From contig JAZKBK010000001.1 in the NCBI GenBank assembly GCA_040388625.1, forward strand, positions 310,001-374,000: a stretch of DNA of 64,000 nt. The letters run 5' to 3'. Positions 1 to 64,000 of this stretch are shown here, in pieces. The notes beneath the pieces are model-generated. The model worked only from the letters and a program-made list of their open reading frames with translations, was not told where the DNA came from and did not search any database. The translations under genes were made by a program, and so were the position numbers. The DNA is from Gemmatimonadota bacterium (lineage in GTDB: Bacteria > Gemmatimonadota > Gemmatimonadetes > Gemmatimonadales > Gemmatimonadaceae). How positions within the stretch are numbered: the stretch's first letter is position 1; every line of letters starts with the position of its first letter.

Positions 1-807
1 GAGCTTCTTGTTCTCGTCGAAGAAACGCTGCGACAGCTCGTCGTACTTTCGCGTGAGCCAGCCGGCGAGTCCGAACATGTGGACTTCCTTCGCGGTCTCA
101 TCGCTTGCGCCCACGTACCGCAGGTAGTCCAGCTGCCGGCGTTCCGGTGTCCAGCGGAACAGCAACGAATATCCCAGCGATGCGTAGTGCGTCTCGCCCA
201 GGAAGCTCGGCACGATCGCGATCACGAGCAACAGGAGCAGCCACGGGCTGTTGACGACGAGCGCGCCGGCAAGAGTGAGGAGCGTAAGAAAGTCCTGGCC
301 GATCCCCAGCAGCTGCGTGAGCAACGCGATGCGTCCGACCGTCTGGCGTCGCGCGCGCTCGAGGTGATCGTAGAAATCCGGGTTCTCGAACTGTGCGAGA
401 TCGAGCGTCGCAGCGTGTTGCATCAACCGCACGCTCATCCTGTTCGAGAAGAGATCGCTCAGAAGACTCTCCACGAGGGCCGATACGCGCGCCATGATCT
501 CGCCGGCCGCAACGATGGCGAGTTCCATCGCGATGTAGCGCCACAGCGCTGTGAGCGTCCCGTTGCCGGCCCGAGCCGCTATTACTCCGTCGATGATGAG
601 CTTGCCGATCCAGAACGTCGCGACAGGTATGAACGCCCGCGCGACGCGAAGCAGGATCATGGTGAGCGCGTAGCCGCGATGTGTCTCCCACACCATCCGC
701 ACGAGCGGCGGGACATACCTCAGAGCCGCGCGGCGCTCGGCCCACGTCGCGTTCTCGGCCTCCGCGCGGTCGCGAGCGCGTCCACCGTGGACGCCTGCAC
801 CAGCCAT
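1..807 (-). CDS. ABC exporter, transmembrane domain (partial, runs off left edge)
   Basis: This is the N-terminal 269 codons of an ABC transporter that continues beyond the left edge, so no stop is seen. The minus strand reads as a type I exporter membrane domain. A polar N-terminus of about 35 residues is followed by hydrophobic segments (near residues 48-70, 90-105 and 170-200) and a charged cytoplasmic stretch with the N-P-x-F-Y-D type sequence common in these transporters. The nucleotide-binding domain would lie outside the window. The ATG at 807 is one base after the stop of the MBL-rhodanese gene (TAAGATG), so the two are probably co-transcribed. The substrate cannot be told. The opposite-strand frames over this stretch are rich in Arg and His and are shadows. 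Confidence 0.8.
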   Translation of the reverse strand, partial: MAGAGVHGGRARDRAEAENATWAERRAALRYVPPLVRMVWETHRGYALTMILLRVARAFIPVATFWIGKLIIDGVIAARAGNGTLTALWRYIAMELAIVAAGEIMARVSALVESLLSDLFSNRMSVRLMQHAATLDLAQFENPDFYDHLERARRQTVGRIALLTQLLGIGQDFLTLLTLAGALVVNSPWLLLLLVIAIVPSFLGETHYASLGYSLLFRWTPERRQLDYLRYVGASDETAKEVHMFGLAGWLTRKYDELSQRFFDENKKL

Positions 808-808
808 C

Positions 809-1909
809 TTACGTCGCGACAGGGTGGCCAGCTGCTTCCCACGCTGACATTCCGCCGCTCAGCTCGTGAACGTCGTCAAATCCGAATGCGTCGAGCGTGG
901 CCGCTGCTACTGCCGATCTACTGCCGCGCTGACAGTGCAGTATGATCGCGCGGTCGCGCGGAATTTCATCGAGTCGCGTATGCAGAGTGGGAAGCGGGAT
1001 CAGTGCCGCGCCCGGAATGTGGCCGCGGCGCCACTCGTCGTCATTGCGGACGTCGATGATCACTGCGTTCGCGCTGGCGCCAAGACCGGCGATCTCATCC
1101 CCCGTCATCATGCGGGGAAGCGTGAGTCTGCGGGGCACCGCCGCGTCGCGATTGCGCGCTTTCATCGTACCGAAGTACGGCGGTGCGGGGGGTTGGCCCT
1201 CGAGAACCCGCTCGATGAACTCGGCCTCGGCCATCGGTGCCAGAGCCCAGTTGGCGACGCGCTCGTAGCCGAGCGTCGATTGCGGTGCAGAGCTCATCGC
1301 CTTGCCGCAGGCTGAGCCGGCCCCGTGGCCGGGCCAGACCTGAAGATGATCCGGGAGTTGTTTGAAGGCCTGAATCGAGGCGTACAGGGATGCCGCAGCG
1401 CTGCGCATCGTTCCCACCTGACCGGCTGCGCGCTCCAGCAAATCCGGACGGCCCACGTCGCCGACGAAGATGAAATCTCCGGTGAGCGCCCCCACCGGGA
1501 CGTCGCTCCGCGCGCGATCGGTCAGCAGGAACGTGAGGTGCTCCGGTGTATGCCCGGGCGTGTGAAGCACGTCGAGCCGCACCATTCCGATAGAAATCTC
1601 GTCACCCGCGTGCAGAATGTTCACACCAGGCTCGCGTGCGAACGAATAGTGCCACCCATCGCCTCCCTCGCCGGAGACGTACACCTGGGCCCCGGTCGTC
1701 GCGGCGAGTGCGCGCGTGCCGGATGCGAAGTCCGCGTGGATGTGTGTCTCGGTTACAGCTGTGATCCGAACACCTTCGTCGCGCGCCGCGCGGAGGTACG
1801 TCTCGATGTCCATGTTCGGATCGACTACAATCGCTTCGGAGCTGCGTTCGCAGGCGATCATGTAGCTGGCCTGGGCAAGCGAGTCGTCGTAGAATCGGCG
1901 AAAGTTCAT
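809..1909 (-). CDS. MBL-fold hydrolase fused to rhodanese domain
   Basis: This 366-residue protein has two domains. Residues 1 to about 240 form a metallo-beta-lactamase fold with the metal-binding THIHADF motif (55-61), a second His in the HTPGHTPEHL stretch, and a later GHGAGSACGK segment. Residues about 265-366 are a rhodanese domain whose HCQRGSRS loop carries the presumed catalytic Cys326. Such fusions belong to the persulfide dioxygenase/glyoxalase II-like group and are thought to handle glutathione persulfide or other sulfane sulfur in the cytoplasm. The exact substrate is inferred. It is the first gene of a minus-strand pair with the ABC exporter and is divergent from the ABC-2 genes, with a 132-bp gap between them. 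Confidence 0.9.
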   Translation of the reverse strand: MNFRRFYDDSLAQASYMIACERSSEAIVVDPNMDIETYLRAARDEGVRITAVTETHIHADFASGTRALAATTGAQVYVSGEGGDGWHYSFAREPGVNILHAGDEISIGMVRLDVLHTPGHTPEHLTFLLTDRARSDVPVGALTGDFIFVGDVGRPDLLERAAGQVGTMRSAAASLYASIQAFKQLPDHLQVWPGHGAGSACGKAMSSAPQSTLGYERVANWALAPMAEAEFIERVLEGQPPAPPYFGTMKARNRDAAVPRRLTLPRMMTGDEIAGLGASANAVIIDVRNDDEWRRGHIPGAALIPLPTLHTRLDEIPRDRAIILHCQRGSRSAVAAATLDAFGFDDVHELSGGMSAWEAAGHPVAT

Positions 1910-2041
1910 GATTCGTCTGGTGCGGGCAGTGGCGGGCTTTTCAGGTGTGGCATAACAAGATAAGCAGAATCAAAAAGCGGCCGGCCGGAACCTGTTTCGG
2001 GATGACCCACATCCGGGATCGCGACCCGGTAAATTGTCCGC

Positions 2042-2857
2042 ATGACGGCGGCGATAGTTACCGAAGGATTGCGCAAGGTGTATCCGGCTGCTGGCGGACT
2101 GGCCATTCCCGGCGCGCAGCCGGGCTGGGCGCCGTCGGCCGGTGCGGAACCGCGTGGCGGCGGCGAAACAGTCGCACTTGAAGGGCTGGACCTGGTCGTC
2201 AACGAGGGTGAATTTTTCGGGCTCATCGGCCCCAACGGCGCCGGCAAGACTACGACCATCGGCGTTCTGACGACTCGTGTCATTCCAACCGGTGGGACTG
2301 CTCGGGTGGCCGGCGCCGACGTCGTGCGCCAGAGTGTAACGGTGCGGCAACGGATCGGGGTGGTACCGCAGCGACCGAATCCGGACCGCGCGCTGGATGC
2401 GTGGGAGAATCTCGTCTATCACGCCGCATATTTCGGAGTGAACCGCAAGGAAGCCGCGCGGCGCGCAACGGAGCTTCTGGAGCGGCTGGGGATCGCGGAC
2501 AAGGCGCGCATGAAGGTGGATCAACTCAGCGGCGGACAGCAACAGCGGTTGATGATCGCGCGTGCCCTGATCCACGAGCCGATGATCCTCTTTCTGGACG
2601 AGCCTACGGTTGGACTGGATCCCAATGCACGCAACTCGCTGTGGGAAATACTTCGCGATCTGCACGCACAGGGGCGCACGATAGTGATGACGACTCATTA
2701 CATGCCGGAAGCCGACGAGCTGAGCGATCGCATCGCGCTCATCGATCGCGGTCGCCTGCTCGCGCTCGACACGCCGGAGAACCTCAAGAACCAGACGCCT
2801 GACGGCTCGCTCGAAACGTTCTTCATCACAAAGTCGGGGCGGGGGTGGGACGCGTGA
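2042..2857 (+). CDS. ABC transporter ATP-binding protein (DrrA/ABC-2 type)
   Basis: This is a 271-residue ATPase subunit of an ABC-2 type exporter. The Walker A motif GPNGAGKT is at 63-70, the signature LSGGQQQ at 162-168 and Walker B ILFLDE at 182-187, followed by a switch His in MTTHYMPEADEL. The order and the C-terminal tail resemble daunorubicin/polysaccharide-type exporters. An extra Gly/Pro/Ala-rich stretch at about residues 17-42 separates the first beta strand from the Walker A region, which is unusual. The permease gene overlaps its 3' end, so the pair forms one transporter at the inner membrane. The substrate is unknown. Confidence 0.93.
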   Translation: MTAAIVTEGLRKVYPAAGGLAIPGAQPGWAPSAGAEPRGGGETVALEGLDLVVNEGEFFGLIGPNGAGKTTTIGVLTTRVIPTGGTARVAGADVVRQSVTVRQRIGVVPQRPNPDRALDAWENLVYHAAYFGVNRKEAARRATELLERLGIADKARMKVDQLSGGQQQRLMIARALIHEPMILFLDEPTVGLDPNARNSLWEILRDLHAQGRTIVMTTHYMPEADELSDRIALIDRGRLLALDTPENLKNQTPDGSLETFFITKSGRGWDA

Positions 2858-3684
2858 GCGCCGCTACTGCTCCATGGCCCGTTGCGTCCATCGCGAATCC
2901 GCATCCGCCCGTTCCGGCGGGACGCGTGTTCGTTGCATTGCTCAGCCGCGATCTCCGAGTCGCGCGTCGCGAGCTGCCGTTCTTTCTCATAAGAACCGTG
3001 ATGCAGCCGATTCTGTTCGTGATTGTATTCGGTTATCTGCTTCCCAAAATGGGCTTCACACAGCCTGGCTATCAGGCGGCGCTGCTGCCTGGCATTCTTG
3101 CGTTGAGCCTGATGCTCGCATCGGCGCAATCGGTCACGCTGCCCATGGTCACGGAGTTCGGCTGGACCAAGGAGATCGAAGACCGTCTGCTCGCGCCAAT
3201 CAGCATCGACCTCGTTGCGATCGAGAAGATCGTCAACGCGATGATCCAGGGAATCATCGCCGCGATTGTGGTGTTGCCGCTTGCACGCCTCGTGATGGGA
3301 CCGGTGCCGGGATTCACGTTCTCTCACTTTCCCGAGCTGACGCTCGTCGTAGTACTGTCCGCCGCAGCTGCATCGGCGTTCGGGCTGCTGCTTGGCGTGC
3401 TCATCAGTCCGCAACAGATCGGCTTCATGTTCAGTCTGATCATCACACCGATGATCTTCTTCGGTTGCGCGTACTATCCGTGGCGCGGACTCGACGTGGT
3501 TCCGTGGCTCAAGTACGCGGTACTCGTGAATCCACTGGTTTACATCTCCGAGGGGTTGCGCGCATCGCTCACTCCTTCTGTGGCGCACATGCCATTCATT
3601 GCGATCATCGCTGCCCTGATTGTGCTCACGGGCGGATTCACCTGGGCGGCTCTGGTGCGATTCAGGATGCGGGCTCTTGGCTGA
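2854..3684 (+). CDS. ABC-2 type permease
   Basis: This is an integral membrane partner of the preceding ATPase, with about six hydrophobic segments. The family-typical elements are a short cytoplasmic N-terminus, an R-T-V-M-Q-P-I-L-F entry helix and a central loop around TKEIEDRLLAPIS. The GTG at 2854 overlaps the ATPase stop as GTGA and is the likely start; an in-frame GTG at 2845 is also possible. Its 3' end overlaps the PdxH start region, so three genes appear to be translationally coupled. The function as an exporter is secure, but the cargo is not known. Confidence 0.9.
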   Translation: MSAATAPWPVASIANPHPPVPAGRVFVALLSRDLRVARRELPFFLIRTVMQPILFVIVFGYLLPKMGFTQPGYQAALLPGILALSLMLASAQSVTLPMVTEFGWTKEIEDRLLAPISIDLVAIEKIVNAMIQGIIAAIVVLPLARLVMGPVPGFTFSHFPELTLVVVLSAAAASAFGLLLGVLISPQQIGFMFSLIITPMIFFGCAYYPWRGLDVVPWLKYAVLVNPLVYISEGLRASLTPSVAHMPFIAIIAALIVLTGGFTWAALVRFRMRALG

Positions 3685-4282
3685 CGTGACTTCGTTCTCC
3701 GACCCATTCCAGCGCTTCGCTGAGCTGTTCGCGCGCGCAACGGCGGAGCTCCCGCGCGACTGCTTCCCCGATCCGAACACGATGTCGGTGGCAACGGTCG
3801 GTGCAGACGGCCGCCCATCGAATCGAATCGTGCTCCTCAAGGCCTTCGACGAGCGCGGCTTCGTCTTCTACACCAACTACGAAGGACGCAAGGGGAGCGA
3901 GCTGCTCGCCAACCCTTACTGCGCGCTGTGCTTCCACTGGCCGCCGATGGAGATTCAGATACGCATCGAGGGTCGCGCCGAACGGACGAGCGACGCTGAA
4001 GCGGACGCGTATTTCGCATCGCGCGCGCGTGAGAGCCAGCTTGGCGCGTGGGCCTCGGATCAGAGCCGCCCGATGACACAGCCGGGAGATCTGGAGCGTC
4101 GGGTGGCGGAGTTCGCCGTGCGCTTCGAAGGGTCGAGCGTCCCGCGGCCGCCACACTGGTCCGGCTTTCGCGTCGTACCGGACAGAATCGAGTTCTGGCG
4201 CAACCGGGCGAGCCGATTGCACGACCGCACCGTGTATGAGCGCGAAGGTGATGCATGGCGCGTCACAGCACTTTACCCTTGA
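3677..4282 (+). CDS. pdxH: Pyridoxamine 5'-phosphate oxidase
   Basis: This FMN enzyme oxidises pyridoxine or pyridoxamine phosphate to pyridoxal 5'-phosphate in the cytoplasm. The roughly 200-residue length matches the family. Recognisable blocks are MSVATVGADGRPSNRIVLLK (FMN/substrate region), FYTNYEGRKGSEL, the RIEGRAER strand, the QSRPM region and the C-terminal RASRLHDR followed by LYP, all as in PdxH. The start is uncertain. TTG at 3677 has an AGGA element upstream and overlaps the permease stop by 8 nt; GTG at 3686 is the alternative. PLP made here is used by the next gene, SpeA, and by the ornithine aminotransferase at 28314, a link that is only inferred. Confidence 0.93.
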   Translation: MADVTSFSDPFQRFAELFARATAELPRDCFPDPNTMSVATVGADGRPSNRIVLLKAFDERGFVFYTNYEGRKGSELLANPYCALCFHWPPMEIQIRIEGRAERTSDAEADAYFASRARESQLGAWASDQSRPMTQPGDLERRVAEFAVRFEGSSVPRPPHWSGFRVVPDRIEFWRNRASRLHDRTVYEREGDAWRVTALYP

Positions 4283-4295
4283 TTAAAATCAGAGC

Positions 4296-6245
4296 ATGAC
4301 CACGACATCCCACCCCGAACCATTCGCGCAAACCGGCTCCGAGCCGTGGACCATCGACGAATCGCGCGCTCTCTACAACATCGAAGGGTGGGGCAACGGT
4401 TATTTCGAGATCAACTCCAAGGGCCATGTAGTCGTTCGCCCGGACAAGGACGAGCGCGGCCGGGAGCTGGATCTCTTCGAGCTGGCGATGGACCTCGAAG
4501 CGCAGGGTGTCGGCATGCCGCTGCTGATTCGGTTCTCCGACATCCTTCGCTCGCGCATCGAAGACCTGCACGAACGGTTCGCGCACGCGATCAAGGAATT
4601 CGACTACAGCGGCGGTTACACCACGATCTACCCGATCAAGGTGAACCAGCAGCGCCACGTGGTCGAGGAGATCGTCGAGTTCGGGCAGCCGTACGGGGTC
4701 GGCCTGGAATGCGGCAGCAAGCCGGAGTTGCAGGCAGTACTCGGTCTTGCCGAAACGACCGGCCACACGATCGTGTGCAACGGCTATAAGGACGAGGAGT
4801 TCATGCGCCTCGCTCTCATGGGCCAGAAGCTCGGCCATGAAGTCTTCATCGTCATGGAGCAGGTGAGCGAGGTGGACGTCCTGCTGCAGGTTGCCGCCGC
4901 GCTCGACGTGCGGCCGAACATCGGCATCCGCATCAAGCTCTTTGCAGAAGGCGCGGGACGCTGGGCGGAAAGCGGTGGCGAGAAGTCCAAGTTCGGGCTC
5001 AGCCCGTCACAGCTCGTCCGTGTGATAGACAAGCTCACCGACGCCGGTTATCTGGACTGCGTTCATCTGCTGCATTTCCACCTCGGTTCGCAGATCACCG
5101 ACATCAGATACATCAAGGCCGGTTTGCAGGAAATCGCGCGGTACTACTCGGAGCTGCGCAAGATGGGCGTCGACGTGACGCACGTCGATGTCGGCGGCGG
5201 CCTGGGTGTCGACTACGACGGGACGCGTTCCACCGCGCATGCCAGCGTCAACTACACGTTGCAGGAATACGCCAACGACATCGTGTACACGCTGGCCGAG
5301 GCGTGTCGCGAGGAAGACTTGCCGATGCCGCACATCATCAGCGAGTCGGGCCGCGCGCTCACTGCGCATCACGCGTTGCTGCTTCTCAGCGTGATCGATG
5401 TCGAATCCGTCACCGAAGTCGTTGCGCCTCAGCTGGATGAGGATGATCACGCGTTGTTGCACGAGATGGCGACCGATCTTGAAACCGTCAACACGCGTCG
5501 CCTGCGTGAGGTGTTTCACGACGCGACGTTCGACAAGGAGCGCGCCCAGCAGCTGTTCGCTAGCGGCGTGCTGTCGCTTCGCGGCCGCGCGCGCGCGGAG
5601 CAGTTGCATCTTGCGTTGATCAATTCCGTGGCGCGCGAGGCGCGCAAGGATCGCGAGGAGTACTCCGAGATCATCGAGGATCTGGAGGCGACGCTGGTCG
5701 ATCGCTACTTCTGCAATTTCTCGTTGTTCCAGTCGCTTCCCGACAGCTGGGCCATCGATCAGTTATTCCCGATCATGCCCGTGCATCGGCTGGACGAGGA
5801 GCCCATTCGTCGCGGCACGATTCAGGACGTGTCATGCGACAGCGATGGAAAGATCGACCGTTTTGTCGGTGGCGATCGCAACTCGCCGCGCCAGAGCCTG
5901 GAACTGCACCCGTTCCACGACGGCGAGCCGTACGTCATCGGAATATTCCTGACGGGTGCGTATCAGGAGATACTGGGCGATCTGCACAATCTGTTCGGGG
6001 ACACGAACGCCGTGCACATCCGGCTCAAGGAGCGCGGATACGAGATCACTGACCTCGTGCACGGCGATACGGTAACGGAAGTGCTGGCCTACGTGCAGTT
6101 CCGCGCCGCTGACCTGTTGACGACTTTCCGGCGCAAGGTAAGCAACGCGAAGAACATCACGCGCGACGAGGCGAATGCCTTCATCGCTGATTACCTGGCG
6201 GGCCTGGAAGGCTACACGTATCTGGAAGGCGACGCGGCGCGGTAG
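4296..6245 (+). CDS. speA: Biosynthetic arginine decarboxylase
   Basis: This 649-residue PLP enzyme of the alanine-racemase-fold decarboxylase family converts arginine to agmatine, the first step of the arginine route to polyamines. The PLP lysine is K115 in TIYPIKVNQQ. Other family blocks are the GLECGSKPEL segment, HFHLGSQ, the glycine-rich DVGGGLGVDYDG phosphate-binding loop, SESGRALTAHHA and the C-terminal dimer region around DEEPIRRGTIQDVSCDSDGK. The length agrees with bacterial SpeA. The gene starts 13 nt after pdxH. No agmatinase or agmatine deiminase is seen in the window. Confidence 0.97.
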   Translation: MTTTSHPEPFAQTGSEPWTIDESRALYNIEGWGNGYFEINSKGHVVVRPDKDERGRELDLFELAMDLEAQGVGMPLLIRFSDILRSRIEDLHERFAHAIKEFDYSGGYTTIYPIKVNQQRHVVEEIVEFGQPYGVGLECGSKPELQAVLGLAETTGHTIVCNGYKDEEFMRLALMGQKLGHEVFIVMEQVSEVDVLLQVAAALDVRPNIGIRIKLFAEGAGRWAESGGEKSKFGLSPSQLVRVIDKLTDAGYLDCVHLLHFHLGSQITDIRYIKAGLQEIARYYSELRKMGVDVTHVDVGGGLGVDYDGTRSTAHASVNYTLQEYANDIVYTLAEACREEDLPMPHIISESGRALTAHHALLLLSVIDVESVTEVVAPQLDEDDHALLHEMATDLETVNTRRLREVFHDATFDKERAQQLFASGVLSLRGRARAEQLHLALINSVAREARKDREEYSEIIEDLEATLVDRYFCNFSLFQSLPDSWAIDQLFPIMPVHRLDEEPIRRGTIQDVSCDSDGKIDRFVGGDRNSPRQSLELHPFHDGEPYVIGIFLTGAYQEILGDLHNLFGDTNAVHIRLKERGYEITDLVHGDTVTEVLAYVQFRAADLLTTFRRKVSNAKNITRDEANAFIADYLAGLEGYTYLEGDAAR

Positions 6246-6247
6246 CC

Positions 6248-6850
6248 TTACGCCTCGAATCTCCGTCCCACCTCGGGCCAGTTCACCACGTTCCACCACG
6301 CGCTGACGTAATCGCCGCGCTTGTTCTGGTACTTGAGGTAGTACGCATGTTCCCATACGTCGACGCCGAGTATTGGATGCTTCTTTTCCATGACCGGCGT
6401 GTCCTGATTCGGCGTGCTCGTGATGGTCAGCTTGCTGCCATCCTTTACGAGCCAGGCCCAGCCTGAGCCGAAGCGCTTGGCGGCAGCGTCTGCGAACTGC
6501 GTCTGGAACGTCCCGAAATCGCCAAACGACTTCTTGATCGCGTCCGCGAGCTTGCCCGTCGGCTCGCCGCCGCCCTTGGGTGACATGATCTCCCAGAACA
6601 TGGAGTGGTTCCAGTGGCCGCCGGCGTTGTTGCGCACCGCCGTGCGAATCGATTCGGGAATCGAATCGAGATGCTGCAGCAGATCGTCGAGCGACCTGGA
6701 TTGCAGCTCGGGAGCCTTCTCGAGCGCGGCGTTGAGATTGTTCACATATCCAGCATGATGCTTATCATGATGGATCTCCATTGTGCGTGCATCGATCGAC
6801 GGCTCCAGTGCAGCAAAGTCGTACGGAAGGGCGGGGAGCGTAAAAGCCAT
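6248..6850 (-). CDS. sodA: Superoxide dismutase, Mn-type by sequence
   Basis: This 200-residue Fe/Mn superoxide dismutase detoxifies superoxide in the cytoplasm. The metal ligands are His27 (in EIHHDKH), the second His in [11 protein letters not shown], and the Asp and His of [12 protein letters not shown] Gly sits in the GGHWNH position and a Gln in TPNQDTP, the pattern of manganese rather than iron enzymes, so Mn or cambialistic use is inferred. It lies 4 nt downstream of the DedA gene and is convergent with speA, with only 2 nt between the stops. Confidence 0.96.
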
Positions 6851-6854
6851 GACT

Positions 6855-7487
6855 TCAGGTCTCCAATTTGGTTTTGTAGCGAGTTCTGTACCGGGCGATG
6901 ATCGCCGGCAGTATGGACAGAAACACGATAATCAGAATGATCAGCTCAATGTGCTTCGCGACGCCGGGGAATGTCCGGCCGAGCGAGTATCCAAGGAGCA
7001 GCATAGACCATACCCAGGCCACTCCGCCCACGACGTTGTAGGCGATGAACCGCGAATACTGCATCTCACCCATCCCCGCGACTACTGGTGCGAAGGTACG
7101 GATGATCGGCATGAATCGCGCAATGAGAATGGTCTTGCCACCGTGCCGCTCGTAGAACTCGTGTGCCTTTATGAGATGTTTACGATTGAATAGAAGCGAG
7201 TCTTCGCGCGTAAACAGATGATGCCCAGTCGCCTTTCCGATTGCGTAGCCAACGGTGTCACCGGCAACCGCTGCGACACTGAGAATGAGACCCAGGAGCC
7301 ATACGTCGATGTATCCCTGCGAGCCCAGTAGTCCGGCCGACACGAGCAGCGAGTCACCGGGCAGAAAGAATCCGATCAGCAGCCCCGTTTCGGCAAAAAT
7401 GATTACGGCCATGCCGGTGTATCCGGCCGCCTGCACCAGCCCTGAAACGTCGCGCAGCCGGTTGAACAGTTCAGATAAACCGTGCAT
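6855..7487 (-). CDS. DedA family membrane protein
   Basis: This 210-residue integral membrane protein belongs to the DedA/SNARE-associated (VTT) family, whose members are linked to phospholipid flipping and proton-dependent envelope homeostasis. Family blocks are [22 protein letters not shown] near the N-terminus, the G-Y-x-I-G loop, [24 protein letters not shown] with its conserved Arg and Pro residues, and Y-N-V-V-G-G. About five hydrophobic segments are visible. It is the first gene of the DedA-SOD pair. The 102-bp space to the GTG of the divergent peptidase gene would hold both promoters. Confidence 0.93.
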
Positions 7488-7529
7488 TCTGTAGGGATGA
7501 GTGTGGATGGGGTGGTCGTCCGCCCTGTC

Positions 7530-7577
7530 GGCCGGACTGGCCGGACCGTCGTGCCGCCTCGGACCGGCCTGTCCGAG
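7530..7577 (+). repeat. Tandem 9-mer and hairpin in leader of peptidase gene
   Basis: Two tandem copies of GGCCGGAC(T/C) lie at 7530-7547. They are followed by a 7-bp hairpin, CTCGGAC (7558-7564) with GTCCGAG (7571-7577). The reading frame stays open here, but the translation is low-complexity and precedes a good signal peptide. I therefore read this as untranslated leader rather than coding sequence. Confidence 0.4.
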
Positions 7578-7589
7578 CGGGCCGAACAG

Positions 7590-8558
7590 GTGTTCGAAAA
7601 GGCTTCCAGCGCATTCGTCGTTCTGCTGGGATGCGCCTGGGCTTTTTCGATCGCCTCGGCACGGGCGTCAGGCGACAAAGTTAACATCGTGACCCCTGCG
7701 TCAGCCGCGGTCGTGAGCGGACTGAGCGATGCGGATGCGCCAACCGCAGCTTACGTGACCGACGCGGTCAACAGGAAAGTCGTCGCGAGCATCGAGGCCG
7801 ACGCCACGGGAGAGAGCGGAAAGCTCCGCGCGGAGATTCGGGGCGCGAGCGAGAAGCCCGGAATCGTGAAGGCTGCGATCGCAGCCGGCGGTGCACTTCG
7901 CCGCGTGGCCGATTTCAGTCTCATCACACCTCGGCCGGCCGCCGACGTACATCGGGGCCGCCTCGGGCTGTATTACATCGGGAACTGGCCGCGTGCAAGC
8001 GCCGCCAGGGGTGGCCGCGTCGTGTATCGAGCGCCGAGCGGCTTCATCGAAGTTACGCAGTCAAATGAGGATACCAGGCTGTCGCAGCACTTCGAGATCA
8101 GGGATTTTCTCACGCACGATCAGAGCGACGTGTGGCCCAAATACGTGGTAGTCAGCATGAAGCTGGTGGACAAGCTCGAGCTGGTGCTGGATGATCTCCG
8201 CGCGCATGGCGTGAATCCTGAAGGTGTTCACGTGATGAGCGGATTTCGCACTCCACAGTACAACCGCGGAGGCGGCGATCCGAGTGGGAGGGCAACGCTG
8301 AGCCGGCACATGTACGGCGACGCCGCCGACATCTACATCGACAACAGTGGCACCGGGCGTATGAGTGACCTGAATCACGACGGCCGGGTCGACCTTGCTG
8401 ACGCGCGCGTGATACTTGCTTCTGTGGATCGAGTTGAACGTCAGCACCCTTCGCTGGTGGGTGGATGTGGAGTTTATATCGGGAACGGGTCGCATGGCCC
8501 GTTCGTGCACATCGACACGCGCGGCTACCCGGCACGATGGACTGGAACAGGAGACTGA
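7590..8558 (+). CDS. Secreted M15-like (DUF882-type) peptidase
   Basis: This is a probable exported peptidoglycan peptidase. I choose GTG 7590 because it starts a clear signal peptide (short Lys-containing N-region, AFVVLLGCAWAFSIA core, Ala-rich cleavage site); an in-frame ATG at 7497 would add a low-complexity stretch in front. The mature part ends in an M15/DUF882-like domain with GVHVMSGFRTPQYN, a HMYGDAADIYID zinc-site segment (His and Asp ligands) and a C-terminal FVHIDTRG with another His. A short DLNHDGRVDLADA segment looks like a calcium-binding dockerin/EF-hand insertion. The reaction (D-Ala cleavage of peptides in the wall) is inferred from the family. Confidence 0.8.
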   Translation: MFEKASSAFVVLLGCAWAFSIASARASGDKVNIVTPASAAVVSGLSDADAPTAAYVTDAVNRKVVASIEADATGESGKLRAEIRGASEKPGIVKAAIAAGGALRRVADFSLITPRPAADVHRGRLGLYYIGNWPRASAARGGRVVYRAPSGFIEVTQSNEDTRLSQHFEIRDFLTHDQSDVWPKYVVVSMKLVDKLELVLDDLRAHGVNPEGVHVMSGFRTPQYNRGGGDPSGRATLSRHMYGDAADIYIDNSGTGRMSDLNHDGRVDLADARVILASVDRVERQHPSLVGGCGVYIGNGSHGPFVHIDTRGYPARWTGTGD

Positions 8559-8561
8559 GCA

Positions 8562-9020
8562 ATGGCCGACACGATAGAGAGAGTGGTTCCGCGCGCCGAC
8601 ACGGTCGAAACGGATAACGCTGCGGCGGTATCGTCGGACGACCAGCATGGACGGAGGCCGGTGAGCAGCCCCAAGGTTCGGGTGCGGGCAGCCGACCTCG
8701 AGCCTTACATCGGGCTCAAGTACCTCTCTCGGCTCTTCAAGCTGATGGCGGTCGTCCTGATCCTGCTGCTCGTGTCGGAAATCATCACGGGACTCGTTAC
8801 GAGCGGGCTGAACGCGCTTCCGACGCTGTTGGGCGAAGTGAGCCGTCTGGTGGTGTTTGCCGGGCTTCTGTGGGGGAGCGGCGATCTCGCCATCCTGCTC
8901 ATCGACATGGGTCACGATCTTCGGGCCACGCGCATCCTCATCGGCCGGCAACTGGCTCATACGATGGATGAGCATCATGGCCAAATCGACCCTGGAATGT
9001 CGCGGCCGGTGGGTGAGTAG
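8562..9020 (+). CDS. Two-helix membrane protein, unknown
   Basis: This is a 152-residue protein that I do not recognise. Residues 1-55 are polar and likely disordered. Two strongly hydrophobic segments follow (about 63-85 and 92-112), then a short charged tail that includes RATRILIGRQLAHTMDEHHG. It begins 3 nt after the peptidase gene and is likely in the same transcript. Nothing in the sequence points to a catalytic role; an inner-membrane structural or regulatory protein is most likely. Confidence 0.7.
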   Translation: MADTIERVVPRADTVETDNAAAVSSDDQHGRRPVSSPKVRVRAADLEPYIGLKYLSRLFKLMAVVLILLLVSEIITGLVTSGLNALPTLLGEVSRLVVFAGLLWGSGDLAILLIDMGHDLRATRILIGRQLAHTMDEHHGQIDPGMSRPVGE

Positions 9021-9091
9021 GATGCGCCGGTATGACTGTTGCGCTTGGTGAGCGCTAGACGGCTCACATTTTTTCGGACGAGGCTATAACG

Positions 9092-9244
9092 ATGCTCTGG
9101 ACCATTGCTCTGATCCTGTTTGTGCTATGGCTGCTTGGCTTTCTGGTATTTCCGATTGCCGGCGGGCTTATCCACATTCTGCTCGTCCTGGCGATAATTG
9201 TCGTTCTTTATCGCCTTATTACCGGACGCCGTCCTGTGCTTTAG
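9092..9244 (+). CDS. 50-aa lmo0937-type (DUF5670-like) membrane peptide
   Basis: This small gene encodes 50 residues, nearly all hydrophobic. It has a Trp near the start, an alternating Leu/Ile core broken by a Pro-Ile-Ala-Gly-Gly turn, and a short basic C-terminus (TGRRPVL). This matches the lmo0937-like/DUF5670 family of short membrane peptides, often stress-related. A GAGG-type ribosome site lies 8 nt before the ATG. A textbook terminator follows the stop, which supports a real transcription unit. The molecular function of the family is not known to me. Confidence 0.75.
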   Translation: MLWTIALILFVLWLLGFLVFPIAGGLIHILLVLAIIVVLYRLITGRRPVL

Positions 9245-9271
9245 GTCGGTTGAACCACGCAGCTCGGAACG

Positions 9272-9320
9272 CGGGAACCACGGCGGCCGGTTGGATCGGG
9301 CACGCCGTGGTTCCCGTTTT
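9272..9320 (+). terminator. Rho-independent terminator
   Basis: A perfect 13-bp stem pairs CGGGAACCACGGC (9272-9284) with GCCGTGGTTCCCG (9304-9316), with a 19-nt loop and a TTTT tail. It ends the peptidase/small membrane protein unit. The TTG at 9323 right after it is a poor start for the next gene, which favours GTG 9347. Confidence 0.9.
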
Positions 9321-9346
9321 CGTTGTATGACGTAGTACTTTACGCC

Positions 9347-10102
9347 GTGCCGGAAACCATCCTCTCACGCGTAGTCGTGGTACTGTACGAGCCGCAGGAT
9401 CCCGTCAACATTGGCGGGACCGTGCGAGCCATGAAGAACATGGGTGCCAGCGACCTGCGACTAGTCCGGCCGTGCGAGTACACGGATGTGCGGCTGGCTG
9501 GAATCGCGCACGGGACCGCCGACATCATCGAGCGGATCAGGCATTTCGATACGCTCGACGAAGCGCTTGCCGATTGCGTGAAGGTGGCGGCATTCACGGC
9601 CCGCCGGCGCGCGGCCAAACGGGTGCTTACCGACGCGCGTGAGGCGGCTCCCATAATCCAGGCCGCAGCGCAGGAAGGGAAGGTGGCGCTGCTGTTCGGG
9701 CGAGAAGACAGCGGACTTCCCAACGAAGCGATGGATCGCGGCCATCTCGTCGTGACGATCTCGACGACCGAGCACAGCTCCATCAACCTGGCGCAGGCGG
9801 TTCTGCTCGCGCTGTACGAGCTGCATCTGGTAGTGGCCGACGCCACCCGGTACATCGCTCCGCCCAAGCGCGACGCGCCCGCGGCTCTCGCGGCCGAGTA
9901 TGAGCTGATGTTCAGCGATGCGGAGAAGGCGCTGGAGCAGGTCCAGTTCTTCAAGACGCGCCACCATGAGCGAATCATGCGATCTATAAGGTCGCTGGCA
10001 TTCCGTGCGTCACCGGACAAGCGCGAGATCGCTCTGCTTCGCGCCATGTCGATCGAGGTTTTGCGCACGATAGATCGCATCAAGCGCGGCCTTGCATCAT
10101 AA
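9347..10102 (+). CDS. trmJ: tRNA/rRNA 2'-O-methyltransferase, TrmJ-like
   Basis: This 251-residue SPOUT-family enzyme, closest to TrmJ, methylates the 2'-OH of tRNA position 32. Seen in the sequence are the N-terminal VVLYEPQDPVNIGGTVRAMKNMG substrate block, the FGREDSGLPNEAMDR knot motif, and TTEHSSINLAQAVLLALYEL (SAM-binding trefoil knot). A helical C-terminal extension, typical of TrmJ, ends the protein. The GTG at 9347 is preferred because the upstream TTG at 9323 sits directly on the tail of a terminator. The exact RNA target is inferred from the family. Confidence 0.88.
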   Translation: MPETILSRVVVVLYEPQDPVNIGGTVRAMKNMGASDLRLVRPCEYTDVRLAGIAHGTADIIERIRHFDTLDEALADCVKVAAFTARRRAAKRVLTDAREAAPIIQAAAQEGKVALLFGREDSGLPNEAMDRGHLVVTISTTEHSSINLAQAVLLALYELHLVVADATRYIAPPKRDAPAALAAEYELMFSDAEKALEQVQFFKTRHHERIMRSIRSLAFRASPDKREIALLRAMSIEVLRTIDRIKRGLAS

Positions 10103-10136
10103 GGCCGCACGGGTGATTATTGGACGACAACTTGGC

Positions 10137-10154
10137 TTGTGAACATTTTCACAT
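10137..10154. promoter_or_regulatory. Rex/CRP-like palindrome before complex III operon
   Basis: The sequence TTGTGAACATTTTCACAT contains perfect TGTGAA and TTCACA arms around four bases. It matches the Rex (NADH-sensing repressor) operator pattern TTGTGAA-N4-TTCACAA with one mismatch. It also matches the CRP-family pattern TGTGA-N6-TCACA exactly. It lies 39 bp before the actA start codon, where a redox or carbon regulator of respiration would be expected. No rex or crp gene is in the window. Confidence 0.6.
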
Positions 10155-10164
10155 AGCCGAACGT

Positions 10165-10179
10165 TTAACTCGCCTTTAA
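10165..10179. promoter_or_regulatory. TTAA-N7-TTAA direct repeat box
   Basis: Two TTAA elements spaced 11 bp (TTAACTCGCCTTTAA) lie between the Rex/CRP-like palindrome and actA. An 11-bp direct repeat is the usual spacing for OmpR/PhoB/CtrA-type response regulators. The same spacing recurs upstream of the TonB operon at 35499-35537. The assignment is by pattern only. Confidence 0.45.
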
Positions 10180-10192
10180 CCACAATTCGCGG

Positions 10193-10726
10193 ATGGCGTT
10201 GCGAAGGAAGTGGCTCACGGTATCGGGATTCATCGCGATCGCCGCAGCGGCCACTATGCTCTCGGCATTCAGCGGCGCTTCGACGTCGCAGGGCTTCAGC
10301 CCTGAACAGCCGATTCATTTCCCACATCCCCTGCACGTACAGACGCTGAAGATGAACTGCCTGTACTGCCACTTCTCCGCGAACAAATCGCCAGATCCGG
10401 GACTGCCGGCAGTCGCCACGTGCATGGGCTGTCACGCACTCGTTGGTACGAACAAGCCGGAAATCAAGAAGCTCGCGGCTTACTGGAACAAGAAGCAGCC
10501 AGTGCCATGGGTTCGGATGCACAAGGTTCCGGAATACGTCCATTTCCCGCACATGAGCCACGTGAACGCCGGCGTTTCATGCCAGACCTGTCACGGGCCG
10601 ATTCAGAACATGACGCAGGTTTACCAGTATTCCTCACTGAACATGGGTTGGTGTGTCAGCTGCCACATCGGACAGTCGAACCCGCCTTTCAAGGCGCGCT
10701 ACGACTGCGCCGCCTGCCACTACTGA
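10193..10726 (+). CDS. actA: Alternative complex III, pentaheme cytochrome ActA
   Basis: This 177-residue multiheme cytochrome c is the first subunit of the quinol:electron acceptor oxidoreductase that replaces the bc1 complex. Five CxxCH heme motifs are visible in order: CLYCH, CMGCH, CQTCH, CVSCH and CAACH. That is the usual ActA number. An N-terminal hydrophobic segment (about 8-28) would anchor it with the hemes in the periplasm. It heads the six-gene act operon, which has two candidate operators in the promoter region. No strong ribosome site precedes the ATG. Confidence 0.95.
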   Translation: MALRRKWLTVSGFIAIAAAATMLSAFSGASTSQGFSPEQPIHFPHPLHVQTLKMNCLYCHFSANKSPDPGLPAVATCMGCHALVGTNKPEIKKLAAYWNKKQPVPWVRMHKVPEYVHFPHMSHVNAGVSCQTCHGPIQNMTQVYQYSSLNMGWCVSCHIGQSNPPFKARYDCAACHY

Positions 10727-10733
10727 GCCCCGT

Positions 10734-13700
10734 ATGAGCACCGAGACAGAATCGAAGGGGATCAAGCGCAGAGACTTTCTCAAGGTCATCGGCGGTGGCG
10801 CAGCGGTAGCAGCGTCCATTGGCTGTGAATCGGATAGAGTCGAGAAGCTCATCCCGTACCTGGTATCTCCCGACAACACCGTTCCGGGTGTATCGACCTA
10901 CTACGCGACGACGTGCAGAGGCTGCGCGGCGGGCTGCGGCGTGATCGCAGAGACGCGCGACGGACGCACCACCAAGCTCGAAGGCAATCCAGCGCATCCG
11001 GTGAACCGCGGTGCGCTCTGCTCCACGGGCCAGGCGGAAGTACAGGCGCTGTACAATCCCGATCGCTACCGCTCGCCGATGATTCGCAAGAACGGCAAGC
11101 TGGTTGCGGCCAAGTGGGACGAGGCGCTCCAGCTGTTTTCCCAGAAGCTGGGCGAGACGCGCTCGCGCGGTGGCGCGGCGAACGCCGTGTTCATCAATCA
11201 ACACGAGTCCGGCTCGTTTCCAGCGTTTCTGGATCAGTGGCTCGCCGATTTCGGCATGCCGGCGCATGTGAGCTACGACTCTGGCGTCGATACCGAGGCG
11301 ATCGCGGCGCACACCGCTGCGTATGGCGTGGCGTGGCCGCGTTTTGATTTCAATGCTGCAGCACTCATAATTTCGTTCGGCGCCGATTTTCTGGATGGCT
11401 GGGGACCGTCGGTTCCGCAGCAGCTCGACTGGGCCGATGCGCGCGCCAAGCTGGTCGGCGCGCCGCGACTGGTAACAGTCGGCGCACGACGCTCGCTCAC
11501 CGGGCTGAACGCCGACACGTGGCTCGACTGCAAGCCTGGCACTGAAGTGATGATCGCGCGCGCTCTCGCTGGCGAGATGCCGGTGGCGGACGCAGCACAG
11601 CAGAGTGGCGTCGACGCGAAGCGGTTGCAGGCTGTGGTCGACGAATATCGCGCAGCGAAGCCTGCGCTGGTACTCGCCGGCGGCCACATCGCGAATTCCG
11701 CCGAATTGTTCGCGGCCGTCACGGCGCTCAATCGCGCCAACGGCGCGGTCGGCACCACGATTCGCCCCGATCAGGCGTTTCTGGGCTACGAAGGAATCGC
11801 GCCGCAGGCTCAACTCCGCGCGATCGGCGACCGGATGAATTCCGGAGCCGTACCGCTGCTCATGGTTCGCGGTGCCAATCCGGCGTACACGATGCCTCGG
11901 AGCACAGGCTTCGCAGCGGCGATGAAGAAGGTGCCGTTCAAGGTATCGTTCGCGAGCATCATGAATGACACGAGCGAGATGTGCGATCTGATTCTTCCGG
12001 ATCATCACTCGCTCGAGCAGTGGGGCGATGCCGAGCCGGTGAAGGGAACGCTCTCGCTGCAGCAGCCGACGATGGATCCCGTGTTCGATTCGCTCGCGAC
12101 TTCGGACGTGCTCATCAGGATTGCGAAGGGCGATCCGGCGACGGCGGCGAAATATCCGGAGCCCGATTATCGCACGTGGCTCATCGCGCGCGTTCCGGGC
12201 GGTGAGGAAGGTATGCGCGCCGGCCTCCCGACCGCGATCGTAGCCGGCAGCGCGCTCGCGCGCACCGCGCCGCGTCCTGCGCTTCCCGCGATTCCTGCGG
12301 CCCCTGCGCTTGCTTCGACGTCCGGCGACATGTTCCTGTTCATCTACCATCACCCGGTACTAGGTGATGGTCGTGGCGCCAACAAGCCGTGGCTGCAGGA
12401 GCTTCCCGATCCCGTCACCAAGCTCACGTGGCAGACGGTGGTCGAGATGCATCCGCTTACTGCAGCGAAGATGGGACTGGACAACAGCGATCTCGTTACC
12501 GTCACGACGAGCGCGGGCTCGCTTACAGCTCCGGTCTACCTGTATCTCGGCATTCGTCAGGACACCATCGCGATCGCGACCGGACGCGGCCACATCAACG
12601 CCGGCCGCTATGCGAAGGCCGGCGAGAACGCGTACGACCTCGTTCCACTCGCCGAAAATGCAGCTGGCGGCATCGCACTCGTAAGCACCAGAGCCAAGGT
12701 CGTGAAGGCCGGCGGCAGCATGCTGCTGGCAACTACCGAAGGCTCTGCAAGACAGCATCTTCGTGACATCGCGCGCGCGATTCCTGTAGGTGAGCTCGGC
12801 GCTGGTGCCGAGAAGCACAAGGAGCCGGAAGAGGAGCATCTGCCCGGCGACGCGTCGCACGAATTCCTGCCTGGACTCCGGTCGCCCGTCGCCAACGATG
12901 CGCAGGGTGATTTCGGCGATCCAGCCTCCAAGGATCTCGGGATGTACAATCCGAATCACTGGAGCAACATGGCCAAGCGACGCTGGGCCATGACGATCGA
13001 CCTGGCGCGGTGCACTGGATGCGCTGCATGCGTAACCGCGTGCTACGCCGAGAACAACATTCCGACGGTCGGCGCCGACTGGCAGACGCCGCAGATACTT
13101 CCGGACCGCACGGGGTTCGGCGCGAACATCACACGCAGTCGCGAGATGGCGTGGATTCGACTCGAGCGCTATTACGAGGGCGGGGAAGATGGCAGCGCCG
13201 ATTTCGAGACGCGCTTCATCCCCATGATGTGCCAGCATTGCGGTAACGCGCCGTGCGAGCCTGTCTGCCCGGTGTACGCGACCTATCACGCGCCGGACGG
13301 ACTCAACGTTCAGGTTTACAACCGGTGCGTCGGAACTCGTTACTGCTCCAACAACTGTCCCTACAAGGTTCGCTACTTCAACTGGTTCGGATACGGCGAG
13401 CCACATCGGCCGCAGTACGCGTTCCCCGAGCCGCTCAATTGGCAGCTCAATCCCGACGTCACGGTGCGCGGCAAGGGTGTCATGGAGAAGTGCTCCATGT
13501 GCGTCCAGCGCATTCGCGGCGCGGAGCATCGCGCCAAGCTCGAGAACAACCGGCCGTTGCGCCCCGACGAATTCACGACTGCGTGCGCGGAAGCGTGCCC
13601 CTCGCGCGCCATCACATTCGGCGACGCGGCGGACGATTCATGGTCGGTGACGCGATTGATCAAGGACGAGCGTGCGTATCATGTATTCGAAGAGCTCAAC

Positions 13701-13772
13701 ACATTCACCGCGGTAGTCTACTTGAAGAAAGTCAATCACCCGTCGCCGGCTACCGAGCCGGCGCACGCGTAG
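10734..13772 (+). CDS. actB: Alternative complex III, Fe-S/molybdopterin-like ActB
   Basis: This is the 1012-residue periplasmic electron-transfer subunit. A twin-arginine signal (KRRDFLK, 11-17) shows Tat export. Residues about 55-700 resemble a molybdopterin oxidoreductase, and residues about 760-1012 are a ferredoxin-like subunit. The latter has four Cys clusters: CTGCAACVTAC, CQHCGNAPCEPVC, CVGTRYCSNNC and CSMC followed by CAEAC. These would hold three 4Fe-4S and one 3Fe-4S centres as in other ActB proteins. The N-terminal half also keeps a full CxxCxxxC-x27-C set (C61, C64, C68, C96). ATG 10734 is chosen over an upstream in-frame start at 10653 because the latter overlaps actA and lies before the Tat motif. 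Confidence 0.95.
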   Translation: MSTETESKGIKRRDFLKVIGGGAAVAASIGCESDRVEKLIPYLVSPDNTVPGVSTYYATTCRGCAAGCGVIAETRDGRTTKLEGNPAHPVNRGALCSTGQAEVQALYNPDRYRSPMIRKNGKLVAAKWDEALQLFSQKLGETRSRGGAANAVFINQHESGSFPAFLDQWLADFGMPAHVSYDSGVDTEAIAAHTAAYGVAWPRFDFNAAALIISFGADFLDGWGPSVPQQLDWADARAKLVGAPRLVTVGARRSLTGLNADTWLDCKPGTEVMIARALAGEMPVADAAQQSGVDAKRLQAVVDEYRAAKPALVLAGGHIANSAELFAAVTALNRANGAVGTTIRPDQAFLGYEGIAPQAQLRAIGDRMNSGAVPLLMVRGANPAYTMPRSTGFAAAMKKVPFKVSFASIMNDTSEMCDLILPDHHSLEQWGDAEPVKGTLSLQQPTMDPVFDSLATSDVLIRIAKGDPATAAKYPEPDYRTWLIARVPGGEEGMRAGLPTAIVAGSALARTAPRPALPAIPAAPALASTSGDMFLFIYHHPVLGDGRGANKPWLQELPDPVTKLTWQTVVEMHPLTAAKMGLDNSDLVTVTTSAGSLTAPVYLYLGIRQDTIAIATGRGHINAGRYAKAGENAYDLVPLAENAAGGIALVSTRAKVVKAGGSMLLATTEGSARQHLRDIARAIPVGELGAGAEKHKEPEEEHLPGDASHEFLPGLRSPVANDAQGDFGDPASKDLGMYNPNHWSNMAKRRWAMTIDLARCTGCAACVTACYAENNIPTVGADWQTPQILPDRTGFGANITRSREMAWIRLERYYEGGEDGSADFETRFIPMMCQHCGNAPCEPVCPVYATYHAPDGLNVQVYNRCVGTRYCSNNCPYKVRYFNWFGYGEPHRPQYAFPEPLNWQLNPDVTVRGKGVMEKCSMCVQRIRGAEHRAKLENNRPLRPDEFTTACAEACPSRAITFGDAADDSWSVTRLIKDERAYHVFEELNTFTAVVYLKKVNHPSPATEPAHA

Positions 13773-13782
13773 GAGTCCGCGG

Positions 13783-15243
13783 ATGGCAACAGCCACTAAA
13801 CCGGTAGAGGACGTCGAGCTGCTGCGCCGGCCGAACATCCCGAGCGCCGAGGTACGACTTCCCGCCGTAAAGGATTACGAGCAGGTCGATGATGAGATAA
13901 CAGCGACGCTGCATCCCACGGCCCAGTGGTTCATCGGGCTTGGTGTGGCGATCCTCTTCCTCCTTATCGGCGCGCTGGCGTGGACTTATCAGATCTACAC
14001 CGGACTCGGAGTCGCCGGATACAACCCGCCGGTGATGTGGGGTGTGTACATCGTCACCTTCGTGTTCTGGGTCGGTATCGGACACGCGGGAACGCTCATC
14101 TCGGCGATCCTTTACCTGTTCCGAGCGGGATTCCGAACGACGATCTACCGATGCGCCGAAGCCATGACGGTGTTCGCGGTCATGACCGCCGGACTGTTCC
14201 CGATCCTGCACCTCGGACGTCCGTGGAAGTTCTTCTGGCTCATTCCGTACCCGAACTGGCGCTACATCTGGCCGCAGATGAAGAGTCCGCTGGTGTGGGA
14301 CGTGTTCGCGATTCTCACGTACCTCACGGTTTCCGCGACATTCCTCTACATCGGACTCGTCCCCGACTTCGCGATTCTCCGCGACCGGGAAAAGAATCCG
14401 GTGCGCAAGCGGCTGTTCGCGCAGCTGGCACTGGGGTGGCGTAACACCGATCGCGAGTGGCGCCACTTCGTTCGCGCGTATCTCTTCCTCGCAGCATTCT
14501 CCACACCGCTCGTTCTTTCAGTGCACTCGGTGGTGTCGTTCGACTTTGCCATGTCGGACGTGCCGGGATGGCACACGACTGTGTTCCCGCCGTACTTCGT
14601 CGCCGGCGCGATCTACTCGGGCATCGGAATGGTCTTCACCATCGTGATTCCGCTGCGCAAGTGGTTCAATCTCAAGCATTACGTCACGATCAACGATCTG
14701 GACGCTGCGGCGAAGCTTGCACTGTTCACGTCGCTCGTCGTCGGCGTATCGTACGCCTGCGAGTGGTTCGTCGCATGGTACAGCGGAAGCCCCGCCGAGA
14801 AACAGTTCTTCGCGAACCGCCTCTGGGGTCAGTGGTGGTGGGCGTCGGCATTGCTGTACACCTGCAACATCTGTCTGCCGCTGTCGCTCTTCTCGCAGTG
14901 GTGCCGCCGCAACACGACGTGGCTCTTCATCCTGTCGATCTTCATCAACATCGGCATGTGGTTCGAGCGCTTCGTGATCGTGGTGCCATCTCTGTCGCAC
15001 GAGTACGAGCCCTGGCAGTGGGCAGGGTATCGCCCGACCTGGGTCGACTACGCCATTCTGTGCGGGTCGTTCGGCTGGTTCTCGATGTGGTTCCTGCTCT
15101 TCATCAAGCAGTTCCCCGTCATAGCGTTGACGGAGATCAAGGAGATCGTGAAGCCGCGATTGAAGTTCCGGCACGCACAGGGCGTGGACTCCACGGCTCA
15201 TCCGTTGCCGTTCATGCCTGACACACCAGGGGAGTTCGACTGA
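13783..15243 (+). CDS. actC: Alternative complex III, NrfD-like membrane subunit ActC
   Basis: This 486-residue integral membrane protein is of the NrfD/PsrC family, with about ten hydrophobic segments after a polar N-terminus of roughly 45 residues. It would hold the quinol site and a proton pathway in complex III. The WGVYIVTFVFWVGIGHAGTLISA region and the Trp-rich HLGRPWKFFWLIPYPN loop are typical. The start lies 10 nt after actB, and the stop overlaps actD as TGATG. It is one of two NrfD-like subunits, the other being actF. Confidence 0.95.
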   Translation: MATATKPVEDVELLRRPNIPSAEVRLPAVKDYEQVDDEITATLHPTAQWFIGLGVAILFLLIGALAWTYQIYTGLGVAGYNPPVMWGVYIVTFVFWVGIGHAGTLISAILYLFRAGFRTTIYRCAEAMTVFAVMTAGLFPILHLGRPWKFFWLIPYPNWRYIWPQMKSPLVWDVFAILTYLTVSATFLYIGLVPDFAILRDREKNPVRKRLFAQLALGWRNTDREWRHFVRAYLFLAAFSTPLVLSVHSVVSFDFAMSDVPGWHTTVFPPYFVAGAIYSGIGMVFTIVIPLRKWFNLKHYVTINDLDAAAKLALFTSLVVGVSYACEWFVAWYSGSPAEKQFFANRLWGQWWWASALLYTCNICLPLSLFSQWCRRNTTWLFILSIFINIGMWFERFVIVVPSLSHEYEPWQWAGYRPTWVDYAILCGSFGWFSMWFLLFIKQFPVIALTEIKEIVKPRLKFRHAQGVDSTAHPLPFMPDTPGEFD

Positions 15244-15743
15244 TGCGCGGCGTAATCGGGCTGTTTCGCGAGCTGGACACCACCTGCGACGCGATAGCGA
15301 TTCTCAAGAAGAAGAAGTTTGGAGAATTCACGGTGTATTCTCCAACGCCGCGTCACGAGATCGAGCACGCGATCGACAGGGGGCCGAGTGCGGTGCGCGT
15401 CTTCACGCTCATCGGCGGATTGTGCGGCGTAACGTTCGGTTACTGGATCGCGATCTGGATCTCGGACTACTGGCCGATCGTGGTAGGCGGCAAGGCGATC
15501 GCGACGTGGATCCCGTACACGGTTTTCGGCTTCGAGGTGATGGTGCTCATCGGAGCGCTCGCCACTGTGGCCGGCCTGTTCGCGACAGCGAGATTCCCTC
15601 GTATCACGCACACTGTGGGATACGATTCGCGGTTCAGCTACGGCGATTTCGGCGTCTGGATCGAGCCGTCGCCAGACAAGATGCAGGAGGCAGAGCAGTT
15701 GCTACGTGATGCTGGTGCAGTGGAGGTGCGCGTTGAACGCTAG
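15243..15743 (+). CDS. actD: Alternative complex III, DUF3341 subunit ActD
   Basis: This 166-residue subunit has a cytoplasmic N-terminal domain (about 1-50, containing the E-F-T-V-Y-S-P-T-P segment typical of DUF3341), then two membrane helices (about 53-80 and 95-120) and a short C-terminal tail. In known complex III structures this subunit packs at the cytoplasmic face next to ActC. The ATG overlaps the actC stop. The last 11 nt overlap the predicted TTG start of actE, so translation is coupled. Confidence 0.93.
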   Translation: MRGVIGLFRELDTTCDAIAILKKKKFGEFTVYSPTPRHEIEHAIDRGPSAVRVFTLIGGLCGVTFGYWIAIWISDYWPIVVGGKAIATWIPYTVFGFEVMVLIGALATVAGLFATARFPRITHTVGYDSRFSYGDFGVWIEPSPDKMQEAEQLLRDAGAVEVRVER

Positions 15744-16533
15744 AGCCATTCGCGCGCTGCTCGCCATCGCGCCCCTTACTCTGAGTCTTTCTGCGTGCGA
15801 GTGGTTCAGCGACTTCCGCCGCCAGCCAGCGTTGCACCCGTGGCAGCCGATTCACTGCGACGCTCGTCGCGACGTCTGCGACGAGACCATTCCTTCGCGC
15901 GGCAATCCGCAGAATTCCGTCTCGATCTACGGAACCGAGCGCGCCGGCTTCGAAACGTCGTACGCTGCGCTCCCCGGCACTATCGACTCCATGTCGAATC
16001 TCGTCAATCCGACACCGCCTACCGCTGCGTCGCTCGCCAACGGTCACAAGTACTTCGCCGTCAACTGCGAAGTCTGTCATGGCGAGAAGGGACTTGGCGA
16101 CGGTCCGGCTACCAAGTACGGAATGATCGGCATCAATCTCACGATGGACATCACCAAGAACCGGAGCGATGGCTACATCTTCGGAATGATCCGGAATGGA
16201 CGCGGCGCAATGCCGTCGTACAACAGGATCGAGGAGATGGATCGCTGGGACGTCGTCAATTACGTTCGCGCGCTTCAGGGCAAGCTCGGCGTGACGGTTC
16301 CGACGGGACCGCTGGCTGTGCCTGGCGTTACAGGACGCTGGGTGCCCGGTTATACCAAGACAGCACCCGATAGACCGGCGCCGTTCGTACCGCCGTATGA
16401 GGGAAGCGCCAAGGCGTGGTACCACGCCGGCGAAGCGCCGCCCGCGCTCGACATGAGATCGCCGCGGGTTGGTCCACCACCGCTTGATTCCAACGTGTAC
16501 AAGACAGGTATTCCGCAGGAGGTGAAGCGATGA
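15733..16533 (+). CDS. actE: Alternative complex III, monoheme cytochrome c lipoprotein ActE
   Basis: This is a cytochrome c subunit with a single CEVCH heme motif and a distal Met-containing segment (GRGAMPSY). The TTG at 15733 is chosen because a strong GGAGGTG ribosome site precedes it by 4-6 nt and the product then begins with a lipoprotein signal ending in LSAC. The protein would be lipid-anchored at the periplasmic face and pass electrons from ActA/ActB to a soluble cytochrome or an oxidase. An upstream ATG at 15706 in the same frame has no such support. The end overlaps actF as ATGA. Confidence 0.93.
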   Translation: MNARAIRALLAIAPLTLSLSACEWFSDFRRQPALHPWQPIHCDARRDVCDETIPSRGNPQNSVSIYGTERAGFETSYAALPGTIDSMSNLVNPTPPTAASLANGHKYFAVNCEVCHGEKGLGDGPATKYGMIGINLTMDITKNRSDGYIFGMIRNGRGAMPSYNRIEEMDRWDVVNYVRALQGKLGVTVPTGPLAVPGVTGRWVPGYTKTAPDRPAPFVPPYEGSAKAWYHAGEAPPALDMRSPRVGPPPLDSNVYKTGIPQEVKR

Positions 16534-17861
16534 GCGATCATGGACCTCACATCTTCACGCGGGAAGAGGTAATCGCCGGCAGTCAGACTCCGGTCGCGAG
16601 CTGGCTCAAGATGGCGTGCGCGATTCTCGCAATCATCGGAACCGTGACGTTCATCTTCGGCGCTTTCGTCGGTGCCGATCGTGCGTGGCAGGCACTGCAC
16701 TTCAACTGGCTGTTCTTCAGCACGGTATCGTCTGCTGGTGTGACCGTGGTCGCCGTGCAGCGTATCACCACTGCACGCTGGTCGCGACCCGTGGTTCGGT
16801 TCATGGAGGGGTACGTCGCCTTCCTGCCCGTCGCGTTCGTGATCCTCTGTCTCTCGCTGACCATCGGACGTGACCACATCTTCCCCTGGGCAACGCATCC
16901 TCTGATGATCGAGGAGAAGCGCCAGTACCTCAACGTTCCGTTCTTCGTCACGCGCGATCTGGTGATGTTCGGAATCCAGACGATACTGAGCGTGTGGTAC
17001 ATCTACACCTCCGTGCGGCTCGACGTCGGCGTCGTTCCGGAGAGTGGTGCGTCGTGGGCGCGCGGAATCCGCGACCGTATGCGGAATGGGTTTGGTGAGG
17101 AGCGCAGGGAGCTTCACTCGACGCATTCGCGTCAGGGCAAGCTGGCGGTGGCGATGGTCTTCGCATTCGCGCTGTTCTGGATCATCATGTCGTGGGATCT
17201 GTCGATGTCGCTCGATCCACACTTCCAGAGCACGCTGTACGGCTACTGGTTCTTCATGGGCGCGTGGGTCGCTGCCATCGCAGCATGGACGCTCATCACG
17301 ATGGCGTGGCGGAGTCACCTGCGTCGCCAGGACATGATCACCGACGTTCACTTCCACGACCTCGGCAAGCTCTGCTTCGCGTTCACAGCGTTCTGGGGCT
17401 ATCTGACGTTCGGCCAGTATCTGGTTATCTGGTACGGCAACCTTGGTGAGGAAACTCACTGGGCTCGCCTGCGGCTCATCGCACCGTGGAGCTGGATCAC
17501 GATGACCGTCGTGGCACTCATGTTCGTGCTGCCGTTCTTCGGCCTGTTGTCACGCGCAGCGAAGGTATATCTCCCGACCATGGCGTTCTTCGCGGCGTGT
17601 CTCGTCGTCGGACTCTATCTGCATCGGTACGACGAGATCTATCCGTCCATCTATGGTGTAAGAGTGGACGGTACGCTGCCGTTTGGTATCTGGGAAATCG
17701 CAATCACCGCCGGATTCCTCGGAATCTGGGGCCTGTGCTACATCGCGTTCATGGACGCATTCCCGCGCATGCGCGTGGTGCTGATGACGTCGCCGTTCCG
17801 CGACGAGGTGCAGGTGCCGGTGAATCCCAAGACGATGGACGCGCTCCCCGCGCACGAATGA
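16530..17861 (+). CDS. actF: Alternative complex III, NrfD-like membrane subunit ActF
   Basis: This 443-residue membrane protein, the second NrfD-like subunit, is paralogous to ActC and has about ten hydrophobic segments. Its FALFWIIMSWDLSMSLDPHFQ stretch and the WSRPVVRF segment are typical of quinol:cytochrome c oxidoreductase membrane subunits. It closes the act operon. No cytochrome oxidase genes follow: the next features are hairpins and a tRNA. The terminal oxidase partner must therefore be encoded elsewhere. Confidence 0.94.
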   Translation: MSDHGPHIFTREEVIAGSQTPVASWLKMACAILAIIGTVTFIFGAFVGADRAWQALHFNWLFFSTVSSAGVTVVAVQRITTARWSRPVVRFMEGYVAFLPVAFVILCLSLTIGRDHIFPWATHPLMIEEKRQYLNVPFFVTRDLVMFGIQTILSVWYIYTSVRLDVGVVPESGASWARGIRDRMRNGFGEERRELHSTHSRQGKLAVAMVFAFALFWIIMSWDLSMSLDPHFQSTLYGYWFFMGAWVAAIAAWTLITMAWRSHLRRQDMITDVHFHDLGKLCFAFTAFWGYLTFGQYLVIWYGNLGEETHWARLRLIAPWSWITMTVVALMFVLPFFGLLSRAAKVYLPTMAFFAACLVVGLYLHRYDEIYPSIYGVRVDGTLPFGIWEIAITAGFLGIWGLCYIAFMDAFPRMRVVLMTSPFRDEVQVPVNPKTMDALPAHE

Positions 17862-17867
17862 TCTCAT

Positions 17868-17892
17868 AGGGGCAGACCCCGCGTCTGCCCCT
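17868..17892 (+). terminator. Hairpin after act operon
   Basis: A perfect 10-bp stem pairs AGGGGCAGAC (17868-17877) with GTCTGCCCCT (17883-17892), with a 5-nt loop, starting 7 nt after the actF stop. There is no T-run, so termination may be Rho-assisted or the hairpin may protect the mRNA end. Confidence 0.6.
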
Positions 17893-17895
17893 GCG

Positions 17896-17979
17896 GATAC
17901 GCCTGCCCGCGTCGGGACCGGCGTATCGCGCGTGATGGACGGCCCAGAGGTGCGGATGCATCGGCGCCTCGGAGCGCCG
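17896..17979. repeat. Two further hairpins before the tRNA gene
   Basis: A nested hairpin pairs GATACGCC (17896-17903) with GGCGTATC (17920-17927) and has an inner CCCG/CGGG stem. A second, 6-bp hairpin spans 17962-17979. Together with the hairpin at 17868 they make three structures in about 110 bp of non-coding DNA before the tRNA. An AT-rich patch at 17986-17995 could be the tRNA promoter -10 region. Confidence 0.45.
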
Positions 17980-18024
17980 TCATCGATTAAATTATGTCGT
18001 TCGTGTCCAGCGGCGCGAGCTAAA

Positions 18025-18095
18025 GGGGGCTTCGTTCAACGGTAGGACATCGCCTTTGCAAGGCGAGAATAAGGGTTCGATTCCCTTAGCCTCCA
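18025..18095 (+). tRNA. tRNA-Ala(UGC)
   Basis: The sequence folds into a standard cloverleaf. The 7-bp acceptor stem pairs GGGGGCT (18025-18031) with AGCCTCC (18088-18094). The D-arm is at 18034-18048. The anticodon stem TCGCC/GGCGA encloses loop TTTGCAA with anticodon TGC at 18057-18059. The T-arm pairs AAGGG with CCCTT around TTCGATT. The acceptor has the G3:U70 wobble pair, the alanine identity element, which agrees with the anticodon. CCA is not encoded. Confidence 0.93.
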
Positions 18096-18100
18096 CTACT

Positions 18101-19129
18101 TCACCCGGTATCGCTTCCGAAGCGCTTTGCGCTCTTCTCCAGCGAGGCGACCAAACGGCCGCGCGCGTCGGGAGTCAGCGACGCAGTCACTCCTCGCTCG
18201 GCGGCTGAGATCCTGTCGTGCAGACGGGCAAACAGCAACGACAGTGACGCGTCGAACGGCGAGTCAGCGGTAACGCGCGTGAAGTCCATCGCGCCACTTG
18301 GCCGGTACACCAGCTCGCTCGCCACGAGCGCCGTACGCTCGGCGGCGACCGACGTCACTTCGCGAGCAACGCGATGCGCGAGTAGCTGCGCATCCCTCAA
18401 CTCTCCGACCACATCCTGGAATCGCGCAAGCTCATCCGCCACAGGTGCAAGCTCGGGTATCTGGGCCGATAATGCCTCCAGTACATAGCGCCCACGTTTC
18501 GCCAGAATGCGGGCGCGATGCAAGCGCCTCGCGTCGTCCGCGGATCGAATACGATCGAATGCCGCTGCAAGAGCGGAAACCTGATCGCCGAGCACGGATG
18601 CCGTCACTGCTCGCATCGACGCAACAACGTCACTGTCGCAAACGTCGTGCACGGTTACGTAACGGCTCAGTTCCTTGCGGAGTGCTCGCTCCGTTTTGAG
18701 GAAATCGCGCCGCAGCAACTTCCGCAATTTTCGCCATGCTGGCTTGCGGTCGCGCTTGAGCTCCGCGATGACCCACGTTGCTGCCTCGAGGCGGGAGTCA
18801 CCCAGCGCAGTCCGCTCGGACTTCAGCCACGTGATCTGCACGTCGAGATCGCGAAGGTCCCTAGTTGTATCGGCGATCGTGTTAAGTCGTCGACGGGTGC
18901 GCCCCCGAACCGTGTCGTCGAGGCACGGCCGATACAGACGTATCCAGGACCTGAGGCGCCTGAGGGCCACACGGAAGTCATGAATCGAGTCCGCATCGCG
19001 ACTGCGCATCCTGTCGTAGGCATCGGCGGCAGCGTCGAGTGCGCGAAGCGCCACGACGCGGGCTGCGCGCTGTGCACCGTCGGTGTTGGCATCCCAGTCG
19101 AGTCTTGGCGTCATTCGATCGCTCCCCAA
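18101..19129 (-). CDS. CHAD domain protein
   Basis: This 342-residue all-helical protein is of the CHAD family (conserved histidine alpha-helical domain). The diagnostic IHDFRVALRRLRSWIRLYRP block is near residues 49-68, and many Arg/Lys and His residues recur through the protein. CHAD proteins bind inorganic polyphosphate through this basic surface. No CYTH/triphosphatase gene, the usual partner, is adjacent. The gene is convergent with the tRNA, and its stop is only 6 nt from the tRNA 3' end. Its start faces the small membrane protein at 19251. Confidence 0.88.
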   Translation of the reverse strand: MGSDRMTPRLDWDANTDGAQRAARVVALRALDAAADAYDRMRSRDADSIHDFRVALRRLRSWIRLYRPCLDDTVRGRTRRRLNTIADTTRDLRDLDVQITWLKSERTALGDSRLEAATWVIAELKRDRKPAWRKLRKLLRRDFLKTERALRKELSRYVTVHDVCDSDVVASMRAVTASVLGDQVSALAAAFDRIRSADDARRLHRARILAKRGRYVLEALSAQIPELAPVADELARFQDVVGELRDAQLLAHRVAREVTSVAAERTALVASELVYRPSGAMDFTRVTADSPFDASLSLLFARLHDRISAAERGVTASLTPDARGRLVASLEKSAKRFGSDTG

Positions 19130-19250
19130 CCCGAATGATACTGTCTTCCTGACCCGGAGGTGACAGCGAGGTGCAAAACGACGTGTCGATTTAGACTACG
19201 GGCGCTCCGCGGCGGGTTGCGCCCGGTCCCGGTACGGCTTATCTCGCACG

Positions 19251-19661
19251 ATGGCCGATCGTACCCGCATTTCCAATTCCGCGTCTCGCCGCATAATCCT
19301 CGGGACCAGCCTGATTCTGGGCATCACTGCCGTCGTACTCATCTTCGCTCCAACCGAGCTCGCCGCCTCGATCGGGACGCCGCACGCGAGGGAAATAACC
19401 ATATTGTTACAGCTGTACGGAGCCGCGCTGTTCGGACTTGCCATGACCGGATGGATGGTCCGCGGGGCGATCGTCGGCGGGATCTTTGGCCGCTCCTACG
19501 TGGTGGGGAACGCTGCCCACGCATTCGTCGGGGCGTTCACACTGGCCAGGCCGGCGCTGGAGGCCGGCGCGGCGCCGGTTCTGCAAATGTTTGCCGCGAT
19601 CTACTGGCTACTCGCTTTGACCTTCGGCTATTTAATGTTCGTATCGACCCCGCGTTCGTAA
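19251..19661 (+). CDS. Four-helix membrane protein, unknown
   Basis: This 136-residue protein has four hydrophobic segments (about 16-34, 47-70, 73-95 and 105-130) separated by short loops. It resembles small DUF4345-like membrane proteins, but I cannot assign a family with confidence. It begins 120 bp from the divergent CHAD gene. A short membrane peptide and a peroxiredoxin follow on the same strand. No catalytic residues are evident. Confidence 0.65.
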   Translation: MADRTRISNSASRRIILGTSLILGITAVVLIFAPTELAASIGTPHAREITILLQLYGAALFGLAMTGWMVRGAIVGGIFGRSYVVGNAAHAFVGAFTLARPALEAGAAPVLQMFAAIYWLLALTFGYLMFVSTPRS

Positions 19662-19709
19662 AACTACGTCGAGGCACCCGTGGGGCCCGAACGAGGAGAC
19701 TGAGAGAAA

Positions 19710-19826
19710 ATGAGTCGGCGGCAAGCGTCCGGAAAGGGACCGAAGCGAAAGAGCGACAATATCGTGATCCTGTACTCCATCATCTTCTGCATCGTGCTGG
19801 TGGTGTACATCCGTTACATCATGTGA
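19710..19826 (+). CDS. 38-aa single-span membrane peptide
   Basis: This short gene encodes a basic N-terminal stretch (MSRRQASGKGPKRKSDN) and one 18-residue hydrophobic helix ending in Arg-Tyr-Ile-Met. A purine-rich GAGGAGA lies upstream, and the stop is 11 nt before the peroxiredoxin start, so co-transcription is likely. The positive-inside pattern predicts an N-terminus in the cytoplasm. I do not recognise it. Confidence 0.55.
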   Translation: MSRRQASGKGPKRKSDNIVILYSIIFCIVLVVYIRYIM

Positions 19827-19837
19827 TCTCCAGACCC

Positions 19838-20311
19838 ATGCAAATTCAGAATCAGCCAGTACCAGCCGTTGGATCCGCAGCCCCCGACTTCACACTTGGC
19901 TCGACATCCGGGCAACAGGTAAGCCTGTCATCGTTTCGTGGAAAGAACGCCGTGCTGATCGCCTTCTTTCCCCTGGCATTCACGAGTACCTGTACGACCG
20001 AGTTGTGCGAGTTCTCGGACGACTACGACGAGTTCGTGCGCGCAGGAGTTGTTGTGCTGCCGATTTCGGTCGATGCCGTACCGACGTTGAAGGAGTTCAA
20101 GGCCAAGCACAACATGAAGACGGATCTGCTGTCGGACTTCAAGCGTGACGCAGGGCAGGCGTACGGCGTGATGTGGCAGGACGCGTTCTTTACGAATCGG
20201 GCCTACTTTCTCATCGACAAGGGCGGCGTGGTGCGGTGGGAGCACGTCGAGGAAACGCCGAGCGGAAAGCGGAGCAACGCGGAGATACTGGCGGAGATTG
20301 CGAAGCTTTAG
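19838..20311 (+). CDS. Peroxiredoxin, AhpE/Bcp-like
   Basis: This 157-residue thiol peroxidase of the AhpC/TSA superfamily reduces peroxides in the cytoplasm. The PLAFTSTC motif carries the peroxidatic Cys52. A second Cys at 57 gives the C-x4-C pattern of Bcp-type atypical two-Cys enzymes, although the FFPLAFT context resembles AhpE. The ATG at 19838 gives the full-length fold; an in-frame open stretch upstream covers other genes and is not coding. A partner thioredoxin reductase gene is at 60747, a link that is only inferred. Confidence 0.92.
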   Translation: MQIQNQPVPAVGSAAPDFTLGSTSGQQVSLSSFRGKNAVLIAFFPLAFTSTCTTELCEFSDDYDEFVRAGVVVLPISVDAVPTLKEFKAKHNMKTDLLSDFKRDAGQAYGVMWQDAFFTNRAYFLIDKGGVVRWEHVEETPSGKRSNAEILAEIAKL

Positions 20312-20358
20312 ATCCTGACGACGATACTCGTCCAAAGCGCCCTCCCTGTTCGCGCGGA

Positions 20359-23300
20359 TCAGCTTCCCATCATGAACATCCTGATCCCAACTTTTTCCTT
20401 CGCCTTGAACAGCGTTGCCGGTAGCCATGGCAAAAGTTTGAGCTGGATCGGACTGAGAATCTTTGGCAACGTACGCTGAACATCGAGGCGCGATATTTCC
20501 CAGCCTTCGTCGACAGCGGTTTCCTGTTTCTTCAACGCTTCGGCGGGGTCGTAGTCATCCCCCAGGCCAGCAAGATATTCGCTGAGCGCTGTCCACACGC
20601 TGTCGATGCGCTGTCTGTAGGCCGTATCGGCTTTCTGAAGCGATTCGGCCTGGTCGCGGCTAAGCAGTAGCGAGTCCGACTCTTCGAGGATCGACGAGTA
20701 TGGATCCGGCACGTTGCGCGCGTAGCGCCGCTTCAGTTCCGTTACGGAAAGCCGGGGCCCCTTCCGGCCGTTGCGTCCCGGTTTGAGCCAGCGGTTGAGC
20801 ATCTGCTGCGGCAGCGGACGGCCCAGACCGAGCGAAACGTCGATGGACACACGGAATGGTACACGCAGCAGTGTGTTGCTCGGCCGCGTATTTCCGAATC
20901 GCGGATTGACAGTATAGCTGAATCGATCGTTGCCGGGATCGAACGCTGTGGGTCTGTAGAGAACGGGATCCGGAAATGCGGGAGTCCCCCATCCGCGCAG
21001 GTGGTTCGCGCCATGCAGCAGCTGATCGAGGCCGCCGAGCGGATTGGACAGTGCGAGTGAGATACTGCCGTACTGCTTCGTGATCGGCATCTTGCCACTA
21101 TACGACAGCTGTGCGTTGAGCGAAGTGGTCCATGGTCCCGCGCAGCTGTTCCTGCCCGCGGCGTGATCCATCTGTGTCGTCAGACAGTCGCGAACACTTC
21201 GCGACGAATTGGAGAGCAGCGTGCGCGTTGCACTCGCCAGCGAAGCATCCGCGCTCGTCGCGGGGTTGAAGATGAACGCGCGATCGTTGGCGAGCCCATC
21301 ACCGTTCACGTCGCCGCCGACCATCGGGGTGAAGGGAAGGCCGGATTGCAGGCGGCCAAAGAATGTGAGCGCCACCCTCCTGAAGGTGTAGCCGCCCTGT
21401 AGCAGGATCTGGTGGCGCACATCCAGATCGCCGCGCGCCCACTCGCGCGTGACGGGACTCCCGAATGTCGCGCCATCGAAGCCACTCTCCCGCGCGCGTG
21501 TATCGGCGAGAGTGTAATTGACGCCTAGAAACCAGTTGGAGATTCCATCCAGCTCAGGTGACAATGACACTGTGACCTGTTTGCTCCGTGACGTCAGCGT
21601 GGATACGTTATCGATGACGTGACCAAACAGCGGCGATACACGCGCCTGCACGGACGATAGCGCTCCTGACGTCGGGACGATGCTGTTGGGATCCACGAAT
21701 ACAGGCCGTCCTTCATCGGCAAGTGTGAATCTCGGTACGTTGGCGAAGTTGACGTCGGTGCGTCCGGGTTGATTCAGATTGAGCGAGTACAGACCTTCGA
21801 TCGAGTACGTGAGCAGCCTGTAGCTCGACGAATACGCCAGGTTGCCGCGCCAGCTTCGAGGCGCCGTATATCCCGGATCGAACAGCTGCACCGATGGCGC
21901 AGCGTCGGTGAACACGGGCGTTGCTCCGCCGAGGCATTGTGTGGGTATGGATGCCGGATCGGTGAGGTATTGCCCCCAGTTCGGGATCGGAGTTGCGGCT
22001 CCGACGCAGGTGAGCGATTGCAAGCCGCTCGGCAGGCCGGTTGCGATCGAGGCGTTGGTCAGGAGGTTCGCCGGAAGAATATTCCGGAATTCGCCGATTC
22101 CACCGCGCACGTAGCTGACAGGTCCAGTGCGGAATTGACCGATCTGGTTGAATCTGATTCCATCGCCTTCCGGCTTTCGGATCCACGTAAATCCGATGCG
22201 CGGACTGATGTGAACCGTGTTTGGCGCATGATCTGTACGCAGCCCGAATGTGGACTCCACGGCAGGATTGAACTCCGGTGCCGACAGGTAGTGATTGGCC
22301 TCGAAACGCGCACCGTACATCACCTGAAAGGTCGAAGACTTGCGCCAGAGATCGCCGAGCGCGACGTATCCGTTCCAGACAGAGCCGTGGAGCGTTGGCG
22401 CATTAAGTGAGCGTGTAAAACTCGACGGTTGATCGCTGGCAAGGTCGCCGAGCGAGTTGAAGGCAAAAGATCCAAAGGAATTGGAATTCGTTTCCTGGCG
22501 GATCCCGTCGACGCGAGAATCTGCGTCCAGCTTGACGCGATGTGCGTCGCGTCCGTGCGCATAGAATTGGGTCATGCTCGTTGTTTCCCACGTCCACTGG
22601 CGCGTGTCGCTGAGTCGGGCGCTGTTTCCACCGAATGCCAGCGACGTCAGGCCACCGGTACCATCCGGAAACGAGGAGGCCACGAGCACACTCCCATTCG
22701 GAAGGGTGAGATATGGAGTCGACCGGTTTCTCGAGAAGGTGAATCCACTGCGCTCCTCGTTCAAGTAGTCCCCATGCAGATATGTCGAGAACAGTGCCTG
22801 CAGCATTCCGATACCCTGCGATGTCGAGGCGCCGTGGGCAGCAATAGCGGTGGGGCTGATCGCCGCAGCGTTGTCACTTGACAGTTTTCCGTACGCCAAA
22901 AGCCCCCAGGTTGTTCGCGCTGGCTGGAAGCTGCTCCAGTTGTAGGGCGCGTGATCGACTCGCGCTATGAATGACGCGTTCTGCATGACGTGCGACGATG
23001 GCACAGCGCCGGTACGCAGCGGAATCCCGGCAGAGGAGAGCAGATTGAACAGTCGATCCGCGGAGTCAGGCGATACGCCGGCGTGTTGCAGCAGGTCCGT
23101 CGCTGCGTTGGAGAGAGATACAGCGTCCGATGTGCGACGCCCTGCCTGCAAGCCGTAGTTGTACACAAACTTATCTTCGTCCAGTGCGCCGTCGCCCCCA
23201 AAGCTTGCAATGACATTGCTGAAACGCTGTCCCATCCGTGCCGACACGGGATCGGTATATTGCAGCGCAGGCGCGTCCAGCGTGACGTGCGCTCGTCGGC

Positions 23301-24054
23301 TCGCGAAAAGATTGCCGCGGGACAACTCGACGTCCTCATTGAGCCCCCCGAACCAGCCGCGCGACGGATCGTAGGTAGAGCTGGATACGCGCACAGTGGT
23401 TCGCGCATCGCGCGGTACATCGGCGCCGGCGAACGCCATTCCGTTGATCGTCGTCGAGTTCTGTCCACCGATGCCCCCAACCGAGAGGCCGCCCGGTGTG
23501 GACGCAATTCCCGGAATCGTGGCACCGATCGCTGCAAGATCGCCAGCCTCGTCTGGTGACACTGCACCGTTCACGCCGCCTGCGATCTGCTCCGACGCGC
23601 CGGTCTCGACTCCGAATAATGGCTCGCGCGAGGGGATCTGTTTCTCCTGTGCCTTGATTTTCACCGCCGCAAGCTGTTGAACTCCGGTCCGCGTGAGCGC
23701 GGCGTCCACAGTGAACATCGAGTCCGAACCAACGCGTGTTACGCGCTTGCGATACGTACTGTACCCGACGGCGGAGATGTGTACCAGATAGTCGCCAGAG
23801 CCATTCGCAAACTCCATCGAGTAGCGGCCGGCGCTGTCGGTCGTCGTCGCTCGCGAGAGACGATCCGGAGCCATCGTGATGATGACGTCCGCTGCGGGGA
23901 GCACCTTACCACTGTCGGTCGTAACGGTGCCTCGAATTGTGTCGTGATGCGTCTGGGCGGTGCAGGGGACAGCCCAGAGAATTGAAATCAGAAGTCCGAA
24001 TATCGCACTGCCAAAAAAAGAGGCTCGCCGAGCGCGCAGTTGATGATCGATCAT
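20359..24054 (-). CDS. TonB-dependent receptor with regulatory-like N-domain
   Basis: This is a 1231-residue outer-membrane transporter. A signal peptide (about 1-34) is followed by a carboxypeptidase-regulatory-like beta domain (about 40-125), then a plug region (STTINGMAFAGADVPRDART) and a large barrel. The architecture is Oar-like or SusC-like. Unusually, the protein does not end in the barrel: after about residue 1110 comes a charged helical tail that contains a segment resembling Spy/CpxP repeats, ending in RMFMMGS. The start overlaps the M56-TonB gene by 4 nt (ATGA), so receptor and sensor are translated together. The substrate is unknown. Confidence 0.9.
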   Translation of the reverse strand: MIDHQLRARRASFFGSAIFGLLISILWAVPCTAQTHHDTIRGTVTTDSGKVLPAADVIITMAPDRLSRATTTDSAGRYSMEFANGSGDYLVHISAVGYSTYRKRVTRVGSDSMFTVDAALTRTGVQQLAAVKIKAQEKQIPSREPLFGVETGASEQIAGGVNGAVSPDEAGDLAAIGATIPGIASTPGGLSVGGIGGQNSTTINGMAFAGADVPRDARTTVRVSSSTYDPSRGWFGGLNEDVELSRGNLFASRRAHVTLDAPALQYTDPVSARMGQRFSNVIASFGGDGALDEDKFVYNYGLQAGRRTSDAVSLSNAATDLLQHAGVSPDSADRLFNLLSSAGIPLRTGAVPSSHVMQNASFIARVDHAPYNWSSFQPARTTWGLLAYGKLSSDNAAAISPTAIAAHGASTSQGIGMLQALFSTYLHGDYLNEERSGFTFSRNRSTPYLTLPNGSVLVASSFPDGTGGLTSLAFGGNSARLSDTRQWTWETTSMTQFYAHGRDAHRVKLDADSRVDGIRQETNSNSFGSFAFNSLGDLASDQPSSFTRSLNAPTLHGSVWNGYVALGDLWRKSSTFQVMYGARFEANHYLSAPEFNPAVESTFGLRTDHAPNTVHISPRIGFTWIRKPEGDGIRFNQIGQFRTGPVSYVRGGIGEFRNILPANLLTNASIATGLPSGLQSLTCVGAATPIPNWGQYLTDPASIPTQCLGGATPVFTDAAPSVQLFDPGYTAPRSWRGNLAYSSSYRLLTYSIEGLYSLNLNQPGRTDVNFANVPRFTLADEGRPVFVDPNSIVPTSGALSSVQARVSPLFGHVIDNVSTLTSRSKQVTVSLSPELDGISNWFLGVNYTLADTRARESGFDGATFGSPVTREWARGDLDVRHQILLQGGYTFRRVALTFFGRLQSGLPFTPMVGGDVNGDGLANDRAFIFNPATSADASLASATRTLLSNSSRSVRDCLTTQMDHAAGRNSCAGPWTTSLNAQLSYSGKMPITKQYGSISLALSNPLGGLDQLLHGANHLRGWGTPAFPDPVLYRPTAFDPGNDRFSYTVNPRFGNTRPSNTLLRVPFRVSIDVSLGLGRPLPQQMLNRWLKPGRNGRKGPRLSVTELKRRYARNVPDPYSSILEESDSLLLSRDQAESLQKADTAYRQRIDSVWTALSEYLAGLGDDYDPAEALKKQETAVDEGWEISRLDVQRTLPKILSPIQLKLLPWLPATLFKAKEKVGIRMFMMGS

Positions 24055-25628
24055 TGCGGATCTTTGGCGATCGCGAACGTGAACGGCTGCTGTACCAATT
24101 GCCTGATGTGCTTACCGCGGATTTCAGCCGGTACGAAGGTCATTTTGGGAAGTGCGGTGCGGACCGCCTGCTCCAGGAGCGGATCTGTCGCGTTGGTGAT
24201 CGTGATGCCAGCTGCCCGATCCACGCGGCCCGTGGTATCAACGGTGAACTCCGCATCGACCTCACCGCCGATTCCCGCGCGGCGTAAACTATCGGGATAT
24301 ACCGGCGTTACCGTCGTGGACAGCATTCTCGCAGGCTTGTCGACCTGGAAGCTGAAATACGTCATGGTGTGACTCGCGGTGCCCGTGGGGCGCCATTCCA
24401 AAGCGCGAAGCGTGCGCGTGTTCTTCCGTGCTGCATTGAGTATTGCCTCCACGGAATCGCGCTCGTTCGTCGCGCGCTGCAGTGCGCGCATCTGCGTTGC
24501 CATCATCCGCTCGCGTGTGCGCAGGCTGTCGTTCTGCCGCCGCAGTATGGCGAGACTGTCGATCCGCCGCTTTGATCCGGTGTCGGGTCGAACGGGCCAC
24601 GCTGGCGCAATCCGCAATGGTGGCGCGGCACGTGACATAATCCTTGGCACTGGCGTCGTGAATGCCGCCGCAACGGCTATGAGCGCAACTACACCGCCGG
24701 TGACCACGCTCTGCATTCCGATGCGCCGCACAGCAGTCATCGCGCGCAACCGCAACTCCAGCTCCGATGGCAGCCTCAGCAGCGCAACCATCGGAACGGC
24801 GAGCGGACCGCTGTTCCGCCCGCGTGCGGCTACCTCCAGCAGTACGTGACCGTAATCCTTCGCACTCGGATATCGAGTCAGCACCCGCATATCGCAATCG
24901 AGTTCGATCGCGCGCCGAAGCCTGGCTGCACACCACCACAACCCGATGTTCCACGGCATCAGGACCAACGCGATTACCGCGAGCATCAATCGCTCGGGAT
25001 CACGCGCCGTAATGTGTTCCGACTCGTGCGCGAGAACCAGCCTTCGATGTTCCGGCAGCATCGTTGTCGCCCACGATGGCAACACGATCCGATGTGATAG
25101 AAAGCCGACCACCGCGGGTCCGGTCATCGCAGACACGTCCACACTCACGCCATCCACAACCGTCCTTTCCCACGATCGCTGCGCTCTGCGCCAGTGGAAC
25201 ACGCCGACCACAAGCCACGCGATCAGCGATACCGACAACACGATCCAGACAACCAGCGCCGTTGCGGCGAAGTCGCGTGCGATGCGCGCCAGCGCGGTGC
25301 GTAGCGCACGGCGCGAAGGTGCTATCAATCGAATGAGAGCGTCCCGTGCGATGTAACTGTAGCCGCGCCGCGCTGCAGAGCGCCCGGAGCTTATGATGAT
25401 TCTCGCCAACACAGGGGGCCCGTCACCTGCAGCCGCTCCGATTGCGGTGCGGGCGTCGAGTGAGTGCACCGTGAGCACCCCGCTCGGCGCCACCACCGCA
25501 AGCACGATCGCTGCCGTCCAGAAATGCCGCGCAGCGCCGCGTCCCCGTGTCCCCCATTCCATCGCTGCCGCACCACCAGCGAGCAACAGCGTGAACAGGA
25601 CCATGTATCCGAATACGGTGGGAGTCAT
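24051..25628 (-). CDS. M56 (BlaR1-type) metalloprotease fused to TonB C-terminal domain
   Basis: This 525-residue membrane protein combines two functions. The N-terminal part has membrane helices (about 5-23, 37-56, 122-145 and 212-230) and an HESEH zinc site (201-205) like BlaR1/MecR1, which cut their repressor when they sense a signal. A basic and coiled linker (about 340-415) leads to a TonB C-terminal domain (about 425-525, ending QLVQQPFTFAI) in place of a penicillin-binding sensor. It overlaps BlaI upstream and the receptor downstream by 4 nt each. A sensor that contacts TonB-dependent receptors is the natural reading but is inferred. Confidence 0.88.
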   Translation of the reverse strand: MTPTVFGYMVLFTLLLAGGAAAMEWGTRGRGAARHFWTAAIVLAVVAPSGVLTVHSLDARTAIGAAAGDGPPVLARIIISSGRSAARRGYSYIARDALIRLIAPSRRALRTALARIARDFAATALVVWIVLSVSLIAWLVVGVFHWRRAQRSWERTVVDGVSVDVSAMTGPAVVGFLSHRIVLPSWATTMLPEHRRLVLAHESEHITARDPERLMLAVIALVLMPWNIGLWWCAARLRRAIELDCDMRVLTRYPSAKDYGHVLLEVAARGRNSGPLAVPMVALLRLPSELELRLRAMTAVRRIGMQSVVTGGVVALIAVAAAFTTPVPRIMSRAAPPLRIAPAWPVRPDTGSKRRIDSLAILRRQNDSLRTRERMMATQMRALQRATNERDSVEAILNAARKNTRTLRALEWRPTGTASHTMTYFSFQVDKPARMLSTTVTPVYPDSLRRAGIGGEVDAEFTVDTTGRVDRAAGITITNATDPLLEQAVRTALPKMTFVPAEIRGKHIRQLVQQPFTFAIAKDPQ

Positions 25629-25996
25629 TTCGAGTCCTCCGCCAGCCGCTCGTCAAGCAGCGCGCGCAACCGCCGAAGCGTTGCGTCGTCGAGCCCGCGA
25701 TCGGATACGAGCTGCGTGAGTAGTCTTTCCGGAGACCCGCGGAAGAATTGCCCCAGCACTCTGTCTATCGCGCTCGAGCTTGCGTCATCCCGGTCGATCA
25801 GCGCGGCATAACGATGTGCGCGCCCCTCGACTTCTCGCGCGACGTGCCCCTTTTCCTCCAGCACGCGCAAGAGTGTAAGGATCGTCGTATACGCGGATCC
25901 GTCGCCCAGTGCGTCCCGCACCTCAGCGACCGTACTTGGTCCGCGCTCCCAGAGCACGGTCATGAGCTCGATCTCCCGTGGGGTCAGCCGCTGCAT
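25625..25996 (-). CDS. BlaI/MecI-family transcriptional repressor
   Basis: This 123-residue winged-helix repressor of the BlaI/MecI/CopY family has the LTPREIELMTVLWERGPSTV N-terminus and the YTTILTLLRVLEEKGHVARE recognition-helix region. The C-terminal half is a dimerisation helix set. BlaI proteins are inactivated by proteolysis started by an M56 partner, and the partner overlaps this gene by 4 nt. An AGGAGG ribosome site lies 8 nt before the ATG. Two overlapping MecI-like operators and a sigma-70-type promoter sit just upstream, so autoregulation is predicted. Confidence 0.94.
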   Translation of the reverse strand: MQRLTPREIELMTVLWERGPSTVAEVRDALGDGSAYTTILTLLRVLEEKGHVAREVEGRAHRYAALIDRDDASSSAIDRVLGQFFRGSPERLLTQLVSDRGLDDATLRRLRALLDERLAEDSK

Positions 25997-26009
25997 CCGG
26001 ATATCCTCC

Positions 26010-26039
26010 TACTAAGAGTCTAGTACTATCGCCATAGTA
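26010..26039. promoter_or_regulatory. Two overlapping BlaI/MecI operators
   Basis: Two dyads of form TACTA-N6-TAGTA lie at 26010-26025 (TACTAAGAGTCTAGTA) and 26024-26039 (core GTACTATCGCCATAGTAC, a perfect 7-bp repeat). The staphylococcal mec operator TACTACATATGTAGTA has the same outer half-sites and spacing. They share two bases and lie 14 bp before the BlaI start codon. Confidence 0.8.
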
Positions 26040-26062
26040 CCATTATCAAGTCATGGCGTCAA
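26034..26062 (-). promoter_or_regulatory. Sigma-70-like promoter of blaI operon
   Basis: On the minus strand TTGACG (26057-26062) and TACTAT (26034-26039) are separated by exactly 17 bp. The -10 hexamer lies inside the upstream operator arm, so bound repressor would block polymerase. Confidence 0.7.
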
Positions 26063-26122
26063 GGACCGTATAGTATCCGGGCTGGCCTTAAGGGCGGAGA
26101 ACTCGGCAACAGCAGAAAAAAC

Positions 26123-26827
26123 TCATCGCAGCGTAAATACGAACGATTGTTCGACAAGCTGTCGGACACGTACTCCGTTGAACTCGGCCGCCCGGAATCG
26201 TGCCCGCAAGAGCGCTGTCTCGACCGCCGAGGAGAACAGTGGATTCGCCGATCCGACGACGACGAACGAACCTGGCTCCGCACGCCCAGCGCTGTCCACG
26301 ACGAACCTGGCAACTACTGTCCCCTCCACGCCCTGCGCGCGTAGCGCCTCAGGGAAGTGCGGCGCAAGCGTCCCCGGCAACGCCGCCGCCTGGCGATCGA
26401 CCTGTTCCGACGACAGAACCGTAGCCGAAGTGGAGCCCGAGCCATCGATGCTGTTTCGTCCAGTCACGCCGCCACCGAAGTCACTGCCGTGGATAACAGG
26501 TGTGGCCACACTGCCGGGATCGAACCTGAACGCGGGGCCCGCGAACCGCGGGAGAACGGGAATGCCGGTCATTGCCGGAAACTCGAACCGATTGCGAGCC
26601 GCGGATGGCGCGCTGCGTGCCACAGCGTGGTCCATCGGTCGTATCGGTGCCTTGGGCACCGCAAGCGGAACCGGAACAACATGTGGCCTATCGGGAGCTC
26701 GCAGCGCGGCATGGGCCGTCGCGTTGATCGCGGCGAGAATGAGCACGCTATGAAGTGCGATGCTTGGGATCGCGCCGCCGACCGACCTGTGCTTGCGTGT
26801 TCCGGATTCCAGTAGATGCGTCACCAC
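26123..26827 (-). CDS. TonB-family energy transducer
   Basis: This 234-residue protein has one N-terminal membrane helix (about 20-40), a Pro/Ala-rich linker and a TonB C-terminal domain (about 150-234: FPEALRAQGVEGTVVARFVVDSAGRAEPGSF). It would couple proton-motive force from an ExbB/ExbD complex to outer-membrane receptors. It lies upstream of the BlaI-M56-receptor genes on the same strand, but the 126-bp gap contains the BlaI promoter, so it may be a separate unit. A divergent phosphatase-like gene lies 174 bp away. Confidence 0.85.
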   Translation of the reverse strand: MVTHLLESGTRKHRSVGGAIPSIALHSVLILAAINATAHAALRAPDRPHVVPVPLAVPKAPIRPMDHAVARSAPSAARNRFEFPAMTGIPVLPRFAGPAFRFDPGSVATPVIHGSDFGGGVTGRNSIDGSGSTSATVLSSEQVDRQAAALPGTLAPHFPEALRAQGVEGTVVARFVVDSAGRAEPGSFVVVGSANPLFSSAVETALLRARFRAAEFNGVRVRQLVEQSFVFTLR

Positions 26828-27001
26828 GGGACCACCTCGCGAGTTGAGTGCCTATCGCGAAGCTACGTTCGTCGGATTATCCAACCGTATCGGCCACATT
26901 ACGACGCGAACAACAAATCATTACGCGTTGATGATGAAACACTCGGCGGGGCCCCTCCCGCCCGATCCAACCACGCCAGACGCGCGCTACTTTATAGTGC
27001 C

Positions 27002-28111
27002 ATGAGATACCAACCCGTCCGCGCTGCAATTTCGTTCGCGACGTTGCTGACGTTTGCGACCTCGCCAGGCGCACTCGCTCAAACTCCCCACCACACCCGC
27101 AACGTCGTCCTCATCGTATCCGACGGCCTCCGCTGGCAGGAGATCTTCGAGGGCGCGGACAGCCAGCTGATGAATCGCAAGTTCGGCCACGTCGAGGATA
27201 CGGCCGCGCTCCGCCGCGAGTTCTCGCGCGACGATGCGAGCTCCGCACGCGCCGTGCTCTTTCCATTCATATGGAACGTCGTCGCGAAACAGGGTGAGAT
27301 CTTCGGAAATCGCACGATGCAGAGCGATGCGGATGTCACCAACGGGTTCAAGTTCTCCTATCCGGGCTACAACGAGATGATCAGCGGGCATCCCGATCCG
27401 CGCATCGACAGCAACAATGCCGGACCGAATCCCAACCTCACCGTATTCGAATGGCTCGACACGCGACCTGGCCTCGCCGGACGCGTAGCGGTCTTTGGAA
27501 CGTGGAACGAGTTCGCAGACATCTTCAATCGCGGCCGCAGTCATCTTCCGATCTGGGCAGCATTCGACGCGCCGCCGACCGCAACACCACCCACGGCGCG
27601 CGACTCGTTGCTCGTCAACCTTTACGGCACCACTACCCGCCTCTGGAGTGATCTGGCGTACGATTCGTTCATGCAGGCGGAAGTGCGCGAGTACGTCGCG
27701 CGCTCGCATCCGCGTGTCATGTTCGTCGGTTATGGCGAGACCGACGAGTGGGCTCACATGGGCCGCTACGACATGGTACTCAAGTCCGCGCATCAGTTCG
27801 ATCAGTTCGTCGGCGATCTGTGGAACACCATGCAACGGATGCCGCAGTATCGCGACTCGACGACGTTCATCATCACAGCGGACCATGGTCGCGGAAGCGG
27901 GCTCAATGCGTGGACCGATCACGGCGCAGACGTCGTCGGTGCGGAAGCAATCTGGATCGCGGTGATCGGTCCGGACACTCCGGCCCGCGGCGAAGGCATG
28001 CACGTCAGCCGCGTAACCCAGTCCCAGATCGCCGCGACCATCGCAAGCCTGCTCGGCGAGAATTACTCCGCCGCCGTTCCGGCAGCAGCGCCACCGCTTC
28101 CGGTGCGTTGA
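27002..28111 (+). CDS. Secreted alkaline phosphatase superfamily enzyme
   Basis: This 369-residue exported protein has a signal peptide (1-26). The fold is of the alkaline phosphatase/phosphodiesterase superfamily. Asp41 in IVSDGLRW is a metal ligand and Ser119 in FSYPGYNEMISG is the likely nucleophile. GYGETDEWAHMGRYD and TADHGRG provide the other Asp/His ligands. Closest in layout are nucleotide pyrophosphatase/phosphodiesterase-like and sulfatase-like proteins; the substrate is unknown. I start at ATG 27002, directly before the signal peptide. The open frame upstream is not supported. A TACTTT element 8 nt before the ATG hints at a leaderless transcript. Confidence 0.8.
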   Translation: MRYQPVRAAISFATLLTFATSPGALAQTPHHTRNVVLIVSDGLRWQEIFEGADSQLMNRKFGHVEDTAALRREFSRDDASSARAVLFPFIWNVVAKQGEIFGNRTMQSDADVTNGFKFSYPGYNEMISGHPDPRIDSNNAGPNPNLTVFEWLDTRPGLAGRVAVFGTWNEFADIFNRGRSHLPIWAAFDAPPTATPPTARDSLLVNLYGTTTRLWSDLAYDSFMQAEVREYVARSHPRVMFVGYGETDEWAHMGRYDMVLKSAHQFDQFVGDLWNTMQRMPQYRDSTTFIITADHGRGSGLNAWTDHGADVVGAEAIWIAVIGPDTPARGEGMHVSRVTQSQIAATIASLLGENYSAAVPAAAPPLPVR

Positions 28112-28313
28112 AAATCGCATCGAAAATGTCGCGCTGATACACTCGCAGTTACACCGCCGCGTCAGCGAGCCGTGCGAGCGAATGTCGCCGTAACGACAAC
28201 ATGCATACTTATGCGCGGATGAAGCATGTAAAACCACCATCGCACCGGGGGTTAAATAACGACGGCGACAGTGCGACATTTCAGGTGAAGGACCAACCTC
28301 AGCCGCACTTCGC

Positions 28314-29543
28314 ATGACAGCCGTCGCCAACAGCACCGAATCCGGTCACGCTACATCTGCCGATTACATCGCCATCGAGGATGAGTGGGGCGCGCACAAC
28401 TACCATCCGCTGGATATCGTCATCGAGCGCGCTGCCGGCGCGTGGGTCTACGATGTGGATGGCAAGCGCTACCTCGACTGTCTGAGTGCGTATTCCGCCG
28501 TCAACCAGGGCCACTGTCATCCGCGCATCCTCGCGACGCTGGTGGAACAGGCACACCGAGTCACGCTCACCTCGCGCGCATTCCGCAACGAGCAGTTGCC
28601 GCTCTTCTGCGAAGAAGTTGCGCGGATGTGCGGGATGGAAATGGTGCTGCCGATGAACACCGGCGCCGAGGCCGTCGAGAGCGCGATCAAGGCGGCGCGG
28701 CGCTGGGGATACGAAGTGAAGGGAATTCCCGCCGATCGAGCGGAAATCATCGTGTTCGAGAACAACTTTCACGGTCGGACCACTACAATAGTCGGCTTCT
28801 CGTCAGAGCCATCCTATCGTGCCGGCTTCGGGCCCTTCGCCCCGGGTTTCAGGTTGATCCCCTACGGCGACATCGACGCCCTCGAGGCGGCGATCACGCC
28901 GAACACGTGCGCGGTGCTCATGGAGCCGATCCAGTGCGAGGCTGGAATCCTGATTCCCCCGGACGGATATCTTCGCGCAGCCTCCGATCTCTGTCGAGCG
29001 AACAATGTCCTCTTCATGGCCGACGAGATCCAGACGGGACTGGGCCGCACCGGTCGCATGTTCGCGTGCGATCACGAAGAGGTGAAGCCCGACGTGTACA
29101 TACTCGGCAAGGCGCTGGCAGGTGGCTTCTATCCGGTTTCCGCGGTTGTTTCGAGCCGGGAAGTGCTGGGCGTTCTCCGCGCAGGCACGCACGGCAGCAC
29201 CTTCGGCGGCAACCCGCTCGGCTGTGCAGTCGCGCGCACCGCGCTGCAGGTTCTCGAAGATGAGAACCTGGTCCAGCGCTCGGCGGACCTGGGCGCATGG
29301 TTCATGGGTGAGGTGGCGTCGATCAGGCATCCTGACATCAAGTCCGTGCGCGGCCGAGGTCTGATGGTGGGCATCGAGCTGCACGTGCCAGCGCGGTCCT
29401 ACTGCGAGGCGCTGATGGGACTCGGAATGCTGTGCAAGGAAACGCACGACCACGTCATCAGATTGTCCCCGCCGCTGGTTACATCGCGCGAGGATCTCGA
29501 GTGGGCTCTCGCTCAGTTACGGACTGTATTCTCGACGCGGTAG
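28314..29543 (+). CDS. rocD: Ornithine--oxo-acid aminotransferase
   Basis: This 409-residue class III PLP aminotransferase converts ornithine and 2-oxoglutarate to glutamate semialdehyde and glutamate. The [15 protein letters not shown] block, [30 protein letters not shown] and the PLP lysine K266 in [14 protein letters not shown] identify ornithine aminotransferase within the class. The 202-bp space upstream holds no gene; a short inverted repeat (ACATGC/GCATGT, near 28198-28230) lies there and may be regulatory. A good terminator follows. It could meet arginine catabolism with SpeA at 4296. Confidence 0.94.
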
Positions 29544-29585
29544 ACTCGCTGCCAGGTTGTTGCCTGGCCACCACGCTCGATCAAG

Positions 29586-29620
29586 CAGCCCCGACCAACG
29601 GATCGGGGCTGTTCGCTTTT
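29586..29620 (+). terminator. Rho-independent terminator after rocD
   Basis: A 9-bp stem pairs CAGCCCCGA (29586-29594) with TCGGGGCTG (29603-29611), with an 8-nt loop, followed by TTCGC and TTTT. It also lies just beyond the end of the convergent Hsp20 gene. Confidence 0.85.
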
Positions 29621-29638
29621 CGGCCTGGGTGTTTCCGC

Positions 29639-30166
29639 CTACTTGTGCTCGACTGGAACCGCCTGCTGCTGATTCGCCTTCTGCGAACCCTTGCCCTCGA
29701 CTCTCGCGCTGGCGTTACCGGTCGCACTGCTTTCGCCGTTGCTGATGGTAATCTTCTTGGGCTGCGGAAGTGCGGTCTTGGGGACGCGAACGTTCAACAC
29801 ACCGTTGGTGAAATTCGCGGTGATCTTGGAATCGTCCACTCCCTTGGGCAGCCGGAACGACCGCGTGAACGAGCCGTAGGTCCGCTCCACCAGGTGATAC
29901 TCCGTACCGTCGCCTTCCTTGCGCTCCGCGGACTTGTGTCCGCGAACTGTCAGCATTCCGTTATCGGAAGTGACCTCTACATCTTCCGGCTTGACGCCCG
30001 GAAGCTCGACGGACAGCGCGATCTCACGGTCGTCCTCCCGTACATCGACGGGCGGCGCCAGAGAAGCTGTCGGCGTTGTGCGGCTCAGTGCATCGTCAAA
30101 TAAGCGATTCACCTCCCTGCGCAGACCGAACACAGGAAGAGGTGTCAGTGAAGTTTCGAACAGCAT
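29639..30166 (-). CDS. Hsp20 small heat-shock protein
   Basis: This 175-residue alpha-crystallin-type chaperone binds unfolding proteins in the cytoplasm. The alpha-crystallin domain spans about 36-135, with VELPGVKPEDVEVTSDNGML, the GSFTRSFRLPKGVD strand and the NGVLNVRVPK end motif (G-V-L-x-V). A Lys-rich, Gln-rich tail follows. ATG 30166 is chosen because GGAGG precedes it by 7-8 nt; starts at 30181 and 30220 lie upstream without such a site. No CIRCE element is seen. Instead, short GGCCAATC-type repeats lie in the divergent space to the histidine kinase. Confidence 0.93.
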   Translation of the reverse strand: MLFETSLTPLPVFGLRREVNRLFDDALSRTTPTASLAPPVDVREDDREIALSVELPGVKPEDVEVTSDNGMLTVRGHKSAERKEGDGTEYHLVERTYGSFTRSFRLPKGVDDSKITANFTNGVLNVRVPKTALPQPKKITISNGESSATGNASARVEGKGSQKANQQQAVPVEHK

Positions 30167-30222
30167 GGTGCTGACCTCCATCTGAGAGTTTTGTCTGTTT
30201 TTTTCGGGCCCTGCGCCCACCG

Positions 30223-30298
30223 GGCCAATCCGGCAATGGGCGGGCCAGTGATGCCGGCCAATCTGGCTTAAGAGCGTCTGTTTATCGGCCAGTTCGGC
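30223..30298. repeat. Three GGCCARTYYGGC repeats between hsp20 and kinase
   Basis: Three imperfect copies are present: GGCCAATCCGGC (30223-30234), GGCCAATCTGGC (30256-30267) and GGCCAGTTCGGC (30287-30298). They are spaced 33 and 31 bp, about three helical turns. Each has a GCC-N5-GGC dyad. The regular phasing in a divergent promoter region suggests a protein-binding array. Confidence 0.5.
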
Positions 30299-30328
30299 AT
30301 TTTCGTCTGAAATATTGGCAAACAGATC

Positions 30329-31984
30329 ATGAAGATCGTTACCAATCGATCGGTCATCCTGTCCTACGGTAGGCTCGCAGAAGACCGACTCGCCGAGGAA
30401 GTGACATTGTCAGGGAAAGCACATCCGCACGTTACCGCCGCCATGCTGTCTGAAGATTCTGATTCATCGATACTGGTCGGCGCTCTCGCCGACATAGCCG
30501 TGTGTCTCTCTGACGCACGGCCGACGGAACTGGTCGCGCAGGACGTGCTCGAGCGAGCGCATCTGTCGATCGGCGCATCGGAGCTGGCGGTCTGGCTGGA
30601 TGGGGGCGGCGAGCTTGTGCGAACCTGGGGAGCGGGCCCGGAAGAGGCCTCTGTGGATGAGCTTCGGGCCGCCATGGCAGGTGCGGCGCCCGGGATCGTT
30701 GCACGCGAGATGAGCTTCGGGCCGCGCCGGGTGGGCATCCTGCTGGCGCGCTTCGGAGGTGACGTGGCGGAGCCGGTGGAGCGCTTTCTGGAGGCGCTCG
30801 CTGCGTTGCTTGCGGCGTTCGTCGCGAACTCCGAGCGTTCCCGGAGACTCGAGGGCGATCTCCAGATCCGGATGCGCGAGGTGCAGGAGCAGAAGCGGTT
30901 CACTGAAACGGTGCTCGATCTACTGCCGCTGGGTCTGTACGTGATCGATCGCGATTACCGGATCACGGTTTGGAATCGCAAGCGCGAGACGGGGATGCAG
31001 GGCGTGTCCCGCGACGAAGCTATCGGCCGCACCATCTTCGAGATCCTTCACCGTCAGCCGGAGGACGTGGTTCGTCGCGAATTCGACGAGGTGTTCGCCA
31101 CCGGCAAGACGCAGCAGTTCCAGACCGAATCCAGCGCCAGCGGCGCGCTGCGTACCTACAGGCTTTCCAAGATTCCAATTCGCGACCAGACGGGCGTCGT
31201 GACGCACATCATTACTATCGGCGAGGACATCACCGATTGGGTGGAAGCGCGTGAAGCCGTGGCACAGAACGAAAAACTCGCCGCGATCGGCCGCCTCGCC
31301 GCGGGGATCATGCACGAGATAAACAATCCGCTCGCGACGATCGCAGCGTGTGCGGAGAGCATGGCGCTCGAAACGAAAGTTGATGGAAGTACGTCGCAAG
31401 GCGCGCTGGATGGCGCGGCCGATGGCGGGCCTGAGTATCTCAAGATCATCGAGAGCGAAGTTCAGCGCTGCAAGCGCATCATCGACGGGTTGCTCGATTT
31501 CAGCCGGCCGCGCGCGCAGGAGAGACAATCTCTCCAGGTGAATACCGTCGTGGAGCGCGCACTGTTTCTACTCAAGCATCACGCGCGCTTCAAGCAGCTC
31601 ACCGTGCAGGCGGAGCTCGGAACCGAGCTTGCAACAGTGCATGCGAGCTCCGAGCAGTTGATCCAGGTAATGATTGCACTATTGATGAATGCGGCGGACG
31701 CGATGCCGCAGTACGGGCGCGTTCTCATACGCACACGTGCAGCGCCGCGTGGTGCGAAGCACGTCGTTATCGAAGTACAGGACGAAGGTTCGGGGATGAC
31801 GCGCAACGAGATGTCGCGCATCTTCGAGCCATTCTATACAACGAAGGAGCCGGGCCGGGGTACAGGGCTCGGACTCGCTATCTGCCATGGTATCGTTGCC
31901 GACCACGGGGGTCGCATCGAGGTATCCAGTGAACCTGGCAAGGGAACGCGTTTCACCATTCTCTTGCCGATGGAGGAAGCATGA
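30329..31984 (+). CDS. Soluble GAF/PAS sensor histidine kinase, NtrB-like
   Basis: This 551-residue cytoplasmic kinase has no membrane helix. A GAF-like N-terminal region (about 45-175) and a PAS domain (about 190-310, ETVLDLLPLGLYVIDRDYRITVWN) sense an unknown signal. The H-box IMHEINNPLATI carries phospho-accepting His329, and the ATPase domain has NAADAM and GTGLGLAICHGIV. It overlaps the next response regulator by 4 nt, which should be its partner. The start ATG 30329 lacks a good ribosome site; ATG 30443 is an alternative. Confidence 0.9.
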   Translation: MKIVTNRSVILSYGRLAEDRLAEEVTLSGKAHPHVTAAMLSEDSDSSILVGALADIAVCLSDARPTELVAQDVLERAHLSIGASELAVWLDGGGELVRTWGAGPEEASVDELRAAMAGAAPGIVAREMSFGPRRVGILLARFGGDVAEPVERFLEALAALLAAFVANSERSRRLEGDLQIRMREVQEQKRFTETVLDLLPLGLYVIDRDYRITVWNRKRETGMQGVSRDEAIGRTIFEILHRQPEDVVRREFDEVFATGKTQQFQTESSASGALRTYRLSKIPIRDQTGVVTHIITIGEDITDWVEAREAVAQNEKLAAIGRLAAGIMHEINNPLATIAACAESMALETKVDGSTSQGALDGAADGGPEYLKIIESEVQRCKRIIDGLLDFSRPRAQERQSLQVNTVVERALFLLKHHARFKQLTVQAELGTELATVHASSEQLIQVMIALLMNAADAMPQYGRVLIRTRAAPRGAKHVVIEVQDEGSGMTRNEMSRIFEPFYTTKEPGRGTGLGLAICHGIVADHGGRIEVSSEPGKGTRFTILLPMEEA

Positions 31985-33318
31985 GCGCCGACGGGAGTGC
32001 CCCAATCCGTGTGCTGATTGCCGAGGATGAGGAGCACCTTGGCGCAATTCTCGAGCATTTTCTGAGGAGCCGCGGTTACGCGGTAACTATGTGTCGTGAC
32101 GGCCGTGCTGCGTTGACCGAGCTGCATGCCGTTCCGTACGACGTCGCGCTGATCGACATCGTGATGCCCGAGATGGACGGACTCGAAGTACTGCGGCATT
32201 TGCAGAACGAGCCCGCGCCGCCGGAGGTGATCATAATCACCGGCAACGGCACGATCGATACCGCGATAACCGCCATCAAGCTCGGCGCGTACGACTACAT
32301 CTCCAAGCCATACAGAATGGCCGAGATCGACGTAATGGTGCGTCGTGCGTGGGAAAAGCGCGAGCTCGGCAAGGCCAACGTCATGTTGCGTGCACGGACG
32401 CGCGAACTGCCATCGGAGATGACGAGCAGGAATCCGTCGATGCGCGAAGTGCTGGCGCGTCTGCCGGCGCTTGCGCAATCCGATGCGCCAGTCGTGATCA
32501 AGGGCGAGCGCGGCGTTGGCAAGAGTTACGTTGCGCGATATCTGCATGCGCTGTCCGGACGCGTCCGCGACTCGCTGATCGAAGTGCGACAGGTCCGCGG
32601 TGGTCTTACCGGCGCCGCAGCACTCGTTGGACGGCAGGGAGTTCCGTCCGGCGGCGCAATGCCCACGGGTGCATTTCTCGCAGCGGACCGTGGAACGACG
32701 GTGATCGACATCGCGGCACTGGACGAAGAGGCGCGCGGCGTACTGCGGGACGTAATCGGGTCCAACGCCTTCATGCGTATCGGAGGATCACACGCACTTC
32801 CCCTGACCACGCGTCTGGTGATCTGCGTGGACGATCCTGCCGACGCCTTCGCCTCGTCGATCGGCGCCGAGCAGTTGACGATTCCGCCGCTTCGCACTCG
32901 GCACGAAGACCTTGCGCCACTGGTCGCCGAGATGTTGGCCGAGCAGACGGGACCGATTCACACCATCGCGCCGGAGGCATTCGACGTGCTTGCGTCGTAT
33001 ACGTGGCCCGGAAACGTGCGCGAGCTCGGCGTGGTGCTTGCCCGTTGCGCGCTTCTCGCTCCCAAGGAGAACATCTCCGCTGGCGACCTTCGCCTGCTGC
33101 TCGCCACCGGGGCAGTCGGTGTGGAAGGGCGGGGCGCGCCCCTCTCCGACCTGGAAAAGCTGCATATTGAAGCCATGCTAGTCCGATTTCATTGGCACCA
33201 GGGCCGCGCAGCCGAGGCGCTTGGCATATCGACCAAGACACTGTATCGCAAGATGCGCGAGTTCGGCTTTCGCCGTCCGCGCAAGCGCAAGTTTGCCCGG
33301 GTCCGGCCTGAGGAATGA
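31981..33318 (+). CDS. NtrC-like response regulator with degenerate AAA+ domain
   Basis: This 445-residue regulator has a receiver domain (about 8-125, phospho-acceptor Asp59, Lys109), an AAA+ region (about 150-375) and a Fis-type helix-turn-helix at the end (EALGISTKTLYRKMREF). Walker A GERGVGKS is at 175-182 and the sensor II WPGNVRELG block is kept. The GAFTGA loop needed to contact sigma-54 is missing, and the Walker B region reads RGTTVIDIAAL instead of GTLFLDE. It probably regulates transcription without sigma-54, or as a non-hydrolysing DNA-binding protein. It overlaps both neighbours by 4 nt. Confidence 0.88.
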   Translation: MSADGSAPIRVLIAEDEEHLGAILEHFLRSRGYAVTMCRDGRAALTELHAVPYDVALIDIVMPEMDGLEVLRHLQNEPAPPEVIIITGNGTIDTAITAIKLGAYDYISKPYRMAEIDVMVRRAWEKRELGKANVMLRARTRELPSEMTSRNPSMREVLARLPALAQSDAPVVIKGERGVGKSYVARYLHALSGRVRDSLIEVRQVRGGLTGAAALVGRQGVPSGGAMPTGAFLAADRGTTVIDIAALDEEARGVLRDVIGSNAFMRIGGSHALPLTTRLVICVDDPADAFASSIGAEQLTIPPLRTRHEDLAPLVAEMLAEQTGPIHTIAPEAFDVLASYTWPGNVRELGVVLARCALLAPKENISAGDLRLLLATGAVGVEGRGAPLSDLEKLHIEAMLVRFHWHQGRAAEALGISTKTLYRKMREFGFRRPRKRKFARVRPEE

Positions 33319-33983
33319 AGATCCTCGTTATCGAGGACGATCCGACCGTCGGGCAGTTCGTCAAGCGGGGGTTGGAGGAGCAGCGCTGGACCGTCGATCT
33401 TGCCGAGAACGGAAATGATGGAGAAGCACTCGCCACGGCCGGCGACTACGATCTCATCATTCTCGACATGCGGCTGCCGGGGAAGTCCGGAATGGAGGTG
33501 CTTCACGACCTTCGCGCGCGCAACTTTCAGCGCCCAGTGCTCGTGCTGACGGCACAGGACGCGGTTGATGCGAAGGTACAGACACTGCGTGCCGGCGCGG
33601 ACGATTACGTGACAAAGCCTTTCGCATTCGAGGAACTGCTCGCGCGCGTGGAGGCACTTGCGCGTCGTCCGCGCGCGATGGCGTCTCCCGTGATGCAGGT
33701 GGCCGATCTCACGCTCGACGTCGACACGCGCGAAGTGCGGCGAGGCGGCAGTCTCATTGAGCTCACGCCCAAGGAATACACGGTGCTGGAGTACCTGATG
33801 CGACATCACGGCCGCGTGATGAGCAGAACGCTGATCACCGAGTACGCCTGGGGATATCACTTCGATCCGGGGACCAACATCGTGGACGTCGTGATCAATC
33901 ACCTTCGCAAGAAGATCGACGCCGATCACGAGAAGAAGCTGATCTCGACCGTGCGCGGCGTCGGGTACGTTGTGCGCGGATGA
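33315..33983 (+). CDS. OmpR/PhoB-family response regulator
   Basis: This 222-residue regulator has a receiver domain (1-115, phospho-acceptor Asp51, Lys in the TKPF motif) and a winged-helix DNA-binding domain (about 125-222, LTPKEYTVLEYLMRHHGRVMSR and VVINHLRKKID). Regulators of this family bind direct repeats spaced 11 bp; such repeats occur at 35499-35537 and 10165-10179. The gene overlaps the NtrC-like gene before it and the kinase after it by ATGA, so it is in a four-gene operon with its likely kinase immediately downstream. Confidence 0.95.
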   Translation: MKILVIEDDPTVGQFVKRGLEEQRWTVDLAENGNDGEALATAGDYDLIILDMRLPGKSGMEVLHDLRARNFQRPVLVLTAQDAVDAKVQTLRAGADDYVTKPFAFEELLARVEALARRPRAMASPVMQVADLTLDVDTREVRRGGSLIELTPKEYTVLEYLMRHHGRVMSRTLITEYAWGYHFDPGTNIVDVVINHLRKKIDADHEKKLISTVRGVGYVVRG

Positions 33984-35455
33984 TTCCTGCGCGGCTGAAG
34001 CTGACGTTTGTTTTCGCCGGTGCCATGACCGTGACCGGCGCCGCACTTGGAATAGCAGTTTCCGCTTCGCGCACCGCCGGTGCATACAGCGCCATCGCGC
34101 GCGAGGCACTGGCAGACGGCGATCTCGCGATGCGGATCATCGAGCAGGCATCGAAGGATCGAGAGCCAGTCGTGGCACGCGATTCATCTGGCGCCGAGCA
34201 GATCGCGCGCTCGGTTGCGGCACGACTGGAAGTGATCCCGGGGTATGTCGTGATCGTCGGACGCAAGGCGAACGTCGTGTTCACGTCCTTCGACGTGCGC
34301 GACCTGTCGGACGACGACTGGACGACGCTGCAGCATGGCATCGCCGATCTTCCCGACGACGGCCCAGCGGGCGTGATCAGCGTGGGACAGGAACGCATTC
34401 TGTTCGTCGCACACGCGATACACGACAGCACCACGCGCTTGAGCCGCGTCGTCACCGGCGTGCGCGTGCGGGGTGCTCAGAGTCTGCCGACGGAGCTTGT
34501 GACGACTCTCTTCGCGGTCATGCCTCTTGCGATCGCGCTTGCATCGTGGGGAATGTGGCTGATGCTCGGCGGTACGTTCCGTAGAATCGAGCGTGTGCGA
34601 CGCGGAGTTGCCGACATCACCGACGGTCGCAGTCTGCACCGGCGATTGTCGGATGACGAGGCGAGTCCCGAGATAGCTGCCCTGATCGATACGTTGAATT
34701 CGATGATTGCACGGCTCGAGACATCGTTCGCGGCATTGCGGCGCTTCACCGCGGACGCGAGCCACGAGCTCAAGACACCGCTTGCCGTGTTGCGTGCGGA
34801 CGTGGAGCGCGCAATGAGCGCTACAACACGGAAGGACGATCGTCTCGTCGCGCTCGAGGAAGCGCTGCACGAGACGACTCGCATGGCGGATCTCGTCGAG
34901 AGCCTGCTCACCCTTGCGCGTGCGGACGAGGGAAGATTCGACCTGTACCGCGAGCGCGTCGATCTGAGCGAGCTCACGCAGGAAGTGTACGAGACCGCGC
35001 TCATACTGGGCGAGGGTGCGGGCGTGGCGGTGAATCTTCCGTTCACGACCGAAGTCACGATTGCGGGCGATCGCACGCGACTGCGGCAGCTATTTCTGAA
35101 CCTCGTTACCAACGCGATCAAGTACACACCGCGCGGCGGACGCGTCGACATCGGACTCGGGCGCCATCCAGACAACGTGACGTTCGCAGTGCGTGATACA
35201 GGAGCGGGAATCGCTGCTGCGGATCTACCGCATATCTTCGAGCGATTCTGGCGCGCCGATCGTGCACGCTCGCGCACTGCGGAGCGTGGAGGATTCGGGT
35301 TGGGTCTTGCGATCAGCCAGTGGATTGCTCAGGCTCACGGCGGCACTCTCACGGTTCAGTCGCGACTCGGCAAGGGGTCGTTGTTCACTCTCACGCTTCC
35401 GCTCGATGCAGCCGACCGCGCGGAGCCCGATGATGAGACGTTGCCGGAGCACTGA
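33980..35455 (+). CDS. Membrane sensor histidine kinase
   Basis: This 491-residue kinase is the probable partner of the OmpR-type regulator. Two membrane helices (about 8-28 and 172-195) enclose a periplasmic sensor of about 140 residues. A HAMP-like linker follows, then an H-box with His262 in DASHELKTPLAVLR. The catalytic domain has NLVTNAIKYTPRGG, DTGAGI, FERFWR and GLGLAISQWI. It is the last of four overlapping two-component genes; the TonB operon begins 154 bp later. Confidence 0.95.
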   Translation: MIPARLKLTFVFAGAMTVTGAALGIAVSASRTAGAYSAIAREALADGDLAMRIIEQASKDREPVVARDSSGAEQIARSVAARLEVIPGYVVIVGRKANVVFTSFDVRDLSDDDWTTLQHGIADLPDDGPAGVISVGQERILFVAHAIHDSTTRLSRVVTGVRVRGAQSLPTELVTTLFAVMPLAIALASWGMWLMLGGTFRRIERVRRGVADITDGRSLHRRLSDDEASPEIAALIDTLNSMIARLETSFAALRRFTADASHELKTPLAVLRADVERAMSATTRKDDRLVALEEALHETTRMADLVESLLTLARADEGRFDLYRERVDLSELTQEVYETALILGEGAGVAVNLPFTTEVTIAGDRTRLRQLFLNLVTNAIKYTPRGGRVDIGLGRHPDNVTFAVRDTGAGIAAADLPHIFERFWRADRARSRTAERGGFGLGLAISQWIAQAHGGTLTVQSRLGKGSLFTLTLPLDAADRAEPDDETLPEH

Positions 35456-35498
35456 TGCAGTGACGCCGCATCGCAATGCGGTCCAGATCCGACCGGTG

Positions 35499-35537
35499 TT
35501 AATCTTCCGTTAATGTTTTGAATTAACTGAAGCTTAA
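35499..35537. promoter_or_regulatory. Two TTAA-N7-TTAA boxes before TonB operon
   Basis: TTAA elements begin at 35499, 35510, 35523 and 35534. This gives two direct-repeat boxes with 11-bp spacing (TTAATCTTCCGTTAA and TTAACTGAAGCTTAA). A further TTAA is at 35556. This is the form expected for an OmpR-family regulator, whose gene lies just upstream. A similar box precedes actA. Confidence 0.5.
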
Positions 35538-35609
35538 TCTCCCGGCCATTCCGGCTTAATTGTGCGCCAGTATTCTTCTCTCAGTCATTCTGAGGAGCTT
35601 GCTGCCGCA

Positions 35610-36323
35610 ATGTTCAACCAGCTAATCGAGTCGAAGCGCGCCAAGAAGCGCAGCCCGGGGACCACTGCGTTCAGCATTGGGCTGCACGCGGGACTCATCG
35701 GGCTCGCGGTCTGGGCGACGGCCAACGCCGCCATCAAGAACGAGAAGCCGAAGGCGGAGAAGATCGAATTCGTCCAGGTGAAGAAGGACGAGCCGCCTCC
35801 GCCAAAGAAGGAGGCACCGCCGCCGCCAAAGGCTACTGTTGCGCCGCCGCCGCCCAAGGGTTTCCAGGTGCCACAGGCGCCGCCGATCGTTCCGGTCAAG
35901 ATCCCAGACATCGATCTCTCCAAGAAAGTCACGAACGTCGCTGACTTCAGCGGAAAGGGTGTCGAAGGCGGTGTCGCGAATGGTGTCGTAGGTGGAAAGG
36001 GACCGGTCTCGAACACCGAGACGTACTTCTCGTTTCAGGTAGAGAAGCCCGCCGCGATGGCGTCGGGAACCGTGACACCACAATACCCCGAGACGCTTCG
36101 CAGCGCGGGCATCGAGGGAGAAGTCGACGCGGAGTTCACCGTGGACACCACGGGCCGCGTGGATCAGGCCGCGGGGATCAAGATCAACAAGGCTACAAAT
36201 GATCTGTTCGCCGCCGCCGTCAAGTCGGCCCTGCCGCGCATGAAGTTCTATCCTGCGGAGATCGGTGGGCACAAGGTCAGACAGCTCGTGCAGCAACCGT
36301 TCACGTTCACGATCACTCATTAA
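35610..36323 (+). CDS. tonB: TonB energy transducer
   Basis: This 237-residue TonB protein has one membrane helix (about 19-40), a Pro/Lys-rich periplasm-spanning linker (about 60-95) and a TonB C-terminal domain (about 150-237). The C-terminal domain is strikingly similar to that of the M56-TonB fusion at 24051, sharing long blocks such as EVDAEFTVDTTGRVD and RQLVQQPFTF. ATG 35610 is taken as start because it begins the typical short cytoplasmic tail; a GTG at 35562 lies upstream. It is the first gene of a Ton cluster with exbB and two exbD genes. Confidence 0.93.
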   Translation: MFNQLIESKRAKKRSPGTTAFSIGLHAGLIGLAVWATANAAIKNEKPKAEKIEFVQVKKDEPPPPKKEAPPPPKATVAPPPPKGFQVPQAPPIVPVKIPDIDLSKKVTNVADFSGKGVEGGVANGVVGGKGPVSNTETYFSFQVEKPAAMASGTVTPQYPETLRSAGIEGEVDAEFTVDTTGRVDQAAGIKINKATNDLFAAAVKSALPRMKFYPAEIGGHKVRQLVQQPFTFTITH

Positions 36324-36353
36324 CCGTCCCACCATTCCACGGAGTAACGAACA

Positions 36354-37094
36354 ATGCATCTATCGCTGATTGACCTTTGGGGCCAGATGGCCGGTTTCGC
36401 CCGCGGCATCGTTTACACGCTCGCGATCATGTCGATCTGGACCCTGTCGATTTCGATAAAGAAGTGGTGGGATCTCAAGTCGGCCCAGAACGAGACACGC
36501 AAGTTCGCGCCCGAGTTCTCGCAGTTCCTCGAAGAAGACAATCTCGTTGAGGCCGCAAACCTCTCCGAGCGCTACAAGAAGTCGCACGTTGCACGCGTTC
36601 TGGCCGGTGCGCTCTCCGAGACCCGCGCACTCGTACAGGATGGTTCCGTAACGATCGCCGACATCAACTCCGCAGAGCGCGCAATCGAGCGCGAAATGCT
36701 GATGACGATCACCGATCTCAAGCGCGGCCTGGGCGTACTCGCGACAAGCGGTGCAACTGCTCCGTTCGTCGGACTGCTCGGAACGACCATGGGTATCATC
36801 AACGCCTTCACGGGCATGGCAGTTTCCGGTTCAGGCGGTCTGTCCGCGATTTCCGGCGGTATTTCCGAGGCACTCATCACGACCGCTCTCGGTCTGCTCG
36901 TCGCAATTCCGGCAGTGTGGCTCTTCAACTACTTCCAGACCAAGGTCGACAATCTCACGGCCGAGATGACCTACACGTCCAAGGAAATGATCGACTATCT
37001 GATCAAGAACGTTTCGGGCGAGTTCGGTCGCAGCCGCTTCACGCGCGAGTTCAATACGACGGCCACGGCCGGCAACGCGCCAATTTCCAAGTAA
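36354..37094 (+). CDS. exbB: ExbB/TolQ-family proton channel
   Basis: This 246-residue membrane protein forms the proton channel that powers TonB. Three hydrophobic segments are visible (about 17-38, 135-160 and 175-200). The family-typical GLLGTTMGIINAFTGMA and EALITTALGLLVAIPAVWLFNYF stretches are present. A GGAG ribosome site precedes the ATG. The 150-bp gap to exbD contains two strong hairpins, which may lower exbD expression compared with exbB. Confidence 0.95.
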   Translation: MHLSLIDLWGQMAGFARGIVYTLAIMSIWTLSISIKKWWDLKSAQNETRKFAPEFSQFLEEDNLVEAANLSERYKKSHVARVLAGALSETRALVQDGSVTIADINSAERAIEREMLMTITDLKRGLGVLATSGATAPFVGLLGTTMGIINAFTGMAVSGSGGLSAISGGISEALITTALGLLVAIPAVWLFNYFQTKVDNLTAEMTYTSKEMIDYLIKNVSGEFGRSRFTREFNTTATAGNAPISK

Positions 37095-37116
37095 CGTTTC
37101 ATTCCAAACGACGTAG

Positions 37117-37214
37117 GGCGCGGATATCCGCGCCTGTGATTGAAGGGTGGCGGATTCATCCGTACCCGCAGATGGAAGGGCCGGCGCCCCGTCCGGCAGT
37201 AGACGACGGGGCGC
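37117..37214 (+). promoter_or_regulatory. Two hairpins between exbB and exbD
   Basis: A perfect 18-bp palindrome GGCGCGGATATCCGCGCC lies at 37117-37134. A 10-bp stem pairs GCGCCCCGTC (37184-37193) with GACGGGGCGC (37205-37214). Neither has a T-run. They could act as partial terminators or RNA-stability elements that set the ExbB:ExbD ratio. Confidence 0.55.
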
Positions 37215-37244
37215 GGTTCCACACTTTTCGAGGGATTCGTATTT

Positions 37245-37733
37245 ATGGCAATGTCAACATCGGGCGGGAACGCGGTTCGCGCGGATCCAAATGTGACTCC
37301 GATGATCGACGTCATGCTCGTTTTGCTGATCATCTTCATGGTCATCATTCCGACGCTGGTGTCGGGCGTCAACGCGCAGCCGCCAGCTGGCCAGAACCTC
37401 AAGCCGCACCCGCAACAGGATCAGGACCAGCTTCTTGGTATCGACAATCAGGGCCAGTACTATCTCAATCGCAGTGCGATCCCGAACGCATCACTCAGTA
37501 CCGCGCTCACCGATATCTACAGCAAGCGCACCGAGGACAAGATTCTCTACGTCAAGGCTGACAAGAATCTCGACTACGGCAAGATCCTCGATGCGCTCGA
37601 TATTGCGGCAAAGAGTGGCGTTCGCATGACGGCCATGGTCACGGACCAGCAGGCTGGCACGCATTCGTTGATTCCGAGTGATAACATCGAGGCGACAAGC
37701 GCTGGCACGCCGAGCAGTGGAGGGCCAAAGTAA
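37245..37733 (+). CDS. exbD: ExbD/TolR-family protein (first copy)
   Basis: This 162-residue protein has one membrane helix (about 21-42) that contains the conserved proton-carrying Asp in NVTPMIDVMLVLLIIFMV. The periplasmic domain (about 65-150) ends in a Ser/Gly-rich tail. A GAGGGA ribosome site is present. It overlaps the second exbD as TAATG. Two ExbD types in one operon suggest a mixed or alternative channel complex. Confidence 0.94.
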   Translation: MAMSTSGGNAVRADPNVTPMIDVMLVLLIIFMVIIPTLVSGVNAQPPAGQNLKPHPQQDQDQLLGIDNQGQYYLNRSAIPNASLSTALTDIYSKRTEDKILYVKADKNLDYGKILDALDIAAKSGVRMTAMVTDQQAGTHSLIPSDNIEATSAGTPSSGGPK

Positions 37734-38152
37734 TGGCGATGTCAACAGGTGGTGGTCGCGGCGGCTTTACGTCCGAGCCGAATCTGACCCCGATGATCGA
37801 CGTGTTGCTGGTGCTTCTCATCATCTTCATGGTGATCGTGCCAACGGCGCGGAAGGCGATCGACGTCCAGCTTCCAGATCCGACTGTCCAGCCGACGAGT
37901 TCGCCCAGCACAGATCAGATCGTGCTGGAAGTGGCCAAGGACGGCACGTATCTGATCAACAAGCAGCCGGTCCCTGGCGGTGCGAACGGCCTCAGCCAGA
38001 TGATTCACAACACGTTCGACAAGCGGCCCGAGAAGATCATGTTCGTCAAGGGTGATCCGGCCGCCAAGTATCAGCAGATCATCCAGGCGATGGACATCGC
38101 TCGTGGCTCTGGTGTTCTCGTCATTGGCATAACGCCAAAGTCGACGCAGTAA
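37733..38152 (+). CDS. exbD: ExbD/TolR-family protein (second copy)
   Basis: This 139-residue paralogue of the preceding gene has the same LTPMIDVLLVLLIIFMV helix (Asp near residue 22) and a periplasmic domain with the EKIMFVKGDPAAKYQQIIQAMDIA block. The MAMSTGG N-terminus is shared with the first copy, showing a recent tandem duplication followed by divergence. It is translationally coupled to the first copy and followed after 9 nt by the TonB-like gene. Confidence 0.94.
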   Translation: MAMSTGGGRGGFTSEPNLTPMIDVLLVLLIIFMVIVPTARKAIDVQLPDPTVQPTSSPSTDQIVLEVAKDGTYLINKQPVPGGANGLSQMIHNTFDKRPEKIMFVKGDPAAKYQQIIQAMDIARGSGVLVIGITPKSTQ

Positions 38153-38161
38153 GGGTTTCAC

Positions 38162-38944
38162 ATGTACCGTCCGCCCGTTGGAATTCCGCGGCGGGAGCAA
38201 AGGCGCTGGCAAGGGTGGTTATTCTCCCTGCTGGCGCATTTGCTTTTGCTGCTGTTTCTCCTTCGTCCAGCATTGGATTCGGGGATCGATTACGGTCACC
38301 GGGATGGAGCCGGTGGTTCCGGTCCCGCGGGCGGTGGTGGCGGTGGCCTGGGCGATAATGCCGCACCGCGGTTGCGCTTCGTGCAGATCGCGCCGCAGGC
38401 AGCGCCGGCGCCAGCTGTAACGCGCGCAACTCCGGTCACGCCGGTGCCGGCTGTACTTCCGCCAATTCCAACCCCTCCCCAGCCAAAGCCGGCGCCGCCT
38501 GCAGTTGCGCCGCCGGCAACTGCCGTGACAGGTGCAGCAGCGTCTTCCGCGACGGCGGGCGCAGGAAGCGGTATCGGAAAGACCGGCGGCGCGGGTGCCG
38601 GCCCCGGCAGCGGCGGTGGTGTCGGGTCGGGCGAGGGGCCGGGCAAGGGAAGTGGCGTTGGGCCCGGCACGGGAGGCGGCGCAGCAAAGAACTATCCGCC
38701 GACGCTCAAGCAGTTCGTGCTCCCTCCACTCCCGACTCCGGCGAGCGTGCGCGGATTCAAGCTCACTGCGTGGTTCGACGTCGACTCGACCGGCAAGGCC
38801 ACACTGCTGCGCTTCACGCCAACTCCCGACCGCGGCTACAACGACAGAGTGCGCGAGACGCTGCTCGCGCTGCGATTCCGGCCCGCGGTTCGGGCTGACG
38901 GTGTCGCGATCCGCGACACGGTGGACATCCAGGTTCTGTTCTAA
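38162..38944 (+). CDS. TonB-like protein with long Pro/Gly linker
   Basis: This 260-residue protein has a basic N-terminus, a membrane helix (about 18-38), a low-complexity Gly/Pro/Ala linker (about 50-178) and a C-terminal domain of about 75 residues that looks TonB/TolA-like (FKLTAWFDVDSTGKATLLRF). It is probably the second energy transducer of this operon, with a longer reach through the periplasm. The C-terminal domain differs from the one at 35610, so it may serve other receptors or the Tol-type role. Confidence 0.8.
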   Translation: MYRPPVGIPRREQRRWQGWLFSLLAHLLLLLFLLRPALDSGIDYGHRDGAGGSGPAGGGGGGLGDNAAPRLRFVQIAPQAAPAPAVTRATPVTPVPAVLPPIPTPPQPKPAPPAVAPPATAVTGAAASSATAGAGSGIGKTGGAGAGPGSGGGVGSGEGPGKGSGVGPGTGGGAAKNYPPTLKQFVLPPLPTPASVRGFKLTAWFDVDSTGKATLLRFTPTPDRGYNDRVRETLLALRFRPAVRADGVAIRDTVDIQVLF

Positions 38945-38983
38945 CCCACCTCACCCGCAATCATCTTTGTGACAATTGCGCAA

Positions 38984-39007
38984 AGTACTCGGTGGTGCCT
39001 AGTACTC
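38984..39007. repeat. AGTACTC direct repeat
   Basis: Two AGTACTC copies start at 38984 and 39001, 17 bp apart, in the 208-bp space before the APC permease. AGTACT is itself palindromic. A TATAAA element lies just downstream (39012-39017). This may be a promoter/operator region, but evidence is slight. Confidence 0.3.
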
Positions 39008-39064
39008 TGTGATATAAAGCAGCCGTGTGCGCACATCCTCGTACACATCGCCAGAGTCTAGCCT

Positions 39065-39128
39065 CGCTCTGCGCAGAGCGTTACATTCACGCGAATTTTC
39101 CGCTCTGCTCATACATAAATGCAGAGCG
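39065..39128 (+). promoter_or_regulatory. Four-arm leader structure of APC permease mRNA
   Basis: Arms alternate as CGCTCTGC (39065-39072), GCAGAGCG (39073-39080), CGCTCTGC (39101-39108) and GCAGAGCG (39121-39128). The second arm can pair with the third, or the third with the fourth, so the RNA has mutually exclusive hairpins shortly before the ribosome site at 39141-39147. This is the layout of an attenuator or riboswitch, or of a double operator at DNA level. Confidence 0.5.
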
Positions 39129-39152
39129 CCGACCCGGAGCCGGAGGGCATGG

Positions 39153-40664
39153 GTGAGCAATAAAACCAGCCGTTCCGGTACCGGAGCGGATACGGCTACG
39201 GCCGAATCCAACTTCGTCAAGGCGATGACCCTGACCGACGCCACGATGCTCGTGGCGGGGACAATGATCGGGTCGGGCATCTTCATCGTTTCTGCAGACA
39301 TCGCGCGAAAGGTCCAGTCGCCACTCTGGCTCATCGCAGTCTGGGTGCTCACTGGAGTCATAACGCTGCTCGGCGCACTCGCCTACGGCGAGCTTGCCGC
39401 GATGTTTCCGCGAGCGGGCGGACAGTATGTATTTCTTCGTGAATCCATGGGTCCAATCGTAGGATTTCTCTACGGTTGGACTCTTTTCGTTGTCATACAA
39501 ACGGGCACGATCGCAGCGGTCGCCGTTGCGTTCGGAAAGTTTCTCGGCGTGCTCTGGCCGGCGATGACGCCGGATCTGTACTCTTGGTTTCCTCATTTCT
39601 CGTTCACGCTCACGGGCGCACCGGTGGACGTCGGACTGTCGCCGCAGCGTCTCATCGCACTGGTCACGGTGTGGGTACTCACCTGGATCAATCTTCGGGG
39701 CGTGCGTGAAGGAAAGCTCGTTCAGACGACGCTGACTATTGCCAAGGTGGGTGTCCTCGCCCTTCTCGTCATTCTCGGACTCACCATCGGGCGGAACGCG
39801 ACCGCCATTCTCGCGAATTTCTCGCCGGGTAATTTCGCGCCACACGTCGATCTCAACGGAGCGTTCGTCGTCGCGTTCGGCGCGGCGATGGTCGGCTCGC
39901 TCTTCTCCAGCGATTCGTGGAACAACGTGACGTTCGCTGCTGCCGAAGTTCAGAATCCCAAGCGCAACCTCCCGCTGTCGCTCGCCATCGGCGCGGGGAT
40001 GGTGACGGTTCTCTACATCCTCGGCAACTTCGCCTATCTGAGCGTGCTTCCGCTGCACGGCACGGCCAATGGTGCGACGGTGCTCGCGCGCGGTATCCAG
40101 TTCGCCACGCAGGATCGCGTCGGGACGGCAACTGCCGAAGTGATTTTCGGCGCCGCTGGCGGGAGCATAGTCGCGGCGGCGATTCTCATATCCACATTCG
40201 GTTGCAACAACGGGCTCATCCTGTCCGGTGCTCGCGTGTACTGGGCGATGGCACGCGACCGTCTCTTCTTCGCTCGCGCGGGCACACTGAGTGCACGCGA
40301 AGTCCCCGCGTTCGGACTGATCACCCAGGCGATCTGGACCAGCTTCCTGTGCCTCACGGGGACGTACAACCAGCTGCTGGCATATGTGATCTTTGCTCAG
40401 CTGCTGTTCTACGCCGCGACGACAACGGGTCTTTTCGTGCTACGTCGCACGCGTCCCGACGCCGAGCGTCCGTACAAGGCGATCGGGTACCCCGTGCTGC
40501 CGGCGTTGTATGTGGTGCTGGCGCTGGCAGTTGCTCTAACTCTCCTGCTGGCGCCGGATACGAGAACGCAGTCCGTGGCCGGACTGATCATCGTTCTCAT
40601 TGGTGTTCCTGTGTACTTTCTGTGGCGCGGTGTAGCGGGCGACGCTGCGCGCAATACTGAATGA
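39153..40664 (+). CDS. APC-family amino acid permease
   Basis: This 503-residue permease of the amino acid-polyamine-organocation superfamily has about twelve hydrophobic segments. The family signature GTMIGSGIFIVSADIA is near residues 35-50, with a GGQYVFLRESMGPIVGFLYGW block in helix 3. The GTG at 39153 is preferred over the far-upstream in-frame ATG at 39027, because a CGGAGGG ribosome site lies 6 nt before it and the upstream frame runs through the inverted repeats. The substrate is unknown. The H+-PPase gene follows after 34 nt. Confidence 0.92.
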   Translation: MSNKTSRSGTGADTATAESNFVKAMTLTDATMLVAGTMIGSGIFIVSADIARKVQSPLWLIAVWVLTGVITLLGALAYGELAAMFPRAGGQYVFLRESMGPIVGFLYGWTLFVVIQTGTIAAVAVAFGKFLGVLWPAMTPDLYSWFPHFSFTLTGAPVDVGLSPQRLIALVTVWVLTWINLRGVREGKLVQTTLTIAKVGVLALLVILGLTIGRNATAILANFSPGNFAPHVDLNGAFVVAFGAAMVGSLFSSDSWNNVTFAAAEVQNPKRNLPLSLAIGAGMVTVLYILGNFAYLSVLPLHGTANGATVLARGIQFATQDRVGTATAEVIFGAAGGSIVAAAILISTFGCNNGLILSGARVYWAMARDRLFFARAGTLSAREVPAFGLITQAIWTSFLCLTGTYNQLLAYVIFAQLLFYAATTTGLFVLRRTRPDAERPYKAIGYPVLPALYVVLALAVALTLLLAPDTRTQSVAGLIIVLIGVPVYFLWRGVAGDAARNTE

Positions 40665-40698
40665 CAGTTCCCGCTTCAGTCCTCATCACCGACCGTTC

Positions 40699-42855
40699 AT
40701 GACCGTTTCGCAATCATCGCTCCTCTGGATCGTACTCGGCTGCAGCGCATTCGCACTGCTCTTCGCGATCTGGCTTTCAAGATGGGTTCTTTCGCGCGGG
40801 CGCGGCAACGCCGACATGCAGAAGATCTCGGACGCCATTCAGCAGGGCGCCGAGGCATATCTGGCGCGACAGTACAAGACAATCGCGGCACTCGCGCTGG
40901 TCGTTGCGATCGTGTTGGCGGTCGGTTACGGCGTGTTGAGGACGAGCATTCCGACCGATCCGGTGAGCAGCTCGACGTTGCTCGCGATCTACATAACGTT
41001 GTCGTTCCTGCTTGGCGCGCTCAGTTCCGGCATTGCGGGATACATGGGGATGTGGATCTCGATACGAGCCAACATCCGTGTCGCCGCGGCCGCGACCACG
41101 TCACTGAACGGTGCGCTTCAGACTGCGCTTCGGTCCGGTGCGGTGTCGGGACTCTTCACCGTCGCGATGAGTCTCGCGGGCGTGGGCGGGCTCTTTGCCG
41201 TGATCAACAACTTTGTGCCGCCGGGTCTCGCACCCGATGTCTGGGCACAGCGAATCCCGTATCTCATCGTCGGCTACGGCTTCGGCGCCTCGTTCGTGGC
41301 ACTGTTCGCGCAGCTGGGCGGTGGTATCTACACCAAGGCCGCCGACGTCGGCGCCGATCTGGTCGGCAAGGTCGAGGCCGGCATTCCTGAAGATGACCCG
41401 CGGAATCCGGCGGTGATCGCTGATCTCGTCGGTGACAACGTCGGCGATTGTGCCGGCCGTGGTGCCGATCTGTTCGAGAGCATCGCCGCGGAGAACATCG
41501 GTGCGATGATTCTTGGCGTGATTCTGTTCAGCCAGTTCGGTATCGCAGGAATTCTGTTCCCGCTCGTGATCGGTGGACTCGGTCTGCTGTGCTCGATCGT
41601 CGGAGTGATGTCTGTTCGCACGCGCGAAGATGCGGATCCGATGCAGGCGCTGAACCGCGGGTACTACGTGACGGCGGCGCTCGTAACGATCGTATTCTTC
41701 TTTGCGACGCGCTGGCTGCTCAATCCGATATCCGCCCCGGATGCGTGGTGGCACTTCTTCATCTGCGGACTGATCGGCATCGCGACATCCATCGCGTTCG
41801 TCTTCATCACGCAGTACTACACCGAGTATCGCTACCGCCCGGTGCTTGGGATCGCGGAAGCGAGCCAGACGGGACCGGCGACGAACATCATCGCCGGCCT
41901 CGCAGTTGGGATGGAGTCGACTGTTCTTCCTGTGATCACGATCGCGATTGCGATCATCGCGAGTTATCATCTCGGCGAGGCGAGCGGAGTCGCGCAGGCG
42001 GGCCTGTTCGGGACCGCCGTCGCTACCATGGGAATGCTCGGCACGGCGGGTTACATCCTGGCAATGGATGTCTTCGGACCGATCACCGACAACGCTGGCG
42101 GCATCGTCGAGATGTCCAAGCAGCCGGAAGAAATCCGCAACATCACCGACCGGCTTGATTCTGTCGGCAATACCACCAAGGCGCTCACCAAGGGTTACGC
42201 GATTGGGTCCGCGGCACTGGCCGCGTTCCTGCTTTTCTCCGCGTATCTGGACGAAGTTCGCAACTATCGCGGCGGCGTTCCGATCAAGGTCGATCTGGCG
42301 CGCCCGGAGGTGTTCGTCGCTGGTCTGCTTGGCGCGATGCTCGTCTTCTGGTTCTCGTCGCTGGCGCTCACGGCAGTACGCAAGGCCGCATCGTCGGTGA
42401 TCACGGAAGTGCGTCGCCAGTTCCGCGAGCGTCCGGGGATCATGCTCGGAACCGAAAGTCCGGATTACGGAACGGCCGTAGACATCGTGACGGTGGGTGC
42501 GTTGAAGGCGATGATCGCGCCCGGTGCACTTGTAGTGCTGTTCCCGATCGCTGTCGGACTGGTATTCAAGCAGTTCGGCGTTGGCGCGGAAGCGGTTGCA
42601 GCGTTCCTCATGATCGGTACTATCGCTGGAATTCTCATGGCGGGCTTCCTGAACAACGGCGGCGGCGCGTGGGACAATGCGAAGAAGTACATCGAGACCG
42701 GCGCATACGGTGGCAAACGGTCAGACGCACATAAGGCAGCTGTGGTCGGCGATACGGTCGGTGATCCGTTCAAGGATACGGCTGGTCCGTCGCTGCACGT
42801 GCTCATCAAGCTGTTGAGCACGATCACTCTGGTCCTTGCACCGCTGTTCATTTGA
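40699..42855 (+). CDS. hppA: Membrane H+-translocating pyrophosphatase
   Basis: This 718-residue ion pump hydrolyses pyrophosphate in the cytoplasm and exports protons. It has about sixteen membrane helices. The catalytic DVGADLVGKVEAGIPEDDP motif, the DNVGDCAGRGADLFES block and a C-terminal DTVGDPFKDTAGP site are intact. The GNTTKA motif has Lys494, with Thr at 497, the residues that mark potassium-independent H+-pumps rather than K+-dependent (Ala) or Na+-pumping forms. It overlaps the following permease as TGATG. Confidence 0.96.
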   Translation: MTVSQSSLLWIVLGCSAFALLFAIWLSRWVLSRGRGNADMQKISDAIQQGAEAYLARQYKTIAALALVVAIVLAVGYGVLRTSIPTDPVSSSTLLAIYITLSFLLGALSSGIAGYMGMWISIRANIRVAAAATTSLNGALQTALRSGAVSGLFTVAMSLAGVGGLFAVINNFVPPGLAPDVWAQRIPYLIVGYGFGASFVALFAQLGGGIYTKAADVGADLVGKVEAGIPEDDPRNPAVIADLVGDNVGDCAGRGADLFESIAAENIGAMILGVILFSQFGIAGILFPLVIGGLGLLCSIVGVMSVRTREDADPMQALNRGYYVTAALVTIVFFFATRWLLNPISAPDAWWHFFICGLIGIATSIAFVFITQYYTEYRYRPVLGIAEASQTGPATNIIAGLAVGMESTVLPVITIAIAIIASYHLGEASGVAQAGLFGTAVATMGMLGTAGYILAMDVFGPITDNAGGIVEMSKQPEEIRNITDRLDSVGNTTKALTKGYAIGSAALAAFLLFSAYLDEVRNYRGGVPIKVDLARPEVFVAGLLGAMLVFWFSSLALTAVRKAASSVITEVRRQFRERPGIMLGTESPDYGTAVDIVTVGALKAMIAPGALVVLFPIAVGLVFKQFGVGAEAVAAFLMIGTIAGILMAGFLNNGGGAWDNAKKYIETGAYGGKRSDAHKAAVVGDTVGDPFKDTAGPSLHVLIKLLSTITLVLAPLFI

Positions 42856-44408
42856 TGCGGGGCCTGTTTGCACGCAAGTCCGTTGCGGACTTCGAGGCGG
42901 ACGTCGTTTCACATGGCGGGCTAAAACGCACGCTCGGCAAGTGGCACCTGACTGCTCTCGGCGTCGGTGCCACGATTGGCGCGGGAATCTTTGTCACCAC
43001 GGGAACCGCCATCGTCGGCGATCCGCTTCGTCCCGGTGCCGGACCTGCGATCATCTTTTCGTTCCTGCTGACCGCGGTCGCGTGCGGCTTTGCGGCGTTG
43101 TGTTACGCCGAGTTCGCCGCGATGGTGCCGATCTCCGGCTCCGCGTATACGTACGCATATGCGGCGCTTGGCGAGTTCATCGCCTGGATAATCGGCTGGG
43201 ATCTGGTCATAGAATACGCCGTCGGCAACATCGGCGTCGCGATCGGTTGGTCCGGCTACTTTCGAGAGTTGATCGCGCATTTCGGCTGGAGTCTCCCGTC
43301 GTGGCTGGCGACAGATTATCGATCGGCGCATTCCGCGTTCGTTCAGCTGGGCGCCGCGAGCAGCACGGTGGACGCGACTACGCGGTACATCGCGTCAGCG
43401 TGGACATCCGCGCCGCACATTCTCGGTCTCCCGCTGATCATCAATCTTCCCGCCGCGGCGGTTGTTGCGCTGATAACGGTTGTCCTGGTGATCGGTATCA
43501 AGGAGTCGGCGGATGCCAACAACGCGATGGTGCTGCTCAAGGTCGGGATCATACTGTTCTTCATCGCGGTTGGCCTCTTCCTGATCCACCCGTCCAACTG
43601 GACCAATCCAGCGACCGGCGGCTTCGTGCCGAACGGCATGGCGGGCATCAGCGCGGCAGCTGCGATCATCTTCTTCAGCTACATCGGTTTCGATGCCGTA
43701 TCCACGGCTGCGGAAGAGACGCGCAATCCGGGCAAGGACATGCCGTTCGGGATCATCATGAGCCTTGTCGTGACGACGCTGCTCTACATCGCGATCTCGG
43801 TGGTGATGACTGGCATGGCGCCATGGCAGCAACTGGGAACAGCGGAGCCGATGATCACCGCGCTCCGGTACGCCGCCGGACCGCCGGCACTTCTCAACGC
43901 TTCGCGATTCATCGTCGCGCTCGGTGCCGTGATAGCGATGGGCAGCGTGCTGCTGGTCTTTCAGCTCGGGCAGCCGCGAATCTTCTTCTCGATGGCACGC
44001 GACGGACTGCTTCCTCCGGTGCTCGCGAAAGTACATCCACGTTACAAGACGCCGTACGTCGGCACGATCATAACGGGGATCTTCGTAGCCGTCTTTGCCG
44101 CATTCGCGAACATCGCCGAAGTGGTCGATCTCACGAATATCGGGACGCTGTTCGCGTTCGTGCTGGTGTCGGCGGGCGTGATTGTGCTTCGCCGCACCGA
44201 TCCGGACAGACCGCGGCCGTTCCGCGTGCCGTGGGTTCCGTTCACGCCGTTGATCTCCATTGTGGCGTGCTTCTATCTCATGACGCAGTTGCCGGGTATC
44301 ACCTGGATTCGCTTCATCATCTGGCTCGCTGTGGGCCTCGTACTCTACTTTACTTACGGCTATGGCCACTCGACGCTGCGTAACCGCCGGGTGAACGGCC
44401 ATGGATAG
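42855..44408 (+). CDS. APC/CAT-family amino acid permease
   Basis: This 517-residue permease is similar to bacterial YfnA/cationic amino acid transporters. It has GATIGAGIFVTTGTA, SGSAYTYAYAALGEFIAW in the substrate-binding helix, and FFSYIGFDAVSTAAEETRNP. About twelve to fourteen helices are visible. The ATG overlaps the hppA stop, and its own end overlaps the SLC1 symporter by 8 nt. This links a pyrophosphate-driven proton pump to proton-coupled transporters in one transcript. The amino acid carried is not known. Confidence 0.92.
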   Translation: MRGLFARKSVADFEADVVSHGGLKRTLGKWHLTALGVGATIGAGIFVTTGTAIVGDPLRPGAGPAIIFSFLLTAVACGFAALCYAEFAAMVPISGSAYTYAYAALGEFIAWIIGWDLVIEYAVGNIGVAIGWSGYFRELIAHFGWSLPSWLATDYRSAHSAFVQLGAASSTVDATTRYIASAWTSAPHILGLPLIINLPAAAVVALITVVLVIGIKESADANNAMVLLKVGIILFFIAVGLFLIHPSNWTNPATGGFVPNGMAGISAAAAIIFFSYIGFDAVSTAAEETRNPGKDMPFGIIMSLVVTTLLYIAISVVMTGMAPWQQLGTAEPMITALRYAAGPPALLNASRFIVALGAVIAMGSVLLVFQLGQPRIFFSMARDGLLPPVLAKVHPRYKTPYVGTIITGIFVAVFAAFANIAEVVDLTNIGTLFAFVLVSAGVIVLRRTDPDRPRPFRVPWVPFTPLISIVACFYLMTQLPGITWIRFIIWLAVGLVLYFTYGYGHSTLRNRRVNGHG

Positions 44409-45678
44409 CGCAGGATCGGACAAGAGCGCGACGGCGCGGCGCGGTCTGCGACGCGTCTCGCTGACGCAGTGGATTGTCGTCGCAGCAATAGTCGGGATCA
44501 TCATCGGGATCGCGTTCCCCGCGTTCGCGGTCAAGCTGGATCCGCTGTCGCAGATCTTCCTGCGCATGATCAAGTCGCTGATTGTACCGCTGATTTTCGC
44601 CACGCTCGTGGTGGGCATTGCCGGTCACGGCGACGACATGGCCAAGGTGGGCCGCCTCGCGTTGCGGTCTCTGATCTATTTCGAGCTCGTGACGACTGGC
44701 GCGCTCGTTATCGGATTGACGGCCGTCAACGTCTTAAAGCCTGGAATCGGCGTGTCGCTGGGCGGCGCGACCGCGGCTACCGGGACTGAGCTTGCGTCGC
44801 ACCCGGTTACATTCGGTGGCGTGCTGGAGCACATGGTTCCGCAGAGCTTCTTCGAAGCGGCTTACCATAACGAAGTGCTGCAGATTGTATTCTTCGCGAT
44901 TCTGTTCGCCGTAGCGCTCACGCGGCAGAAGGGCGAAAAGAAGAAGTTGATGCTCGACTTCTGCGCCGCGACGTCAGACTTGATGTTCAAGTTCACGGAG
45001 ATCGTGATGGCGTATGCACCCATCGGTATCGGTGCAGCGCTCGCCGTCACAGTCGGCCATAGCGGTATCGGCGTGCTGCTCGGTCTCGGCAAGCTCGTGG
45101 CGACGCTCTACGGCGCGCTGATCGTATTCGCGCTCGTCGTGCTGCTGCCGATCGCCGTTCTCACCCGGATTCCCCTCAAGGCATTCCTTCGCTCTGTGAG
45201 GGCACCGGCGCTGATCGCGTTCTCGACCGCTTCCTCAGAAGCAGCGCTTCCGCTAGCGATGGAGAACATGGAAGCCATGGGCGTTCCGGCCCGCATCGTG
45301 GCGTTCGTGATGCCCACGGGATATTCGTTCAACCTCGACGGAAGCACGCTGTATCTGGCGGTCGCGTCGGTATTCGCTGCGCAGGCCGGTGGAATCCACA
45401 TGACGCTCGGTCAGCAGATCGTGATGATGCTGACGCTCATGCTCACGAGCAAGGGTGTTGCTGCCGTGCCGCGCGCATCGCTCGTGATTCTGTCCGGCGC
45501 GCTGACCATGTTTGGATTGCCGCTTCAGGCCGTCGCGGTGATCCTCGGTGTCGACGCATTCATGGACATGGCGCGGACGTCGGTGAATCTCATCGGTAAT
45601 TGCCTCGCGAGCGCCGTGATGGCGAGATGGGAAGGGGAGCTCGCGCCGGCAAGCAAGACGGACACGGTGACGGCGTAG
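44401..45678 (+). CDS. Dicarboxylate/amino acid:cation symporter (SLC1)
   Basis: This 425-residue transporter of the GltP/DctA family has eight helices and two re-entrant loops. The first hairpin carries SFNLDGSTLY preceded by MPTGY, and the second region has TSKGVAAVP. It is likely to take up glutamate, aspartate or C4-dicarboxylates with protons or sodium. Aspartate ammonia-lyase at 62355 could use such aspartate, though the genes are far apart. A strong hairpin covers its stop codon. Confidence 0.94.
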   Translation: MDSAGSDKSATARRGLRRVSLTQWIVVAAIVGIIIGIAFPAFAVKLDPLSQIFLRMIKSLIVPLIFATLVVGIAGHGDDMAKVGRLALRSLIYFELVTTGALVIGLTAVNVLKPGIGVSLGGATAATGTELASHPVTFGGVLEHMVPQSFFEAAYHNEVLQIVFFAILFAVALTRQKGEKKKLMLDFCAATSDLMFKFTEIVMAYAPIGIGAALAVTVGHSGIGVLLGLGKLVATLYGALIVFALVVLLPIAVLTRIPLKAFLRSVRAPALIAFSTASSEAALPLAMENMEAMGVPARIVAFVMPTGYSFNLDGSTLYLAVASVFAAQAGGIHMTLGQQIVMMLTLMLTSKGVAAVPRASLVILSGALTMFGLPLQAVAVILGVDAFMDMARTSVNLIGNCLASAVMARWEGELAPASKTDTVTA

Positions 45679-45691
45679 GCGCCGTCACCGT
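45664..45691. terminator. Hairpin enclosing stop codon of the SLC1 gene
   Basis: A perfect 12-bp stem pairs ACGGTGACGGCG (45664-45675) with CGCCGTCACCGT (45680-45691). The 4-nt loop TAGG contains the TAG stop. It lies between convergent genes and could end transcription from both sides. No T-run follows. Confidence 0.6.
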
Positions 45692-45753
45692 CGTCGATGG
45701 CGGGCGGAGCGGCCGCTCTTACACAGTGCATGTATCGTCGTTCCTACACCGCG

Positions 45754-46761
45754 CTAATTTGTCAGTACGACCTTGCCTATGTGCGGCTGTTCCATGCGTC
45801 TGTGTGCATCCGCCGCACGGGACAGCGGAAAGGTCGAATCAATGACTGGCAGGATCAGCCCGCGCTCCAGCAACGGCCAGATACGCAGCATCAGCTCCTG
45901 GGCGATCACGGCCTTCTCCTGCGGCGGTAGGCGGCGCATCAGCGAGCCGGTCACCGTCAGTCGCTTCTGCATGATCGGTCTCAGATCGACGGTGACGCGA
46001 CTGCCAGCCATGTACGAGATGTTGACCAGGCGGCCTTCCATCGCAAGCGCTCGAAAATTGCGCTCGACATATTCACCGCCGACCATGTCGAGTATGACAT
46101 CGACACCGCGGCCTCCGCTGCGCTCGAGCGCGACTGCGGCGAAGTCGGCTTCGTGGTAGTCGATCGCGACTTCCGCACCGAGTCGGACACAGACGCCGCA
46201 CTTTTCAGCTGAACCGGCCGTCGCGAATACTTTCGCGCCGATCGCGCGCGCCATCTGGATGGCGATCACGCCGATGCCGCTGGTGCCGCCGTGGACGAGC
46301 AACGTCTCGCCCGCGGAAAGCCGGCAACGCTGAAACACGTTGTACCACACCGTGAAAAGCGCCTCGGGAAGCGCTGCAGCCTGCACCATCGAGAAACCTT
46401 CTGGGATCGGGAGGCATTGCATCGACGGTGCAACGCATTCGGTCGCGTAGCCGCCGCCGTCCACCAGTGCGCATACCTCCTCACCGATGTTCCACACCAG
46501 CGCAGCGCGCTCACCGGCACCAGAGACGTAGCCTGCGACCTCGAGTCCGAGTATTGGCGATGCGGTGCTCGGCACCGCGTACTTGCCTGCGCGCTGGAGC
46601 AGATCGGCGTGGTTGATGCCGGCTGCTTCTACGTGGATGCGCACGTCATCGGGGCCGAGCGCCGGAACGGCTCCCTCCGTCAGATGCATCTCGTCCGGCC
46701 CGCCGGGCCTGAGTACTTCGATGTGCCGGATCGATCCCGGTTTGGAGAAGGGGCTCGACAT
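45754..46761 (-). CDS. NAD(P)H quinone oxidoreductase, zinc-binding dehydrogenase family
   Basis: This 335-residue medium-chain dehydrogenase/reductase is of the quinone oxidoreductase (PIG3-like) type. It has a GroES-like N-terminal domain (about 30-150, AGINHADLLQRAGKY) and a Rossmann domain with the nucleotide-binding HGGTSGIGVIAIQMARAIGA segment (about 158-178). The Cys/His catalytic zinc ligands of alcohol dehydrogenases are absent, as usual for this subgroup. It lies 8 nt after the amino-sugar kinase, so the minus-strand order is symporter, kinase, reductase in one unit. Confidence 0.93.
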   Translation of the reverse strand: MSSPFSKPGSIRHIEVLRPGGPDEMHLTEGAVPALGPDDVRIHVEAAGINHADLLQRAGKYAVPSTASPILGLEVAGYVSGAGERAALVWNIGEEVCALVDGGGYATECVAPSMQCLPIPEGFSMVQAAALPEALFTVWYNVFQRCRLSAGETLLVHGGTSGIGVIAIQMARAIGAKVFATAGSAEKCGVCVRLGAEVAIDYHEADFAAVALERSGGRGVDVILDMVGGEYVERNFRALAMEGRLVNISYMAGSRVTVDLRPIMQKRLTVTGSLMRRLPPQEKAVIAQELMLRIWPLLERGLILPVIDSTFPLSRAADAHRRMEQPHIGKVVLTN

Positions 46762-46769
46762 CGCGCGCG

Positions 46770-47711
46770 TCAGGCTATGGCTGAAGCAGCCTGGAGCGCG
46801 AGCTTGATCGCGCCGCGTGCACCGTCAACCTCCTCAACATGAACAGTCGCACCGGGAACAGCGACGCGGAGCCTGCGCTCCAGACGCTTCCGGAGCAGCG
46901 ATCCCTTGTGAAGCAAGCCGCCGGTCAGGGCCAGATCGAAGGCTGCCCGGTCGTCGACAAACAGTTTTCGCGCCAGCGCGCGCACGTGCAGCACAAGCTC
47001 TTCCACCGCCATGTCCACGATGCTGTTCGCACGCACGTCGTCCTGCATCGCCATTGCGAGCACCGATGGCGCAAGCGCCGCCAACGCCTCTCTATCGGCG
47101 GCAAGCGCCCATGGAATGAGTTGTTCGACCTCGTTCACCTGCGCGGCGGTGAGTATGGCGCCGGTGAGCGTCGTCTCCGGTTCACGCCCGTCGTGCGATG
47201 CAGCAACGACACTGAGCGCGCGGCGGCCGATCCATGCGCCGCTTCCCTCATCACCGAATGTGAAGCCCCACCCGCCGCAGCGAGCCAGCATCCCGGCAGG
47301 GCTGCGCCCAAACGCAATCGACCCGGTTCCGGAGATGAGAATCACACCGGAGCGATCGCCGAATGCATCCGCGAGCGCGATGCTCGCGTCGGTCTCGACG
47401 ACGACTTCGTCGGCAATCTCCATGCGCGACAGCGCATCCTGCAACGCGATCTGCTCGCTCTCCCGGCCAGTGCCTGCAACGCCGGCATACAACACGCGCG
47501 GCACGACGCCGGTCAGCGCCGCGCTCTCGAGCGCAGCGACGACAACCGCCGCAATTGTATCCGCGCAGGCGTCGGCGTTGCCGGGCGCCATTGCAGCGCC
47601 GGGCCCAACGCTCTCCGCGATCTGGTCGCCAGAGAGCGATGCGATGATGACGCGCGTCTTGCTTCCACCGGCGTCGATACCTACTACGATTTCCGATTCC
47701 GAATCACTCAT
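46770..47711 (-). CDS. BadF/NagK-type amino-sugar kinase
   Basis: This 313-residue kinase of the ASKHA fold is similar to bacterial N-acetylglucosamine or N-acetylmuramic acid kinases. The phosphate-1 loop VGIDAGGSKTRVIIASL is at the N-terminus (about 8-24). The phosphate-2 motif GVILISGTGSIAFG and the ALTGGLLHKG adenosine region follow in the expected order. It overlaps the sodium:solute symporter gene by 4 nt, which suggests phosphorylation of a sugar brought in by that carrier. The exact sugar is inferred from the neighbouring NamZ-like enzyme. Confidence 0.85.
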   Translation of the reverse strand: MSDSESEIVVGIDAGGSKTRVIIASLSGDQIAESVGPGAAMAPGNADACADTIAAVVVAALESAALTGVVPRVLYAGVAGTGRESEQIALQDALSRMEIADEVVVETDASIALADAFGDRSGVILISGTGSIAFGRSPAGMLARCGGWGFTFGDEGSGAWIGRRALSVVAASHDGREPETTLTGAILTAAQVNEVEQLIPWALAADREALAALAPSVLAMAMQDDVRANSIVDMAVEELVLHVRALARKLFVDDRAAFDLALTGGLLHKGSLLRKRLERRLRVAVPGATVHVEEVDGARGAIKLALQAASAIA

Positions 47712-49222
47712 TCTGCGTCATCAACCCTGATTCGCGCGCTTCCGTGCGGGAAGAGCGACGTGAATATTCCGACACCGACTGTTACCACCGTCCCGATCAA
47801 AACGTACCACGGCCAGGCAATCGAGCCGATTGGCGCGAGTGCCGGCCACAGCGCGGAGAGCTGCTTCGCGAACACGACCACGCTCATCACGAGAATGCCT
47901 ACAGCCATTCCCGTAATGGCGTCACGCTGCTGCGCGCGGGCCCACATAATGCCGAGCGCAAAACCACCGAGCAACGCGCCGTACGTGAACGACGCAATCG
48001 AGAGCGCCACGACGACCACGGGCGTACCCTGCTGCTTGTACAGTAGCGCTATGATGAGCAGCAACAAGCCCCAGGCCAGACTCACCAGCTTCGCCACCTT
48101 GAGTGTGCGCGGGTCGTTGGCGTCGCGATGGGTGAGCGGCAGGTAGATGTCGTGCACTGTCGCGGCGGCCAGCGAATTGATCGCGCCGGAGTGAGCGCTC
48201 ATCGTTGCCGCCAGAATCGCCGCCACCAGCAGGCCGATCAGGCCCGTCGGCATCGCCGTCACTATGAACGTTGGAAAGATCTTGTCGGGCGAGTCGAAGG
48301 TGTGAGCACCGAAGTACGCCCACAGTCCCGCGCCTATCATGAGGAAGATGGCGAACTGAAAGAATACCGCAAAGCCGCTCCCTATGAGCGCGCGCCGCGC
48401 ATCACGCAGCGACGATGCAGTCATGAGCCGTTGCACGATCACCTGATCGGCGCCGTGTGACGCCATCGACAGGAATGCACCGCCGAGCACGCCCGCCATC
48501 AGGGTCTGCGGCTTGTCGAAACCGGTGTAGAGATCGATTACCTGGAGCTTTCCAGCCGCTGCGGCAGAGTGGATGATATGGCTCCAACCACCCCCAACTC
48601 CGCGTCCGATGATTACCACGGCGGCCGCCGCGCCGAGGAGATACACGCAGGTCTGGATGACGTCAGTCCAGACGACGGCGCGCACGCCGCCAAAATACGC
48701 GTAGATCAACGTGAGAGCGCCCAGTACCAGAATCGCGATCGGCATGACCACTGTCGCGGGAAGAATCGGTGACAGGATCAGCGCGATTGGAATCGCAGTT
48801 GCGAAGACACGGACCGAATCCGCGAAGGCGCGCGTGAACATGAAGACGACCGAAGCGAATCGACGCGTCGACACGCCGAAGCGGTTCTCGAGCAACGCGT
48901 ACGCTGTTACGAGATTGCCGCCGTAGTAGCGTGGTAGGAGTACGTATGCGACAACTATTCGGCCGACGATGTATCCCGCGGCGATCTGGAGAAAGCCCAG
49001 GTTCCCGATGTAGGCCAGGCCGGGAATCGAGATGACGGTGAGTGCGCTGGTCTCGGTCGCCACGATCGAGAAGAGAACTGCCCACCACGGAATCGTGTGG
49101 TCGGCGACAAAGTAGTCGCGTGTGTTCTTCTGATTGCGCCCCAGATAGACGCCCAGCAGCGTCGTTCCGACCAGGTACGCAACGAGTACAATAAGGTCGA
49201 GGGCGGTGAATGAGTTCTTCAT
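47708..49222 (-). CDS. Sodium:solute symporter (SSS family)
   Basis: This 504-residue carrier has about thirteen hydrophobic segments. The typical SSS blocks are DYFVADHTIPWWAVLFSIVATETSALTVISIPG near helix 2, the R-F-G-x-S-x-R segment and the ATMSAHSGAINSLAAATVHDIY region near helix 9. It is likely to import a sugar or amino sugar with sodium. The ATG at 49222 lies inside a 16-bp hairpin, together with the upstream GAGGG that could serve as ribosome site, so initiation may be restricted. It is the first gene of a three-gene unit with the kinase. Confidence 0.93.
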   Translation of the reverse strand: MKNSFTALDLIVLVAYLVGTTLLGVYLGRNQKNTRDYFVADHTIPWWAVLFSIVATETSALTVISIPGLAYIGNLGFLQIAAGYIVGRIVVAYVLLPRYYGGNLVTAYALLENRFGVSTRRFASVVFMFTRAFADSVRVFATAIPIALILSPILPATVVMPIAILVLGALTLIYAYFGGVRAVVWTDVIQTCVYLLGAAAAVVIIGRGVGGGWSHIIHSAAAAGKLQVIDLYTGFDKPQTLMAGVLGGAFLSMASHGADQVIVQRLMTASSLRDARRALIGSGFAVFFQFAIFLMIGAGLWAYFGAHTFDSPDKIFPTFIVTAMPTGLIGLLVAAILAATMSAHSGAINSLAAATVHDIYLPLTHRDANDPRTLKVAKLVSLAWGLLLLIIALLYKQQGTPVVVVALSIASFTYGALLGGFALGIMWARAQQRDAITGMAVGILVMSVVVFAKQLSALWPALAPIGSIAWPWYVLIGTVVTVGVGIFTSLFPHGSARIRVDDAE

Positions 49223-49234
49223 TCACCGCCCTCG
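49198..49234 (-). promoter_or_regulatory. Hairpin burying the symporter start codon
   Basis: A 16-bp perfect stem pairs 49198-49213 with 49219-49234, with a 5-nt loop. On the minus-strand mRNA the arm on the 5' side holds GAGGGCGGTGA and the start ATG. Such a structure would block ribosome entry unless it is opened, or serve as terminator of the IscA-like gene before it. Confidence 0.65.
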
Positions 49235-49253
49235 GTAGTGCACGGAAACTCGA

Positions 49254-49610
49254 CTACGCCGAGAAGGATGATCCGCAGCCGCAGCCGCCCGTCGCGTTCG
49301 GGTTCTTGAAGGTGAAGCCCGATCCCTGCATGGACGTCACGTAATCGATCGTCACGTTGTTGACATACTGCGCGGAGAACGGATCGACGAAGACGCGATA
49401 GCCGTCCTGCGAGAGGATCAGGTCGTCGTCCGCAGGCTTGTCCTCGATCAACAGCGAGTACTTGAAGCCGCTGCAGCCGCCGGGCTGGATGCTGACGCGA
49501 AGGCCGCCTTCGTCAGGCGAGACCTTCTCGATCTCCATGAATTTCTGCACCTCGACGCCTGCTGATGGAGTCAGGGTCAGGTTGATTTCTGGTTGGCTGG
49601 ATACCGCCAT
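49254..49610 (-). CDS. IscA/ErpA-type iron-sulfur carrier
   Basis: This 118-residue A-type carrier delivers Fe-S clusters to apo-proteins. Three conserved cysteines are seen in the QPGGCSGFKY and C-terminal GGCGCGSSF motifs. ATG 49610 is chosen because AAAGGAG precedes it by 7 nt; an upstream in-frame GTG or ATG would add a basic low-quality extension. It lies 31 nt before the symporter gene on the same strand. Complex III and the other iron-sulfur enzymes encoded here are possible clients. Confidence 0.93.
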   Translation of the reverse strand: MAVSSQPEINLTLTPSAGVEVQKFMEIEKVSPDEGGLRVSIQPGGCSGFKYSLLIEDKPADDDLILSQDGYRVFVDPFSAQYVNNVTIDYVTSMQGSGFTFKNPNATGGCGCGSSFSA

Positions 49611-49790
49611 GGCTCGCTCCTTTGGTGTAGCTGAAATATAAACGGAAAATACGACTTTCCAGCGCCCCGTTACACCCACGGTGGATGGCCGGTTCCGGGG
49701 ACGGACCAATTATTTACAGCCGCGGTAATGGCAGGAAGGCTCGCCCTTTGCGATTATATCCTCACCCCACAACCTTCGGAATCCCACGTG

Positions 49791-51089
49791 ATGCCGCGAC
49801 CACTCGTCCGACCGCTGTTCGTGCTTCTGCTCTTCACCGCGGGATGCTCAGTCGTGTACCACAAGCTGGACGATCCAACGGGCCTCCCCGAAGCGAACGT
49901 GCGGCCCGGCATATCGGTGTTGCTGAGTGACAGTATCGCCCTCGTCGCGGGCAAACGGGTCGGATTGCTGACGAACGCCAGCGGGGTAGATGAGCACGGC
50001 AGAAGCGACGTCAAGCTGCTCATGACGGATAAGCGCGCCACGAGATCCAACGTCCATCTCGTCGAGCTGTTTTCGCCCGAGCACGGGTTCGCGACTACTC
50101 TGGACAGGACCGGCATCGCGTCCGGAATCGATCCGGCGACCGGGCTGGTTGTCATCTCCCTGTACACCAACCAGACCATCCCGCCCCCCGATACGACTCT
50201 TCGCGCGATCGACGTTTTCGTCGTCGACCTCCCGGATGTCGGCTCGCGCACCTGGACATACGATGGCGCCGTGGTTTACGCGATGCGCGCAGCTGCGCGG
50301 GCGCACAAGCCGATCGTGGTACTGGACCGTCCCAACCCGATCACCGGATCGCTCGTCGAAGGGCCCATGCTCGACTCGGCACTCTCGAATGCAGATGACC
50401 CTGCGCCGGGCAAGCCCGGACTCGCATGGGCGCTATATCCGATTCCGCTCCGGCACGGTATGACGATGGGCGAGCTTGCGCGGTTTTACAACGCCGAGCT
50501 CAAGATCGGAGCTGACTTGCACGTTGTGCCCGCAGCACGGTGGAGCCGCGAAGTCTGGTTCGACCGAACCGGGCTTCCGTTCGTCGCTCCTTCGCCAAGC
50601 TTGCAGTCGTTTCCCGCCATCATGCTCTACCCGGGTCTGGTCCCGTTCGAGGCGACCAATCTGTCAGTGGGCCGCGGAACCAACGAGGCGTTCCGGCGGA
50701 TCGGAGCGCCGTGGATGGATCCCAAGCGTGTGATCGAACTGCTCAAGGACCGCCCGATTCGCGGCGTGCGATTCTCTGCCGTCGACTTTACTCCGGTTTC
50801 TCCGGGCGACAACAAGTATCCCGGCCAGCTGGTCCACGGGATAAGGATCGAGGTGACGGAGCGCAGCCAGCTGCAGACGAGCCGGCTGGCCGCCGGACTG
50901 CTCGCAGCGATCCACCAGGCCTATCCGACCGATTTCACGATCGATTCGACGCGGTTCGATCGACTGTTCGGATCCCCGTCCGCGAGACGGGCGATCCTGA
51001 GCGGGGCCGACCCCGACGCTGTCATCGATTCGACCTACGGCCCGGCGTATGCGTTTCGTCAGCGTGTATCGAAATATCTCATCTACTAA
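49791..51089 (+). CDS. namZ: NamZ/DUF1343 lipoprotein, exo-N-acetylmuramidase-like
   Basis: This 432-residue lipoprotein of the DUF1343 family has members that release N-acetylmuramic acid from the non-reducing end of muropeptides (NamZ, glycosidase family 171). A lipoprotein signal ends in TAGC at Cys18-19. The family blocks VGLLTNASGVDEHGR, LFSPEHGFATTLDRTG, DLPDVGSRTWTYDGAV, LDRPNPITGSLVEGP and PFEATNLSVGRGTNEAF are all present. ATG 49791 is chosen because it starts this signal; an upstream ATG at 49728 is not needed. The divergent kinase and symporter could take up the product. Confidence 0.92.
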   Translation: MPRPLVRPLFVLLLFTAGCSVVYHKLDDPTGLPEANVRPGISVLLSDSIALVAGKRVGLLTNASGVDEHGRSDVKLLMTDKRATRSNVHLVELFSPEHGFATTLDRTGIASGIDPATGLVVISLYTNQTIPPPDTTLRAIDVFVVDLPDVGSRTWTYDGAVVYAMRAAARAHKPIVVLDRPNPITGSLVEGPMLDSALSNADDPAPGKPGLAWALYPIPLRHGMTMGELARFYNAELKIGADLHVVPAARWSREVWFDRTGLPFVAPSPSLQSFPAIMLYPGLVPFEATNLSVGRGTNEAFRRIGAPWMDPKRVIELLKDRPIRGVRFSAVDFTPVSPGDNKYPGQLVHGIRIEVTERSQLQTSRLAAGLLAAIHQAYPTDFTIDSTRFDRLFGSPSARRAILSGADPDAVIDSTYGPAYAFRQRVSKYLIY

Positions 51090-51100
51090 GAGCATAGTAG
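51083..51100. promoter_or_regulatory. Third BlaI/MecI-like operator
   Basis: The sequence CTACTAAGAGCATAGTAG has perfect 6-bp arms and the TACTA-N6-TAGTA form. It matches the operator at 26010-26025 in 14 of 16 positions. It overlaps the namZ stop (51087-51089) and lies 38 bp before the small lipoprotein ATG. Confidence 0.6.
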
Positions 51101-51137
51101 CCGAGGTGCACGAATCGACCATTTTCCCGGAGCATCA

Positions 51138-51470
51138 ATGAAGAAACTGATAGTCATGCTGGGCCTCGCGGTGGCCGCGACGGCCTGCGGCCCGAGACAG
51201 GTCGAGGTCAAGACGGGACCGCAGCCGGTGAGCGAGGTAACGCTCAAGGTGACCAACAACCTCTCTCAGGCGGCCAACATCTACGTGGTCAGCAGCGGCA
51301 GCGACATCTTTCTCAAGCAGGTCGGGGCGAACAGCACGGAGACCATGAATGTGCCGGGTATCTCCGCTGGCGCCACGGTAGGATTGAAGGCGACACCGAT
51401 CGACGGCTCCCGCTCCTACACGCGCGACAACGTAACGCTGTCGGGATTGTACCAATGGCAGATACCGTAG
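51138..51470 (+). CDS. Small lipoprotein, unknown
   Basis: This 110-residue protein has a lipoprotein signal (MKKLIVMLGLAVAATAC, Cys17). The rest is a beta-rich domain (about 35-110, SEVTLKVTNNLSQAANIYVV) that looks like a small Ig-like or FixH-like fold. I do not recognise the family. A BlaI-type operator sits just before it, suggesting control by the repressor at 25625. It follows namZ but may have its own promoter. Localisation to the outer or inner membrane is inferred from the lipobox. Confidence 0.75.
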   Translation: MKKLIVMLGLAVAATACGPRQVEVKTGPQPVSEVTLKVTNNLSQAANIYVVSSGSDIFLKQVGANSTETMNVPGISAGATVGLKATPIDGSRSYTRDNVTLSGLYQWQIP

Positions 51471-51537
51471 CGGTTGCAGCGCGCTTCGCGGTCAAACACC
51501 TAGCCCGATAGCCTCCGGCGGGCTACCTTCCACGCCG

Positions 51538-52170
51538 ATGAAGGCGATCTGGGAGGCGATAAAAGCTGGTTATTTGCGGGTCATTGAACCTGCCGCTGAT
51601 TTTCTGGTCCGGCGGCGGGTAAATCCGAACGCAATAACGACAGTTGGGACGATATGCACCCTTACCGGCGCGGTCGTGTACGCTACCGGCCACATCATGA
51701 CAGCCGGCTGGATCATCGGGCTTACGGCGCTGTTCGACGTGCTGGACGGAACTGTAGCACGCCGCACCGGCCAATCGAGCGTTTTTGGTGCCTTCTACGA
51801 CTCGACTCTGGATCGGGTGGCCGACGGCGGAGTCATGGCGGGGCTCGCGGTCTTCTACGCCTCGTCCGCGCTATACCACAACATCTACATGCTCGTGGTG
51901 TGCCTGCTCGGGATCATCGGCACCTTCCTCGTTTCATACACTCGCGCCCGTGCGGCGGCCCTCGGAATCGATGCCAAGGTCGGGGTGATGCAGCGACCGG
52001 AGCGCGTAGTGTTATTATCCGTACCACAGGCATTTTTCGGCCTGGCGCTGCATGGCTGGGTCCTCATGGCGATCGTTGTCCTGTTGACGGTTACAGCATG
52101 GATAACGGCAGTCCAGCGCATCAGCTTCGTCCATCGCGCAACATCCAAGAAACCACTGGTGAATGTCTAA
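51538..52170 (+). CDS. CDP-alcohol phosphatidyltransferase (PI-phosphate synthase-like)
   Basis: This 210-residue membrane enzyme joins an alcohol phosphate to CDP-diacylglycerol. The motif D-x2-D-G-x2-A-R-x8-G-x3-D-x3-D is exact (D67, D70, G71, A74, R75, G84, D88, D92). Five or six membrane helices are visible. The following gene makes inositol-3-phosphate and overlaps by 8 nt, so phosphatidylinositol-phosphate (or a similar lipid) is the likely product, as in actinobacteria. The acceptor identity is inferred from this neighbour, not from the motif. Confidence 0.9.
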   Translation: MKAIWEAIKAGYLRVIEPAADFLVRRRVNPNAITTVGTICTLTGAVVYATGHIMTAGWIIGLTALFDVLDGTVARRTGQSSVFGAFYDSTLDRVADGGVMAGLAVFYASSALYHNIYMLVVCLLGIIGTFLVSYTRARAAALGIDAKVGVMQRPERVVLLSVPQAFFGLALHGWVLMAIVVLLTVTAWITAVQRISFVHRATSKKPLVNV

Positions 52171-53485
52171 CAGCTCAGCTGTACCCAAAATCGCGCCGGC
52201 TTCAGGCAAGCTCGGTATCCTCACGCCCGGCCTCGGCGCCGTGGCCACGACGTTCATAGCTGGAGTCGAGAGCATTCGCCGAGGGCTCGCCAAGCCGATC
52301 GGCTCGATCACTCAGACAGCGACGATCCGCCTCGGAAAGCGGACCGACAACCGCGCTCCGCTCATCAAGGACTTCGTTCCGCTCGCGAATCTCAATGACA
52401 TTGTGTTCGGTGCATGGGATCCGATTCCGGATGACGCTCTGACGGCCGTTCGCAAGGCAGGGGTTCTCGAAGAGAAGGACGTTGCTCCGATCGCGGACTT
52501 TCTGGCGGCGATCAAGCCGATGCCTGCGGTATTCGACAATCATTACGTGACGCGCATCCACGGGACCAACGTCAAGACGGGCAAGACGAAGCGTGATCTC
52601 GCGGAGCAGCTGCGTCAGGACATTCGTGATTTCAAGGCGAAGAACAAGCTCGACCGGGTAGTGATCGTCTGGTGTGCTTCGACCGAGATATTCATCAAGG
52701 CGGGTCCGCAGCACGCGACGATCGAGCAGTTCGAGCGCGCCATGGACAACAACGACGAAGCGATCGCCCCATCGATGCTGTACGCGTATGCAGCGATCAT
52801 GGAAAACGTGCCGTTCGCGAACGGCGCGCCGAATCTTTCCGCCGACGTTCCCGCGCTACTCCAGCTCGCGCAGCAGCGTGGCGTTCCCGTTTCCGGCAAG
52901 GATTTCAAGACGGGCCAGACGTGGATGAAGACCGTCATCGCGCCAGGACTCAAGGCTCGCATGCTGGGACTTGCTGGATGGTACTCGACCAACATCCTGG
53001 GCAACCGCGACGGAGAAGTGCTCGACGATCCACAGTCGTTCAAGACCAAGGAAGAGTCCAAGCTGTCGGTGCTGCACACGATCCTTCAGCCGGAGAAGTA
53101 TCCGGATCTGTACAAGGATTTCTCGCACGTCGTTCGCATCAACTACTATCCGCCGCGCGGCGACAACAAGGAAGGCTGGGACAACATCGACATCTTCGGA
53201 TGGATGAATTATCCCATGCAGATCAAGATCAACTTCCTCTGCCGCGACTCCATTCTCGCCGCGCCTCTGGTGCTCGATGTCGCGTTGTTCAGCGACTTCG
53301 CTCAGCGGGCCGGAATGAAGGGAATCCAGGAGTGGCTGTCGTTCTTCTACAAGAGCCCGATGACGGCGCCTGGATTGCAGCCCGAGCACGATCTCTTCAT
53401 CCAGCAGACCAAGATGAAGAACACGCTGAGGCATCTCATGGGCGAGGATCAGATAACACACCTCGGACTCGAGTACTACGCATAA
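52163..53485 (+). CDS. ino1: Inositol-3-phosphate synthase
   Basis: This 440-residue NAD-dependent enzyme converts glucose-6-phosphate to myo-inositol-3-phosphate in the cytoplasm. The N-terminal GLGAVATT is the dinucleotide loop. Later blocks SKLSVLHTIL and INYYPPRGDNKEGWDNIDIFGW are typical of Ino1. It lies between the phosphatidyltransferase and a small lipoprotein gene, overlapping both, which gives a compact inositol-lipid operon. The product may also feed other inositol solutes such as di-inositol phosphate, a known thermoprotectant. Confidence 0.93.
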   Translation: MSNSSAVPKIAPASGKLGILTPGLGAVATTFIAGVESIRRGLAKPIGSITQTATIRLGKRTDNRAPLIKDFVPLANLNDIVFGAWDPIPDDALTAVRKAGVLEEKDVAPIADFLAAIKPMPAVFDNHYVTRIHGTNVKTGKTKRDLAEQLRQDIRDFKAKNKLDRVVIVWCASTEIFIKAGPQHATIEQFERAMDNNDEAIAPSMLYAYAAIMENVPFANGAPNLSADVPALLQLAQQRGVPVSGKDFKTGQTWMKTVIAPGLKARMLGLAGWYSTNILGNRDGEVLDDPQSFKTKEESKLSVLHTILQPEKYPDLYKDFSHVVRINYYPPRGDNKEGWDNIDIFGWMNYPMQIKINFLCRDSILAAPLVLDVALFSDFAQRAGMKGIQEWLSFFYKSPMTAPGLQPEHDLFIQQTKMKNTLRHLMGEDQITHLGLEYYA

Positions 53486-53943
53486 TGAAGACAGCGACGC
53501 TGATGTGGACGTCACTGCTCGCGGCCGCGTCCGTTTCTCTGGCATCGTGCGGTGGTAACAACAACCGCGCGGGCGAGATTCGGCAGTGGACCGACGACAT
53601 GGCTTTCCGCATCAGCGTCGTGCCAGCTCCGCCGATCTCGGAGGAGATGACGGTGTTCAAGGTCGTCGTGTCGGACAAGGAGAGCGGCCAGCCGATCCAG
53701 GCGGGGCAGGGACGCATCTTCGCGACGAGCCAGGAGCACGCGCAGACGGGCGACGGCCTTGCAAAGGGAGCGGAAGTCGGCACGTACTACGCGCACGTTC
53801 GCTTTCCGGTGTCAGGCGACTGGGCCGTCGGCCTGCAGTTCCGGCGGGATTCAACAAGCAAGCTCGAGCGCACGCAGGACTGGCAGCAGCAGGTTCTGCC
53901 AGCTCCACCGCTCGGCCAGAGCACAGATACGACCAAACGCTGA
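53485..53943 (+). CDS. Small lipoprotein, YtkA/FixH-like
   Basis: This 152-residue lipoprotein has a signal ending in SLASC. The rest is a single beta-sandwich of about 110 residues (MAFRISVVPAPPISEEMTVFKVVV, then the GTYYAHVRFPVSGDWAVGLQFR segment). The pattern resembles YtkA/FixH-type domains, which are linked to copper or oxidase assembly, but I cannot be sure. It overlaps ino1 as TAATG. No Cys or Met-rich metal motif is visible. The role in an inositol operon is unclear. Confidence 0.75.
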   Translation: MKTATLMWTSLLAAASVSLASCGGNNNRAGEIRQWTDDMAFRISVVPAPPISEEMTVFKVVVSDKESGQPIQAGQGRIFATSQEHAQTGDGLAKGAEVGTYYAHVRFPVSGDWAVGLQFRRDSTSKLERTQDWQQQVLPAPPLGQSTDTTKR

Positions 53944-53946
53944 CAA

Positions 53947-54240
53947 ATGCGCCATTTTTTCAGATCTCATCTGAAGCCCGATCAGGTCCTCGCAATTGCG
54001 GACACGTTCTTTCCGACCATCCAGGAAAACCGAACGGCATCGGCGAACCGTACTCGTGATTTTTCCGGTCCACTCGGCGCGCTCAAACTGAGCGTGAAGA
54101 TGGAAGGTGGTCACTACACGTTCGTGCAGATCGACACGGACCAGACTGGCGAGAGCCGACTGGATCGCAACGCCAAGAAGTTCTTCGTCGAGCTGCATCG
54201 GGCCGAAGATCCGGCGTACAAGCTTACTGCTTCATACTAG
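53947..54240 (+). CDS. 97-aa conserved-looking protein, unknown
   Basis: This 97-residue soluble protein has a mixed alpha/beta composition: a helical N-terminal half (KPDQVLAIADTFFPTIQENRT) and a beta-rich second half (ALKLSVKMEGGHYTFVQIDTD). I do not recognise it. It starts 3 nt after the lipoprotein and 8 nt before the E1 alpha gene, so it is inside one operon. No signal peptide, helix pair or metal site is visible. A small regulatory or binding protein is possible. Confidence 0.7.
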   Translation: MRHFFRSHLKPDQVLAIADTFFPTIQENRTASANRTRDFSGPLGALKLSVKMEGGHYTFVQIDTDQTGESRLDRNAKKFFVELHRAEDPAYKLTASY

Positions 54241-54248
54241 GCGGCGTC

Positions 54249-55310
54249 ATGACGTTGACGCGCGAGCAGAAGCTCGAGCTGTACTATTTCATGCGGCTCA
54301 CGCGCTCGCTCGAAGAGCGCCTCGTGAATCTCTATCGGCAGACCAAGGTGATCGGAGGTCTGTTCCGCTCACTGGGACAGGAAGCCGACGCCGTCGGTGC
54401 GGCATACGCACTCGACAAGTCCAAGGGCGACATTCTCTCGCCACTCATTCGCAATCTGGGCGCGATGCTCGTGCGCGGCGCGGAGCCGACCGAGGTCATC
54501 AAGCAGTACATGGCCAAGGGCGATTCGCCGACGAAGGGCAAGGAGCTCAACATCCACTTCGGTGGCATCGAGCGCGGGTTCGTCGGACAGATCTCGCACC
54601 TGGGTGACATGGTGCCGGTGATGGCTGGCGTCACGCTCGCGGCAAAGATGCGCGGCGAGGATCGCGTAGGTCTCGTCTTCGTTGGAGACGGCGCCACGTC
54701 CACCGGTGCATTCCACGAGGGGATCAACTTTGCTGCGGTGCAGCGCTGTCCGCTCGTCGTGATCGTCGAGAACAACGGTTACGCATACTCGACTCCCGTT
54801 GCGAAGCAAACCGCCGCCAGGTCGTTCGTCGACAAGGCGATCGGTTATGGGATTCCGGGCGAGCAGGCGGATGGGAACGACGTGCTTGCAGTGTACGACG
54901 TCACCAGGCGTGCAGTCGATCGCGCGCGGCGTGGTGAAGGCGTGACGCTCATCGAGCTCATCACCTACCGCAGAAAGGGCCACGCCGAGCACGACAACCA
55001 ATCGTACATCCCGGAGGGCGAGATCGATCGCTGGGCCGCGGAGAACGATCCGATCGACCGATTCGTGAAGGTGCTCCGTGCAGAAAACGTGAAAGCATCG
55101 GAGCTCACTGCGATCGACGATCGTGTCAGGACGGAAATAGACACTGCGACCGATGTCGCTGACGCATCACCGATGCCGGAGCCCGTCGAGGCGCTCCGCG
55201 GTGTGTACGCCAATCAGGCGAACGTGCCGCCGTTGTGGTTTCGCGAAGATGTGAGTAGCGCGGTGGACAGCCACGAGCGCGCGTCAGGGTGGGGGACGTA
55301 CGATGTCTGA
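54249..55310 (+). CDS. 2-oxoacid dehydrogenase E1 alpha (pyruvate/branched-chain type)
   Basis: This 353-residue thiamine-diphosphate subunit decarboxylates a 2-oxoacid and passes the acyl group to the E2 lipoyl arm. The thiamine-binding GDGATSTGAFHEGINFAA and the IVENNGYAYSTP block are intact. The separate E1 alpha plus E1 beta arrangement is of the Gram-positive/branched-chain type. Substrate choice between pyruvate and branched-chain oxoacids cannot be told from sequence alone. It overlaps E1 beta by 8 nt. Confidence 0.93.
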   Translation: MTLTREQKLELYYFMRLTRSLEERLVNLYRQTKVIGGLFRSLGQEADAVGAAYALDKSKGDILSPLIRNLGAMLVRGAEPTEVIKQYMAKGDSPTKGKELNIHFGGIERGFVGQISHLGDMVPVMAGVTLAAKMRGEDRVGLVFVGDGATSTGAFHEGINFAAVQRCPLVVIVENNGYAYSTPVAKQTAARSFVDKAIGYGIPGEQADGNDVLAVYDVTRRAVDRARRGEGVTLIELITYRRKGHAEHDNQSYIPEGEIDRWAAENDPIDRFVKVLRAENVKASELTAIDDRVRTEIDTATDVADASPMPEPVEALRGVYANQANVPPLWFREDVSSAVDSHERASGWGTYDV

Positions 55311-56280
55311 GGTCACCTACCTCGAAGGGATTCGGCAGGCGCTCTTCGAAGAGATGGAGCGCGACCCCAACGTCTTCTGTCTCGGTGAAGACATCGGCGC
55401 GTATGGCGGCGCATTCAAGGTTACGGAGGGATTGCAGGCGAAGTTCGGCGCATCGCGCGTGATCGACACGCCGATCTCGGAGATCGCCATCGTTGGCGCT
55501 GCCGCGGGCGCAGCGCATATGGGAATGCGGCCCGTGTGCGAGATGCAATTCATGGATTTCGTTTCGAATGCGTACGACATGCTCACGAACTACGTCGCCA
55601 CCGCGCGCTACCGAATCGGCCTCGGATGTCCGATGGTCGTGCGCGGCCCGAGCGGGGGCTACGTGCGCGGCGGGCCGTTCCATTCCCAGAATCCGGAGGC
55701 TGCATTCTTTCACACGCCGGGGCTCAAGATCGTGAGTCCGGCGAGCGCCGCCGATGCAAAGGGCCTGATGAAGGCAGCAATCCGCGACGACGACTGCGTG
55801 CTCTTCTTCGAACACAAGTATCTGTATCGGCGCATCAAGGAAGAGATGCCGGCCGGCGATCATGTCGTGCAGATCGGGAAGGCCCGTACAGCCCGGGAAG
55901 GAACGGACGTTTCGATAATCACGTATTCGGCGACGCTCTGGAAGGCGCTGGAAGCGGCCGAAATCATGCAGGCGGAAGACGGTGTGTCGGTCGAGGTGAT
56001 CGATCTTCGGACCCTGTTGCCACTGGACGATGCAGCCATTGTCGGGACGGTCAGAAAGACCAACCGGGTTCTGATCGTGCATGAGGATACAAGGACGGGC
56101 GGTATCGCTGGCGAGATTACGGCGCGGATCAACGAGACGTGCTTCGAGTGGCTGGATGCCCCCGTGCTTCGGGTCACTGCTGCTGACGTGCCCTTGCCGT
56201 ATTCTCCGCCGCTCGAGGATTACGTGCTCCCGCAGACGTCGGATATAGTACGCGCGCTCCGGCGCATTGTAGCTTATTGA
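55303..56280 (+). CDS. 2-oxoacid dehydrogenase E1 beta
   Basis: This 325-residue partner of E1 alpha has the LGEDIGAYGGAFKVTEGL, PISEIAIVGAAAGAAHMGMRPV and AGGIAGE-like C-terminal features of the beta subunit, which supplies the second half of the thiamine site. The C-terminal VIDLRTLLPLDDAAIV block is typical. The stop overlaps a small membrane-protein gene as TGATG, and E2 follows that. No dihydrolipoamide dehydrogenase (E3) gene is seen nearby. Confidence 0.94.
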   Translation: MSEVTYLEGIRQALFEEMERDPNVFCLGEDIGAYGGAFKVTEGLQAKFGASRVIDTPISEIAIVGAAAGAAHMGMRPVCEMQFMDFVSNAYDMLTNYVATARYRIGLGCPMVVRGPSGGYVRGGPFHSQNPEAAFFHTPGLKIVSPASAADAKGLMKAAIRDDDCVLFFEHKYLYRRIKEEMPAGDHVVQIGKARTAREGTDVSIITYSATLWKALEAAEIMQAEDGVSVEVIDLRTLLPLDDAAIVGTVRKTNRVLIVHEDTRTGGIAGEITARINETCFEWLDAPVLRVTAADVPLPYSPPLEDYVLPQTSDIVRALRRIVAY

Positions 56281-56543
56281 TGAGTGAAGATCCGGCAGGC
56301 TCGGACCGGCTCTCGGTGGGCGCCCTGGTCGGGGCCGGTTGCTTTTCCGCCGTGGCGGGATTTTTCGGCGGCGGCATGATCGCTGTTCTGGTTGCGAAGT
56401 TCGTCGGGTCCTATCAGGGCTGCAAGCCGCCCGAGGGGATCCCGGCTTGCAACTGGGGATCATACGCGCTCGTCGGTATGATTGCGGGGGTGGTGCTGCT
56501 TCCGCTGGTATCGATTATCAGGCTGACAAGCCGGAGGTCATAG
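56280..56543 (+). CDS. Two-helix membrane protein inside E1-E2 operon
   Basis: This 87-residue protein has two hydrophobic segments (about 14-38 and 60-78) and a loop of about 20 residues that contains two Cys (SYQGCKPPEGIPACNWGS). The loop would lie outside the membrane if the N-terminus is inside; the two Cys could form a disulfide. It is placed exactly between the E1 beta and E2 genes, with an overlap at 5' and no gap at 3', which is an unusual guest in such an operon. I do not recognise the family. Confidence 0.75.
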   Translation: MSEDPAGSDRLSVGALVGAGCFSAVAGFFGGGMIAVLVAKFVGSYQGCKPPEGIPACNWGSYALVGMIAGVVLLPLVSIIRLTSRRS

Positions 56544-57884
56544 ATGGCTCGTATAGATGTGACAATGCCGCAGATGGGCGAGTCGATCGCGGAAGGCACC
56601 CTTTCGAAGTGGCTGAAGAAGGTCGGCGACGAGGTCAAGCGCGACGAGCCGATCTTTGAGATCTCCACCGACAAGGTGGACGCCGAAATCCCGTCACCAA
56701 CCGCTGGAACACTCGCCGAGATCCTGGTTCCGGAAGGCAAGACGGTCGCGGTCCAGACGCTGGTTGCAAGGATCGAGACAGAAAAGGGCGCCCCGGTGGC
56801 TGCCACCGCGCCCGCCGCAGTTGCTCGTGCCACAGCGTCTGCTGCCCCAGCCGTCGCTACGGCCGCTGTCGCGGCACCAGTAGCCGCCGCTGCTGCAAGT
56901 GCGCCGCCGGCTCACGGGAACGGTAACGGTTCCAGTCCGGCGCCGGACTCGTTCGAGGGACGTCTGCGCTCCAAGTCATCGCCGCTAGTCCGCAAGATGG
57001 CTGCAGAGCACGGCGTCGATATCACCGGTCTGAATGGGAGCGGCATCGCCGGCCGTGTGACGAAGCGCGATCTGCTCGATCATCTCGCGAGCGGACCGGC
57101 ACCGCAGCCAGCTGCATCCATGCACGCACCCGGCGGCGCAAGCGAGTTCCACGGGCCGATTCCTGAGCCATGGCCCGGCGATCGTGTCGAGCCGATGTCG
57201 AAGATGCGCGCCCTCATAAGCGACCACATGGTCGCATCCCGCCGCACGTCCGCACACGTGACGTCGTTCATGGAGATGGATTTCACGCGCATCGCGAAGA
57301 TCCGCGCGAACAAGCGACGCGAGTTCGAGACCGCGACGGGCGAGAAGTTGTCGTACATGCCCTTCATCATCAAGGCGACGGTGGACGCGATCAAGCAATA
57401 TCCGATCATGAACTCGTCCGTCGCCGGCACCAACGTTATCTACCGTCGTCCGGTCAACATCGGAATTGCTGTCGCGCTCGACTGGGGTCTGCTCGTGCCC
57501 GTCATCAAGAACGCGGACGATCTGTCACTCACGGGTCTCACGCGCGCTCTCAACGATCTCGCCAACCGTGCGCGCAGCAAGAAGCTTTCCCCGCAGGAAG
57601 TGCAGGACGGCACGTTCACGATCACCAACCCGGGTGGGTACGGCTCCCTCATGGGAACGCCGATCATAAACCAGCCGCAGGTGGCGATCATGGGTATTGG
57701 TGCCATCGAAAAACGACCCAAGGTGATAACGGGGCCGGATGGTGAGGATACGATTGCGATTCGCACCTGCGCGTATTTCTCGATCTCGTTCGACCATCGT
57801 GTGATCGATGGTGCAGTGGCTGATCAGTTCCTGGCGCAGATCAAACGGAACATCGAGTCGTTCCCAGAGACTGGGGTGATCTGA
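56544..57884 (+). CDS. 2-oxoacid dehydrogenase E2 acyltransferase
   Basis: This 446-residue core subunit has one lipoyl domain (about 1-76, lipoyl Lys in EISTDKVDAEIPSP), an Ala/Pro-rich linker, a peripheral subunit-binding domain (about 145-185, SSPLVRKMAAEHGVDITGLNG) and a catalytic domain with ISFDHRVIDGAVADQF near the end. It transfers the acyl group to coenzyme A. Two small unknown genes follow on the same strand with almost no spacing (2 and 0 nt). The type of oxoacid is not settled by the sequence. Confidence 0.94.
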   Translation: MARIDVTMPQMGESIAEGTLSKWLKKVGDEVKRDEPIFEISTDKVDAEIPSPTAGTLAEILVPEGKTVAVQTLVARIETEKGAPVAATAPAAVARATASAAPAVATAAVAAPVAAAAASAPPAHGNGNGSSPAPDSFEGRLRSKSSPLVRKMAAEHGVDITGLNGSGIAGRVTKRDLLDHLASGPAPQPAASMHAPGGASEFHGPIPEPWPGDRVEPMSKMRALISDHMVASRRTSAHVTSFMEMDFTRIAKIRANKRREFETATGEKLSYMPFIIKATVDAIKQYPIMNSSVAGTNVIYRRPVNIGIAVALDWGLLVPVIKNADDLSLTGLTRALNDLANRARSKKLSPQEVQDGTFTITNPGGYGSLMGTPIINQPQVAIMGIGAIEKRPKVITGPDGEDTIAIRTCAYFSISFDHRVIDGAVADQFLAQIKRNIESFPETGVI

Positions 57885-57886
57885 CC

Positions 57887-58144
57887 GTGTCGCGTGTGCT
57901 CACGATTCAGCGGACCACCATACCGCCGAGTGAGCGCGCGCGATATCTGACGCGTCTTACCGAGCGCGCGGCACACTACGCCGCGGCCGGCTGTCGTTTC
58001 TGGGTCTTCGAAGATCCAGGCCTGCGCAACGCATTCGTTGAATTTACGGAGGCCGACGATTCGGTGATTCTCGCCGAGGCTGTTGCGTCGGCGCCCGGTC
58101 CCGGGTCGGGCCCTCTGCGCATTTACCATCAAGTGGAGTTCTAG
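57887..58144 (+). CDS. 85-aa unknown protein
   Basis: This 85-residue protein starts with GTG 2 nt after the E2 stop. It has helix (SERARYLTRLTERAAHYAAAG) and strand (CRFWVFEDPGLRNAFVEFTEA) segments in an alpha/beta pattern that could be a dimeric ferredoxin-like fold. I do not recognise it. The next gene starts directly after its stop. Codon use resembles the neighbouring genes, which supports it being real. Confidence 0.7.
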   Translation: MSRVLTIQRTTIPPSERARYLTRLTERAAHYAAAGCRFWVFEDPGLRNAFVEFTEADDSVILAEAVASAPGPGSGPLRIYHQVEF

Positions 58145-58411
58145 ATGCCCTTTCGTACGGTTACAGTTGACGGCGCCGCATGGCGCGTACAACCCACGGG
58201 TTACGTGACCGCGAACACGAAGGATGAATTCGCTCTCATCTTCGCACGCGGCACGGGCGCCGATCGCGAGACGCGCGTGGTTCGCTACTCGCCGGTTGGA
58301 TCGCGTTGGCGCGAGCAGTCGTTCGCGGCGCTCAGCGACGACGATCTCCGTAGACTCTTTGCTCAGTCGCAGCCAAGCGCGACTTCGCCCGAGGCGTTCT
58401 ACGCTCGATGA
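58145..58411 (+). CDS. 88-aa unknown protein
   Basis: This 88-residue soluble protein begins immediately after the stop of the preceding gene. A beta-rich N-terminal half (FRTVTVDGAAWRVQPTGYVT, EFALIFARG) leads to an RVVRYSPVGSRWREQSFAALSDDDLRRLF segment that looks like a small DNA- or protein-binding module. I cannot assign a family. It overlaps the PHP-domain gene by 4 nt. Both small proteins may be linked to the E2 or the PHP enzyme. Confidence 0.7.
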   Translation: MPFRTVTVDGAAWRVQPTGYVTANTKDEFALIFARGTGADRETRVVRYSPVGSRWREQSFAALSDDDLRRLFAQSQPSATSPEAFYAR

Positions 58412-59262
58412 GTGACCGCGGCGCTGAGCCGCTTGATGAGCGTTATGTAGATCTGCACGCACATTCAACGGCCTCCGATGGAGCGGTGTCGCCGGCCGAG
58501 CTCGTCGAGGCCGCGTCGCGCGCGCGACTTCAGGCGATCGCGATCACCGATCACGACACCATTGCGGGCAACGACGAGGCTTTCGCCACCGGTGCCAGCC
58601 TCGGGATAAGAGTCGTGCGCGGCTGCGAGCTCAGCGCGTACCACGGTGACTTCGAAGTTCATCTGCTCGCGCTGCACATACGCTACGCAGACGCGATCCG
58701 GCCGAGCCTCGAAGGCTTTCAGCGCGAGCGCGTTGACCGCGGCCACGCGATCGTGGAACGACTCGCCGTCGCGGGCGTGCCTGTGAGCATCGAGGATGTT
58801 CTCGTCGAGGCGGCCGGCGGCGCGCTCGGAAGACCGCATATTGCACGCGCGATGATTCGCGCAGGACACGTCGCCGATCATCGCGATGCGTTTGACAGGT
58901 ATCTCGGTGCGGGCAAGTGCGCGTACGTCCCCAAGCCTCGTCTCGACGTCGGCGATGCCATCGGGCTCGCGCATTCCGCCGGTGCGCTGGCAGTCTGGGC
59001 GCATCCGGGCCGCGACGGAACGCGCGAGCGACTCGCGCGACTGGCCGCGCTCGGACTGGACGGCGTCGAAGTGCGGCATCCCGGTCACACTCCGGCAGAC
59101 ACGCAGCGACTTGGCCGCCTCGCCGGCGAGCTGGATCTGGTGCCAAGCGGCGGCTCGGACTGGCACGGTGCCACGGAAGGCTATCGCACGCTCGGCAACA
59201 TGCACGTTCCCGAGGCGTGGCTGGATCTGCAGGATGTGCGGCTTGTAACGCGCGTATCGTAG
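58408..59262 (+). CDS. PHP-domain phosphoesterase (TrpH/RNase AM-like)
   Basis: This 284-residue metal-dependent hydrolase has the PHP-type N-terminal motif YVDLHAHSTASDGAVSPAELV and the ITDHDTIAGN block. Later come GCELSAYHGDFEVHLL and the C-terminal SGGSDWHG, which together supply the His/Asp ligands of a trinuclear metal site. Such proteins (YciV/RnaM type) act on 3',5'-nucleoside bisphosphate or RNA 5' ends. The exact substrate is inferred. It follows the small protein with ATGA overlap. Confidence 0.9.
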   Translation: MSDRGAEPLDERYVDLHAHSTASDGAVSPAELVEAASRARLQAIAITDHDTIAGNDEAFATGASLGIRVVRGCELSAYHGDFEVHLLALHIRYADAIRPSLEGFQRERVDRGHAIVERLAVAGVPVSIEDVLVEAAGGALGRPHIARAMIRAGHVADHRDAFDRYLGAGKCAYVPKPRLDVGDAIGLAHSAGALAVWAHPGRDGTRERLARLAALGLDGVEVRHPGHTPADTQRLGRLAGELDLVPSGGSDWHGATEGYRTLGNMHVPEAWLDLQDVRLVTRVS

Positions 59263-59281
59263 CGCGGAACGGGGGGAGAGC

Positions 59282-60013
59282 ATGGAGATCAGCGGCCGCA
59301 GCGTGCTAGTCACTGGAGGCGCACATCGCGTTGGGCGCGCGCTGAGCGTCGCGCTCGCCGATGCCGGTATGCGCGTCGCGATCAATTACAACGCTGCGAG
59401 TGAGGAAGCCGATGCGCTCGTGCGCGAACTGTCGGCGGGCGGCCACGATTGCCGCGGGTACAAGGCTGATCTCACACAACCCGATGCGCCGCGATCGCTC
59501 GTTGAATCCGTAACACGCGACTTCGGCGGACTCGACGTCCTGATCAATTCCGCCGCTGTGATGCGCCGTACTCCCGTCGATGACGTGACCGTCGCTGAAT
59601 GGGACTCGATGTTCGCGCTGAATCTGCGCGCACCGTTCTTTCTGGCGCAGGCAGCGCGGCCACACCTGCGGAGTACGAGGGGATGCATCGTCAATCTCGC
59701 GGACCTCGCTGCATTCGAAACGTGGCCTGAATACATACCGCACGGGATAAGCAAGGCGGGCGTCGTGCAGATGACACGCGCACTGGCGCGCGCGTTCGCC
59801 CCCGACGTGCGTGTCAACGCGATTGCGCCCGGTGCAGTGCTGTTGCCGGATAACTGGGACGACGCGACGCGCGCTCATTTCGCCACCACGACCCCGTTGC
59901 GCCGGATAGGATCGCCGAACGATGTGGTCGAGGCGATGTTGTATCTTCTGCGTGCCGATTATGTGACCGGAGATACACTGCTGGTCGACGGCGGACGCCA
60001 TGTCCGGACCTGA
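59282..60013 (+). CDS. Short-chain dehydrogenase, pteridine-reductase-like, altered active site
   Basis: This 243-residue Rossmann enzyme has TGGAHRVG (11-18), the TG-x3-R-x-G form used by pteridine reductases instead of the common TGxxxGxG. Asp141 in IVNLADLA sits where PTR1-type enzymes have their catalytic Asp. The usual Tyr of the YxxxK pair is replaced by His154 (HGISK, Lys158), so classical catalysis is altered or uses another proton donor. A GGGGAGAG ribosome site precedes the ATG. It overlaps the unknown Cys-cluster gene by 14 nt. Confidence 0.88.
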   Translation: MEISGRSVLVTGGAHRVGRALSVALADAGMRVAINYNAASEEADALVRELSAGGHDCRGYKADLTQPDAPRSLVESVTRDFGGLDVLINSAAVMRRTPVDDVTVAEWDSMFALNLRAPFFLAQAARPHLRSTRGCIVNLADLAAFETWPEYIPHGISKAGVVQMTRALARAFAPDVRVNAIAPGAVLLPDNWDDATRAHFATTTPLRRIGSPNDVVEAMLYLLRADYVTGDTLLVDGGRHVRT

Positions 60014-60740
60014 GGCGGGCGACTACGGCACGATCGTTATCGTCGGCGGCGGATGCTACGGCTCCTACTATGTACGGCAGCTCGATCGTGCCCGCGAAGC
60101 AGGCGCAATCAGTTTTGAGAAGGTGCTCGTCGTCGACCATTCGGCGGAATGCGCGGTCGCGAAAATCGAATCGGACGCCAAGATCGTGATTGCGGAGTGG
60201 ACTGACTTCTTCGATGATTATCTCGGTTCCGCGCCGGAAGACAATCGCGACGCGATAGTTCCCTCACCGCTGATGCCGCACCTGATGTACCAGTGGCTGC
60301 GGGACAGAGCGAGATCGCGTTGGCCGCAACGCATGGTCGAGACTCGCGCCTTGACGCTGGAGCCCGACACGCCGTGGAAGAGCGCGGCGCCGGACGGAAC
60401 GTTCTACGCCAGTTTTGCGACCTGGACCTGTCCCATCAATTGCGTGGAGCCGCGCCTCTGCCCGCATACGCGAGGCGAGCGAACCTGGACCATGCCGAGT
60501 GCCGCGGTCGAGCTCGTAGAGAGATCCACCGCCGCGGGCGAGCCGTTGCAGGGGCCGGTTATATTTCACTGTAGCCACCGTGCGTTCGGCGTTGGGATGT
60601 TCGATACGCGCGACGTGGTCGCCGCCGACAGGCTGGTCCAACGCGTGGCCGCTGATTCAGCCGCGAACGTGCTCGTCGGGACAGTTTCTCATTGCCACGG
60701 TGCGTTCAACATACTTCACGTCGGCGCTGAAACCTCATAG
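60000..60740 (+). CDS. Unknown protein with Rossmann-like N-terminus and Cys cluster
   Basis: This is a 246-residue protein I do not recognise. The N-terminus IVIVGGGCYGSYYVRQL (12-28) looks like a dinucleotide-binding loop. A cysteine cluster C144-x3-C148-x5-C154 with H156 (WTCPINCVEPRLCPHT) and an FHCSH motif (H190, C191, H193) follow. A SHCHGAFN segment lies near the end. This set could bind a metal or an iron-sulfur cluster. It overlaps the SDR gene and precedes thioredoxin reductase by 6 nt, so a redox role is an attractive guess only. Confidence 0.75.
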   Translation: MSGPEAGDYGTIVIVGGGCYGSYYVRQLDRAREAGAISFEKVLVVDHSAECAVAKIESDAKIVIAEWTDFFDDYLGSAPEDNRDAIVPSPLMPHLMYQWLRDRARSRWPQRMVETRALTLEPDTPWKSAAPDGTFYASFATWTCPINCVEPRLCPHTRGERTWTMPSAAVELVERSTAAGEPLQGPVIFHCSHRAFGVGMFDTRDVVAADRLVQRVAADSAANVLVGTVSHCHGAFNILHVGAETS

Positions 60741-60746
60741 AAATTC

Positions 60747-61730
60747 ATGAGCAAGACTTTTGAATATGACGTCATAATCGTCGGTGCCGGTCCCGCTGGA
60801 ATGACCGCGGGGATGTACGCCGGGCGGTCGATGTTGAAGACAGTCATCATCGAGCGCGGTGGTTCGGGCGGAGAGCTGCTCAACACCGAAGCGATCGAGG
60901 ACTATCCGGGCTTCGAGCACATCGAGGGCTGGGATCTCGCGCAGCGCTTCGAGAACCACGCAAAGAAATTTGGCGCTGAATTTCATCAGGGCGTCGTGCT
61001 CACGGTAAGACGCCTCGAGGATGCGACGTTCGAGGTGGAGACGGAGTCGGGCGACATCTACCACGCACCGACCGTGATCATCACAGCCGGCGGCACGCCG
61101 ATCAAGCTTGGCGTCCCGGGCGAGACCGAGTATGCGGGGAAGGGCGTCTCCTACTGCGCCATCTGCGACGGCGCGTTCTTCAAGGGCCACACTATCGCCG
61201 TTGTCGGCGGTGGTGATGCCGCCGCTGAAGAGAGTGACTTCCTCACGCGCTACGCGGAGAAGGTCTATCTGATCCATCGGCGCGATGAATTGCGCGCCTC
61301 CAAAATTCTGCAGAAGCGGCTGTTCGAGAACCCCAAGATCGAAGTGATCTGGGACACTCTCGTCGAACGCGTCGAGGCGGACGAGCAGGGATTCGTGAAC
61401 AATCTCAAGCTCCGCAACGTGAAGACGGGCGCCGAGAGCAATCTTGCCGCCACTGCGATGTTCGTGTTCATCGGGTTCCGTCCCAATACGGGCATCATCG
61501 AAGGCCACGTCGATCACGACGAGATGGGCTATCTGCTGACCGACACGAACATGGAGACGTCGATCGACGGACTGTTCGCGGCGGGTGACGTGCGGTCCCA
61601 GCTCACGCGCCAGGTCACAACCGCAGCGGGTGACGGAACGACCGCAGCGATAGCTGCCGAGAAATATCTCGCTTCACTGCGCGATTCGTCCGTCGGCCGA
61701 ATCGTGGCGACGGGCGGATACGCGGTGTGA
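60747..61730 (+). CDS. trxB: Thioredoxin reductase
   Basis: This 327-residue FAD enzyme reduces thioredoxin with NADPH. The FAD loop IVGAGPAGMTAGMYAG is near residue 11, the redox-active CAIC pair is C137/C140, the NADPH loop VVGGGDAAAEES follows, and the C-terminal GLFAAGDVRSQ closes the FAD site. It supports the peroxiredoxin at 19838 and thiol repair generally. Its stop overlaps the GTG of the MBL hydrolase as GTGA. The neighbouring Cys-cluster protein may be a client, but this is a guess. Confidence 0.96.
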   Translation: MSKTFEYDVIIVGAGPAGMTAGMYAGRSMLKTVIIERGGSGGELLNTEAIEDYPGFEHIEGWDLAQRFENHAKKFGAEFHQGVVLTVRRLEDATFEVETESGDIYHAPTVIITAGGTPIKLGVPGETEYAGKGVSYCAICDGAFFKGHTIAVVGGGDAAAEESDFLTRYAEKVYLIHRRDELRASKILQKRLFENPKIEVIWDTLVERVEADEQGFVNNLKLRNVKTGAESNLAATAMFVFIGFRPNTGIIEGHVDHDEMGYLLTDTNMETSIDGLFAAGDVRSQLTRQVTTAAGDGTTAAIAAEKYLASLRDSSVGRIVATGGYAV

Positions 61731-62377
61731 AGATTCTGTCGCGTACCGTCGGCGCGTTCCAGGAGAACTCGTATCTCGTCGTCGACGAGGAGACCGGCGA
61801 TGCCGTGATCATCGATCCCGGTGCCGATGCGGACGAGCTTCTGGACATGATCGAATCGAGCGGCGCGACGCTTCGTGCGATCTGGATCACGCATGCGCAT
61901 CTGGATCACATCGGCGCTGTCTCCGCGATCCGTCGCAGCTTTGCGGGCGTGCCAGTGCACCTTCATCCCGTTGACCGGCCCGTTTACGATGCCCAATCGT
62001 TCTTCGCGGAATCGTATCAGGTGCCGTTCGAGCAACCGGGGCCACCTGACGAGGATCTCGCCCACGGCGACGTTCTCCGTGTCGGGAATCTATCGTTCGA
62101 CGTCCTTCATCTACCGGGTCACAGCCCCGGCCACGTCGTGTTCCGCGGACATGGCATCGTGCTGGGCGGCGATGTTCTGTTTGCCGGATCGATCGGACGC
62201 ACCGATCTCCCGATGGCGAATCCCGCACACATGCAAGAATCATTGCGCACGATGGCAGCACTTCCTCGTGAGACCGTCGTCTATCCCGGCCATGGCGCCC
62301 CGACGACGATCGGCGACGAGCTCAACAGCAACCCTTTTCTGAACGGAATAGCAAATGTCAAACGCAACGCGGACTGA
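61727..62377 (+). CDS. MBL-fold hydrolase, glyoxalase II-like
   Basis: This 216-residue hydrolase of the metallo-beta-lactamase superfamily has the THAHLDHIGAV dinuclear zinc motif, LHLPGHSPGHVVF, GGDVLFAGSIGRTDLP and PGHGAPTTIGDEL, giving the full set of His/Asp ligands. Such proteins resemble YcbL and cut small thioesters such as S-lactoylglutathione analogues. The GTG start overlaps trxB, and the end overlaps the aspartase gene by 23 nt, so the three are in one unit. The substrate is not known. Confidence 0.92.
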   Translation: MKILSRTVGAFQENSYLVVDEETGDAVIIDPGADADELLDMIESSGATLRAIWITHAHLDHIGAVSAIRRSFAGVPVHLHPVDRPVYDAQSFFAESYQVPFEQPGPPDEDLAHGDVLRVGNLSFDVLHLPGHSPGHVVFRGHGIVLGGDVLFAGSIGRTDLPMANPAHMQESLRTMAALPRETVVYPGHGAPTTIGDELNSNPFLNGIANVKRNAD

Positions 62378-63761
62378 GAAGGACCCACTGGGCGAGCTTG
62401 CCGTACCCGCTGACGCGATGTACGGCGTGCAGACTCTGCGCGCGGCCCAGAACTTCCCTATCAGCGGTATTCGTCCGCTTCCCGCGTTCGTCGATGCGGT
62501 CGTACGTATCAAGCGGGGGGCAGCACTGACCCACAAGGAAACCGGCCGCCTGGAAGCTCGCCTGGCCGACGCAATCGTCGCAGCGGCCGACGAAGTGCTC
62601 GGCGGCAAGTGGCGCGACCAGTTCATCGTCGATGTGTACCAGGCTGGCGCCGGCACGTCGCATAACATGAACATCAACGAAGTGCTCGCAAATCGCGCCA
62701 ACGAGATGCTCGGCAGCGAGCGCGGCAAGTATTCACCCGTTCATCCGAACGATCACGTCAACATGGCGCAGTCCACGAATGACGTGATTCCAACTGCGAT
62801 CCGAATCGCGTGCATCGCGCAGCTTCCACAGTTGAACGATTCGATTCAGTCGCTGATCGACGCGCTGGCAAAGAAGGGACGGGAATTCGACGGCATAGTG
62901 AAGGCCGGACGCACGCATCTTCAGGACGCGATGCCGATCCGGTTGGGACAGGAGTTCACTGCATTCGCCGGAACGCTCGCGCGGAATCTCAAGCGCGTGA
63001 ACCAGTCCGCCGACTATCTGCGTGATCTGGGAATCGGCGGCAGCGCCGTCGGCACGGGCGTCAACGTCGAGCCGCAGTATCCCGCGCTGATGGTGAAGTA
63101 CCTCAACACCATGATGGACGGCAACCTCCGCGCAGGGTCGGATCGAATCCAGCTCATGCAGAGCATGGGTGACGCCGCTGCATTCAGCGCGGCGATGAAG
63201 GTGCTGGCGCTCGATCTCAGCAAGATCGCCAGCGATCTCCGTATCATGGTGAGCGGTCCACGAACGGGTCTCGACGAGATTACGTTGCCGGCTGTACAGC
63301 CGGGTTCGTCGATCATGCCCGGCAAGATCAATCCGTCCATCGCCGAGATGGTGAACCAGGTCTGCTTCCAGATCGTTGGTCTCGACGCCTGTGTTGCAGC
63401 GGCAGCCGAGCACGGTCAGCTGGAGCTGAACGTGATGATGCCGGTGATCGCATACAATGTTCTGCTCGCCGAGCACATACTCGCCACCGCGTCGCGCACG
63501 TTTGCGGAGAAGTGCGTCGCCGGAATTCAGGCCAACGCAGATCAGTGCGCGTACTGGGTCGAGCGCTCAGCAGCCCTCGCGACCGCACTCGCGCCGCAGA
63601 TCGGTTACGCGAAGGCGGCCGACATCAGCAAGCGATCGGTCAAGGAAGGAGTTCTGATTCGAGATCTCGTCAAGCGCGAGCACGTGCTGTCGGATAGCGA
63701 GATCGACGACGTGCTGGATCTCAAGCGGATGACAGAGATCGGGGTGCCTGGAACGCACTGA
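62355..63761 (+). CDS. aspA: Aspartate ammonia-lyase
   Basis: This 468-residue enzyme of the fumarase/aspartase superfamily has GSSIMPGKINP, the flexible loop that holds the catalytic Ser. The HPNDHVNMAQSTNDVIPTA, KAGRTHLQDAMPIRLGQEF and VNQVCFQIVG stretches match aspartase more closely than class II fumarase. It releases ammonia from aspartate and yields fumarate. The gene overlaps the MBL gene by 23 nt. A hairpin follows the stop. Fumarase activity cannot be fully ruled out. Confidence 0.88.
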   Translation: MSNATRTEKDPLGELAVPADAMYGVQTLRAAQNFPISGIRPLPAFVDAVVRIKRGAALTHKETGRLEARLADAIVAAADEVLGGKWRDQFIVDVYQAGAGTSHNMNINEVLANRANEMLGSERGKYSPVHPNDHVNMAQSTNDVIPTAIRIACIAQLPQLNDSIQSLIDALAKKGREFDGIVKAGRTHLQDAMPIRLGQEFTAFAGTLARNLKRVNQSADYLRDLGIGGSAVGTGVNVEPQYPALMVKYLNTMMDGNLRAGSDRIQLMQSMGDAAAFSAAMKVLALDLSKIASDLRIMVSGPRTGLDEITLPAVQPGSSIMPGKINPSIAEMVNQVCFQIVGLDACVAAAAEHGQLELNVMMPVIAYNVLLAEHILATASRTFAEKCVAGIQANADQCAYWVERSAALATALAPQIGYAKAADISKRSVKEGVLIRDLVKREHVLSDSEIDDVLDLKRMTEIGVPGTH

Positions 63762-63776
63762 CGAATCTTGGTGACA

Positions 63777-63819
63777 GGCACGGATGCATTCGTGCCCCGC
63801 ATTCGCTCGCCATCCGTGC
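63777..63819 (+). terminator. Inverted repeats after aspA
   Basis: GCACGGATG (63778-63786) pairs with CATCCGTGC (63811-63819). The same left arm, GGCACG (63777-63782), also pairs with CGTGCC (63791-63796), so two hairpins compete. There is no T-run. A weak terminator or RNA stabiliser is likely. The rest of 63820-63908 is AT-richer and contains TTAGCTAA (63871-63878), a possible promoter for the next gene. Confidence 0.45.
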
Positions 63820-63908
63820 GGGTGGTGAGCTGCGGTAGCGCCAGTTGAACTCTTGTCTCGCGGGCAGCAATTAGCTAATATGCTAAGTAACTAATCCCTG
63901 AGACTCCG

Positions 63909-64000
63909 ATGCTCACAGCGCTTCTCCTGACCGCACTCTCGCTTGCGCCAATGTCTCCCCGCCAGGACAGCATTCCGTCCGTTCCCATCACTCTGACAAC
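63909..64000 (+). CDS. Start of a secreted protein (partial, right edge)
   Basis: The last 92 bases open a reading frame that continues past the edge. It starts with ATG and encodes MLTALLLTALSLAPMSPRQDS, a short hydrophobic signal peptide followed by a polar stretch. The upstream 60 bases are AT-richer than the surroundings and could hold its promoter. Only about 30 residues are visible, so the family cannot be assigned. Confidence 0.55.
   Translation, partial: MLTALLLTALSLAPMSPRQDSIPSVPITLT

Follow-up and report, generated by a model that had tools for sequence, protein, structure and literature searches.

A BlaI repressor and an M56 membrane protease appear to regulate a receptor of the TonB-dependent type in a member of the Gemmatimonadota. 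With moderate confidence, we propose that the protease ends in a mimic of TonB, and that engagement of TonB boxes by this tail would switch the protease on BlaI. The proposal builds on domain identities, an intact catalytic set, predicted operators and a small regulon, the ancestry of the tail in resident TonB proteins, and its selective constraint, each established from sequence, phylogeny, or structure models.

Gene order at the blaI locus

The stretch of DNA analyzed (the window) is 64,000 nt long and comprises bases 310001–374000 of contig C1 of a 3.84-Mb genome (G000); feature positions below are those of the window. The source organism is a soil bacterium of the Gemmatimonadota. Genomes G001, G002, and G003 represent sister species of the same genus.

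Three genes lie head to tail on the minus strand, with a 4-nt overlap at each junction. They encode a BlaI/MecI/CopY-family repressor of 123 aa (25625–25996; Pfam Penicillinase_R, 1.6e-28), a 525-aa fusion of an M56 protease, a coiled-coil linker, and a TonB_C domain (24051–25628; Pfam M56 and TonB_C, with an AlphaFold model matching BlaR1 and the TonB C-terminal domain [CTD]), and a 1231-aa outer-membrane protein of the TonB-dependent-receptor type (20359–24054). The order is kept in two sister species, with the 4-nt overlap in G002 and an 11-nt gap before the receptor gene in G001. Between G000 and G002, dN/dS of BlaI is 0.024. A plasmid search returned a single weak match.

Two other TonB proteins are encoded in the window, both with the S-x3-H motif. 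One, of 234 aa, lies upstream of blaI (26123–26827, minus strand; Pfam TonB_C, 9e-10) and carries the motif in its transmembrane (TM) helix. The other is a canonical TonB (35562–36323, plus strand), the closest relative of the M56 tail within the G000 genome, and is adjoined on the same strand (36354–38152) by exbB (36354–37094) and two exbD genes (37245–37733 and 37733–38152), these three named by sequence reading. An earlier note on this DNA had described BlaI, an M56 protease with HESEH, a C-terminal TonB domain, a receptor, and the 4-nt overlaps, and open reading frames, Pfam, and structure models confirm these, the receptor as a protein of the TonB-dependent-receptor type. Its interval (24051–25996) takes in BlaI and the M56 protein, and the second TonB (26123–26827), the tonB-exbB-exbD genes (35.5–38.2 kb), and the operators went unmentioned.

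The M56 protease and its tail

The M56 domain (residues 121–294; 24747–25268, minus strand; Pfam Peptidase_M56, 1e-18) contains HESEH at residues 201–205 and E242xxxD246. The membrane domain carries the gluzincin residues HExxH and ExxxD of BlaR1/MecR1 sensor-proteases and, as is also typical of those proteins, its gene directly adjoins that of a BlaI-family repressor. HESEH, E242, D246, D210, Y259, and R293 are invariant among the 12 relatives compared; the BlaR1 residues are H201ExxH, E242xxxD, D210, Y261, and R294 (PMC9834060). Judged by its residues, the protease is catalytically complete, with the full BlaR1 set present. The BlaR1/MecR1–BlaI/MecI systems of Staphylococcus aureus (PMC9834060) are alike in the overlap of the BlaI-family gene with the M56 gene, in the conserved H201ExxH, E242xxxD, D210, Tyr, and Arg, and in fold (8exq/8exp). 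They differ in the sensor, which is a class-D-like penicillin-binding domain in BlaR1/MecR1 and a putative one, a TonB CTD on a long linker, here, and in the regulated gene, here probably that of an outer-membrane receptor. A Pfam scan and a structure search of the M56 protein gave no transpeptidase or beta-lactamase match at the C terminus, where a penicillin-binding sensor would be; TonB_C is found there instead.

The TonB CTD spans residues 442–519 (24072–24305, minus strand) and is identified by Pfam (TonB_C, 1.7e-9) as well as by structure. The AlphaFold model of the fusion has a mean pLDDT of 70, and of 80–91 in the TonB_C part. Its best match is the TonB CTD bound to FoxA, which fits the TonB_C region (6i97_D; TM 0.85, 1.9 Å), followed by S. 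aureus BlaR1 (8exq/8exp), which fits the remainder. A linker of ∼100 residues connects the last TM helix to the tail, and residues 353–411 are predicted to form one helix.

The tail resembles the TonB-ExbB-ExbD transducer in the fold of its CTD and in its close kinship with resident TonB. However, such a transducer has a single N-terminal TM helix with the S-x3-H motif for ExbB, whereas the fusion has a multihelix protease N terminus, and S-x3-H is missing, by reading of the sequence, from its several TM-like helices. For this reason, the tail is probably not energized by ExbBD.

Ancestry and constraint of the tail

Residues 416–524 share 68% identity with the canonical, ExbBD-linked TonB 10 kb away; identity of the tail with the second TonB, adjoining blaI, is 40%. 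A tree of 60 TonB_C domains does not separate fused from free domains, and the tails of this genus nest within the genus's own TonBs (support 100/97, and 97/97 in a second analysis). In a smaller tree with nine fused tails, a constraint that made these one group lowered the log-likelihood by 95 units (AU p = 0.0002). Groupings of the genus tails with the tails from G017, G019, or G027 were also rejected (p = 3e-5 to 3e-4), although only 96 columns were available. The trees thus reject one common ancestry for such tails and point to repeated capture of a resident TonB domain. Within the genus, independent capture (G001 vs. G000/G002) is favored by the tree, yet one capture is still possible (AU p = 0.217), so we claim recapture between genera only.

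In the comparison of G000 with G002, the tail has the lowest dN/dS of the three regions of the protein (0.136), followed by the protease part (0.196) and the linker (0.60). The tail is a true TonB CTD, kin to resident TonB and held by purifying selection. TonB normally grips outer-membrane receptors of this type, and descent from a resident TonB suggests TonB boxes as the target of the tail.

The receptor

In a Pfam scan the receptor scored CarboxypepD_reg alone, with no Plug and no TonB-dependent-receptor barrel family. Its model matches TonB-dependent transporters (YddB, FusA, SusC, and FecA) and comprises CarboxypepD_reg, a plug region, a barrel, and a C-terminal helical domain; the plug/TonB-box region is modeled with low pLDDT. 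There are four receptor paralogs in the G000 genome. One of them scores OMP_b-brl_4, and another (C5:336937) reaches 25.8 bits for Plug in the genome scan, above the cut-off, and 20.7 bits when scanned as a single protein, just short of the cut-off. A TonB-box-like segment, LAAVKIKA (residues 128–135; 23650–23673, minus strand), lies just past CarboxypepD_reg and shares its place and pattern with L..VVVT(A/G) of other receptors in G000.

In cell-surface signaling of the FecA-FecR-sigma type, too, a receptor in the outer membrane is coupled to expression of the gene that encodes it, as would be the case here. The present system differs in that the blaI locus has a repressor and a protease rather than an anti-sigma and a sigma factor, and in that Pfam finds no N-terminal STN domain in the receptor. 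Three FecR genes do occur in the G000 genome, beside other receptors and all on other contigs, so the BlaI/M56 module is no replacement for FecR in this organism. The description of the protease as a “one-protein alternative” to FecR/anti-sigma signaling was therefore inexact, also because BlaI is needed.

Predicted operators and the probable BlaI regulon

A sigma-70-like promoter precedes blaI (26034–26062, minus strand), with −35 TTGACG (26057–26062) and −10 TACTAT (26034–26039) separated by 17 bp. Candidate BlaI operator 1, TACTATCGCCATAGTA (26024–26039), lies over the −10 element, and candidate operator 2, TACTAAGAGTCTAGTA (26010–26025), overlaps it by 2 bp; both are kept in G002 and G003. 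The repressor thus has the features expected of its family, namely, a Penicillinase_R domain and a dyad, its predicted operator, over its own promoter. A third exact candidate operator, TACTAAGAGCATAGTA (51084–51099), is flanked by a NamZ muramidase gene and, 38 bp downstream, the gene of a 110-aa putative lipoprotein (51138–51470, plus strand) that matches no Pfam family and is a probable member of the BlaI regulon.

These are the only exact matches to the predicted operator, TACTA-N6-TAGTA, in the 3.84-Mb genome: the tandem pair at the blaI promoter and the lipoprotein site. Allowing up to one mismatch, 0.03 sites were expected in the window and three were found, all exact. Three one-mismatch sites exist in the genome. 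Other receptors and tonB-exbBD had been expected as BlaI targets and were rejected, as the exact and one-mismatch sites in G000 lie elsewhere.

G002 and G003 both have an ortholog of the lipoprotein gene. All three operators are retained in G002, the third with an altered spacer and unchanged arms, and the lipoprotein ortholog of G003 likewise follows a site with intact arms and a changed spacer. Every TACTAN6TAGTA site in G002 and G003 precedes blaI, the receptor gene, or the lipoprotein gene. In G001, for which tblastn gave no lipoprotein ortholog and no lipoprotein site was found, the blaI site is the only one. The motif also precedes other Gemmatimonadota blaI genes: the 19 exact sites counted across 11 other genera include 10 at BlaI-M56 loci and one more at a BlaI gene.

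In the G003 genome the probable receptor ortholog stands apart from the operon. This gene, the one most like the receptor (61%–62%), sits on a contig that lacks blaI-M56, and a separate tandem pair of TACTAN6TAGTA sites occupies the corresponding place in its promoter. The promoter layout of G000 blaI is repeated at both G003 blaI and this gene. Among other nonoperonic receptor paralogs in four species, none of the 12 checked has a site within one mismatch. The G003 gene is basal, in the receptor tree, to a clade of the operon receptors plus one other paralog set, and for that reason we regard it as the probable, not certain, ortholog. Because the relocated gene has its own tandem operators, the receptor would be a BlaI target independently of operon membership, and we conclude from these predicted sites that it belongs to the BlaI regulon. 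The claim that BlaI controls receptor synthesis thus gains support from both the predicted operator promoter of the operon and the pair at the relocated gene.

The protease of G003 is more awkward. An M56 gene in the syntenic place, with a redoxin gene directly after it, ends in a plug-like strand and lacks TonB_C. An ABC-permease reading stands in place of its first ∼84 residues, the contig looks chimeric, and the genome is poorly assembled; the contig bearing blaI stops inside that gene, at codon 32. If the syntenic M56 protein is the partner of G003 BlaI, then the receptor can be under BlaI without a TonB tail.

Proposed mechanism

In the mechanism we propose, BlaI would sit on the tandem TACTAN6TAGTA sites over the −10 element and repress blaI, the protease gene, the receptor gene, and the small lipoprotein gene. 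The M56 protein would cross the inner membrane with its zinc site in the cytoplasm, as in BlaR1, and its periplasmic part would be the ∼100-residue linker, mainly one long helix, ending in the TonB-type domain taken from a resident TonB. As a nonenergized mimic of TonB, the tail would engage the TonB boxes of loaded or abundant receptors, most simply those of the coregulated one. The conformational change from this contact would turn the protease on BlaI. We infer the binding of BlaI to the dyads and its cleavage by the M56 protease, and likewise TonB-box binding by the tail, a signal that consists of receptor occupancy, and the direction of the response (induction or feedback). Either the presence of substrate could raise receptor production, or the system could report a shortage of receptor. 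The model of the earlier note, in which the TonB domain reads receptor occupancy and the protease then removes BlaI, is only partly supported: repressor, operators, protease, and tail are in place, and tail binding and switching are supplied by inference.

Distribution in Gemmatimonadota and alternative explanations

M56-TonB_C fusions beside BlaI are common in the Gemmatimonadota. We surveyed 24 distinct M56-TonB_C proteins at loci with at least 3 kb of downstream sequence, using profiles derived from G000 for detection of receptors. A receptor lies directly downstream in 3/3 cases in the genus and in 0/21 elsewhere, and none of 71 M56 proteins without TonB_C has a receptor directly downstream. 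A receptor after M56-TonB_C had been expected as a general rule; this was dropped, given 0/21 outside the genus. By gene order, receptor coupling is a specialty of this genus.

The absence of a nearby receptor from most M56-TonB_C relatives favors a different reading, in which the tail reports on the whole Ton system, either competing with canonical TonB for the TonB boxes of any receptor or sensing TonB/ExbD availability, and the downstream receptor is one of few outputs. The close kinship of the tail with a general TonB fits this, as does the lipoprotein, a BlaI target that is not a receptor. However, a compact operon contains the same single receptor gene in three species, and predicted BlaI operators are restricted to that receptor among its paralogs; both observations speak against this reading, and we consider it less probable.

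Other M56 tails in the phylum include Plug domains, tandem TonB_C domains, and HEAT-like repeats (the last recognized by eye). Given this variety, BlaI/M56 pairs in the phylum appear to be combined with interchangeable modules on the periplasmic side. TonB_C, like Plug in other M56 proteins, might then be a generic protein–protein or dimerization module, with another true signal (e.g., envelope stress or cell-wall fragments). Besides the diversity of tails, several short linkers are in keeping with this: outside the genus, linkers range from 17 to 133 residues, many <60, so that some fusions may be too short to reach a TonB box through the periplasm. The position of the third operator, between the NamZ muramidase gene and the lipoprotein gene, also fits. 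Yet repeated recapture of a lineage's own TonB domain is hard to explain unless partner specificity counts, and the tail is under strong constraint, which makes a generic module unlikely. An ordinary BlaR1/BlaI beta-lactam resistance locus with incidental neighbors, suggested by the BlaI and M56 families, is rejected as highly improbable because the Pfam scan finds no penicillin-binding sensor domain, the operon has no beta-lactamase, and the operators are confined to the operon and the lipoprotein gene.

Discussion

Fusions of M56 with TonB were known before. A 2007 survey of the TonB family by Chu, Peacock, and Vogel reportedly included MecR1-TonB fusions, with an M56/MecR1-like N terminus and a TonB C-terminal domain; it is said to have noted tandem C-terminal domains too, and to have been a work of sequence classification. 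Our literature search on BlaR1, MecR1, or M56 with TonB found no functional study. What appears to be new, on comparative sequence grounds, is the operator and its regulon, control of a receptor, which the relocated gene indicates, and the repeated capture of a resident TonB domain. The locus gives M56-TonB fusions a defined predicted operator, a small regulon that includes a receptor, and a tail of resident-TonB ancestry.

The fullest reading, which we advance more tentatively than the regulatory proposal for this locus, is that a passive TonB mimic on a membrane protease reads the TonB-box exposure of one receptor and inactivates the BlaI that controls it, without sigma or anti-sigma factors, and that sensors of this kind are renewed in the phylum by repeated copying of each lineage's TonB domain. 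If true, bacteria would have a second way to let the state of an outer-membrane receptor influence transcription, here in a genome where FecR genes are also present beside other receptors. It would also help to account for the many bacterial BlaI/M56 pairs that have no evident connection with beta-lactams.

Receptor C terminus and operator neighbours

In the receptor family to which the window gene at 20359-24054 belongs, the barrel is followed by a helical domain of ~100-150 aa (window 20359-20790, the 3' end of the gene) with two conserved LSxxQ/LSPxQ-like motifs. This domain is under strong constraint (dN/dS 0.046 between the source genome and sister species G002), and its helices could be likened to those of CpxP/Spy-type periplasmic proteins.

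Just upstream of the putatively BlaI-controlled lipoprotein gene lies a gene for a NamZ-type exo-beta-N-acetylmuramidase (window 49728-51089), the 3' end of which is overlapped by the putative operator. In another genus (G017), the gene at L314:2945-4012 (contig C30), which encodes a secreted protein containing two CarboxypepD_reg domains, has a TACTAN6TAGTA site at its start and a further dyad nearby.

M56 tails

The M56 protein of the second BlaI-M56 pair in the source genome (L003:1309-2826, contig C2) carries the Plug domain of TonB receptors (PF07715, 29.5 bits) at its C terminus, and that of the third (L001:1354-3528, contig C1 at 412 kb) has HEAT-like repeats as its C-terminal part. In sister species G003, an M56 gene without its first two TM helices is fused to a truncated ABC permease (L271:1-700, contig C239); given this join, the contig is probably a metagenomic chimera. 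M56-TonB_C genes also occur as a tandem pair (L118:7686-10939), and TonB_C is doubled within a single M56 protein at loci L010/L069, L024/L072, L122, and L158. Plug tails are common to many Gemmatimonadota M56 proteins, and thus both halves of the TonB-receptor handshake are found as M56 sensor modules.

Follow-up and report, generated by a model that had tools for sequence, protein, structure and literature searches.

A probable iscA terminator merged with the start of a symporter gene in Gemmatimonadaceae

At the start of a sodium:solute symporter gene there is a hairpin which is probably the terminator of the preceding iscA-like gene merged with the symporter start, so placed that its closure might be opposed by translation initiation; we infer the termination, the readthrough and the initiation gate from the sequence. 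In the window, by which is meant the whole stretch of 64,000 nt of DNA analysed, the terminator-like hairpin occupies 49198-49234 on the minus strand, and direct reading confirms an earlier note on this DNA that had described a 16-bp hairpin with the symporter ATG and a purine-rich stretch buried in its stem; the stem is a perfect one, and the purine-rich stretch includes a Shine-Dalgarno-like GAGG. The 5' arm (49234-49219, CGAGGGCGGTGAATGA) holds the GAGG (49230-49233) and, 7 nt 3' of it, the ATG (49220-49222), and is followed by a 5-nt loop (49218-49214), the 3' arm (49213-49198, TCATTCACCGCCCTCG) and a U-rich tail (49187-49197, ACCTTATTGTA) that is read as codons 9-12 of the symporter.

The genes and the fold

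The gene upstream codes for an IscA/ErpA-like Fe-S protein (49254-49610, minus strand; PF01521, TIGR00049) and ends with a TAG at 49256-49254, leaving a spacer of 19 nt (49235-49253) before the stem. The symporter (SSF, 504 aa; 47708-49222, minus strand; PF00474, TIGR00813) overlaps by 4 nt at its 3' end with a gene for a BadF/BcrAD-type ATPase of N-acetylglucosamine-kinase-like character (46770-47711, minus strand), which is likely its downstream operon partner. A gene for a NamZ-type exo-beta-N-acetylmuramidase (49782-51086, plus strand) is divergent from the iscA-like gene and stands near the symporter and the sugar-kinase-like gene; amino sugars may be what the symporter imports, the substrate being a guess. 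A TGA lies in frame directly 5' of the symporter ATG and no in-frame ATG, GTG or TTG occurs between that ATG and the first transmembrane helix, and therefore the start is correctly placed and does not lie further upstream. A start codon downstream of the hairpin was looked for and is rejected on the same count, and the loop codons behave as coding sequence would, varying synonymously (ACT/ACA/ACC) and showing one exact 3-nt deletion.

The 37-mer of the window's hairpin folds at -30.6 kcal/mol as against a mean of -7.6 for its shuffles (z -9.8), and 81 nt around it still give a fold z of -5.5. It is the only perfect stem of at least 14 bp with a loop of 3-10 nt in the window, and none occurs in 20 first-order random sequences of equal length. 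The earlier note had entertained opening of the stem by temperature; with a stability of about -30 kcal/mol at 37 °C this is unlikely, the stem of an RNA thermometer being a marginal one. A search of Rfam across 48900-49900 with E up to 1 returned no match, and so no curated RNA family or riboswitch. That the hairpin serves as a terminator for the opposite strand is rejected, the plus strand having no T-run after the stem. Two further ideas were discarded by looking at the organism's own genome. A mobile or repeated element is rejected as the palindrome is single-copy there, and a genome-wide habit of start-embedded terminators is rejected too: across 264 kb (the window and 200 kb of contig C1, with 207 crude gene calls from a rough gene caller) no second clear case was seen, no other called start having a terminator-like hairpin on it, and five more such hairpins are found further within ORFs of the same strand.

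Conservation and constraint on the nucleotides

The exact arm-loop-arm pattern occurs in 17 of 179 family genomes and in three of 35 genera (g1, which is the window's genus, g5 and g7), while a reversed control pattern occurs in none of the 179. When the symporter starts of these three genera were read regardless of their fit to the pattern, a hairpin was present at every readable one (four of four in g1, 15 of 15 in g5, four of four in g7; 23 of 23 in all), some having missed the exact pattern only through G-U pairs or other small changes. For g5 the informative genomes were 15 of 19, with G186, G196 and G201 giving no symporter and G188 one that came without its start. Counting G-U pairs, the 23 stems are of 12-19 bp, and their loops are of 3-14 nt. 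The closest named records are MAGs of uncultured Gemmatimonadetes/Gemmatimonadaceae, and for some of them isolate names that include fen and palsa suggest wet permafrost soils.

No uninterrupted hairpin of more than 10 bp lies on any of 28 placed starts from other genera. Where bulges are allowed, a hairpin resembling CGAGGGCGG..CCTCCTCG but lacking a U-tail is present in locus L021, and although this locus belongs to a different genus and has another gene upstream it keeps GCGAGGGCGG before the symporter start; this imperfect fold is perhaps a decayed relic, or chance. L030, again with bulges allowed, has a strong fold at the start that shares no sequence. By comparison of these starts, the hairpin on the symporter start is to be regarded as neither chance nor a private oddity. 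Descent of the hairpin loci as a single clade is rejected, since symporter trees (one with 20 of the 23 hairpin loci, the other with 16 of the 23 and seven of 17 sister-family loci) need four to five changes, at least two of which are forced by well-supported branches. As the core is nearly identical in all hairpin loci, the simpler guess would be that the hairpin is old and was lost in places, though weakly supported forks in the trees make this a tentative one.

The U-rich tail is a shared feature of these loci. In the 10 nt after the stem the 23 loci have on average 6.6 T (range 4-8) versus 2.4 in the 28 relatives without the hairpin, two loci (L017 and L077) being left out of the hairpin and U-tract counts as their alignment began too late. 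The longest T runs among the relatives reach 7 (GATTTTTTTGTC, in g5), and the weakest tail is that of the window's genus, where ACCTTATTGTA has four T in nine and one congener has three. Third-position T in codons 9, 10 and 11 reaches 0.83, 0.87 and 0.87 in the hairpin loci, falls to 0.00 and 0.04 in the two codons that follow codon 11, averages 0.128 over the gene, and in the 28 relatives without the hairpin stands at 0.07, 0.04 and 0.04. Hydrophobic codons account partly for such a tail, but it is absent from relatives whose symporters have a transmembrane helix at this position, and judged by the third-position T of codons 9-11 the U-tract would be kept by selection.

Synonymous sites of the 3' arm tell of the same kind of constraint. 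Among 202 invariant amino-acid columns in 20 full-length genes (Met and Trp excluded, and the fragmentary genes of L050, L054 and L057 left out) the codon is also invariant in only five, and four of these are the consecutive codons 5-8 (F5 T6 A7 L8) that make up the 3' arm. Being frozen at synonymous sites, these codons are therefore under selection as nucleotides. The earlier note had offered, as one option, a terminator lying on the start by chance; the terminator half of that option is what fits best, given the U-tract and a position that is usual for iscA terminators, and the chance half is contradicted by the synonymous constraint on the 3' arm.

In the 299 cells that 13 core pairs make over the 23 loci, the departures from the commonest pair amount to six G-U pairs and one mismatch, and in one locus the lower stem has passed from AAAT/ATTT to AGGT/ACCT with pairing kept. 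Formal covariation signal is weak because the stem core hardly varies. G-U changes are meaningful for an RNA and not for a DNA-binding dimer, and this bears on the reading of the inverted repeat as a DNA operator bound by a dimeric transcription factor, for which speaks that a long and nearly invariant inverted repeat adjoins a transporter operon. Beyond the mostly G-U character of the core changes, the span of the repeat shifts by 1-3 nt among loci, a one-sided U-tract is not an operator feature, and the site stands alone: in the own genome there is no second one at up to three mismatches, and of the 17 family genomes that contain the exact pattern 16 have a single site and one has two copies on two contigs. 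An operator is accordingly held to be very improbable. Third-position C-to-T change in the 3' arm is seen in none of the 23 loci, even though G-U pairing would survive it, and the near-invariance of the core sequence exceeds what a plain terminator needs. It may be held by a triple load on the same letters, or by a sequence-specific factor.

Distance from iscA and the case for a terminator

Between the iscA-like stop and the stem, 18 of the 19 g5 and g7 loci have 26 nt and one has 25; all four loci of the window's genus have 19. The sequence of the 26-nt spacer is unconstrained, with less than 45% identity in 107 of 153 equal-length pairs and as little as 12% in the lowest, and since the sequence is free and the distance constant it is therefore the length that is kept. 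As a side observation, in 18 of the 19 g5 and g7 loci (L007, L009, L062-L071 and others) the distance from the first letter of the iscA stop codon to the symporter start is 42 nt, and 42 being a multiple of three the iscA frame continues after its stop into the symporter frame (a few checked by eye); the corresponding figure in the window's genus is 34 nt. A terminating ribosome covers some 12-15 nt downstream. The stem begins beyond that footprint, whether at 19 or at 25-26 nt past the stop, and so the proposal of the earlier note that ribosomes finishing the iscA-like gene open the hairpin is unsupported.

Hairpins between these two genes are not restricted to the three genera. In sister families 15 of 17 loci have an iscA-like gene upstream within the stretch taken, and in 11 of these 15 a hairpin, most often with a T-rich tail, lies 23-31 nt past the iscA stop and before the symporter start; the other four have hairpins at 37 and 41 nt (two loci), a far one only (one locus) or none (one locus). 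Within the family, 11 loci of other genera have iscA upstream. Seven of them, with gaps of at least 83 nt, all have gap hairpins of 8-16 bp, six of these being at least 14 bp, and the four with short gaps have no hairpin of 9 bp or more, the iscA and symporter genes overlapping in one. As hairpins occur in most iscA-symporter gaps, it is therefore usual for a terminator to separate the two genes, and in g1, g5 and g7 this terminator, as far as position and sequence allow it to be called one, keeps its customary distance from iscA or nearly so and is overlapped by the symporter start.

A stable stem with a short loop, a U-tract directly after it and a position shortly after iscA are all found here, and the terminator reading of the hairpin and U-tract is on this showing a likely one, somewhat more so than the merged arrangement as a whole. 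For intrinsic terminators one study puts the median distance between coding end and transcript end at 37-57 nt for several species and at 66-76 nt for Streptomyces (PMC12207403). The GC-rich stem, short loop, immediate U-tract and short distance past the upstream stop codon are those of intrinsic terminators, and the difference is that here the 3' arm and the U-tract are codons 5-11 of the next gene and the 5' arm is its ribosome site. Counting against a terminator are the weakest tail and the 19-nt spacer being found in the window's own genus, as are the scatter of the hairpin group over more than one clade on the symporter trees and a core that is more invariant than termination requires.

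Initiation at the hairpin and how it might work

The GAGG is inside the stem and invariant in all 23 loci. The start codon itself is within the stem, as the earlier note had it, in the window's genus only; in the other two genera the ATG or TTG occupies the top of the stem or the loop, with the GAGG still paired, TTG being the start in five of the 23. The computed cost of freeing the GAGG has a median of 1.6 kcal/mol before the 3' arm exists versus 14.8 in the full hairpin, which supports the sequestration of the Shine-Dalgarno that had been proposed, and folds without the hairpin (taken with up to 70 nt upstream) are weaker by a median of 25.8 kcal/mol. That the hairpin gates initiation, taken alone, is a possibility to which we give rather less than even weight, as it follows from geometry only.

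With GAGG sequestered in 23 of 23 loci and with a near-invariant core that could mean a sequence-specific binder, the element could be a purely translational switch in which the ribosome site is hidden, the hairpin is opened or held by some factor such as a protein or a small RNA, and the U-tail is incidental. Such a switch leaves unexplained why third-position T is restricted to the three codons after the stem and why the distance from stop to hairpin is common with that of ordinary iscA terminators, and it is thought improbable. A strong terminator and good symporter expression could also coexist if the symporter were transcribed from a promoter of its own, as an almost leaderless mRNA that starts in the 5' arm or loop, with the hairpin only ending iscA. 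However the -10 region would then fall within the invariant CGAGGGCGGTGA, a scan of 46500-51500 for sigma-70-type promoters found none, and there would be no function for the invariant GAGG. Five of the 23 starts are TTG, a poor start for leaderless initiation. A leaderless origin is considered as improbable as the translational switch.

In the merged arrangement preferred here, the symporter coding sequence would overlap the intrinsic (Rho-independent) terminator of the iscA-like gene, the 5' arm being the symporter ribosome-binding site, codons 2-4 the hairpin top, codons 5-8 the 3' arm and codons 9-11 the U-tract. Transcripts with the whole 5' arm would have to pass the terminator to encode the symporter and the kinase-like gene. 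Because the U-tract is inside the coding sequence, symporter expression would therefore need readthrough, unless transcription starts within the arm. The GAGG and start codon would be unpaired when they emerge from an RNA polymerase that is leaving iscA, and a 30S subunit bound before codons 5-9 are transcribed might keep the hairpin open so that transcription and translation continue together. Without an early 30S the stem would close and most polymerases would release at the U-tract, and any readthrough RNA with a closed stem would have its ribosome site shut. It is from the GAGG being cheap to open before the 3' arm and costly after it that an early ribosome subunit is proposed as the antiterminator. 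The fullest form of the proposal, a dual-coding attenuator in which iscA terminator, symporter ribosome site and the first 11 symporter codons are one and initiation alone licenses the downstream operon, is put forward tentatively and is judged somewhat less likely even than the gate by itself.

The hairpin, then, has the build of an intrinsic terminator and the presumed working of an attenuator, for which a precedent exists in the E. coli ampC attenuator, where the frd terminator lies in the ampC leader and ribosome binding has been proposed to oppose hairpin formation. In both, the terminator of the upstream operon is the attenuator of the next gene, and a ribosome site that is accessible and then hidden is, by computation, present here as well; the ampC terminator, though, is in a leader with its own promoter upstream, whereas the one here straddles the true start and is coding. 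The M. tuberculosis rpfB RNA switch also has an intrinsic terminator with partial readthrough near the start of the gene controlled, but that terminator is in the 5' UTR and has an alternative antiterminator fold (PMC6009663). No competing fold of that sort was found at the symporter start with up to 70 nt upstream considered. In E. coli premature 3' ends occur in 5' UTRs and ORFs, and that of mdtJI is 6 nt into the ORF (PMC7815308), so that transcription stops within a gene's first codons for regulation as may happen here, although for mdtJI the stop is reported to be Rho-dependent and to involve a small upstream ORF rather than the hairpin and U-tract of an upstream gene. No described terminator spanning the start codon of the next gene was found in the literature, as far as the accessible text of the sources goes, and this is not proof of absence.

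If true, the arrangement would be a conserved case of a terminator and a protein start written in one set of letters, in which codon usage gives way to a U-tract within a high-GC gene, and would offer a compact test of whether an initiating ribosome alone can be an antiterminator. Terminator predictors that drop matches inside coding sequences and start-site predictors blind to terminators would both miss such elements. It would also suggest a set readthrough as the link between the Fe-S assembly gene and the transporter operon, which are neighbours in many genomes of the order. Two other sites in the same genome call for mention. In the window, at 39449-39491 on the plus strand, a 14-bp stem (two G-U pairs) with a 7-nt loop is followed by TTTTCGTTGT within a transporter-like ORF (39027-40664), and is a possible ORF-internal terminator. 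On contig C1 (G000:C1, about 44441-44472; L085) a 10-bp stem followed by ACTTTTTTTC lies just inside a crude ORF call and 18 nt past the previous ORF, which may be a misplaced ORF start or a second start-embedded terminator.
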